A stretch of DNA of 36,461 bases from Syntrophomonadaceae bacterium (GTDB lineage: Bacteria; Bacillota; Dethiobacteria; DTU022; PWGO01), in assembly GCA_003550565.1 (NCBI GenBank), contig PUKQ01000256.1, positions 1 to 36,461 on the forward strand. The letters run 5' to 3'. Shown here piece after piece: positions 1-36,461 of the stretch; position 1 is the stretch's first letter; every line of letters begins with the position of its first letter. The notes below the pieces were generated by a model, which saw only the letters and a program-made list of their open reading frames with translations, did not search any database and had not been told where the DNA came from. Position numbers and translations under genes: made by a program.

Positions 1-2184
1 CTGGCTCTCGCTCAGGGGTATGTCCATGCCCAGGAAAGATTATGGCAGATGGAAACTCACCGCCGGGCAGTTGCGGGCACTGTGAGTGAAATTGTGGGTG
101 AAGATATGCTGGAGATGGATCGTTTGATGCGCACGATAGGGCTGAGCAGGGTTAATGAAGAATTGGCAGAAGAGACCTCTGCGGAAAGTATGGCAATCAT
201 GCAAAATTATGCAGATGGCGTTAATGCTTTTTTGGAAAAAAATAAATTTCCCCTGGAAATGAGCCTATTGGGCTTTGAACCCGAACCCTGGACAGCAGAA
301 GACAGTCTCGGCATAATTGTGCTGTTGGCATATAATCTGGGTGGTAACTGGATGGAAGAAACCGCCAGGGCCTCCTTAGAGGAAGAACTTGAGCCTCATC
401 TGTTTGAAGAATTAATGCCTCCTTATGAAGATTGGGATACCCCCAAGGTGTGGACTGAAGAGCAGGCAGCTGCCATGCAGGTAGATAAAGAGAGGGGAGT
501 TTTTCGGAATGCGACGGAGAGGAATCGGGAGTTGATGGCGCAGAAGGAAAAAATTATGCCCCGCTTGGGAAGTAACAGTTGGGTGGTAAGTCCTGAACTT
601 TCTGCCTCTGAAGAAGCTGTATTGGCCAACGATCCCCATCTGCAAATAGACCTTCCTTCTATTTGGTATGAAAACCGGCTGGAAAAAGAGGAGGGTATTA
701 ATCTTTATGGCTGGTCGGTGCCCGGTGCTCCGGGAATAGTCATAGGAAACAACCAGCATATAGCCTGGGGATTGACCAATATAGGGGATGTCCAGGATCT
801 TTTTCTTGAAGAACAGCATCCCGATGATCCCCATAAATTTAAGTATGACGAAGATTGGTACGAAGCAGAAGTTATCAAAGAAGAAATTGTGGTAGACGGC
901 AGAGATGACCCGGTGGAGCATGAGGTAATTATTACCCGTAACGGCCCTTTGGTTCACGATGATCCGCCCATGAGCCTTAAGTGGACTGCATATGATTTTG
1001 AAGGAAGCACAGCCGATGCAATTTTTGAAGTAAATAAGTCTCGTAATTGGGAAGAATTTACTGATGCCCTGGAAAGTTTTTCTATGCCCAGCCAGTGTAT
1101 TGTTTACGCAGATGTGGAAGGGAATATCGGTTTCAGAGTGACGGGTAATTTGCCTATTCGTAAAAAGGGATTGGGTTTAACCCCGTCTCCGGGATGGGAT
1201 CCTGACTACGGATGGGAAGGGTATATACCCATGGATGATTTACCGGAACTTTATAATCCTCCTAACGAGTATATTGTTACTGCCAATCACCTTGTTACTG
1301 GTGATGATTATCCTTACCCCATTGCCATTGATTGTGCGCCGCCTTATCGCATGCAGCGCATAGTGGATGTGCTGGAAAACGATGATAATTTTGATGTGGA
1401 AGATTTTAAAGAGCTGCAAAATGACTGGTATAACCAGCATGCAGCCGAACGCCTTCCTGATTTTATTCGTGCTATTGAGGATCACCGGAATGAAATGGAT
1501 CAAATAGAGCAGAAGGGCCTGGAATTGATTCAAGAATGGGTCGTTGAACCGGTTAATGTACCGGAAAAAGCCGGGCCGGCTATTTTTCAAGTTTGGTACC
1601 TCAATTTTATGGAAGAAGTATTTAGGGACACCATGGGAGATGAGCTTTATCAGACCTTTTTAGAAAGAGATTACCTGGCTTATAATGCCCTGGAGAACCT
1701 GTTGGAAGAGGGAGAGGCAGAGTGGTTCGATCCGGGTTTGGAGGAATTGCTGCGGGAAAGTTTTAGCCGCAGCATAGATCAATTGGTGGAAGAACTGGGT
1801 GACGAGCCATCCCATTGGGAGTGGGGACAGCTGCAAACCATAAGTTTCGACCATCTTATGGGAGAAGTGGCCCTTTTGAGGCCTCTTTTATGTCGAGGAC
1901 CTTATCCCTATGGGGGCGACCATATGACCGTGGGTAGGGCGGCTTATAGTCTTGATAATCCCTTCCAGGTGAATAGCATTGCCGGTATGCGTTTTATTTC
2001 TGTAATGAGAGAAGAAGGAGTGGAATCTTATGGGGTTATCGCCGGCGGTCAATCTGGCCACCCCTTAAGCTCGCATTATGATGATCAACTGGATTATTGG
2101 CTGGAAGGGAAATATTATTCTCTAAACTTTACTCCTGAAGAGTTTGAAGGCCGAGAAACCCGGGACTTGAAAATCACTCCTTGA
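1..2184 (+). CDS. Penicillin acylase family N-terminal nucleophile hydrolase (5' truncated by window edge)
   Basis: The frame is already open at base 1 and reads LALAQGYVHAQERLWQME, the conserved early block of penicillin/acyl-homoserine-lactone acylases, so the start lies upstream and the ATG at 49 is internal. These enzymes are made as one chain that cuts itself before a Ser, which becomes the N-terminal nucleophile of the beta chain and hydrolyses an amide. That Ser is codon 191 of the window, in GSNSWVVSP. NDPHL, GLTNIGDVQDLF and RNGPLV follow as in the family. The stop is at 2182-2184. The protein is very rich in Glu/Asp, as expected of an exported enzyme in a salty or alkaline habitat. 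The substrate cannot be told: beta-lactam, N-acyl-homoserine lactone and other amides are all processed by this family. Family call is secure, function is not. Confidence 0.93.
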   Translation: MALAQGYVHAQERLWQMETHRRAVAGTVSEIVGEDMLEMDRLMRTIGLSRVNEELAEETSAESMAIMQNYADGVNAFLEKNKFPLEMSLLGFEPEPWTAEDSLGIIVLLAYNLGGNWMEETARASLEEELEPHLFEELMPPYEDWDTPKVWTEEQAAAMQVDKERGVFRNATERNRELMAQKEKIMPRLGSNSWVVSPELSASEEAVLANDPHLQIDLPSIWYENRLEKEEGINLYGWSVPGAPGIVIGNNQHIAWGLTNIGDVQDLFLEEQHPDDPHKFKYDEDWYEAEVIKEEIVVDGRDDPVEHEVIITRNGPLVHDDPPMSLKWTAYDFEGSTADAIFEVNKSRNWEEFTDALESFSMPSQCIVYADVEGNIGFRVTGNLPIRKKGLGLTPSPGWDPDYGWEGYIPMDDLPELYNPPNEYIVTANHLVTGDDYPYPIAIDCAPPYRMQRIVDVLENDDNFDVEDFKELQNDWYNQHAAERLPDFIRAIEDHRNEMDQIEQKGLELIQEWVVEPVNVPEKAGPAIFQVWYLNFMEEVFRDTMGDELYQTFLERDYLAYNALENLLEEGEAEWFDPGLEELLRESFSRSIDQLVEELGDEPSHWEWGQLQTISFDHLMGEVALLRPLLCRGPYPYGGDHMTVGRAAYSLDNPFQVNSIAGMRFISVMREEGVESYGVIAGGQSGHPLSSHYDDQLDYWLEGKYYSLNFTPEEFEGRETRDLKITP

Positions 2185-2234
2185 AAATTGTGGCGGAGCA
2201 TTATCTGCTTGGGTTAAAAAAGAATAAACCTTTT

Positions 2235-2249
2235 CAGAGGCAGCTTCTG
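2235..2249. terminator. Weak hairpin between acylase gene and the minus-strand PerR operon
   Basis: CAGAGG (2235-2240) pairs with CTTCTG (2244-2249) around a three-base loop, with one G-U pair on the plus strand. The plus-strand tail is only TTTG. On the minus strand a T-rich run follows about 15 bases later. It lies between two convergent genes, so a weak bidirectional terminator is possible. The rest of 2185-2324 shows nothing clear. Confidence 0.25.
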
Positions 2250-2324
2250 TTTGATCCCGGATTCCCACGCTTTTATTAATTTGTATAAACCAGAGGGATA
2301 GCCTTATGCATATTACAGAAAGAC

Positions 2325-2471
2325 TTATCCTTCCTTATTTTTATTATCATTTGTTTTTTGCTGAGAATCTGATTTAACCATATCCTCTTTTGAGGCTCCG
2401 CAATCGCACTTGGCCGGGCGACAACGGTTTTCAATTTCTTTGCCGCATGATGTGCATTTCCATAATGCCAA
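2325..2471 (-). CDS. Small RCKP-type rubredoxin-like zinc-ribbon protein (48 aa)
   Basis: A 48-residue protein starting at TTG 2471 with a strong site (AGGGGGTG) six bases upstream that overlaps the stop of the preceding perR-like gene. It begins MALWKCTSCGKEIENRC and continues RPAKCDCGASKED, so it has a C-x2-C pair (residues 6, 9), a C-R-P turn (17-19), and a C-x-C pair (22, 24). This matches the short rubredoxin-like or zinc-ribbon proteins called RCKP type, which bind one iron or zinc through four Cys. The C-terminal half is polar and lysine/asparagine-rich. Only five bases separate it from the perR-like stop, so the two are surely co-transcribed. That suggests a role in oxidative stress or metal handling, which is inference. 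A GTG at 2480 is in frame but sits inside the ribosome binding site. Confidence 0.75.
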   Translation of the reverse strand: MALWKCTSCGKEIENRCRPAKCDCGASKEDMVKSDSQQKTNDNKNKEG

Positions 2472-2476
2472 ATTAT

Positions 2477-2902
2477 TCACCCCCTCGCATTACATTTTTT
2501 GCAACTTCCATACAATAATATATCAACAGAGGTAACTTCGTAATCGGAGTTTATGTTTACTTCTTGTTTAATATCTTCTGTGAAACCTGAAAGTTTTCCG
2601 TCAATATCATCAACCTGTTTACATTCCATGCACATTATATGAGCATGGGGATAAATATTGGCATCAAAGCGGTAAATATTTATCCCTACAATTAATCTTT
2701 TAACTATCCCTTTATGTGCAAACATTTCCAGGGCTTTATAAACCGTATTTAAGCTTATTGAAGGATATAATTTCTTAACTTCATCAAAAATTGCTTCCAC
2801 GGTTGGGTGTTCTTTGCTAGAACTCAGAACCTTATAAATTAATTCTCTTTGAGGAGTTACCCTTAAATTATGTTTCTGGAATAGCTTTATGTGTTCTTCC
2901 AA
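2477..2902 (-). CDS. perR: Fur-family transcriptional repressor, PerR-like
   Basis: A 141-residue Fur-family regulator: winged helix (RVTPQRELIYKVL, then SISLNTVYKALEMFAHKGIV) followed by the metal-binding dimer domain. The PerR regulatory-metal ligands can be traced by spacing: His in HPTVEAIFDEV, Asp in RFDAN, His-x-His in PHAHIMC, and Asp eleven residues after the second His, where PerR has Asp and Fur has Glu. Two C-x2-C pairs (CMEC and CKKC) form the structural zinc site. PerR senses peroxide by metal-catalysed His oxidation and represses detoxification genes. I place the start at TTG 2902, five bases after GGAAGGAG; a more upstream TTG at 2923 has no such site. The leader is long, from a promoter near 3150. 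PerR rather than Fur or Zur is likely but rests on these residues alone. Confidence 0.85.
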   Translation of the reverse strand: MEEHIKLFQKHNLRVTPQRELIYKVLSSSKEHPTVEAIFDEVKKLYPSISLNTVYKALEMFAHKGIVKRLIVGINIYRFDANIYPHAHIMCMECKQVDDIDGKLSGFTEDIKQEVNINSDYEVTSVDILLYGSCKKCNARG

Positions 2903-3010
2903 AATTACTCCTTCCTTAATCAACTGTAATTAAAGAGTTACTTATATTATTACTATACTCAATAGGAGCTTTAATAGATGTTTATTATTTCTTATAAAAA
3001 ATAATGTGTC

Positions 3011-3026
3011 TGGAAAGCGATTTCAT
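3011..3026 (+). promoter_or_regulatory. cre-like operator in the left repeat arm
   Basis: TGGAAAGCGATTTCAT matches the catabolite-responsive-element consensus WTGNAARCGNWWWCAW at 13 of 14 informative positions; the second base is G rather than T. LacI-family regulators such as CcpA bind such sites. It lies immediately upstream of a possible rightward promoter. It could match by chance of being in the repeat. Confidence 0.35.
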
Positions 3027-3054
3027 TGATGCAGCTCCTATTAATTTGTTTAAT
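3026..3054 (+). promoter_or_regulatory. Possible rightward promoter inside the inverted repeat
   Basis: TTGATG (3026-3031), a 17-base spacer and TTTAAT (3049-3054) resemble a sigma-A promoter. TTGA belongs to the left repeat arm, so this mirrors the stronger promoter at the right arm. Transcripts would run towards the PHP gene and meet a weak terminator at 3276-3299. Confidence 0.3.
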
Positions 3055-3147
3055 ACCGTGAGTGTTTCTTATCAATTGTTTAATCAAATACTTATAGTTT
3101 TGCTTTAACAGTTAAGATAAGTAATATTATATATTTTGTTACCTTTT

Positions 3148-3175
3148 ATTATAATAACGTGTTTTTACATGTCAA
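3148..3175 (-). promoter_or_regulatory. Sigma-A promoter for the perR-like operon
   Basis: On the minus strand TTGACA (3175-3170) and TATAAT (3153-3148) are both perfect, with a 16-base spacer. Transcription would begin near 3141 and give a leader of about 240 bases before the perR-like start at 2902. The first four bases of the -35 box belong to the right repeat arm, and the cre-like site abuts it upstream. Confidence 0.6.
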
Positions 3176-3190
3176 TGAAATCGCTTTCAA
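3175..3190 (-). promoter_or_regulatory. cre-like operator in the right repeat arm
   Basis: On the minus strand TTGAAAGCGATTTCAT fits the cre consensus WTGNAARCGNWWWCAW at every position. It overlaps the last base of the perR -35 box, so it sits just upstream of the promoter, a position from which a CcpA-type regulator could activate or interfere. No LacI-family gene is in the window, so the binding protein is unknown. Confidence 0.45.
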
Positions 3191-3196
3191 GACACA

Positions 3197-3231
3197 TTAT
3201 AATAAATATTACTAACTAATAATAATTATTA
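3197..3231. promoter_or_regulatory. Two PerR-box-like palindromes in tandem
   Basis: The Bacillus PerR box is TTATAATNATTATAA. Bases 3197-3211 (TTATAATAAATATTA) agree at 12 of 14 informative positions. Bases 3217-3231 (TAATAATAATTATTA) form a perfect 7-1-7 palindrome and also agree at 12 of 14. Their starts are 20 bp apart, about two helical turns. They lie upstream of the perR-like promoter, so autoregulation or control of the PHP gene is plausible. The region is very AT-rich, so chance matches are a real concern. Confidence 0.4.
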
Positions 3232-3275
3232 CATAATAATTAATAACTGTCAAGCAAATTAAGAAGAATAATTAT

Positions 3276-3299
3276 GGTTGTCAACAACCCAGTTTTTTT
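3276..3299 (+). terminator. Small hairpin followed by seven T
   Basis: GGTTG (3276-3280) pairs with CAACC (3285-3289) around TCAA, followed three bases later by TTTTTTT (3293-3299). The stem is short. It would stop rightward transcripts from the repeat region before the PHP gene's own promoter. Confidence 0.35.
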
Positions 3300-3377
3300 G
3301 ATAAGGGGTATCACATAAATACAATAATTAATTAGGCTATCAATTTTAAAACTACAGTAACATAATAATGAAAATGT

Positions 3378-3406
3378 TTGACAATATATGATGTTTTAGA
3401 AATAAT
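3378..3406 (+). promoter_or_regulatory. Promoter of the membrane-anchored PHP gene
   Basis: TTGACA (3378-3383), a 17-base spacer and AATAAT (3401-3406) make a near-consensus sigma-A promoter. Transcription would begin near 3413, leaving a leader of about 68 bases before the ATG at 3481. Confidence 0.55.
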
Positions 3407-3480
3407 CTTAATTAAGTGATTATTGCTAAGTATTCTGTTCAGGTAAATAGGTTAAATATACTGCAGGAAGGAGAAGGCAA

Positions 3481-4554
3481 ATGTTTAGAAGTAAAAAAAG
3501 TATAATAATTTTAATTGTAGTAGTAGTGTTACTCACAGGTGGTGGATTTTTACTTTTTGGGGAGGAAGAAGAAATTGAAATTCCCCAAACGGTAGAAGCA
3601 GTTTTTATAGAGCCCCGCCCCGATATTGAGCTGGAAGATCCTTATGAGGAAGTAGATTGGAATGCATACGGGCAGCATTATGCCAACCTTCATACACATA
3701 CAAGAAACAGTGATGGTGTATACAGTGTGCCGGGAGCTATTGATGCTTATTATGAAAGGGGATATGAGATACTGGCCATAGCGGACCATAATTATGTTAC
3801 CTGGCCGTGGGAAGATTATGACCGCGACCCTGAAGAACTCGGCATGTTGGCGGTTCAGGCTAACGAGATCTCCGACACCCATCATATAGGGAGTTATTTT
3901 AATGATTTTGATATTGATGGAAGAGAATACAGTGTAATATGGGGAGGTACCGGAGAAAAGGCAGATATTAGCGAAGATGAAGTGCTGCATAAAATTGCCG
4001 AAAGAGATGGGTTGGCCGTATTTTTCCATCCCGGGCGTTATGAAAAGCCGGCAGGGTATTATGAGAAGTTTTATAAAAAATATGATCACCTGGTGGGAAT
4101 GGAGGTTGTGAACCAGCGGGATCGCTATCCCCAGGATCGAGCAAAATGGGATGATGTTTTGACCATGCTCATGCCTGAACGTCCGGTTTGGGGTTTTGCC
4201 AATGATGATATGCATGCACCATGGCACGTGGGGAACAGTTACAATATTTTTTTGCTGCCGGAGTTAACTGAAGAAAAATTCAGAACCGCAATGAAAACCG
4301 GACAGTTTTATTTTTCCAACGGTGAAGGTTCTCCTACCCTTGATGCTGTTAATGTTGACAATGATGAGGGTACTGTGTCTGTTGATGTTGATGATGTTAA
4401 GGAAATAGTCTGGATCTCCGATGGAATGGTAATAGGCAAAGGAGATACCCTTGAATTTACCAACACCGCCAATGTTGGTTCTTATGTGAGGGCGGAAATT
4501 ATAGGAGAAGAAGGAATAACTTACACCAACCCTTTTGGTGTTATTGAAGGTTAA
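3481..4554 (+). CDS. Membrane-anchored PHP-domain metal-dependent phosphoesterase
   Basis: A 357-residue protein with a single N-terminal hydrophobic segment (about residues 8-27) after MFRSKKS, and no clear cleavage site, followed by an acidic linker. The PHP fold starts at about residue 67. Metal-site motifs can be followed: LHTHT (His71, His73), ADHN (Asp102, His103), FFHPGRY (His183) and NDDMH (Asp243, His245). PHP proteins bind two or three metals and hydrolyse phosphoesters. The anchor puts the catalytic domain outside the membrane, unlike the cytosolic histidinol-phosphatase or polymerase forms. The last 90 residues look like a beta-rich C-terminal domain. The start ATG has GGAAGGAG upstream. 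The gene stands alone with its own promoter. Substrate unknown. Confidence 0.85.
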   Translation: MFRSKKSIIILIVVVVLLTGGGFLLFGEEEEIEIPQTVEAVFIEPRPDIELEDPYEEVDWNAYGQHYANLHTHTRNSDGVYSVPGAIDAYYERGYEILAIADHNYVTWPWEDYDRDPEELGMLAVQANEISDTHHIGSYFNDFDIDGREYSVIWGGTGEKADISEDEVLHKIAERDGLAVFFHPGRYEKPAGYYEKFYKKYDHLVGMEVVNQRDRYPQDRAKWDDVLTMLMPERPVWGFANDDMHAPWHVGNSYNIFLLPELTEEKFRTAMKTGQFYFSNGEGSPTLDAVNVDNDEGTVSVDVDDVKEIVWISDGMVIGKGDTLEFTNTANVGSYVRAEIIGEEGITYTNPFGVIEG

Positions 4555-4638
4555 TGGCGGTTAAGAGTTTTACTTTGTTTGCTAAAATAAATGATCTGTA
4601 CAGATTGTTAATCTATTTCCGTGTTTTGCTTGATTATG

Positions 4639-5964
4639 TTAACTTTCATCTGATAGCTTTTGCTGCTGGTAAGCTAATACTTCTTTTTCGGGGTAAAATA
4701 GGAAAACAATAAAACCAATGGCAAGTAAAAAGGCTGCCACCGGTCCGGTTAACTGCACGCCTAATGGTTCAGCGGGGGTTTGCCCGAATGTTTGGAAAAG
4801 TGTGCCCATCACTACTGTAGAAAGGCCGAGGGCACCTTTCATGATCAGACCTTGAGTGCCAAAGTACATGGCCTGGCGATGTTGCCCGGTTAGCTTTTCG
4901 TCAAGGTCGGAAATACTTGCTACCAGAGCGTCAGGTACAATAAAAAGGGCAGCAACGGGAAAGCCGGCCAATCCTACCCCAATCAAGGCTAAAGTAAAGT
5001 AATCTATGCCCCAGAGGGGCTTTCCCAAAAAATATACTAAAGGAAGAAGGACAATGAGGACGAACATGGAGAGAAGCATGGTAGTTTTTAAGCCCTTTTT
5101 CTTGGCAATGTAATTAATGATGGGAAAGGATATAACGGCTATTACTCCTGCTGCCCCATAAAATAAAGAAGTGGCTGCTTCTCCTTCTTCCAAAAGTACG
5201 GTTACGTAAAATGGAGCTGCCTGTAAGACTATGTTTCCACCGAACCAGAAAGCGATACATCCTACCAAATAGAAAACAAAAGGGCGGTTTTGTAGAGTTT
5301 TTTTAATAGCTTCAATAAGCCCTAAAGTAGCTGGCTTGGATTGGGCATATTCTTTTTCACGAATGCTCATAGGTATATAGAGTAAAACCAGGGCTAAAAT
5401 TCCCATAATCCAGGCCATGTTTTGGAAACCGATTTTCCCGATAATAATCCCTGCGCCGATAAGTGCTATTCCTGTGCCCAGCATCCTAAAGATGGCCTTA
5501 TAGGTGGCAAGGTTTACCCGTTTAGCTGTAGAAGTTGCCAGTTCGGGCAATAAAGCAAGGTAAGGGCATACATAAGCGGTGAAGGAAGCAAAATAAATAC
5601 TTACCAAGCAGATCAGATAAAGGGCATTCCAGGTTGATTGTCCTTCTACAAGGGGATGAAAGAGAGCGATAAAACTTCCGACCAAAATGACCCCGCTAAC
5701 GGCCATGAAGGGCATGCGCCGCCCCCACTTGCTGTCAAAATTGTCAGAGAACCTGGCTATAACGGGATCGGCCACTGCGTCGACCAATCTTCCCAGAAAA
5801 ATAATTGTGCCTACAATGGCGGGAGGTACCAGTGCTTCTCCTCCCAGAGCCCCGGTGGTATAAAAATAGAAGATCCAGGCAGTAATAATCTGGTTGACAA
5901 GGAATATTCCTCCCTCTGGAATTCCGTATATTATTTGTCCCCAAAAGGGTAATTCTTTGACCAT
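4639..5964 (-). CDS. MFS transporter, GPH-type (sugar/cation symporter) family
   Basis: A 441-residue, strongly hydrophobic protein with about twelve predicted membrane helices. The motif RLVDAVADPVIARFSDN, followed by SKWGRRMPFM in the loop between helices 2 and 3, is diagnostic of the glycoside-pentoside-hexuronide:cation symporter family (MelB/XylP type, MFS_2). Those proteins import sugars with Na+ or H+. Substrate cannot be predicted: no sugar-degrading genes stand next to it. The ATG at 5964 is preceded by AAAGGA about ten bases upstream. It converges on the PHP gene and diverges from moxR, so it is monocistronic. A few related transporters in this family carry other small anions, which cannot be excluded. 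Confidence 0.85.
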   Translation of the reverse strand: MVKELPFWGQIIYGIPEGGIFLVNQIITAWIFYFYTTGALGGEALVPPAIVGTIIFLGRLVDAVADPVIARFSDNFDSKWGRRMPFMAVSGVILVGSFIALFHPLVEGQSTWNALYLICLVSIYFASFTAYVCPYLALLPELATSTAKRVNLATYKAIFRMLGTGIALIGAGIIIGKIGFQNMAWIMGILALVLLYIPMSIREKEYAQSKPATLGLIEAIKKTLQNRPFVFYLVGCIAFWFGGNIVLQAAPFYVTVLLEEGEAATSLFYGAAGVIAVISFPIINYIAKKKGLKTTMLLSMFVLIVLLPLVYFLGKPLWGIDYFTLALIGVGLAGFPVAALFIVPDALVASISDLDEKLTGQHRQAMYFGTQGLIMKGALGLSTVVMGTLFQTFGQTPAEPLGVQLTGPVAAFLLAIGFIVFLFYPEKEVLAYQQQKLSDES

Positions 5965-6055
5965 GGATAAGTTTTCCTTTCTTAATTATTAAAAATGTGC
6001 CTTGATATCAATATATTAAGTAGATGCTAGAAGATATTTATTACCATTATTATGC

Positions 6056-6083
6056 ATTATACCCTATTTAAAGAATATGTTTA
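6056..6083 (-). promoter_or_regulatory. Possible promoter of the GPH transporter gene
   Basis: A perfect TATAAT on the minus strand (6061-6056) has TAAACA (6083-6078) 16 bases upstream, four of six matches to TTGACA. Transcription would start near 6049, about 85 bases before the ATG. The remainder of 5965-6194 is AT-rich with no other clear signal. Confidence 0.35.
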
Positions 6084-6194
6084 AGGGTGATAAAAAAATT
6101 TAAATATTTAGAAATTATTGTAAAGGATTGTTGAGCAACATGAAGGTTGGTTTTTAGAAAAATAAAGTGCTATTATATAGAAGAGAAAGGAGAG

Positions 6195-7079
6195 ATGGTT
6201 TTGGAATTAACATTATCTGAGCTAAGAGATCGTTTTGAAGAAATAAACTACATCTGTGAAGAAGATACTGTTTTAACGGTTTTTTTGGCTTTAAAATTGC
6301 AGAAGCCTTTGTTAATAGAGGGTGCTCCGGGGGTTGGGAAAACGGAGATGGGAAAGGCCCTGTCCCGGGTTTTTGGAGTGGATCTCATCAGACTGCAGTG
6401 CTATGAAGGCTTGGATGAGAACAAGGCCCTTTATGAATGGAATTACCAGAAACAGTTGCTAAAAATTCAGATGAGCAAGGAGATGGGCAAAGAAGAAATT
6501 AGCGAGAAAGAATTATTTTCCAGGGAATACTTACTGGAAAGGCCTTTACTTAAGGCTATAAGTTCACCCGAGAAAAATGTATTACTCATCGATGAAGTGG
6601 ACAAATGTGATCATGAATTTGAAGCTTTTTTGTTTGAGGTTTTATCTGATTTTCAGGTTTCCATTCCCGAACTGGGAACGGTTAAAGCTTTAAAAGTACC
6701 CATGGTGGTATTAACCAGTAATAGTGAGCGGGAGCTATCGGATGGTTTGCGCAGGCGCTGTATTTATCTTTACCTGGACTTTCCTTCTGTTGAGAGGGAA
6801 ACGCAAATCATAAACAAAAAAATACCGCAGGCAGGGCAAAAACTTTCTAACGAAATTGCCCGGGCAGTAAATTATCTGCGAGAGAATCAGCATATTAAAA
6901 AGAAACCCTCCATTGCGGAAACCCTTGATTGGGTCGGGGCATTGGTTTCACTGCACCGGGATCGGTTGGAAGCTAAACTATTAGATGATTTTTTGGGACT
7001 GCTCCTAAAATCAAAAAGAGATCAAGAAATATTTCGGGAAGAAATCGGCGCAGAAAATTTAATTAATAGTATTCGCTAG
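6195..7079 (+). CDS. MoxR-family AAA+ ATPase
   Basis: A protein of about 294 residues carrying one AAA+ domain. Walker A is GAPGVGKTE (residues 43-51), Walker B is LLIDEVDK (Asp133-Glu134), and a sensor-like TSNSERELSDGLRRRC follows with its arginine-finger region. MoxR ATPases act with a von Willebrand A partner to remodel or insert metal into target enzymes. That partner is the next gene downstream. The ATG at 6195 lies only two bases after GGAG (6189-6192); the in-frame TTG at 6201 has an eight-base spacing and may be the real start. A weak promoter (TTGGTT 6147, TATTAT 6171) lies just upstream. The pair resembles CoxD/CoxE of aerobic CO dehydrogenase maturation. Confidence 0.88.
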   Translation: MVLELTLSELRDRFEEINYICEEDTVLTVFLALKLQKPLLIEGAPGVGKTEMGKALSRVFGVDLIRLQCYEGLDENKALYEWNYQKQLLKIQMSKEMGKEEISEKELFSREYLLERPLLKAISSPEKNVLLIDEVDKCDHEFEAFLFEVLSDFQVSIPELGTVKALKVPMVVLTSNSERELSDGLRRRCIYLYLDFPSVERETQIINKKIPQAGQKLSNEIARAVNYLRENQHIKKKPSIAETLDWVGALVSLHRDRLEAKLLDDFLGLLLKSKRDQEIFREEIGAENLINSIR

Positions 7080-7195
7080 TGGTTGAAATTAGCGCTAAAA
7101 TACAGCTGAAAGAAGGATTGAAAGGTTATAAAGTTTTTTTATAAGAAGGATTAAGTTAATGATTAATTTTGGGTTATACATAGAACATATATGAG

Positions 7196-8563
7196 GTGTT
7201 CGAACTGAAAGGAAGTAATGTTTTAGAAGATCAAAATTTAGAGAATCACATTGCCAACTTTGTTTTTTTGCTGCGGAAACAGGGGGTTCGAGTAGGGACA
7301 GCGGAATTGATGGAAGCCTTGGAAGGGGTTTCTGTCGCCGGCCTAAAAGATCGTGAGGCTTTTAAAACTGCTTTGCGAGCTACCTTAATCAAAAAAGCAC
7401 CTGACTTTGAGGTTTTTGAGCACACGTTTGAAAAATATTTTTTGCCTTCTAATGAGCAAAAAAAAGAGTTGCAGAGGGGCTGGGAGTGTGAGGAAAAATA
7501 TATTGAGTGTCTGGAGAAAGCAGATAATGAACTTACTTTTAAAGGGGAAAAGCTAGACCTTGCGGAATCCGAAAAAGTCGTATTTGCTTCCCTCCCGGAA
7601 AAAGAACAAAACAAAATAAAACAGTTTGTCTCCGAAACAGAACTGGGCAAAAATGTAGAACCAGAATTCAAACCTATCCTGGAAACTACAGTGAAAAGCT
7701 CACTGCGATATTGGCGAAATCGACAGGAAAATACTATCCAACGCCCGCCATCAATCACGGGGGATTCTGGCTGGGACTGGATGCTTGCAGGCAGCAGTGC
7801 GGGAGGTGCGGGAGGGGGCTCTTCCGGTAATGGAATCAGGGAACTTGATATGAAAAATATTACCGATAAGGATGTCCCGGAAGCTGCCGAATTGATCCGC
7901 AAAATGACCCGGCGCCTTATTTATTCTCTTTCCCGGAGGTATCGGATCAGTAAAAAGAAACGAGAATTGGACCTGCGGCGGACTATAAGGGATAATATCA
8001 GCTATGGAGGTTATATTTATCATCTTCGCTACCGAGACAAGAAGAAACAGAAATTGCGTTTACTGTTGTTGTGTGATATTTCAGGTTCTATGATACGCTA
8101 TACGGGTTTTATACTGCCTTTTATTTATGGTTTAAACTCGGTAGTTAGCGATTTAGAAAGTTTTGTGTTTGCAGAAAACCTTGAGAAAATTAGTGGCTCT
8201 TTGGAAAGAGGTGCTTCTTTCGAAGAAGCGCGAAAAGAACTGCTAAAAAAAAGTAGGGAGTGGGGCGGCGGTACCAGACTGGCAATAGCGCTGGAAACTC
8301 TTATGCAGGAACATGATGAGTTGCTTACGCCTAAAACCATAGTAATTATAGTTAGTGATACCCGCACTACTTTGTTAGACGAGGCTCTGCGCAGGATGGA
8401 AAATGTGCATGATCGGGTGAAAGATATAGTTTGGTTGAACACCTTGCCCCCTGAGGAATGGGAAGAACTTCGGTCGGTTTCTTCTTTTCAGAAATTAACC
8501 AGAATGTATCCGTGTAACCGGCTTGCTGATTTAGAACATGTTTTGGAAAAGAAGATATTTTAA
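7196..8563 (+). CDS. CoxE-like von Willebrand factor A domain protein
   Basis: A 455-residue protein with a helical N-terminal region, a Gly/Ser-rich hinge at about residues 199-212, and a C-terminal VWA domain of the CoxE type. The MIDAS metal site is intact: D-I-S-G-S at 294-298, Thr360 in GGGTRLA and Asp388 in VSDTRT. VWA proteins of this class pair with MoxR ATPases and present substrates or stabilise complexes through a bound Mg2+ or similar ion. The upstream moxR gene ends 116 bases before. The start is uncertain: GTG 7196 has only a weak site (GAGG overlapping it) and no better in-frame start codon follows soon. The N-terminal half has no domain I can name. Confidence 0.85.
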   Translation: MFELKGSNVLEDQNLENHIANFVFLLRKQGVRVGTAELMEALEGVSVAGLKDREAFKTALRATLIKKAPDFEVFEHTFEKYFLPSNEQKKELQRGWECEEKYIECLEKADNELTFKGEKLDLAESEKVVFASLPEKEQNKIKQFVSETELGKNVEPEFKPILETTVKSSLRYWRNRQENTIQRPPSITGDSGWDWMLAGSSAGGAGGGSSGNGIRELDMKNITDKDVPEAAELIRKMTRRLIYSLSRRYRISKKKRELDLRRTIRDNISYGGYIYHLRYRDKKKQKLRLLLLCDISGSMIRYTGFILPFIYGLNSVVSDLESFVFAENLEKISGSLERGASFEEARKELLKKSREWGGGTRLAIALETLMQEHDELLTPKTIVIIVSDTRTTLLDEALRRMENVHDRVKDIVWLNTLPPEEWEELRSVSSFQKLTRMYPCNRLADLEHVLEKKIF

Positions 8564-8603
8564 TGATTTAAGATTATATCAAAAAAGAGAGGAGTTGTTA
8601 ACA

Positions 8604-9359
8604 GTGACAATAAAAATAGCTGTGGCTGGAAAAGGAGGAACGGGGAAAACTACACTTGCAGGATTGTTAACCCGTTACCTGGTGAATAAATATCCCGGTA
8701 AATCAATCCTTGCGGTTGATGCGGATGCTAATGCCAATTTTAACGAGGTTTTGGGAGTGGAGATAGAAGATACTGTGAGTGAGATACTTGCAGAGGTAAA
8801 AGATCCCAAGGCAGTGCCTACCGGGATGACAAAAGATACGTTTGTGGAGTATAAATTGGGATCTTCCATGGTAGAAACTGAAGCTTATGATCTTTTGGTC
8901 ATGGGTAACCCGCAGGGGCCGGGATGTTATTGTTTTCCACTGGATTTGCTGCGTAAGTACATTGAAAAACTAGCTAAAAATTATGACTATATGCTTACAG
9001 ATAACGAAGCCGGATTAGAGCATTTAAGTCGGCGTATTATTCCGGCCATGGATCATCTGCTGGTTACCAGTGATGCGACCACACGGGGGTTACGTTCAGC
9101 GGGAAGGGTCCGGGAAATAATAGAGAGTGTTGACATTGATGTAGGAAAAATGTCGTTAATTATCACGCGGGGAAATGAAGATCAGGTGCAACAATTAAAG
9201 AGTGAGATTGAACAAACTGGCATAGAGCTTTCAGGAACCATGCCTTATGATAGCTTGATTCCGGATTATGACGCCAAAGGAAAACCCTTGGTGGAATTAC
9301 CTGCTGACTCGATAGCTTCTCAGGCGGTGGAAAAATTATGCCGGGTACTTGGCATATAG
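8604..9359 (+). CDS. cooC: CooC-type nickel-insertion ATPase (MinD/ArsA superfamily)
   Basis: A 251-residue P-loop ATPase with the deviant Walker A GKGGTGKTT (residues 9-17). Two signatures mark the CooC family: the C-x-C motif in GPGCYC (Cys108, Cys110), which binds nickel or zinc across the dimer, and DNEAGLEHLSRR (from Asp133). CooC proteins deliver nickel to the C-cluster of anaerobic CO dehydrogenase (AcsF for acetyl-CoA synthase). The start is GTG 8604, nine bases after GAGAGGAG; an in-frame TTG at 8595 directly abuts that site. It follows the VWA gene by 40 bases and is probably co-transcribed with it. No CO dehydrogenase gene is in the window, so the client is inferred. Confidence 0.9.
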   Translation: MTIKIAVAGKGGTGKTTLAGLLTRYLVNKYPGKSILAVDADANANFNEVLGVEIEDTVSEILAEVKDPKAVPTGMTKDTFVEYKLGSSMVETEAYDLLVMGNPQGPGCYCFPLDLLRKYIEKLAKNYDYMLTDNEAGLEHLSRRIIPAMDHLLVTSDATTRGLRSAGRVREIIESVDIDVGKMSLIITRGNEDQVQQLKSEIEQTGIELSGTMPYDSLIPDYDAKGKPLVELPADSIASQAVEKLCRVLGI

Positions 9360-9481
9360 GAATATTGTAGATTATTTTGTTAATTTTAAATAAATTAATT
9401 TCTTTCTTCATGGTAGCAAAGTATATGGGATTTCTTAGTTTAACTAATTTAATATGATATATGTCTTCCGAATAGAAAGGG

Positions 9482-9556
9482 ATGAACGAAATATTAGATA
9501 TTAGTAAAGAAGAGCTAATAAAAAGGGTAAAAGTATTTAAGAGAAAGGAGGGATAG
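9482..9556 (+). CDS. Possible 24-residue leader ORF before the phosphoribosyltransferase
   Basis: ATG 9482 opens a 24-codon frame (MNEILDISKEELIKRVKVFK and four more residues) that ends three bases before the next gene's ATG at 9560. It is Lys/Glu-rich and could form a short amphipathic helix. The ribosome binding site of the next gene lies in its last codons, so translational coupling is possible. Its own AAAGGG abuts the ATG with no spacing, which argues against efficient use. An in-frame stop lies just upstream. No homologue is recognised. Confidence 0.25.
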   Translation: MNEILDISKEELIKRVKVFKRKEG

Positions 9557-9559
9557 ACA

Positions 9560-10195
9560 ATGTTCACTGATAGGGCGGAGGCCGGTAGAAAAATGGCAGA
9601 GAAAATGCTGGTGCATAAGTGGCATAATCCCTTAATTTTGGCTCTTCCCCGCGGTGGAGTGGTGGTGGCTCGCTATATATGGGAAAGTTTGGGGGGAGAG
9701 CTTGACCTTTATATTACTCGCAAAATAGGTGCCCCCGGGCAGCCGGAGCTGGCTGTGGGGGCAGTGGCAGCCGATGGCAACATGGTTTTGGACCACAGAT
9801 TGGTTGATAAGTTAAATATTTCTTCTGATTATATTGATAAAGAAGCAGAAAAAGAGCGTGCCGAGATAGATAGGCGAATGGAGGTCTACCGGGGAGGACG
9901 TCCTTTGCCGGCGTATGAAGGAAGGCAAATTGTATTGGTGGATGACGGAGTGGCCACCGGTTCTACTATGATAGCTGCCATAGAAGGATTAAGAGAGAAC
10001 AACCCGGAAGCTCTTTTGGCAGCGGTGCCTGTGGGGCCGCCGGACACCATACAGCGGTTGTCTGAAGAGGTTGATGAGATTTTTTACCTGGAGGCGCCGT
10101 CTAATTTTGGCGCGGTGGGACAGTTTTATCGGTTTTTCGGGCAGGTAGCGGATGCAGAGGTAATAGACATTTTAAAAGAAGCATGGGGGAGTTAA
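9560..10195 (+). CDS. Phosphoribosyltransferase-domain protein
   Basis: A 211-residue type I phosphoribosyltransferase-fold protein. The PRPP-binding loop is VLVDDGVATGST (residues 125-136), with LALPRGGVVVA near the N terminus as the pyrophosphate loop. It resembles the family of free-standing predicted phosphoribosyltransferases also found fused to dienelactone-hydrolase domains, whose substrate is not established. A strong AAAGGAGGG site precedes the ATG at 9560. It ends three bases before fabZ, so the two share a transcript. It is not pyrE, apt, hpt or upp by overall pattern. Biochemical role unknown. Confidence 0.8.
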   Translation: MFTDRAEAGRKMAEKMLVHKWHNPLILALPRGGVVVARYIWESLGGELDLYITRKIGAPGQPELAVGAVAADGNMVLDHRLVDKLNISSDYIDKEAEKERAEIDRRMEVYRGGRPLPAYEGRQIVLVDDGVATGSTMIAAIEGLRENNPEALLAAVPVGPPDTIQRLSEEVDEIFYLEAPSNFGAVGQFYRFFGQVADAEVIDILKEAWGS

Positions 10196-10198
10196 TTT

Positions 10199-10660
10199 AT
10201 GGAAGCTCAAAATTTTGACATAAAAAAAATAATGGAATTATTGCCACATCGCTACCCTTTTCTGTTGGTGGACCGGGTTTTGGAAGTAGTTCCCGGTGAA
10301 AAGGCAGTGGGTCTAAAAAACGTGACTATGAATGAACCTTTTTTTCAAGGACATTTTCCCGGAGAGCCATTAATGCCGGGTGTTTTGCAGATAGAAGCTC
10401 TGGCGCAAGTAGGAGCCCTGGCGGTATTAACAATGCCTGAATATAAGAATAATTTGTTACTATTTGCCGGAGTTGAAAAATTTCGCTTTAAAAAATTGGT
10501 ACAACCCGGGGACCAATTGATTATGGAAGTGGAAGTTAGCAATATCCGCAGGAGTGTTGGAAAAGGAAAAGGCAGCATAAAGATTGAGGATAAGGTAGTT
10601 ACTTCCGGAGAATTATTGTTTTCTGTTGTGCCAAAAGCGGATTATAACGCCGGTGAATGA
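10199..10660 (+). CDS. fabZ: 3-hydroxyacyl-[acyl-carrier-protein] dehydratase FabZ
   Basis: A 153-residue single hot-dog-fold dehydratase. It removes water from 3-hydroxyacyl-ACP to give the trans-2-enoyl-ACP in fatty-acid elongation, in the cytosol. The hallmark [16 protein letters not shown] is at residues 12-27. The catalytic pair is His52 in [12 protein letters not shown] and Glu66 in LQIEALAQ. Length is normal. ATG 10199 follows GGGGGAG by eight bases; that site lies in the end of the phosphoribosyltransferase gene, three bases away. Other fab genes are absent here, so this copy is separated from any main fatty-acid cluster in the window. Confidence 0.96.
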
Positions 10661-10733
10661 TTTGAAGTTCTATTCATTTAAAAATGGATGCTCAGCGTAG
10701 ATGGAATTTAAAAAATTTAAGTTAGGAGAGAAA

Positions 10734-11462
10734 ATGCCGGTTTCTTGGACGGATAGTTTTTTGGATTTTTTCTTTCCCCCGGTTTGCTTAATTTGTGGAA
10801 TTCGGATAGTTACCGGCATTAATGGGAAAAATACTTTTTGTTCTCGTTGTGCCACGCAGGTATTGACAGTAGGGTGGTTTTGTCTGCGGTGTAAAAGTAC
10901 CGGAGTAGAGAAGCTTCCCTGTGCTTGTTTATTAAGAGAGCAGAAGGGATTAGCGAGACTTTACGGAGCGGCTTGGTATGAAGGTAAATGGCGGGCAACG
11001 CTGCATCGTTTTAAATACTATTCTCAACCGCAGATGGCTCGAAAAATTGGTAGTTTTTTGGGAGAATTAATTTCGCATAATTCATATTGGCCTCTTCCAA
11101 ATGTAGTGACTGCTATTCCTCTTCACGGGTTAAAATTAAAAGAAAGAGGTTATAACCAATCGGCATTGCTGGCTCGAAAAGTAGCTAAAGAATTGAAGGG
11201 TCCTTTTAAGCCATTATTATGCCGGGTTAAGAATAATGTTTCCCAGACTTCCCTTTCTTTCCGGGAAAGGAGAAATAATATAGATAGTGTCTTTATGGCT
11301 TTACCCAATTCGCACCAACAAATTTCGGGAAAGAGTATTTTACTTATTGACGATATTTTTACAACCGGTGCCACTATGGAAGAAGCAGCAAAAACTCTTT
11401 TAAGCGGCGGAGCCCGGGAAGTAAATGGGGCAGTGGCAGCAATTCAGAGGAAAATATTTTAG
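10734..11462 (+). CDS. comF: ComF-family phosphoribosyltransferase-like protein
   Basis: A 242-residue ComFC-like protein. The N-terminal part has an array of Cys (CLIC, FCSRC, CLRC, CAC) expected to bind zinc. The C-terminal part is a phosphoribosyltransferase-like fold with LHGLKLKERGYNQSALLA and the PRPP loop ILLIDDIFTTGAT (about residues 202-214). ComFC homologues are required for natural DNA uptake in some bacteria and are widespread in non-competent ones too. I choose ATG 10734, five bases after AGGAG; an in-frame ATG at 10701 has no site. No comFA helicase is adjacent, so a direct role in competence is uncertain. Confidence 0.9.
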   Translation: MPVSWTDSFLDFFFPPVCLICGIRIVTGINGKNTFCSRCATQVLTVGWFCLRCKSTGVEKLPCACLLREQKGLARLYGAAWYEGKWRATLHRFKYYSQPQMARKIGSFLGELISHNSYWPLPNVVTAIPLHGLKLKERGYNQSALLARKVAKELKGPFKPLLCRVKNNVSQTSLSFRERRNNIDSVFMALPNSHQQISGKSILLIDDIFTTGATMEEAAKTLLSGGAREVNGAVAAIQRKIF

Positions 11463-11539
11463 CAATTTAATCCTTTTTTACATACAAATAATCTGGAATA
11501 GGTGGAACGGTAGCTTGGGAAAAAAATGTGTGGTTTTGT

Positions 11540-11600
11540 TTGACAGTATAACAAGATTATGGTAGCTTAATTTTTGTGAGGTTAATTTTTAACTTCTCAC
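11540..11600 (+). promoter_or_regulatory. Promoter and leader hairpin of the cold-shock gene
   Basis: TTGACA (11540-11545) with TAGCTT 17 bases later (11563-11568) is a plausible promoter with a weak -10 box. Immediately after, GTGAG plus GTTAA (11576-11585) pairs with TTAAC plus CTCAC (11589-11600, two-base bulge). The resulting leader of about 55 bases is compatible with the structured 5' UTRs of cold-shock mRNAs. Confidence 0.4.
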
Positions 11601-11631
11601 GGATCTTTTTATTAATAGGAGGAATTATTTA

Positions 11632-11829
11632 ATGATCGGTAAAGTTAAGTGGTTTAGCAAGGAAAAAGGGTATGGGTTTATTGAAAGGGACGAAGGAAGT
11701 GATGTGTTTGTGCATTATTCAGCTATTCAAGAAGAGGGATTTAAAAGCTTGGCTGAGGGGGATGAAGTTGAATTTGATGTAGTGGAAGGGGATCGCGGTC
11801 CCCAAGCTGCTAATGTGGTGAAGTTATAG
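11632..11829 (+). CDS. Cold-shock domain protein (CspA family)
   Basis: A 65-residue single cold-shock domain. It starts [20 protein letters not shown], with RNP1 (KGYGFIE) and RNP2 (VFVHYS), the two single-strand RNA-binding motifs. Such proteins melt mRNA secondary structure and support translation, not only in cold. ATG 11632 has AGGAGG eight bases upstream. The gene has its own promoter and is followed by a clear terminator at 11869-11897, so it is monocistronic. It is acidic overall, like many proteins here. Confidence 0.96.
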
Positions 11830-11868
11830 GTCTGTGAGAAATATAACCCGGATAAAGATTTATCAAAT

Positions 11869-11897
11869 ATAGTCCCGTATAATAACGGGACTATTTT
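11869..11897 (+). terminator. Rho-independent terminator after the cold-shock gene
   Basis: ATAGTCCCGT (11869-11878) pairs perfectly with ACGGGACTAT (11885-11894) around a six-base AT loop, followed by TTT from 11895 (TTTT counting the last stem base). This is the strongest terminator in the window. Confidence 0.85.
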
Positions 11898-11898
11898 A

Positions 11899-11907
11899 TG
11901 TTATAAT
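11899..11907 (+). promoter_or_regulatory. Extended -10 promoter of hpf
   Basis: TGTTATAAT is a perfect extended -10 element (TG-n-TATAAT). No good -35 box stands 17 bases upstream, where the terminator stem lies. Transcription would start near 11914, about 75 bases before hpf. Confidence 0.45.
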
Positions 11908-11991
11908 TGAGGCAAAATTAAAAGGCAGGATTTTTTTTACTGAGGAAAAGTATGGAAGTTAAAGTTTAGATTTAAAGGAGGCAGGGTGAGT

Positions 11992-12543
11992 ATGGAAATT
12001 AATGTGCGCGGGAAAAATATTGATGTTACTCCCTCGTTAGAAGAATATGTCCAAAAAAAGTTGTCAAAGCTGGACAAATTTTTTGAAGAGAATGTTGATG
12101 TTCAGGTGGTATTGGCGGTTACCCGGGATGAGCATGTGGTGGAAATAACAGCTTTGTATAATAGCTTGATTTTGCGCAGTGAAGAAAGTACCGGGGATAT
12201 GTATGCTTCCATTGATTCAGCAGTTGACAAAATCGAAAAGCAAGTGGTGAAATTCAGAAAGAAAATGAATCAACGGTTACGTCAAAATAATCACCGGCAG
12301 ATAAGTGACCACTTGGCTTCTGGCGAAAGTGAGGATCAAAAATTATCAGAGGATGATGAAGAGCCCAAAGTCGTTAGGACCAAGCAATTTATCCTTAAGC
12401 CCATGAATGTGGAAGAGGCAATTTTGCAAATGAACCTGCTTGGCCATGACTTTTTTGTGTTTAATAGTGCGGACACAGAAACTGTTAGTGTAGTTTACAG
12501 GAGGAAAGATGGTAATTACGGGCTTATTGAGCCCGAGTTTTAG
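11992..12543 (+). CDS. hpf: Ribosome hibernation promoting factor, long form
   Basis: A protein of about 183 residues. The N-terminal domain (MEINVRGKNIDVTPSLEEYV) is the YfiA/HPF fold that fills the decoding site of the 30S subunit. After an acidic linker comes the C-terminal domain (KQFILKPMNVEEAILQMNLL to GNYGLIEPEF) that dimerises ribosomes into inactive 100S particles in long-form HPF. The length identifies the long form typical of Firmicutes. The start may be ATG 11992 or the in-frame GTG 11986, respectively ten and four bases after GGAGG. It precedes an unknown gene and secA; hpf next to secA and prfB is a common Firmicutes order. Confidence 0.95.
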   Translation: MEINVRGKNIDVTPSLEEYVQKKLSKLDKFFEENVDVQVVLAVTRDEHVVEITALYNSLILRSEESTGDMYASIDSAVDKIEKQVVKFRKKMNQRLRQNNHRQISDHLASGESEDQKLSEDDEEPKVVRTKQFILKPMNVEEAILQMNLLGHDFFVFNSADTETVSVVYRRKDGNYGLIEPEF

Positions 12544-12572
12544 CCTTAATAAGTAAAGGACTAAAATATAAA

Positions 12573-13682
12573 ATGAAAGATAATACTATAGCAGTTATTT
12601 TTGAAGGCGGAGAACCATTAAGTAAACTGGAAAAATCTTTAAATAATGTGTGTCATACTGTTCTTTTGGATAATATGCGTAAGCTGATGAACGTAGATGA
12701 TATTAGAGAGATCGTTGTGGTCACTAACTATCATCGCCTGGCGAAAAAAGCAGGAAAAATGGACAAGGTAGTTGTTCAGGATGTCCAAACAAAAGGATTC
12801 CATTTTGGGGAGGAACTGTTGAAAATTGTTTCCGAGTATAAGCCTCAAAACTTATTTTATTTAGGTGGTGCAAGTTTTCCTCTCATCCAAGAAAAAGAAA
12901 TTAAGCAAATAATATCAGCGGTTAAAGATCGAGACAACTTTGTTTATACCAACAATCCCCAGTCTTCTGATTTGGTGGCTTTTACACCTGCGGATGCATT
13001 GTTTAATATGCAGCCGCCGGCAAGCGATAATTCTCTGGCTATTTCACTGAGGGATGAAGCAGGTTTGACCATGGAGCTTATTCCTTATTCCAAAGGCATT
13101 ATCTTTGACCTGGATACGCCCACTGATTTTTTGATTTTAGGGGCAAGCCCTTATGTAGAAAAAAGCACCGAAAAAGCTTTACGGGAGGTTCCTTTAAATT
13201 ATGAATTACTTGATAAAGCTAAGGAAGTTCTTTGTGGCTATTATCGGGATGTAGCTATAGTGGGTAGAGTAGGTGCCCCTTTAATAGCGTATTTAAATAA
13301 CAATTTAAAGCTGCGGCTGCGTATTTTTTCTGAAGAAAGGGGCATGAAGGCATTAGGAAGAGAAACTTCCGGAGAAGTGGAAACTCTCATAGGCTATTTT
13401 ATAGAGGAATTTGGCATAAGTAAATTTTTTAAATACTTGGAAAGGGTAGCGGAACTGGCATTCATTGATACAAGGGTCTTATTTGCTCACTTCAAACTTG
13501 ATTTACAAGCAGAAGAACGATTTCTCTCGGATATGGGCAGGTGGCAAGAGTTAGAACACCCCTGGCTAAAAGAATTTACTCGTGCTGCTGTAGAATGCGA
13601 AATACCAGTGCTTTTAGGGGGACACTCGCTGGTGTCCGGTGGATTGTGGCTGTTGGCTGAAGAGCTTAAAATGAAAGTTTAA
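12573..13682 (+). CDS. Unrecognised two-part protein, possible nucleotidyltransferase-like N-terminal half
   Basis: A 369-residue soluble protein I do not recognise as a named family. The N-terminal half looks like a Rossmann-type alpha/beta fold: IAVIFEGGEPL at the start, a DIREIVVVTN strand, LFYLGGASFPL and KGIIFDLDTPTDFLIL near residue 185. That last motif and the overall order resemble GT-A-fold nucleotidyltransferases such as CofC or IspD, but the usual Gly-rich sugar-nucleotide loop is degenerate. The C-terminal half (about 205-369) is alpha-rich with VGRVGAPLIAYL and a final LLGGHSLVSGGLWLL. It starts 29 bases after hpf and lies before secA. Ribosome-binding sequence AAAGGA is about 11 bases upstream of the ATG. 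Function unknown. Confidence 0.6.
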   Translation: MKDNTIAVIFEGGEPLSKLEKSLNNVCHTVLLDNMRKLMNVDDIREIVVVTNYHRLAKKAGKMDKVVVQDVQTKGFHFGEELLKIVSEYKPQNLFYLGGASFPLIQEKEIKQIISAVKDRDNFVYTNNPQSSDLVAFTPADALFNMQPPASDNSLAISLRDEAGLTMELIPYSKGIIFDLDTPTDFLILGASPYVEKSTEKALREVPLNYELLDKAKEVLCGYYRDVAIVGRVGAPLIAYLNNNLKLRLRIFSEERGMKALGRETSGEVETLIGYFIEEFGISKFFKYLERVAELAFIDTRVLFAHFKLDLQAEERFLSDMGRWQELEHPWLKEFTRAAVECEIPVLLGGHSLVSGGLWLLAEELKMKV

Positions 13683-13732
13683 AGACTCCATATGAATGTT
13701 GAGAGTATACCGAGGCAATAAATTGTATTTTT

Positions 13733-13761
13733 GTGTCAATGTCAAGGCCTGACACCTTTTT
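13733..13761 (+). repeat. Hairpin with T run ahead of secA
   Basis: GTGTCA (13733-13738) pairs with TGACAC (13750-13755), followed by CTTTTT. A competing stem uses TGTCA (13740-13744) with TGACA (13750-13754). It ends three bases before the AGGAGG of secA. It could be a weak terminator after the unknown gene, or a degenerate REP-like palindrome. Confidence 0.35.
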
Positions 13762-13775
13762 GAGGAGGTGGTGAA

Positions 13776-16700
13776 TTGGTAAAAATTGGAGACATAATGA
13801 CTACATTATCCAATGCTTTTTCTCGCCGTTCCAATGAGAAAGAGATAAGGAAATTGGAAGGGGTGGTGGAGCGTATAAATTTCCTGGAAGAGGAAATGGC
13901 AAGCCTGACAGAGGAAGAGTTGGCTGCTAAAACCGGGGAATTTAAGGAAAGGCTCCAGAATGGGGAAACGGAAGATGAGATGCTGCCCGAAGCTTTTGCT
14001 CTGGTTAGAGAAGCAGCTAAAAGGACTACGGGCATGCGTCCCTTTGATGTGCAGGTGATGGGAGGCATTGTTCTCCACCAAGGGCGCATTATTGAAATGA
14101 AAACCGGCGAAGGTAAAACCCTGGCGGCTACTATGCCGGCTTACCTGAATGCCCTCAGCGGTGGGGGCGTCCATATAGTTACTGTTAATGATTACCTGGC
14201 TAAAAGGGATAGTGAATGGATGGGACCGGTTTATCGTATGCTCGGGCTTAGCGTGGGCTATATTGCTCACGATATGAGCCAGGAAGATCGCCGGCAGTCA
14301 TATGCGGCAGATATTGTTTATGCCACCAATAACGAGTTAGGTTTTGATTATCTGCGTGATAATATGGTGATTTATAAAGATCAGCTGGTGCAGAGGGAAC
14401 TTAATTTTGCCATTGTGGATGAGGTAGATAGCATCCTTATTGATGAAGCCCGAACCCCTTTGATCATCAGCAGTAAAGTAGAGGCGAAACAGGGGTACGA
14501 ACGCTGGAACAAAGTAGTAGCTTCCTTGATCAAAAAACAAGCCCGTCTGGTGGATGAGTCTTTAGATAAAGCGCAGCAGCTTCTGAAAGAAGGCAATAAG
14601 GAGGAAGCAGCAGAGCTGCTTCTCATGGCCCGCCGGGGGGCACCTAAAAATAAAAAGCTCCTTGAAACATTGAAAGATCCCGGGGTTGAAAAACAGGTTG
14701 AAAAGGTAAAATATCGCTTGATGTCCGATAAAACCATGCGTTTGTTGGATGAACAGCTTTACTTTAGCATTGATGAGGCTACCAGGGGAGTCGATATCTC
14801 TCCGAAAGGTTATGACGAACTGGTGAAAGAGGATCCCGAGCTAAGGGACTTTTTAGGATATGAAGAATCTGAAGTAGAGGATGACAATAGCAACTTCGAG
14901 GGGGAAGAAGGGGTAGATGCGGCAGTAGATAAAGATATAGGCCGGGAAAAAGACATGGAAATGGAAGAAACTGAAGAAGAAGCAGGAAAAGAAGATGAAG
15001 AGGAATATGAACCCGGAGATGCCGGTGAAGAAGAGGCACTTGCCAATCAGAGAGGTGGGGAGCATGAGTTTACCATCCGCGCTCTACTGCGGGCATATTC
15101 TCTTTATGAAAAAGATGTGGATTATGTGATTAAGAATAATCAGGTTGTGATTGTGGATGAGTTTACCGGCAGACTTATGCCGGGAAGGCGTTATTCGGAG
15201 GGATTGCATCAGGCTATCGAAGCTAAAGAGGGGGTTCAAATTCAGGCAGAAAGCCGGACGGTGGCTTCAATTACTTTCCAGAATTTTTTCCGGCTTTATA
15301 ATAAATTATCCGGCATGACCGGTACTGCAGCTACAGAGGAAGGGGAGTTCCAGGAAATTTATGGTATGGACGTGGTCATTGTTCCTACCAACAAGCCCAT
15401 GATTCGGGAAGACCTGGGGGATTGTATATATAAAACTGAAGAGGCTAAATTTAGAGCAGTGGTAAATGAGATAAGCCGTCTTTATGAAAAGGGGCAACCG
15501 GTTTTGGTGGGCACAATTTCCGTAGATAAGTCGGAGAAGTTTAGTCGGATGTTAAAGCAGGAGGGGGTGCCGCATAATGTTTTAAATGCGGTAAACCATG
15601 CCCGGGAAGCGGAGATTATTAGTCAGGCGGGGCAAAAGGGAGCGGTAACTATTTCCACTAACATGGCCGGTAGAGGAACTGATATTGTGCTGGGAGGCAA
15701 TTATGAGTATATTGCCCGCCAAAGAGTAGAAAAAGAACTGGAAAAAGAGAATATTGAAGAGGAAGAAGAGTATGATCGAACTTTTGCAAAACGTTTGCAG
15801 GAAATATTACCCCAATTTAAAGAAAAGTGGGAACAGGAGCATCAAGAAGTAGTGGATTTGGGTGGTTTGCATGTGTTGGGCACGGAACGCCATGAAAGCC
15901 GCCGCATAGACAACCAGCTAAGGGGGCGTTCTGGAAGGCAAGGTGATCCCGGTTCTTCGCAGTTTTATATTTCCCTGGAAGATGATTTAATGAGGCTTTT
16001 CGGCAGTGGCAGCATTGCTTCCGTGATGGAGCGGATGGGGATGGATGAAGATCAATCCATTGATCATCCATTGATCAGCCGGGCCATTGAAAATGCGCAA
16101 AAGAAGGTGGAGAGCCGCAACTTTGAAATTCGCAAGCATCTTTTGGAATATGATTTGATTCTAAATGCACAACGAAAAGTAATATATGCTGAACGACGTA
16201 AAGTGCTGGATGAAGAAAACCTTAAAGATAATATACTTGAAATGGTGCAAGCAGTGGTGCACCGAACTGTGGATAGATATATGGGGGATAAATCTTATCT
16301 TTTGGAAGAAGAGGCAAAGCAGCTTATTAATTATGGTGAAACCGTCTTTTTAAGAAAAGGGATATTTTCCCCCGAAAAAATTATAGAATTTGAGCCGCGG
16401 GCTATTGAAGAAATTATGTTAGAAGAAGCCCTCAGTTTTTACGATCTGCGGGAAAAAGAATTGGAAAAAGAGTTTGGCCCTGAAAGCATGCGCGAATTAG
16501 AAAGGGTTATTCTGTTACGTACCGTGGATCGTCATTGGGTGGAACATATTGATGCTATGCATGAGCTGCGCTATGAAATTGGCACCAGAGCTTATGCGCA
16601 GCGTGATCCCCTGGTTGAATACCGTTTAGAGGCATCACGGGCTTATGAATTAATGCTTAATTTAATAGAAGAAGACGTGGTTAGAGGTCTTTTCCAGGCC

Positions 16701-16931
16701 AAGGTAAAATCCCTTCCTCAAAGGCAACAGGTAGTTTCCGAAAGTACTGCAGTGCGTCCCGACTCCGGAGGATCCCAAAAAGGGAGCTCGCAGCGCACTT
16801 CTGCTTCGGCAAAGAACAATAAGCAGGAAAAGTCACAGCCGGTGAAAGTGGGGGAGAAAATAGGGAGGAATGCACCTTGTCCCTGCAATAGCGGCAAGAA
16901 ATATAAAAAATGCTGTGGAAAGGATAATTAA
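13776..16931 (+). CDS. secA: Preprotein translocase ATPase SecA, long form with large acidic insertion
   Basis: SecA drives unfolded preproteins through SecYEG at the inner face of the membrane using ATP. Walker A is MKTGEGKTL (from residue 108), Walker B is DEVDSILIDEARTPL (Asp215-Glu216), and GTDIVLGG, LGTERHESRRIDNQLRGRSGRQGDPG and the C-terminal zinc finger APCPCNSGKKYKKCC are all present. At 1051 residues it is about 150-250 longer than usual in Firmicutes. The extra sequence lies at about residues 235-430, between the first nucleotide-binding part and HEFTIRALLRAYSLYEKDVDYV: a helical repeat-like part, then an extremely Glu/Asp-rich stretch at about 363-425. The start TTG 13776 lies seven bases after GGAGG. 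hpf upstream and prfB downstream are typical neighbours. Confidence 0.97.
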   Translation: MVKIGDIMTTLSNAFSRRSNEKEIRKLEGVVERINFLEEEMASLTEEELAAKTGEFKERLQNGETEDEMLPEAFALVREAAKRTTGMRPFDVQVMGGIVLHQGRIIEMKTGEGKTLAATMPAYLNALSGGGVHIVTVNDYLAKRDSEWMGPVYRMLGLSVGYIAHDMSQEDRRQSYAADIVYATNNELGFDYLRDNMVIYKDQLVQRELNFAIVDEVDSILIDEARTPLIISSKVEAKQGYERWNKVVASLIKKQARLVDESLDKAQQLLKEGNKEEAAELLLMARRGAPKNKKLLETLKDPGVEKQVEKVKYRLMSDKTMRLLDEQLYFSIDEATRGVDISPKGYDELVKEDPELRDFLGYEESEVEDDNSNFEGEEGVDAAVDKDIGREKDMEMEETEEEAGKEDEEEYEPGDAGEEEALANQRGGEHEFTIRALLRAYSLYEKDVDYVIKNNQVVIVDEFTGRLMPGRRYSEGLHQAIEAKEGVQIQAESRTVASITFQNFFRLYNKLSGMTGTAATEEGEFQEIYGMDVVIVPTNKPMIREDLGDCIYKTEEAKFRAVVNEISRLYEKGQPVLVGTISVDKSEKFSRMLKQEGVPHNVLNAVNHAREAEIISQAGQKGAVTISTNMAGRGTDIVLGGNYEYIARQRVEKELEKENIEEEEEYDRTFAKRLQEILPQFKEKWEQEHQEVVDLGGLHVLGTERHESRRIDNQLRGRSGRQGDPGSSQFYISLEDDLMRLFGSGSIASVMERMGMDEDQSIDHPLISRAIENAQKKVESRNFEIRKHLLEYDLILNAQRKVIYAERRKVLDEENLKDNILEMVQAVVHRTVDRYMGDKSYLLEEEAKQLINYGETVFLRKGIFSPEKIIEFEPRAIEEIMLEEALSFYDLREKELEKEFGPESMRELERVILLRTVDRHWVEHIDAMHELRYEIGTRAYAQRDPLVEYRLEASRAYELMLNLIEEDVVRGLFQAKVKSLPQRQQVVSESTAVRPDSGGSQKGSSQRTSASAKNNKQEKSQPVKVGEKIGRNAPCPCNSGKKYKKCCGKDN

Positions 16932-17031
16932 TAAAGACACTTTTAACTTTGGATTATTATTATGAGGGGATTCTTAGCTGCATAGGCAAATTAGATAAGG
17001 AGAAGCTTGATAGTATGGAGGTAATGTCTTA

Positions 17032-18181
17032 ATGATCAAGGAACTGGCAGAAGAGTTAAAAAATCATAAACTGCGTTATCAGGAATTGAGGGATTCACTT
17101 TGAAGTAGATCAAAAAAAGGAATTGCTGCAGAAGCTGGAAAAGAAATCAGCAGATCCTTCTCTATGGGAAAATGGTGAAAAAGCTAAAGAATTAATGCAG
17201 GAAATTAGTGCTCTGCGGGGAGAAGTAGAAGAGGATGAGCATTTACAATCGTGTATTGAAAATGCAGAGGTTTTGCTTCATTTGATAGAAGAATCAAGTG
17301 AAGCTGCAGAAAAAAATGAATTTCGTAAGGATGCCCGAGAGCAAATAAATATGTTGGGACAAAAACTTGGCCGGCTAGAGAACAGGGTCCTTTTTGTCAA
17401 CAAGTATGACAACAGCAGTGCAATTGTTTCCATCCATCCCGGTGCAGGGGGGCTGGAATCTCAGGATTGGGTGGAAATATTAATGCGCATGTATTTACGT
17501 TGGGCGGAAAAAGATGGCAGAGAAGTTGAAGTCCTTGATCTTTTACCCGGAGATGAAGCGGGAATTAAAAGTGTAACTTTTTCCGTAAATGGAAGATATG
17601 CTTACGGCTACCTACAGGCAGAAAAAGGAGTGCACCGTATGGTGCGTATTTCTCCGTTTGATACTGCTAAAAGAAGACATACTTCTTTTGCTTCTGTGGA
17701 TGTGATGCCTGAAGTAGAGGAAGAAGCCGAATATGAGATAAATCCTGAGCAACTGAGAATCGATACTTTCCGAGCCCAGGGAGCGGGGGGGCAACATGTA
17801 AATACCACAGATTCGGCGGTACGTATGACCCACCTCCCCACGGGAATAACAGCCCAAAGCCAAAGTGCCCGTTCGCAGCACAGCAACCGGAGACAGGCGA
17901 TGCGCATACTCCAGGCGCGGGTGGCTGAATATTATCGCCAACAACAATCTGCGGAAATAGATGCTTTACGGGGGGAGCATAAAGAAATTGCCTGGGGAAA
18001 CCAGATTCGCTCTTATACTTTTCATCCTTTTACCCTGGTAAAAGATCACCGGACCGGGGTGGAAGTGGGTAATATAAATGAAGTAATAGACGGCAAATTG
18101 GAAGTTTTTCAAGAAGCCTATCTGCGTTGGAAAATAAAAAAGGATGCTCCAAATATTGAGCAGGGAAAAGAAACAAATTAA
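17032..18181 (+). CDS. prfB: Peptide chain release factor 2, with programmed +1 frameshift
   Basis: RF2 reads UGA and UAA stop codons and triggers peptide release. Translation begins at ATG 17032 (GGAGG ten bases upstream) and runs 23 codons to CTT 17098-17100; then TGA at 17101-17103 is passed by skipping T17101, and reading resumes at GAA 17102 to the stop at 18179-18181. The product is 382 residues. The stop-recognition tripeptide is SPF in VRISPFDTAKRRH and the catalytic GGQ is in AQGAGGQHVNTTDSAV. Autoregulation is classical: scarce RF2 allows frameshifting and more RF2. The in-frame TGA is therefore not a mutation. It follows secA by 100 bases with no visible terminator. Confidence 0.96.
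17088..17104 (+). promoter_or_regulatory. RF2 programmed frameshift site
   Basis: The sequence AGG GAT TCA CTT TGA places a Shine-Dalgarno-like AGGG at the same codon distance from CTT-TGA as the E. coli site AGG GGG TAT CTT TGA. The slip is CTT to TTT. The base after TGA is A rather than the usual C, so the first shifted codon is GAA (Glu) instead of GAC (Asp). Confidence 0.9.
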
Positions 18182-18227
18182 CGAAAATAGAAAAGGATAA
18201 ATATAAAAGATGTAGGTTTTTTAAAAA

Positions 18228-18366
18228 AACGTTAATATGTTTTTTTAGATGCATTAACGTTCAAAACAGTTTTTGTTAAGATTTGATAGGGGTTATTATT
18301 CTGGTAACTTCCGGAATTGCCCCGAGAATAACAGGTATAAGAATTATATCAATAATAACGGGGAGG
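18228..18366 (+). promoter_or_regulatory. Structured leader of ilvC with competing stems
   Basis: Three features are visible. AACGTTAAT (18228-18236) pairs with ATTAACGTT (18253-18261). TTATTCTGGTAA (18296-18307) can pair with TTGCC (18317-18321) and AGAATAA (18325-18331) with a three-base bulge. GTTATTATT (18292-18300) is perfectly complementary to AATAATAAC (18351-18359), which would break the second stem. CCCCG (18320-18324) is complementary to CGGGG (18359-18363), part of the ilvC ribosome binding site. This looks like a switch, but no known T-box or riboswitch motif is present. Confidence 0.4.
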
Positions 18367-18374
18367 TTTGAATA

Positions 18375-19367
18375 ATGGCAAAAGCATATTATGAACAAGA
18401 TGCGGATTTAGAGATGTTAAAAAGTAAGAAAATAGCCATCCTGGGTTATGGCAGCCAGGGACATGCCCATGCACTTAATTTAAAAGAAAGCGGGTTGGAT
18501 GTAATAGTTGGCTTACATGAGGGTAGCTCCAGCCGTGCTCGTGCTAAAGAATCGGGGTTGGAAGTTCAGAGTGTTGCTGATGCTGCTGCAGCAGCAGAAA
18601 TTATAATGTTTTTGGTTCCCGATAGTTATCAGCCTGAGATTTATCGGCAGGAAGTTTTGCCTAATTTAAGAGAAGGGAAAGCATTGGGTTTTTCTCATGG
18701 GTTTAATATCTTGTATGGGCAAATTGATCCTCCGGCAGAAGTGGATGTTTTTATGGTGGCTCCTAAAAGTCCGGGTCATCTTGTACGCAGAGTATATACG
18801 GAAAAAAACGGGGTTCCTGCCCTTATGGCCGTGCACCAAGATTATAGTGGAAAAGCTAAGGCTCTGGCTCTGGCTTATGCAAAGGGTATTGGCTGTACCC
18901 GCGCCGGAGTTATGGAAACAAGCTTTCAGGAGGAAACAGAGACAGATCTTTTCGGAGAACAAGTGGTTCTTTGCGGTGGTGTTTCTGCTCTTATAAAAGC
19001 TTCTTTTGACACATTGGTGGAAGCGGGATATCAACCGGAGATTGCATATTTTGAATGCCTGCACGAACTAAAGTTAATTGTAGATTTGATTTATGAAGGT
19101 GGCCTTTCGGGGATGCGCTATTCGGTGAGTGAGACGGCAGAATATGGAGATCTTACCCGTGGCCCCAGGGTGGTGAACGAAAGCGTTAAAGAAGAAATGC
19201 GCAAAATTCTACAAGAAGTTCAAAGTGGTGAGTTTGCCCGGGAATGGATATTGGAAAACCAGGCCGGTTTACCCATGTTTAATATTCTAAGGCGTAAGGA
19301 AAATGAGCAGTTACTGGAAAGGGTAGGAAAAGAACTTCGCCAGATGATACCCTGGTTTAAAAAGTAA
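18375..19367 (+). CDS. ilvC: Ketol-acid reductoisomerase
   Basis: The 330-residue short (class I) form of the enzyme that converts 2-acetolactate or 2-aceto-2-hydroxybutyrate to the dihydroxy acid, in valine, leucine and isoleucine synthesis, using Mg2+ and NAD(P)[14 protein letters not shown] (from Gly24) binds the nucleotide. The catalytic residues lie in [38 protein letters not shown] and SETAEYGD. The cofactor loop reads [10 protein letters not shown] (46-55): Ser51-53 favours NADPH, but His48 and Arg54 sit where Arg and Trp are more usual. ATG 18375 has GGGAGG eight bases upstream. It stands alone: no ilvBN, leu or ilvD genes are near. Confidence 0.96.
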
Positions 19368-19552
19368 GCAGGTAAAAAATTTAGTTTTCTTAATTAATAT
19401 TGCCCTTATGTTAAAAAATTTTTAGATATTTTGAATACTAAATTAGGGGGAATAGCGTTTATTTTGTCGAATTTGTAAATAATATAATATGACTGTAATT
19501 GCGGGGATAAGGGCAGGTATTATGTAAACACATAGCAAAGGTGGACATTTAG

Positions 19553-20236
19553 GTGATAGAGGCTTATAATTTAACTAAGAAGTACAATGGCAAGGTTGCA
19601 TTATCTCAGGTAACTATGAGCATCAGCAGAGGGGAGTTTGTTTTTATTGTTGGCCCAAGTGGGGCTGGTAAATCAACCTTTCTTAAGTTGGTTATTAGGG
19701 AAATAATTCCCACTTCCGGGATGCTAAAAGTTTTTGGCAGGAATGTGGGGCGTTTAAAACGCGGCCAGGTTTCGGTGTTGAGGCGAAATATTGGCATGGT
19801 TTTTCAAGAATACCGACTATTGGATGAAAGAACAGTTTTTGAAAATGTAGCTTTTGCTTTAAGGGTGACCGGTGCTTCGAAGGAAGAAATAAAAAAGCGG
19901 GTGCCCCTGGCATTGGAAATGGTAGGCTTAAAGCACAAAATCAATTCTATGGTTAGCGGTCTTTCCGGAGGGGAACAACAAAGAGTAGGTTTGGCCCGGG
20001 CTATAGTGAACAAACCGGCAATGATCATTGCTGATGAACCTACAGGCAATCTGGATCCCGATACGACCATGGAATTAATGCACCTGCTCAAAGATATTAA
20101 CGGTATGGGAATTACGGTTATAGTTGCAACTCATGATCGGGAAGCTGTGGACAAATTGCAGAAACGAGTAGTTTATTTGGATAACAGTGAAGTGGTGGGG
20201 GATGAGGCAAGGGGGGCCTATCTGCGTGCTCTTTAG
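19553..20236 (+). CDS. ftsE: Cell-division ATP-binding protein FtsE
   Basis: A 227-residue ABC ATPase. Walker A is GPSGAGKST (34-42), the signature is LSGGEQQRVGLARA, Walker B is MIIADEPTGNLD, and the switch His is in ATHDREAV. With FtsX it forms a complex at the division site that transmits ATP hydrolysis to periplasmic or wall hydrolases; it does not transport a solute. GTG 19553 follows AAAGGTGG by eight bases. The reading frame overlaps the start of ftsX by 11 bases. A TATAAT at 19483-19488 may be its -10 box, but no good -35 is seen. Downstream genes suggest the partner hydrolase is the M23 protein at 21151. Confidence 0.96.
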   Translation: MIEAYNLTKKYNGKVALSQVTMSISRGEFVFIVGPSGAGKSTFLKLVIREIIPTSGMLKVFGRNVGRLKRGQVSVLRRNIGMVFQEYRLLDERTVFENVAFALRVTGASKEEIKKRVPLALEMVGLKHKINSMVSGLSGGEQQRVGLARAIVNKPAMIIADEPTGNLDPDTTMELMHLLKDINGMGITVIVATHDREAVDKLQKRVVYLDNSEVVGDEARGAYLRAL

Positions 20237-21110
20237 AAATTTTGCTTTTTTTATCGCTGAAGCAGGCAGAGGCCTTTTTAAAAACGGGTGGATGAGCCTT
20301 GCGTCTATAGGTGTTGTAGCTATTGCTCTCTTAATTTTTGGCATATTTGTGTTGTTGAATATGAATGTAGAGCTTTGGACGGAAGAGCTCCGAGAACAGA
20401 TTGAAATAGTAGCATTTATTGAAGATGATGCTGCCGCTTCAGAAAGAAGAGACTTAAGTGATTTAATTGCCCAGCACGATGATGTAAGAGAAGTGGAATT
20501 TGTATCCAAAGGGGAAGCATTTGAAGATCTGAAGGAGATGCTAGGTGAAGGGGCTCTCGAGGGATACGAACCGGAAGAAAATCCGTTAAGGGATTCTTAT
20601 GTGATAAGAGTAATAGAACCGGAAATGGTTTTTGGCCTTATTGACGAATTGGAAGAATTACCGGCAGTGGGCGATGTTATTTGTCACAAAGAAATAGTAA
20701 AAGGGCTTACTAATTTTACACAGGCCCTGCAATCTGCTGCTTTAGCCTTGATGCTTTTGCTGGCTATTACGGCTACTTTTCTTATTGCGCATACCATTCG
20801 CCTAACTGTAATGCTGCGGAGTAAAGAAATTATGATTATGAAATATGTAGGGGCAACAGATACGTTTATTCGCCTCCCCTTTCTTTTTGAAGGGTTGTTT
20901 TTGGGAATAATCGGAACGGTGATTCCTTTAGCTTGCATATATTATGGTTATGGTGCTATGATAGAGTTAATAGGAATGGATCTGGCTTTTTTACCCGTGG
21001 TGCCCTTTAATGAGGCGATTACCGGAACGGCAAGTTTGATTGTTCCACTGGGAATAGGCTTGGGAGTGGTAGGAAGCTTATTTTCCATTGGAAAGTATTT
21101 GAAGGTGTAA
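20226..21110 (+). CDS. ftsX: Cell-division membrane protein FtsX
   Basis: A 294-residue four-helix membrane protein with the FtsX topology. After FRNFAFFIAEAGRGLFKNGWMSLASIGVVAIALLIFGIFVLL comes an extracellular loop (about residues 45-155) rich in Asp/Glu, then three membrane helices at the C-terminal end. The loop is where FtsX homologues bind wall hydrolases or their regulators. I choose GTG 20226, nine bases after AGGGGGG and inside the end of ftsE, over a more upstream in-frame ATG at 20187 that has no site and would add 13 extra residues. Overlap with ftsE implies translational coupling. Confidence 0.94.
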   Translation: MLFRNFAFFIAEAGRGLFKNGWMSLASIGVVAIALLIFGIFVLLNMNVELWTEELREQIEIVAFIEDDAAASERRDLSDLIAQHDDVREVEFVSKGEAFEDLKEMLGEGALEGYEPEENPLRDSYVIRVIEPEMVFGLIDELEELPAVGDVICHKEIVKGLTNFTQALQSAALALMLLLAITATFLIAHTIRLTVMLRSKEIMIMKYVGATDTFIRLPFLFEGLFLGIIGTVIPLACIYYGYGAMIELIGMDLAFLPVVPFNEAITGTASLIVPLGIGLGVVGSLFSIGKYLKV

Positions 21111-21150
21111 ATTTGCTCATTAGTTCATTCCGGAGGTGTGTTTATAAGTT

Positions 21151-22335
21151 ATGAAGCAATTTAGGGAACCAGATAAAAAATACACTATTAAACAAACATT
21201 GCCTTTGTTAGCAATGCTTATAATGCTTTTGTTTGTTCTTTCGCCTGCTTATGCCGGCAATATTGATGATTTGCAAGAAGAAGAGGAGGAGATTAGGGGG
21301 CAACTGGAGCAAGAGGAAGAAGAATTAGAGGCAATGAAAAGTGAAGAGGAACAACTGACACAAGAATTGGAAGAGTTGGAAGAAGAACTGGGTGATATTC
21401 AGGGTAAGCTAAGGGAGTTAAACAGGGATATTTACCTAAATGAAGCTGAGATAAGATCCACAGAAAGAGAATTAGGCAGAGCTGAAGATCGATTAGAACA
21501 GCGTGAAGATTTACTACAAAGACGGTTAAGAGTTATATACGAACGGGGCAATGTTGGTTACCTGGAAGTTTTGTTTGAAGCTAAAAGTTTTTCTGATTTT
21601 CTTACCAGGATTTATTATTTAAACAATATTGCGGAAGAAGATATACTTTTGGTGGAAGAAGTAGAAGCTGAAAGAGATTTTATTGCCGGGCAAAAAGAAC
21701 AGCTTGAAGAGCAAAAAGAAGAACTTGATGAAATGCGTCGGGAAATAGCCAGCAAAAGGAATGATAAGAGGAGCACCATTGCCCAGCGCTCTGAATTACG
21801 TGAAGATCTTCAGGAAGCAATGGAAGAAACCCGACAGGCTATGGAAAAGCTAGAACAAGAGGCACAATCTCTTGCCGGGGAAATTGAGAGAATAAGAAGG
21901 GAACAACGACAATCGGGCGAACAAGGAGAACGCCCGGAAGGACGGTTGCTTTGGCCGGTAGAGGATCCCTCTTATATAACTTCCCCATTTGGTACTCGTA
22001 CTTGCCCTTTTGGAAGCGGTCGTCAAACATTTCACGGGGGGCTGGATATAGGGACGTATGGTCGGAGAAATAGAATTTTTGCCGCTGAAGATGGGACAGT
22101 ACTTATGGTAAGATCTCAGGCGAGCTATGGAAATTTTATTGTGATTGACCACGGTGGTGGGCTGATGACATTATATGCTCATTTAAGCTCCATGGGTGTG
22201 AGCGAAGGTGATTCTGTATCCCGGGGAAACACTATCGGTAGGGCAGGAACTACCGGGGCAAGTACTGGCATTCACCTCCACTTTGAGGTTTGGAACAATG
22301 ATAGTAGGGAAGATCCTCTAAATTACCTTGAATAA
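21151..22335 (+). CDS. Secreted M23 peptidase with coiled coil (EnvC/PcsB-like)
   Basis: A 394-residue exported protein: signal peptide (hydrophobic stretch ending near SPAYAG), a long Glu-rich coiled coil at about residues 30-250, and a C-terminal LytM/M23 domain. The zinc site is intact: His295 and Asp299 in HGGLDIG, and His377 in HLHFE, with His344 in the YAHL motif and His375 as further active-site residues. M23 enzymes cut peptide cross-bridges of peptidoglycan. Coiled-coil hydrolases of this shape beside ftsEX (EnvC in Proteobacteria, PcsB in streptococci, CwlO in Bacillus) are controlled by FtsX, so this is very likely the FtsEX effector. EnvC itself is degenerate and non-catalytic; here the site is complete. 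A terminator follows at 22370. Confidence 0.92.
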   Translation: MKQFREPDKKYTIKQTLPLLAMLIMLLFVLSPAYAGNIDDLQEEEEEIRGQLEQEEEELEAMKSEEEQLTQELEELEEELGDIQGKLRELNRDIYLNEAEIRSTERELGRAEDRLEQREDLLQRRLRVIYERGNVGYLEVLFEAKSFSDFLTRIYYLNNIAEEDILLVEEVEAERDFIAGQKEQLEEQKEELDEMRREIASKRNDKRSTIAQRSELREDLQEAMEETRQAMEKLEQEAQSLAGEIERIRREQRQSGEQGERPEGRLLWPVEDPSYITSPFGTRTCPFGSGRQTFHGGLDIGTYGRRNRIFAAEDGTVLMVRSQASYGNFIVIDHGGGLMTLYAHLSSMGVSEGDSVSRGNTIGRAGTTGASTGIHLHFEVWNNDSREDPLNYLE

Positions 22336-22369
22336 AATATTTCGCCTGGTTTTTAAAATTAAGTATGGT

Positions 22370-22417
22370 AACCGGACCGCAAGAGTAATATAATACTCAT
22401 TAAAGTCCGGTTTTCAT
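22370..22417 (+). terminator. Terminator after the M23 peptidase gene
   Basis: AACCGGAC (22370-22377) pairs with GTCCGGTT (22405-22412); inside, GAGTA (22383-22387) pairs with TACTC (22394-22398). T-rich sequence follows (TTTTCATTTTT). The M23 gene thus ends a transcript that probably starts at ftsE. Confidence 0.75.
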
Positions 22418-22464
22418 TTTTAAGTAGTTTAAATTTGCGAGATAATCATAGGTGGTGGAATAAA

Positions 22465-23889
22465 ATGGTAAATAAAAGATTAACTGCAGTTGTCATAGGA
22501 GTTGTTTTATTATTAATAATAAGCAATGCTATTACCTTTATTGTAGCGGGAGGAGACGATTCTACTCGAGAGTTCCCCGACCCGCCGGTTGCTGGTGAAG
22601 AAGATGATTATGAGGAATATAAGCTTCTTTTCGAAATAATGAATATATTGAGTGAAGAGTATATTGAGGAGATAAATCGCGCAAGAATGATTGAGGGCGC
22701 TATAGATGGTTTGTTAGAGACCCTTAAAGATCCGCAAACTAATTATTTAGATCCCCAGGAGGTAGAAGACTTTGATGTATTTGTGCGGGGCTCTTTTGGC
22801 GGAGTAGGTATGCAGTTAATTGAATCTGAAGAAGGAGCCACTGTGGTAGAGGTTTTACCGGAAACGCCTGCTGAGGAAGCAGATATTCAGCCGGGAGATC
22901 AAATAAAATATGTAGGAGATGAAGATGTCAGCGAGTTTGATCTTGATAAAATAGTGGAATTGATACGGGGAGAAATAGGCACGCAGGTAATTTTGAAAGT
23001 ACAAAGGCCGGGAGCGGACGATTTGATTGAGTTTTCTATGTTTCGCGATGAAATTAGCTCTCAAACTGTAGAAAGTAAATGGCTCGAACCGGAATTAGGA
23101 TATATTGAAATAAGCCAGTTTGATGGAAATACGGGTAGTAAATTTATAGAGAAGCTGGAAGTTTTGGAAAAAGAAGGCATGGAGGGCCTAGTTTTAGATT
23201 TACGGGGCAACCCAGGGGGGATTTTGGGGGAGGCTTTAGAAGTGGCGGAGGCAATAGTCCCTGAAGGGGAAATAGTGAGTATTGTTGATCGAGAAGGAGA
23301 AGTTGAAGAAGTTTACCATTCATCTGCCCAACCCAGGCCTTATGAGATTATAGTATTGATTGATGAAACTTCCGCCAGTGGGGCGGAAATACTGGCCGGA
23401 GCTCTCCAGGAACGTGCAGATGCTACACTTGTGGGAACTCCTACTTATGGAAAAGCAACTGTGCAGGAACACGTAACTTTTGATGATGGAAGTGGAATGA
23501 GGTATACTGTTTCCCGCTATGTGACTCCCGAAGGCAGGGATCTGCATGAAGAAGGGATAAATCCCGACTTCGAGGTTGCTCTGCCTCCTTATCTGCAGTA
23601 TTATAACTATTTTATCCCGGGTGAACTACAAAAAGGAGATTATGGTGAAACAGTAGAGTTACTGCAGGATATGCTGGTAGCTTTAGGTTATGAAATAGAA
23701 ATCCGGGGGTATTTTGAACAAGAAACTCAAGCGGCGCTGGAAGATTTTCAGCAAGAAAAAGGTCTTCCTCCCCATGGAAAATTTGATGATATTACCTGGA
23801 TTAATTTAAGGAAAGAATTAGATGAGATCAGTGATGAGAGAGATTATCAACTGCAAAAAGCTATTGAACTGCTAAAGACAGGAGAATAA
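22465..23889 (+). CDS. ctpB: S41 carboxy-terminal processing protease, CtpB-like
   Basis: A 474-residue protein anchored by one N-terminal helix. A PDZ domain (about residues 105-190), the S41 protease core and a C-terminal peptidoglycan-binding domain (about 385-460, GDYGETVELLQDMLVALGY) follow. The active Ser is probably Ser305 in DETSASGAEILAG and the Lys is Lys330 in TPTYGKATV; the 25-residue gap equals that of B. subtilis CtpB (Ser309/Lys334). ATG 22465 has AGGTGGTGG upstream. In Bacillus, CtpB is secreted across the spore and cleaves SpoIVFA to activate sigma-K; ctpB there also precedes minJ, as here. General quality-control proteolysis is an equally good guess. Several acidic stretches follow the anchor. 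Confidence 0.93.
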   Translation: MVNKRLTAVVIGVVLLLIISNAITFIVAGGDDSTREFPDPPVAGEEDDYEEYKLLFEIMNILSEEYIEEINRARMIEGAIDGLLETLKDPQTNYLDPQEVEDFDVFVRGSFGGVGMQLIESEEGATVVEVLPETPAEEADIQPGDQIKYVGDEDVSEFDLDKIVELIRGEIGTQVILKVQRPGADDLIEFSMFRDEISSQTVESKWLEPELGYIEISQFDGNTGSKFIEKLEVLEKEGMEGLVLDLRGNPGGILGEALEVAEAIVPEGEIVSIVDREGEVEEVYHSSAQPRPYEIIVLIDETSASGAEILAGALQERADATLVGTPTYGKATVQEHVTFDDGSGMRYTVSRYVTPEGRDLHEEGINPDFEVALPPYLQYYNYFIPGELQKGDYGETVELLQDMLVALGYEIEIRGYFEQETQAALEDFQQEKGLPPHGKFDDITWINLRKELDEISDERDYQLQKAIELLKTGE

Positions 23890-23893
23890 ATAA

Positions 23894-25246
23894 ATGTACC
23901 CTTTCCTGGAAGTATTATCCATGCTTTTGCAAACATTCTTTATGTTTCTGGTACATCCTGTTTTTTGGATGGTTATGGCCCTTGTGTTTTTTCAATACCA
24001 CCGTATTGCCCAAATGGAAGAAAAGCTTTTTGGATACCCGATAAACAACATTTTTAAACAGACTATAAGGGCTCTTTTACTGGGCATAATAGGAGGTTTA
24101 GCGGCAAGCTGTATTTTTGTATTATTGGGCTTGTCTCTTGATCGTATTGGTATTGCTTTCATTTGGCCGGTGGCCATACTACTGCTTTTAATTAACCCCC
24201 GCTATCTCTGCTTCGCGTATGCTGGTGGAATAGTGTCTGTGGGAGTTTTTGTGGCCCATTATTTAATAAATATATTCCCTGCCCTAGAAGAAAACTATGT
24301 CATTTCTTCGCTGGCAGATGTCTATTTACCGGGCTTATTGGTAGTGGTAGCTGTATTACATTTAATGGAATCTCTCTTGATTTATATCGGTGGACATTGG
24401 GGCAGCAGCCCGGTATATTATAAAGGTTCTTCCGGAGAAGTATTGGGAGGTTTTTCTTTGCAATGTTTTTGGCCAATGCCGCTGGTGGGAATGATTGCCC
24501 TTGCGCGTTCGGAGATTGAGGAGTTAACCAATGGCGCTATGGATATGACTATAAGCATGCCTGAATGGTGGCCAATTTTGCAGTCGGGCATAGAACCTAT
24601 CGGTTTGGAAGAAATAAGTTTTTTAATGCTGCCGGTGATGGCGGCTTTGGGATATGCAGATTTGGCAGTTTCATCTTCCCCCTCGGAAAAAACAAAAATT
24701 TCAGCCCGTTTTTTAAGTATTTACAGCTTGCTTTTGTTGATTTTAGCTCTGGCGGCAGAATTTCATCCCATTATGCTTGCGCCGGCGTGCCTTTTTGCGC
24801 CTCTGGGCCATGAGCTGGTGGTTTATTTGGGGAATAAATTTGAATTTAAGCAAGAACCCCGTTATAGGGCTCCGGAAAATGGTGTTAAGATTCTTGCCGT
24901 TTACCCTGAATCACCGGCGGAAAGGGCAGGACTGCAAAAAGAAGATATAATTTTGAGAATAAATAATGTTTTGGTAGAGAACAGTTACCATTTTTGGCAG
25001 CTTATAGGAAGTAGTTATTTTCTGACTCACCTCACGGTAAAAAGAGAGGAAGAGATTATTACTTTAGCTTTACAGCAGGAAAAAGAGAAGTTTTCTTCTC
25101 GGTTGGTCGAGGCAAAGAAATCTCCTCCACGCCGTTATCCACCTTTGGGTTTAATCCTGGTTCCCGATTTGCATGCCCCTGTGTATTTAGAACTAAAAAA
25201 GCAGGCTCCCGCTCAAAAACTACGCAATTTATGGAGGCGTAAATAA
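23894..25246 (+). CDS. Polytopic membrane protein with C-terminal PDZ domain, MinJ-like
   Basis: A 450-residue protein with about eight predicted membrane helices in the first 300 residues, a PDZ domain at about 315-395 (KILAVYPESPAERAGLQKEDIILRINNVLV), and a basic tail. The layout and the position directly after the CtpB-like gene and before uvrB match B. subtilis minJ (yvjD), which bridges DivIVA to MinD to keep the septum at midcell. Sequence identity alone is not judged here, so the assignment is by architecture and neighbourhood. ATG 23894 lies four bases after the protease stop, with AGGAGA in the end of that gene. No MinC, MinD or DivIVA gene is in the window. Confidence 0.75.
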   Translation: MYPFLEVLSMLLQTFFMFLVHPVFWMVMALVFFQYHRIAQMEEKLFGYPINNIFKQTIRALLLGIIGGLAASCIFVLLGLSLDRIGIAFIWPVAILLLLINPRYLCFAYAGGIVSVGVFVAHYLINIFPALEENYVISSLADVYLPGLLVVVAVLHLMESLLIYIGGHWGSSPVYYKGSSGEVLGGFSLQCFWPMPLVGMIALARSEIEELTNGAMDMTISMPEWWPILQSGIEPIGLEEISFLMLPVMAALGYADLAVSSSPSEKTKISARFLSIYSLLLLILALAAEFHPIMLAPACLFAPLGHELVVYLGNKFEFKQEPRYRAPENGVKILAVYPESPAERAGLQKEDIILRINNVLVENSYHFWQLIGSSYFLTHLTVKREEEIITLALQQEKEKFSSRLVEAKKSPPRRYPPLGLILVPDLHAPVYLELKKQAPAQKLRNLWRRK

Positions 25247-25292
25247 ACCCTTTTCTTAACTATTTTTACACTTCTTAACCATCCATAAACAA

Positions 25293-25337
25293 AAGTGATT
25301 TGGATAGATAGAATCACTTCCATAATTATGATATAAT
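25293..25337 (+). promoter_or_regulatory. uvrB promoter with upstream inverted repeat
   Basis: TGATATAAT (25329-25337) is an extended -10 element with a perfect TATAAT at 25332-25337; the -35 is poor. Upstream, AAGTGATT (25293-25300) and AATCACTT (25312-25319) form a perfect 8-bp inverted repeat 11 bases apart that overlaps the -35 region. It could be an operator or a weak terminator of the gene before. It does not match the Gram-positive LexA box. Confidence 0.45.
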
Positions 25338-25375
25338 ATAATAATAGTTTAGGAACAGGAAGGATGGGGCTATTT

Positions 25376-27370
25376 ATGGGTGACTTCCGCTTGAAATCGG
25401 GGTTTCAACCCAGCGGAGACCAACCGGTAGCTATTAATAAATTAGTAGAAGGTTTGCGCAGGAATGATGGTTATCAAACCCTGCTGGGAGTCACGGGTTC
25501 GGGAAAAACTTTTACTATGGCAAATGTTATACAGGAATTGCAGCGTCCGGCGCTGGTTATGGCACCGAACAAAACGCTGGCGGCTCAACTTTGCAGCGAA
25601 TTTAAAGAATTATTTCCGGAAAACGCGGTAGAATTTTTTATTAGTTATTATGATTATTACCAGCCAGAAGCTTATATACCTCAAACTGATACCTATATTG
25701 AAAAAGATTCTTCTATTAATGAAGAAATAGACAAACTTCGGCATTCGGCTACCAGCGCAGTATTGGAAAGAAAGGATGTAATAGTGGTGGCCAGTGTATC
25801 TTGTATTTATGGACTTGGTTCTCCCGTGGAATATAATGCACACGTTTTATCACTGCGCGTAGGTATGCAAAAGAGCCGGGAGAAAATTGTAAGAAGGTTA
25901 GTGGAAAACCAATACAGCCGTAATGATATAGATTTTCAAAGAGGTACTTTTCGGGTGCGGGGAGATGTAATTGAAATCATCCCCGCATCTTATAATGAGG
26001 CCGGCATAAGGGTAGAACTTTTTGGGGACGAAATCGAACGTTTGCGGGAAATAGATTTGGTTACCGGGCACATAATTCATGAAAGAGATCATGTAGCCAT
26101 ATTCCCGGCCAGTCATTTTGTGACTTCCCGGGAAAAACTACAGGATGCCGTGAAAAACATCGAACAAGAACTGCGGGAAAGATTGGGGGAGTTTAAAAAA
26201 GAAGGGTTGCTTGTAGAGGCGCAGCGGCTGGAACAGCGTACTCTTTTAGATTTGGAAATGATGATGGAAGTGGGGTATTGCTCCGGCATTGAAAATTATT
26301 CGCGGCATTTGGATGGAAGGCCGCCCGGCAGCAGACCCAATACCCTCTTGGATTATTTTCCCCGTGATTTTCTTTTGTTTCTTGATGAATCGCATATCTC
26401 CATCCCGCAAATTCGAGGTATGTTTGCAGGAGATATATCTCGCAAACAAACGCTGGTGGAGCATGGTTTTCGTTTGCCATCGGCACTGGATAACCGACCT
26501 TTACAGTTTGATGAATTTGAAAAATTAATTAATCAGGCAGTATTTGTTTCGGCTACTCCTGCTCAGTATGAATTTACCCAAAGTACTCAAGTAGTGGAGC
26601 AGATTATTCGACCTACCGGTCTTTTGGATCCAGCGGTTGAGGTACGACCGGTAGAGGGGCAGGTAGACGATCTTTATAAAGAAATTGTCAGTCGTGCCGA
26701 GATCGATGAAAGAGTACTGGTAACTACCTTAACTAAGAGGATGGCTGAAGATTTAACGGATTACTATACGGAATTGGGTTTACGGGTGAGGTATATGCAT
26801 TCGGAAATAAGTGCCCTGGAAAGAATGGAAATAATTCGCGGCCTTAGGCTGGGTGAGTTCGATGTATTGATTGGAATAAACCTTTTAAGAGAAGGGTTGG
26901 ATCTGCCGGAAGTATCCCTGGTGGCTATATTGGATGCTGATAAAGAAGGGTTTTTACGATCGGAACGTTCGCTGGTCCAAACATTTGGCCGGGCAGCGCG
27001 GAACACAGCGGGCCAGGCAATTTTGTATGCCCGCCAAGTTACAGATTCTATGCGAAGGGCCATAGATGAAGCAGAGCGCCGCCGGAGTTTGCAAATAAAG
27101 CATAACCGCGAACATAATATTGAACCGCAAACCATTCAAAAAACTGTGCATGGGGCTATTGAGGCAACCCGGGTGGTAGAAAAACCGGTGGAAGAAGAAG
27201 TATACCGGGCTATTCCTTCAGAAAATGAATTAAAAGCTGCGGATAAAGATAAATTGATTGAAGAATTAAAAGAAAAAATGAATAAGGCTGCTCGAGAATT
27301 AGAGTTTGAAAAGGCTGCAGAGTTCAGGGATATAATATTTGAATTGGAAGAAGGTGCAGGGAAGACATGA
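25376..27370 (+). CDS. uvrB: Excinuclease ABC subunit B
   Basis: UvrB is the damage-verifying helicase of nucleotide-excision repair. About 664 residues, normal length. It opens [21 protein letters not shown] and has Walker [11 protein letters not shown] (38-47), the beta-hairpin [21 protein letters not shown], the DESHISIPQ Walker B region, and helicase motifs V and VI ([26 protein letters not shown]). The C-terminal UVR motif ([22 protein letters not shown]) contacts UvrC. I prefer ATG 25376; the in-frame ATG at 25364 directly abuts the AGGAAGG site with no spacing. It overlaps uvrA by four bases (ATGA). Confidence 0.97.
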
Positions 27371-30201
27371 ATCTTAAGGAGATTACCATCCGCGGCGCCC
27401 GGGAACATAATTTAAAGGATGTAAGTATTAAGTTGCCTCGCAACAACCTTATAGTGTTCACAGGTGTCAGTGGTTCCGGCAAAACATCTTTGGCTTTTGA
27501 CACTATTTATGCGGAAGGGCAAAGGCGTTATGTAGAATCGCTTTCTGCCTATGCCCGTCAATTTTTAGGGCAAGTAAGCAAGCCTGATGTGGATGCCCTG
27601 GAAGGGCTTTCCCCTTCTATTTCTATCGACCAAAGAGCTGCTACACGTAATCCGCGTTCTACGGTAGGAACGGTGACTGAAATTTATGATTATATGCGGC
27701 TTCTTTATGCCCGTATAGGTAAACCGCATTGCCCTTACTGTCGAAAGCCTATCTCCCAACAAACTGTCCAACAAATAGTGGACCAATTATTAAATTTTAC
27801 AGAGGGGACCAGGCTGCAAATTCTTTCTCCTTTGGTTCGCAGTAAAAAAGGAGAGCATGCCCGGCTCCTGGAAGATATCAGACGCAAGGGTTTTGTGCGG
27901 GTGCGGGTGAACGGAGAAATAAGAGAATTGGAAGAAGAGATAGTGCTGGATAAAAATAAGTGGCATTCTATTGAGGTAGTTTTAGATCGTTTGCTTATTC
28001 GCCCCGGAGTGGAATCACGGCTTGCTGACTCCCTGGAAACAGCTTTAAAACTATCAGGGGGGCTGGTTATTGCTCATGTGGTAGATGGAGAAGAAACTAT
28101 TTATAGTGAAAATTTTGCCTGTCCTGATTGTGGTTTTAGTTTTGCCGAAATGAATCCGCGAATATTTTCTTTTAACAGCCCTTATGGGGCATGTCCGGAT
28201 TGCAGCGGGCTGGGAATAAGTATGGATTTAGATCCTGAAAAAGTTATTCCAAATGATGAATTATCCATCATGGAGGGGGCCATCCATTCTTGGAGCTGGA
28301 CTTCCCGCTACTATTCAAATTTTCTGAAGGGTACTGCCAAACAATATGAAATTGATCTCAATGCGCCTTTTAAATCACTTTCGCAAGATGAGAAGGAAAT
28401 TATATTTCATGGTTCTCCCGAACCTGTCAGTTTTCGTTATGTAAATGCTTATGGACGTCCCAGGAGTTATAAAAGGAGATTTCCGGGGATATTAAAAATT
28501 TTAGAAAAACGCTACCGCGAAACAACCGGGGAAAATGTGTCGGAAGAATTAACTCATTATATGAGTACAAGATCTTGTCCTCGTTGTGAAGGCCAGCGTT
28601 TAAAAGAATCCAGCCTGGCAGTGACTTTAGATGGGAAAAACATTGCTCAAATAGCAGTTAAATCGGTGCAAGAAGCAGAATCCTTTTTCCATTCCCTTCA
28701 ACTTTCTGAACGAGAAAAACAAATTGCCCGCCAGGTTTTAAAAGAGATTACTTCTCGTTTAAAGTTTCTCCAAAACGTAGGATTAGATTACCTTAGCCTT
28801 GATCGGTCTGCATCTACTCTTTCCGGGGGCGAAGCCCAGCGTATACGCCTGGCTACTCAGATTGGGTCCGGCTTAACGGGAGTGCTGTATATTTTGGACG
28901 AACCCAGTATCGGCCTCCATCAGCGAGACAATCATCGTTTGCTCCAAACACTCCTTGATTTGCGGAATCTGGATAACACGGTAATTGTAGTGGAGCATGA
29001 TGAATCTACTATCCGTACGGCAGACCATATTGTAGATTTGGGACCGGGAGCAGGGGCTGCGGGAGGAGAGGTTGTAGCCACCGGTTCTGTCCAAGATATT
29101 ATTCAGGAGGAAAAATCCATTACCGGCGAATATTTATCCGGACGCTCATGTATAGGAGTTCCTCACAACCGCCGGCTTCCGGATGGACGCTGGTTGGTAG
29201 TACGCGGGGCTCGAGAAAACAATCTCAAAAATATTGATGTCTCCTTTCCATTGGGAGTATTTACCTGTGTGACCGGGGTATCAGGATCCGGAAAGAGTAC
29301 TCTTGTTAATGAAATTCTGGCCCGCGAATTAACTCGACGTTTGCATAAAGCAAAAGAAAAGGGGGGGGAGCATGATAAAATTGAGGGGCGCGAGCACCTT
29401 GATAAGGTAGTGGAAATAAATCAATCTCCCATTGGCACAAATCCGCGTTCAAACCCCGCTACATACACAGGGCTATTTGACGGTATCCGTGATCTCTTTG
29501 CCCAAACCCAGGAATCGCGGATGAGAGGGTATCGGCCGGGACGGTTCAGTTTTAATGTAAAGGGCGGCCGCTGTGAGTATTGTCGAGGTGACGGTATACT
29601 TAAAATAGAAATGCATTTTTTACCGGATGTTTATGTTCCCTGTGAGGTTTGTGAGGGGAAAAGATATAATCGAGAAACACTGGAAGTGCTTTTTAAAGGC
29701 CATAACATAGCTGATGTGCTTGATTTGACTGTAGAAGAAGCGCTGGAGCTTTTTCAAGTGTTTCCGAAAGTGCAGCGGCGACTGCAGTGCCTCTTTGATG
29801 TGGGTTTGGGTTATATAAGACTAGGACAACCTGCGCCGACCCTTTCCGGTGGTGAGGCCCAGCGGGTTAAACTTGCCGCGGAACTTTCCCGCCGTAGCAA
29901 GGGACGCTCAATTTATATACTGGATGAGCCGACTACCGGGCTTCACATTGACGATATACGCAAGCTTTTACTTGTATTGGATAAGCTTGTGGAAAACGGT
30001 AATACAGTGGTGGTGATTGAACATAATCTGGAAGTGATAAAGAAAGCTGACTACCTCATTGATCTGGGTCCTGAAGGGGGAAAAGAAGGTGGAGGAGTGG
30101 TGGCGACGGGTACTCCGGAAGACATTGCAGCAAGGGAAGATTCACATACGGGACGCTACCTCCTGCCAATGTTGCAAGCCGGGCAGGCAACTGCGTTTTA
30201 A
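27367..30201 (+). CDS. uvrA: Excinuclease ABC subunit A
   Basis: UvrA is the dimeric ABC ATPase that finds DNA damage and loads UvrB. 944 residues, normal length. It has two ATPase modules: Walker [21 protein letters not shown] and [15 protein letters not shown], signatures [19 protein letters not shown] and [18 protein letters not shown], and Walker [16 protein letters not shown] and [12 protein letters not shown]. Zinc fingers are visible as CPYC, CPDC/CPDC, CPRC, and the large CEYCRGDG...[10 protein letters not shown] near residue 740. The ATG overlaps the uvrB stop codon, so translation is coupled. uvrC follows 25 bases later, giving a complete B-A-C operon. Confidence 0.98.
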
Positions 30202-30226
30202 TGGTGAAATTAACAGGTGATAGGTA

Positions 30227-32116
30227 ATGGCTAAAAAAATACAGGCTGTTAGAGAAAATTTAATGCCTAAAGTAAAGGAAATCCCTGCTCAGTCAGGAGT
30301 CTACCTGATGAAAAATGAGGAGGGGCGGGTGATTTATGTTGGCAAGGCCCGAAACCTCCGTCAGCGTGTAAGTTCTTATTTTTCCCGTAATCCTGATTAT
30401 CGCCAGCAAATGCTTTTATCTCAGGTCTCAGACGTAGAGTTTATGATCACCGGCTCGGAAGTGGAAGCTTTAATTGTTGAAAATCGCCTTATTAAAGATT
30501 ATCAGCCCAAGTACAACGTGAGGCTTAAGGATGATAAATCGTACCCGTATTTGAAAATAACGGCGGAATTGTATCCACGCTTAGAGTTAGTCCGATTACC
30601 GGAAAAGCAGATGGAAAGAAAAGGTGATTTTTTTTCGGAATTTCCTCGCTTTTTTGGGCCTTATACTGAAGTTAGAGCGGTGCGACAAACTTTGCGGTTT
30701 CTCAATAAGATGTTTCCCCTGCGCAATTGTCGTCAACCTCTGGATGGTTCTCCGCAGGGGCGTCCATGTTTGAACTTCCAGATGAGGCGTTGTTTGGGTC
30801 CCTGTCGGGGTGCTGAAAAGGTTTCTCCCGGGGAATATGGCCAGGAGGTAAAAAGGGTAGAGCAGTTTTTACAAGGAGAGCATAAAAGCTTGGTGCAGAG
30901 ACTACAAACAGAAATGAATGAAGCTGCTGCCAGAAAGGAATTTGAAAAAGCGGCAGTGCTGCGAGATCGTTTGGAACACTTGCAGAAAATTGTAGAAGCC
31001 CAAAAAATTTTAAATCTGCCGGGAGGCGAATATGATGTTCTGGGACTGGTGAGCACAGAAATAGGTTCCGGCAGCGATGAAACTCACCAAATAGCCCTGG
31101 TCTACATGTACCGTGTCCGAGAAGGCAGACTTATGGAAAGGGAGAATTTTGGTTTGGAAGGAACTGCTGGGCTAGCAAAGCCGGAAATAATGTCCGGTTT
31201 TATGCAGGATTATTACAGTCGGGGGGTATTGGTTCCCTCCGAAATAGTACTTTCTTGCTGCCCGGCAGAGGAAGAACTGGTGAAAGAATGGTTGGAACAT
31301 CTTTATGGGAACAAAGTAAAATTTATTTGCCCTCAAAGCGGTTATTATCGCAATGTTCTTGAGCGTTGTTTGCAGGAAGGTTACACCCTGGCCAGGGAAA
31401 AGCTCAAACGAGGCAATAAAACAGAAGAAGAGAAGGAAAAAGATGCTCATCATTCTATGGAGGAACTTTCACGGCTCATCGGAATTCCAAATATAATGCG
31501 AATAGAAGGATATGACATTTCTCATTTGCAAGGCGGGGAAGCTGTGGGCTCAATGGTAGTATTTCAGGAAGCTTCCCCTTTTACTGATGGGTATCGACGA
31601 TTTCGTATTCGCGAGTTTGTAAATGGTGATGACTACCGGGCTATGGAGGAAGTTTTACGCCGTAGATTTAAGCACACCGAAATGCCTTTTCCCGATTTAA
31701 TTTTAGTAGATGGAGGGGCGGCTCAATTAAATATTCTTCAAAAAGTAATTACTGAGGCAAATGTCCAGGTTGCTGCCCTGGCTTTGGCTAAGAGAGAAGA
31801 GAAGGTTTATTTGCCGGGAAAGAAACATCCCGTGCAATTGCCGGAATACAGCTCCTCTTTACGATTGCTGCGGAGAGTCAGGGATGAAGCACATCGTTTT
31901 GCTAATTCTTATCATCGCCGATTGCGGGAAAAAAGTGCTTCGGTATCGGCTCTGGATCACGTTCCGGGAGTAGGGAAAAAACGTAAAACAGAGATGTTAA
32001 AGCATTTTGGCAGTATGGAGGCTTTGGTACAGGCTTCACCGGTAGACATTGCCCGGGTGCCTGGAGTGGGAAGAAAGTTGGCCCGGGTAATCCATGATTA
32101 TTTACACCGCAGTTAG
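30227..32116 (+). CDS. uvrC: Excinuclease ABC subunit C
   Basis: UvrC makes the two cuts on either side of the lesion. 629 residues. The N-terminal GIY-YIG nuclease (GVYLMKNEEGRVIYVGKARNL, residues about 25-45) makes the 3' incision. A UVR motif (about 225-255, AARKEFEKAAVLRDRL) binds UvrB. The RNase H-like nuclease of the C-terminal half (EGYDISHLQGGEAVGSMVVF, ILVDGGAAQLN) makes the 5' cut, and the tandem helix-hairpin-helix (HVPGVGKKRKTEMLKHFGSMEAL, RVPGVGRKLARVI) binds DNA. ATG 30227 is preceded by AGGTGATAGG. All parts are intact, so repair should be functional. Confidence 0.97.
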   Translation: MAKKIQAVRENLMPKVKEIPAQSGVYLMKNEEGRVIYVGKARNLRQRVSSYFSRNPDYRQQMLLSQVSDVEFMITGSEVEALIVENRLIKDYQPKYNVRLKDDKSYPYLKITAELYPRLELVRLPEKQMERKGDFFSEFPRFFGPYTEVRAVRQTLRFLNKMFPLRNCRQPLDGSPQGRPCLNFQMRRCLGPCRGAEKVSPGEYGQEVKRVEQFLQGEHKSLVQRLQTEMNEAAARKEFEKAAVLRDRLEHLQKIVEAQKILNLPGGEYDVLGLVSTEIGSGSDETHQIALVYMYRVREGRLMERENFGLEGTAGLAKPEIMSGFMQDYYSRGVLVPSEIVLSCCPAEEELVKEWLEHLYGNKVKFICPQSGYYRNVLERCLQEGYTLAREKLKRGNKTEEEKEKDAHHSMEELSRLIGIPNIMRIEGYDISHLQGGEAVGSMVVFQEASPFTDGYRRFRIREFVNGDDYRAMEEVLRRRFKHTEMPFPDLILVDGGAAQLNILQKVITEANVQVAALALAKREEKVYLPGKKHPVQLPEYSSSLRLLRRVRDEAHRFANSYHRRLREKSASVSALDHVPGVGKKRKTEMLKHFGSMEALVQASPVDIARVPGVGRKLARVIHDYLHRS

Positions 32117-32123
32117 CACATTG

Positions 32124-32132
32124 TGTTATAAT
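32124..32132 (+). promoter_or_regulatory. Extended -10 element before the HAD gene
   Basis: TGTTATAAT is a perfect extended -10 motif. TTTACA (32101-32106) is close to a -35 box but 20 bases away, too far. It could start a transcript for the HAD gene, about 40 bases upstream of its ATG. Confidence 0.4.
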
Positions 32133-32174
32133 AAAAAATAGTATTATTTAGTATGTATCATGGAGGTTGATTAG

Positions 32175-32978
32175 ATGAGTTATAGACTTGTGGCCATGGA
32201 TCTTGATGAAACCCTTTTGAGTGGCGGTTATGGTATTTCCAATCGTAATTACAAGGCGATTAAAGCTGCCCAAGAAAAGGGGGTAAAGGTAACCATTGCC
32301 ACCGGGCGCACCTACAAATCTTGCTTGCCTTATGCCCAAAAGTTAGCTGTTGATATACCTTTTATCACTTATCATGGTGCTCTTGTCCGATCCTTAGGAG
32401 TAGAGAAGCCCCTATTTTATAACCCGGTTGATTTTGAACTGGCGTATGGTATTGTGGAAACAGCGGAAAATATGGGTTACCATATTAATCTATATATAGA
32501 CGATCGGGTGCATATCAGGGAAGAAAATAATTTTTCCCGGATGTATCAAGATATTACAGCCGTAGAAGTGTTGCCTGTGGGTAATTTAACCAATTTTTTG
32601 GCAAATGAAAAGAAAGCTCCCCCCAAAATTACTATTATTGATTTTGAGGGGCACTTGGAAAAAATAGAGGCTTTTTTGCATGAAAAATACCGGGAAAAGC
32701 TTACTATTACTAAATCACACCGCTATTTTTTGGAAATAACCCATCTGAAAGCTACCAAGGGGCAAGCTTTAGAATCATTGGCGGAAATCTTGAATATTAA
32801 GAGGGATGAAGTAATGGCTTTTGGGGATAGTTATAATGATATAGACATGCTGCAATATGCAGGAATGGGAGTGGCTGTGGCTAATGCTTACCGCGAAGTC
32901 CAAGAAAAAGCTGATTTAATAACTCGTTCTAATCTTGAAAATGGAGTGGCTGAAATAATTGAAGAATATATCATTTAA
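32175..32978 (+). CDS. Cof-type HAD-superfamily phosphatase
   Basis: A 267-residue class IIB haloacid-dehalogenase phosphatase. The nucleophile motif is MDLDETLLSG (Asp9, Asp11); motif II is the Thr of TIATGR; motif III Lys is in HLKATKGQALESL; motif IV is GDSYNDIDML. The cap between motifs II and III identifies the Cof/YbjI/YidA type, which dephosphorylates sugar phosphates and other small phosphates with broad specificity. ATG 32175 has GGAGG upstream (catggagg...). The next gene is also a predicted phosphatase. Physiological substrate unknown. Confidence 0.92.
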   Translation: MSYRLVAMDLDETLLSGGYGISNRNYKAIKAAQEKGVKVTIATGRTYKSCLPYAQKLAVDIPFITYHGALVRSLGVEKPLFYNPVDFELAYGIVETAENMGYHINLYIDDRVHIREENNFSRMYQDITAVEVLPVGNLTNFLANEKKAPPKITIIDFEGHLEKIEAFLHEKYREKLTITKSHRYFLEITHLKATKGQALESLAEILNIKRDEVMAFGDSYNDIDMLQYAGMGVAVANAYREVQEKADLITRSNLENGVAEIIEEYII

Positions 32979-32980
32979 CT

Positions 32981-33008
32981 TTGTTTAACTTCACAAAAAC
33001 TTTATAAT
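32981..33008 (+). promoter_or_regulatory. Possible promoter of the YcdX-like gene
   Basis: TTGTTT (32981-32986), a 16-base spacer and a perfect TATAAT (33003-33008). The -35 matches only in TTG. It would give a short leader before the start at 33032. Confidence 0.4.
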
Positions 33009-33031
33009 CCTTTATGTGTAGGAGGAAATTT

Positions 33032-33772
33032 ATGAGTATAAAATTTTTGCCGGCAGACTTACATGTTCATACTATGGCCAGCGGCCACTCTTATAGCAGC
33101 TTGGAAGAAATATGTCGCTCAGCTGCTTCTAAAGGTTTAGAAATGATAGCTGTAACCGAACATGGCCCTGCTATGCCCGGAGGACCTCATATGTATTATT
33201 TTGGCAATTCCCAAGTATTGCCTTCATTTATCAATGGAGTGAGATTGCTCTTTGGCATAGAAGCTAATATTATCAACATGTATGGTGAGATAGATTTGCC
33301 GTCGAATTATTTGCAAAAACTTGATTTCGTCTGGGCGGGGCTGCATCCTCCTTGCATAGAATCGGGTGACCTTGAATTTAATACCTGTATGTTGATAAAA
33401 GCCTTGGAAAATCCTTATGTAGATGGAATAGTTCATCCTTGCAATCCTGAATTTCCTATAGATGTCGCACAGGTATTGCACAAGGCCAATAAAGAACAGA
33501 AATTAATTGAGATAAATAACAGCTCTGTTTTTGTAAGGCCGGGGAGCAGAGAAAACAGCAAAGAAATTGCATCGCTGGCTGCTAAATTAGGGAACAAGGT
33601 CATGGTGAACAGTGATGCTCATTTTTCCGGGGATGTAGGTAATGTGAAAGCTGCTTTGGAAATAACTGCGCAAGCTGGATTGTCGCTTGAACAAGTAATC
33701 AATGCCAATCCAGATTATGTATTAGAATTTAAAGAAAAACGGCATGATGTAAAAGTAAAAGTTTTGAAATAA
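33032..33772 (+). CDS. PHP-domain phosphatase, YcdX type
   Basis: A 246-residue cytosolic PHP-fold phosphatase. DLHVHTMASGHSYSSLEEI (His11, His13) starts the metal site; TEHGPAMPGGPHMYYF, IEANI, HPCNPEFPID and VNSDAHFSGDVG continue it. The pattern is that of E. coli YcdX, a trinuclear-zinc phosphatase with broad substrates. I choose ATG 33032, seven bases after AGGAGG, over ATG 33014 which lies before that site. Unlike the PHP protein at 3481 it has no membrane anchor. It precedes rapZ by 50 bases. Confidence 0.9.
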   Translation: MSIKFLPADLHVHTMASGHSYSSLEEICRSAASKGLEMIAVTEHGPAMPGGPHMYYFGNSQVLPSFINGVRLLFGIEANIINMYGEIDLPSNYLQKLDFVWAGLHPPCIESGDLEFNTCMLIKALENPYVDGIVHPCNPEFPIDVAQVLHKANKEQKLIEINNSSVFVRPGSRENSKEIASLAAKLGNKVMVNSDAHFSGDVGNVKAALEITAQAGLSLEQVINANPDYVLEFKEKRHDVKVKVLK

Positions 33773-33822
33773 TTATTATTTTTGTATGTGCAGAGGTTTT
33801 GTAGAAGGGAAGGGGTACTTAT

Positions 33823-34683
33823 ATGGAAGATATTCAATTTGTATTGATTACGGGGCTATCTGGAGCAGGTAAAAGCTTGGCTTTGGATTATTTTGAAGAT
33901 ATGGGTTATTTTTGCGTAGATAATTTACCTCCGGTATTAATTCCCAAATTTGCCGAAATGTGCATGCAGTCAGAAGGAAAGGTTAGCAAAGTTGCGCTGG
34001 TGTGTGATATTCGGGGACGTGATTTTTTTGACCAGCTTTTTGAAAGTCTTTCTGCTCTGGAATTTAAAGGTTTTCACTTTGAAATTCTATTTTTGGAAGC
34101 AACACGTGAGGAATTGGTACGCCGATATAAAGAAACGAGAAGGATGCACCCTTTAAAGGAAAATACTATTTTAGACTCTATTGATAAAGAAACATCGCTG
34201 CTAAGTGAAATAAGGGGTAAGGCAACCAATATTATCGACACTTCTTATCTTAACCCTCACCAATTTAAAGAAAAATTATCTTTACTTTATACGGGAAGTG
34301 AGCGGGGCAAATATTTGCAGGTAACTATTATATCTTTTGGTTATAAGTACCTGGTTCCTACGGATGCAGACCTGGTATTTGACGTTAGGTTTCTGCCTAA
34401 TCCGCATTATGTAGAACAACTGCAGCCTTTAACAGGGGAGAATACTCAGGTTAAAGAATATGTATGGAAATGGCCGGTTACAGGCAATTTTTTTGAAAAA
34501 ATTGAGGACCTTTTAATGTTTCTTCTTCCCCATTATGTGCGGGAAGGAAAAAGCCATTTAATTATTGCTATTGGATGTACAGGAGGCAAGCATCGCGCTG
34601 TAGTTATTGCCAATGAATTATTTCGACTGTTGCAAGACGAAGGTTATTCTCCGGGGATTGAACACAGGGATATAAACAAATAA
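33823..34683 (+). CDS. rapZ: RapZ-family nucleotide-binding protein (YvcJ)
   Basis: A 286-residue protein with Walker A GLSGAGKSLA (11-20) in the N-terminal ATPase-like domain and the C-terminal GCTGGKHRAV signature. RapZ in E. coli is the RNase adaptor that directs GlmZ and GlmY sRNA decay; in Bacillus the homologue YvcJ hydrolyses GTP/ATP and affects competence, so the molecular job in Firmicutes is less settled. ATG 33823 has AAGGGG about eight bases upstream. It is 22 bases from whiA. In most Firmicutes yvcK lies between these two; here it does not. Confidence 0.95.
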   Translation: MEDIQFVLITGLSGAGKSLALDYFEDMGYFCVDNLPPVLIPKFAEMCMQSEGKVSKVALVCDIRGRDFFDQLFESLSALEFKGFHFEILFLEATREELVRRYKETRRMHPLKENTILDSIDKETSLLSEIRGKATNIIDTSYLNPHQFKEKLSLLYTGSERGKYLQVTIISFGYKYLVPTDADLVFDVRFLPNPHYVEQLQPLTGENTQVKEYVWKWPVTGNFFEKIEDLLMFLLPHYVREGKSHLIIAIGCTGGKHRAVVIANELFRLLQDEGYSPGIEHRDINK

Positions 34684-34705
34684 TTTGAATAAACAGGTGT
34701 AAGGT

Positions 34706-35659
34706 ATGAGTATTAAAAGTTCTTCTTATACTAAAAAAGTAAAAAATGAATTAGTGCAGATGGAAAATGAAAAGTTTTGTTGTCGCTGGGCAGAATTGGC
34801 AGCCATTATCCATTTAAGGGGTTATATAATACTGCAGAGAAAAGTACCTGTCTTAACCATTATCATGGATAGCAATTCGGTAGCGCGTTATGTTTTTAAA
34901 TTGCTAAAAGAATTGGCGGTGACTTATCCCAAGATTTTGCATCGTCAAAGTGAGAATACTCTTCATGATTATTTCATCATCAAAATTGAGGAAGAAGTAG
35001 TTCTAAAGGAAATATTTCAGCGATTGGAAATTAAAAATGAGCATAATTGGGTAAATATGCCCGGTGTAAGCGAAAAGTTGGTTAATAATAATTGCTGCCG
35101 CCGAAGTTATTTAAGGGGAAGTTTTTTAGCCGGGGGATCCATAAATTCTCCTGAATCTGCTTATCATTTGGAAATACTTGCAGAATATGAAACGTATGCC
35201 CAAATAATAGTTGATCTACTGCAGGGGTTTGAGATCAAAGCTTCATTGCGCAGGCGGGAAAATGGTTACTATGTTTATCTCAAAAGTGCTGAAGGTATTA
35301 TGGAATTCTTGCGGGTTATAAAAGCTTATCCGGCCTTACTATATATGGAAGAAAAGAGAGTTATAAAAAGTTTAAAGAATCATACCAATCGTTTGGTTAA
35401 TTGTGATACGGCTAACCTTGATAAAATAAGCAAAGCTGCGCATCAACAGTTGAACTCAATTGAAACCATCGAACAGTTATCCGGTTTAAGCAAGCTTCCC
35501 CTAACTTTACAAACAGCAGCGAAAACAAGGCGCAAATATCCTGAAGCTTCTCTTAAAGAGTTGGCAGAATTGAACCAACCACCTTTAAGTAAATCTGGGA
35601 TGAATTACCGCCTGAAAAGAATAAACCAGATTGCTTATCAATTAAAAAATAAGACCTAA
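34706..35659 (+). CDS. whiA: DNA-binding protein WhiA
   Basis: A 317-residue WhiA (YvcL) protein: a LAGLIDADG-endonuclease-like N-terminal and middle domain (CCRRSYLRGSFLAGGSINSP is the hallmark around residues 130-150) with the catalytic acidic residues lost as in the family, and a C-terminal helix-turn-helix (LPLTLQTAAKTRRKYPEASLKELAELNQPPLSKSGMNYRLKRI). It is a chromosome-linked factor affecting division and sporulation; in Streptomyces it is a sporulation activator. CAGGTG lies upstream of ATG 34706. pgk begins 16 bases after its stop, so rapZ, whiA and pgk are probably co-transcribed. Confidence 0.96.
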   Translation: MSIKSSSYTKKVKNELVQMENEKFCCRWAELAAIIHLRGYIILQRKVPVLTIIMDSNSVARYVFKLLKELAVTYPKILHRQSENTLHDYFIIKIEEEVVLKEIFQRLEIKNEHNWVNMPGVSEKLVNNNCCRRSYLRGSFLAGGSINSPESAYHLEILAEYETYAQIIVDLLQGFEIKASLRRRENGYYVYLKSAEGIMEFLRVIKAYPALLYMEEKRVIKSLKNHTNRLVNCDTANLDKISKAAHQQLNSIETIEQLSGLSKLPLTLQTAAKTRRKYPEASLKELAELNQPPLSKSGMNYRLKRINQIAYQLKNKT

Positions 35660-35675
35660 AAAGAGGTGATATATA

Positions 35676-36461
35676 TTGCAAAAACTCACGGTGAAAGATG
35701 TTCCGGTGAATGATAAGCGGGTACTGGTACGCGTTGATTTTAACGTGCCTCTGGAAAATGGAAAAGTGGTTGATGATGCCAGAATTAGAGCATCTCTTCC
35801 TACTATTCTTTATCTGGTGCAAAGTGGAGCCCGTGTAATTTTAATATCTCATCTGGGAAGGCCTAAGGGGCAAATAGTAGAAAGTTTACGCCTGGATGCA
35901 GTTTCCCTGTGCCTTACTGATCTTTTGGGGCAAACTGTGAAGAAAGTTGATCAGGTAGTAGGCAAAGAAGTAGAAAAAAGCGTTTCTGAGCTGGGAAAAG
36001 GTGAAGTTATGTTATTGGAAAATGTGCGCTTCGAGCCCGGGGAAGAAAAAAACGATGCAGAGTTAGCCCAAAAACTGGCTGATTTGGCGGATATATTCGT
36101 TAACGATGCTTTTGGAGCGGTACATCGCGCCCATGCTTCTACAGAAGGAGTGGCTAATTTATTGCCGGCTGTGGCCGGATTTTTGCTGGAAAAAGAAGTA
36201 AATGAGCTTCAACATTGCTTGCATAATCCAGAAAGGCCTTTTACAGCCATCTTTGGCGGCGCCAAGGTTTCAGATAAAATAGGAGTTATCCGCAAATTTT
36301 TGGATTTGGCGGATCATATAATTATTGGAGGGGGGATGGCAAATACATTTTTAGTAGCTAAAGGCTATGATATGGCTTCTTCTTTTTATGAGCGTTTGCA
36401 GGTGGATTTAGCCGTAGAGTTACTTGAATATGCCGAGAAGTGCGGCAGCATTATATCTTTA
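35676..36461 (+). CDS. pgk: Phosphoglycerate kinase, N-terminal part (runs off the window)
   Basis: An open frame from TTG 35676 to the last base with no stop, 262 codons of an enzyme that normally has about 395. It transfers phosphate between 1,3-bisphosphoglycerate and ADP in glycolysis. The substrate-binding N-terminal domain is recognisable: RVDFNVPLENGKVVDDARI, SHLGRPKG, ENVRFEPGEEKND, NDAFGAVHRAHAST, GGAKVSDKIGV and GGGMANTFL. The site AGAGGTGAT precedes the TTG by five bases. Usually gapA comes directly before pgk; here whiA does. Confidence 0.95.
   Translation, partial: MQKLTVKDVPVNDKRVLVRVDFNVPLENGKVVDDARIRASLPTILYLVQSGARVILISHLGRPKGQIVESLRLDAVSLCLTDLLGQTVKKVDQVVGKEVEKSVSELGKGEVMLLENVRFEPGEEKNDAELAQKLADLADIFVNDAFGAVHRAHASTEGVANLLPAVAGFLLEKEVNELQHCLHNPERPFTAIFGGAKVSDKIGVIRKFLDLADHIIIGGGMANTFLVAKGYDMASSFYERLQVDLAVELLEYAEKCGSIISL

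Follow-up and report, generated by a model that had tools for sequence, protein, structure and literature searches.

A MoxR–VWA–CooC gene trio as a candidate accessory unit for acetyl-CoA synthase in Wood–Ljungdahl anaerobes

A MoxR-family ATPase gene, a gene for a CoxE-like von Willebrand A (VWA) protein and a CooC-type ATPase gene lie in one run in the window, the whole 36,461-nt stretch of Syntrophomonadaceae DNA analysed here. We regard it as an evenly balanced proposition that this trio is an accessory unit for the acetyl-CoA synthase (ACS) of the CO dehydrogenase/acetyl-CoA synthase (CODH/ACS) complex and that its CooC is, judging by sequence and tree position, the nickel ATPase of the acs operon, moved out of that operon to the moxR–VWA genes. 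As such the trio would probably be a nickel-loading and remodelling kit for ACS, the core enzyme of the ancient CO2-fixing Wood–Ljungdahl pathway. Four observations point this way: the gene order, the subfamily placement of the CooC, its relocation and, in two of the three groups surveyed, the co-occurrence of the VWA gene with acsB.

The trio and the relatives of its MoxR–VWA pair

The three genes are intact neighbours, all on the forward strand, which bears out the preliminary description of a MoxR and a CoxE-like VWA gene ahead of CooC at 6195-9359. The features are as follows.

6186..6192, + strand: ribosome-binding-like site of moxR, AAAGGAG, read from the sequence
6195..7079, + strand: MoxR-family AAA+ ATPase, CoxD-like, 294 aa (PF07728 AAA_5, 5.9e-12)
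7196..8563, + strand: CoxE-like VWA-domain protein with MIDAS, 455 aa (PF05762 VWA_CoxE, 6.6e-37), its precise start being uncertain
8588..8594, + strand: ribosome-binding-like site of the CooC gene, AGAGGAG, read from the sequence
8604..9359, + strand: CooC/MinD-type ATPase of the acsD-adjacent (acs-operon-internal) subfamily, 251 aa, assigned from motifs and tree

The MoxR sequence carries Walker A (GAPGVGKTE), Walker B (LLIDE) and sensor (TSN) motifs, and in the MoxR of 15 relatives Walker A, Walker B, sensor 1 and the arginine motif are invariant. In the VWA protein the MIDAS residues are DISGS at 294-298 (D294-x-S296-x-S298), T360 and D388; the DxSxS-T-D set is invariant in 16 relatives, indicating a complete MIDAS. 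The CooC has a Walker A motif, GKGGTGKTT, and the CxC nickel motif as CYC at 108-110. We place its start at the GTG at 8604 because AGAGGAG lies ahead of it; the open reading frame called from 8538 has an overlong start. A scan for promoters and terminators gave sites no commoner than in shuffled sequence. Elsewhere in the window are a penicillin-amidase family protein (49-2184; PF01804, 612 bits) and a CehA/McbA-type PHP metallohydrolase with an N-terminal membrane segment (3481-4554; 72.8 bits, below the cut-off of 80).

Of the 30 best VWA loci in the class to which the window's genome belongs, 23 retain the order MoxR–VWA–CooC, and they do so across families. The same order occurs in 32 of the 80 loci that came from named genomes (Dethiobacter, Syntrophaceticus, Sporomusa, Thermincola, Desulfallas, Desulfotruncus and uncultured Bacillota). 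Chance neighbourhood of the three genes was therefore rejected. MoxR adjoins VWA in 72 of the 80 loci, and two further loci have this CooC nearby on the opposite strand. Among the carriers of the pair is the acetogen Sporomusa ovata DSM 2662 (L093). VWA genes without MoxR occur in the Desulfoscipio phylum (L100, L111, L112, L115, L117 and L119) and may be a different branch. Seven loci (L060, L061, L069, L075, L082, L094 and L121) hold a second, diverged MoxR–VWA pair 4-6 kb downstream of the first, with about 52% (MoxR) and about 26% (VWA) identity; its MoxR forms a clade of its own.

The analogy with CoxD and CoxE drawn in the preliminary description is borne out in part. MoxR is 52% identical over 251 aa to the protein encoded directly after coxL on plasmid pHCG3 of Oligotropha (Afipia) carboxidovorans, CoxD, and the VWA protein is 28% identical over 403 aa to the product of the next gene, CoxE. 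As in that aerobic Mo-Cu CO dehydrogenase system, in which CoxD contributes to assembly of the Mo-Cu cluster (PMC3471820), the MoxR and VWA genes are adjacent and in the same order, and by sequence the window's genes are a MoxR–VWA pair of the CoxDE-like type. Unlike coxD and coxE, however, they are followed by a CooC-type ATPase gene, their hosts are anaerobic Wood–Ljungdahl organisms and no cox structural or accessory gene lies near any relative; coxM, coxS, coxL, coxF, coxG and coxI homologues were sought and none was found within the window or any locus examined. NorQ and NorD, which serve FeB insertion into nitric oxide reductase, likewise pair a MoxR AAA+ protein with a MIDAS VWA partner, and for NorQD a twisting of the partner that lets iron into the reductase has been proposed (PMC13036017). 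In the predicted model of the window's VWA protein (pLDDT 80, pTM 0.50) the N-terminal part is helical and the C-terminal part is a VWA domain; in this single-chain prediction the best fold matches of the domain, over about 250 columns, include the midasin MIDAS and NorD of NorQD (9qhe; TM 0.53 by target, E 7e-5). The NorQD system differs in client and metal, the VWA protein here is shorter and there are no nor genes. Solved structures searched by sequence with MoxR and VWA returned distant AAA+ and VWA domains only. An identity with MadB and MadC (NCBIfam) was rejected, the scores of 262 and 90 bits being far under the curated cut-offs of 475 and 600, and the literature gave no lead for that reading.

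Two CooC subfamilies and the acs operon

The preliminary description had called the CODH enzyme absent. This holds for the window, but the same genome carries a CODH/ACS operon on another contig, C266, in the order cooC-acsA-acsB-acsC-acsD-acsE-metV-metF. That operon (L004) has no acsV, the corrinoid activator gene, between acsC and acsD (9164-9238), as is the case in several relatives of the order. The presence of two CooC-like genes in an acs cluster has been recorded before (PMC8671834, PMC12003927, PMC9765523). The CooC upstream of acsA on C266 matches the solved CooC 3kje at 4.2e-63, the window's CooC at only 1.9e-14. In a tree of 100 CooC-like proteins, a set in which all CooC-like open reading frames have the CxC motif, a deep branch with full support separates two subfamilies. 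One comprises the acsA-adjacent copies together with 3kje, whose sequence is the same as that of the copy encoded upstream of acsA in G537; the other comprises the copies that precede acsD inside acs operons, within which the trio copies form a single nested clade (support 95). The window's CooC thus does not group with the solved CODH-type CooC, with which it shares the MinD ATPase type, the P-loop and CxC, and from which it also differs in gene context. It belongs to the clade of the operon-internal copies while lying outside the acs operon, beside MoxR–VWA. The internal copy stands directly before acsD in most acs operons; in divergent operons the same type comes after acsB. An ATPase of the ACS gene cluster, AcsF, reportedly inserts nickel into ACS, and the operon-internal CooC type is presumably this AcsF.

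The acs operons examined from genomes with a verified trio lack the internal CooC in 13 of 13 cases (G000, G046, G047, G049, G060, G075, G076, G077, G078, G081, G086, G089 and G090). In contrast, of the seven genomes verified to have a MoxR–VWA pair free of CooC, six retain it in the operon (G142, G261, G190, G104, G102 and G118; G113 does not). By hand calculation the one-sided probability of this contrast is 7/38760, about 2e-4; despite this value, the relocation is best seen as one evolutionary move. Four genomes of the window's class (G055, G056, G068 and G093) have the pair with no adjacent CooC and none in the operon either.

MoxR–VWA is mostly unlinked to the acs operon. In isolate Ess09-15 (L120, L125) it lies directly upstream of a complete one, in the order MoxR-VWA-cooC-acsA-acsB-acsC-acsV-internal CooC-acsD; the tree row L120_trio_5931 is the CODH-type CooC of this locus, which happens to follow VWA. 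In G261 a single contig carries both VWA and acsB, separated by about 16 kb. As a separate observation, locus L010 (G000:C27, 1-1867) holds in one run the end of a BadF/HgdC-type activase, a 238-aa protein that matches ACS only in part (PF03598 CdhC, 41 bits) and a third CooC-like ATPase. Similar small CdhC-like open reading frames occur in G046, G043, G021, G033 and G034, and the 238-aa protein could be ACS-like, so far uncharacterised and served by an ATPase of its own.

Co-occurrence with acsB and CODH

A co-occurrence survey of the kind suggested in the preliminary description, scored on the VWA gene, gave an association with acsB in the Sporomusa class and the Desulfoscipio phylum and none in the window's own class; all Fisher tests take genomes as independent and ignore shared descent. 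Among 351 genomes of the Sporomusa class, with VWA counted at E below 1e-100, VWA was found in 13, acsB in 16 and CODH in 87. Every VWA-positive genome (13/13) has acsB and none of the 335 acsB-negative genomes has VWA (Fisher test, about 4e-21 (3.6e-21)). Within the CODH-positive genomes of this class alone, VWA is present in 13 of the 16 with acsB vs 0 of the 71 without (about 5e-13 (5.5e-13)). Weaker VWA matches in three acsB-negative genomes (G167, G169 and G224) were left out as partial paralogues. Across the 295 genomes of the Desulfoscipio phylum, VWA occurs in 63, acsB in 87 and both in 54 (about 1e-26 (1.2e-26)), with nine genomes having VWA without acsB. At the cut-off, 33 acsB-positive genomes of this phylum and three of the Sporomusa class have no VWA, and the pair is therefore not needed by every ACS. 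Some pairs are missed by the cut-off, since G574, whose AcsB is close to that of C. hydrogenoformans-like genomes and whose partial VWA match was left out, carries a diverged VWA at 28% besides its MoxR at 59% (L208). In the AcsB tree, VWA-positive genomes account for 36 of 59 classical rows vs 1 of 21 divergent rows. The divergent operons (L155, L156 and similar) run cooS-cooC-acsB-CooC-acsD-acsC-acsE, often with two acsB, and almost never occur with VWA.

In the window's own class (98 genomes), where acsB is nearly universal, VWA is not associated with acsB (54/13/25/6; p=1), 54 of the 67 VWA-positive genomes having acsB; with CODH the association is weak (61/6/21/10; p=0.007). Nickel CODH is carried by 47 of 50 genomes with a VWA locus. 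A trio in a genome without any nickel CODH had been named as a case that would speak against the preliminary description. No CODH was found in 3 of those 50 genomes, and of 45 genomes of the window's class at completeness of at least 90%, 2 have VWA with no CODH found; these touch on that case without meeting it cleanly, as the VWA gene alone was scored there, not the whole trio, in what are apparently fragmented drafts. Two genomes at that completeness, G011 (its VWA a fragment) and G039, have VWA with neither CODH nor ACS.

Candidate clients and a possible mechanism

The preliminary description held that the pair and CooC help nickel into the C-cluster of nickel CODH. Its broader part, that a MoxR–VWA pair belongs with nickel carbon enzymes, is likely; CODH as the client is not supported. 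The frequency of CODH in VWA-positive genomes, the weak CODH association in the window's class and the presence of a CooC-type ATPase in the gene run all speak for a CODH client, but the 71 CODH-positive, acsB-negative Sporomusa-class genomes are devoid of VWA, and a CooC of the CODH type is already encoded beside acsA in this genome, the window's CooC being of the other subfamily. We consider this reading unlikely and rejected CODH in general as the leading client on the strength of those 71 genomes. ACS is the better-fitting client because of the CooC subfamily and because VWA follows acsB, not CODH, in the Sporomusa class. The action of the pair could also be confined to the CODH component of the bifunctional CODH/ACS complex, which these data cannot separate from action on ACS. 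Profiles likewise cannot separate acsB, acsC, acsD and acsE, since these co-occur. This co-occurrence, together with the usual position of the internal CooC before acsD, would suit another Wood–Ljungdahl-linked client such as the corrinoid iron-sulfur protein AcsCD; the post-acsB position of the same CooC type in divergent operons and the role ascribed to AcsF in loading ACS make such a client distinctly improbable.

Two further readings would detach the pair from the acs genes. That it is a general stress or respiratory-complex chaperone resembling RavA/ViaA, which happens to persist in slow-growing anaerobes, agrees with its usual lack of linkage to acs genes and with the few VWA-positive genomes that have no CODH/ACS, but fits poorly with the absence of VWA from every acsB-negative genome of the Sporomusa class, and we think it quite improbable. 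It is very unlikely that the pair serves, as a CoxDE-type unit, some molybdenum hydroxylase encoded elsewhere in the genome, with CooC as a chance neighbour: the likeness to CoxD and CoxE is as expected for such a unit, but the loci examined gave no cox homologue, the adjacency of CooC is conserved and the VWA profile follows acsB. A Mo-CODH unit in particular was rejected, there being no cox structural genes nearby.

With ACS as the client, we propose more tentatively, and by analogy with CoxDE and NorQD, that an AAA+/VWA machine remodels ACS and that the AcsF-like ATPase then builds or repairs its Ni,Ni-[4Fe-4S] A-cluster; the physical interaction, the client's identity, the insertion of nickel and the mechanical step are all points that we infer. 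A MoxR hexamer would hold the VWA protein threaded in its pore, the MIDAS site of the latter would grip ACS and ATP-driven twisting would open it, whereupon the CooC-type ATPase could load nickel into the A-cluster. Alternatively, opening may reset a mis-metallated A-cluster, and repair or reset fits equally well. ACS is conformationally mobile (PMC12289521). Recombinant CODH-ACS has been made in E. coli with CooC1 and without MoxR–VWA (PMC12289521), so that the pair can be no more than an aid, perhaps when nickel is scarce.

The link between a MoxR–VWA remodeller and ACS appears not to have been described before: the open-access papers searched yielded no relevant one tying MoxR to CooC/CODH or Wood–Ljungdahl, or ACS to von Willebrand, although this does not prove absence. 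Cellular assembly of the dinuclear nickel A-cluster of ACS is understood only in part. If our reading is correct, a widespread MoxR–VWA pair associated with ACS would supply a missing remodelling step, the metal-insertion principle of such pairs would extend to nickel, and a handle would be gained for active CODH/ACS expression in engineered CO2- or CO-fixing strains. A gene pair that is annotated only generically thereby gains a testable function.
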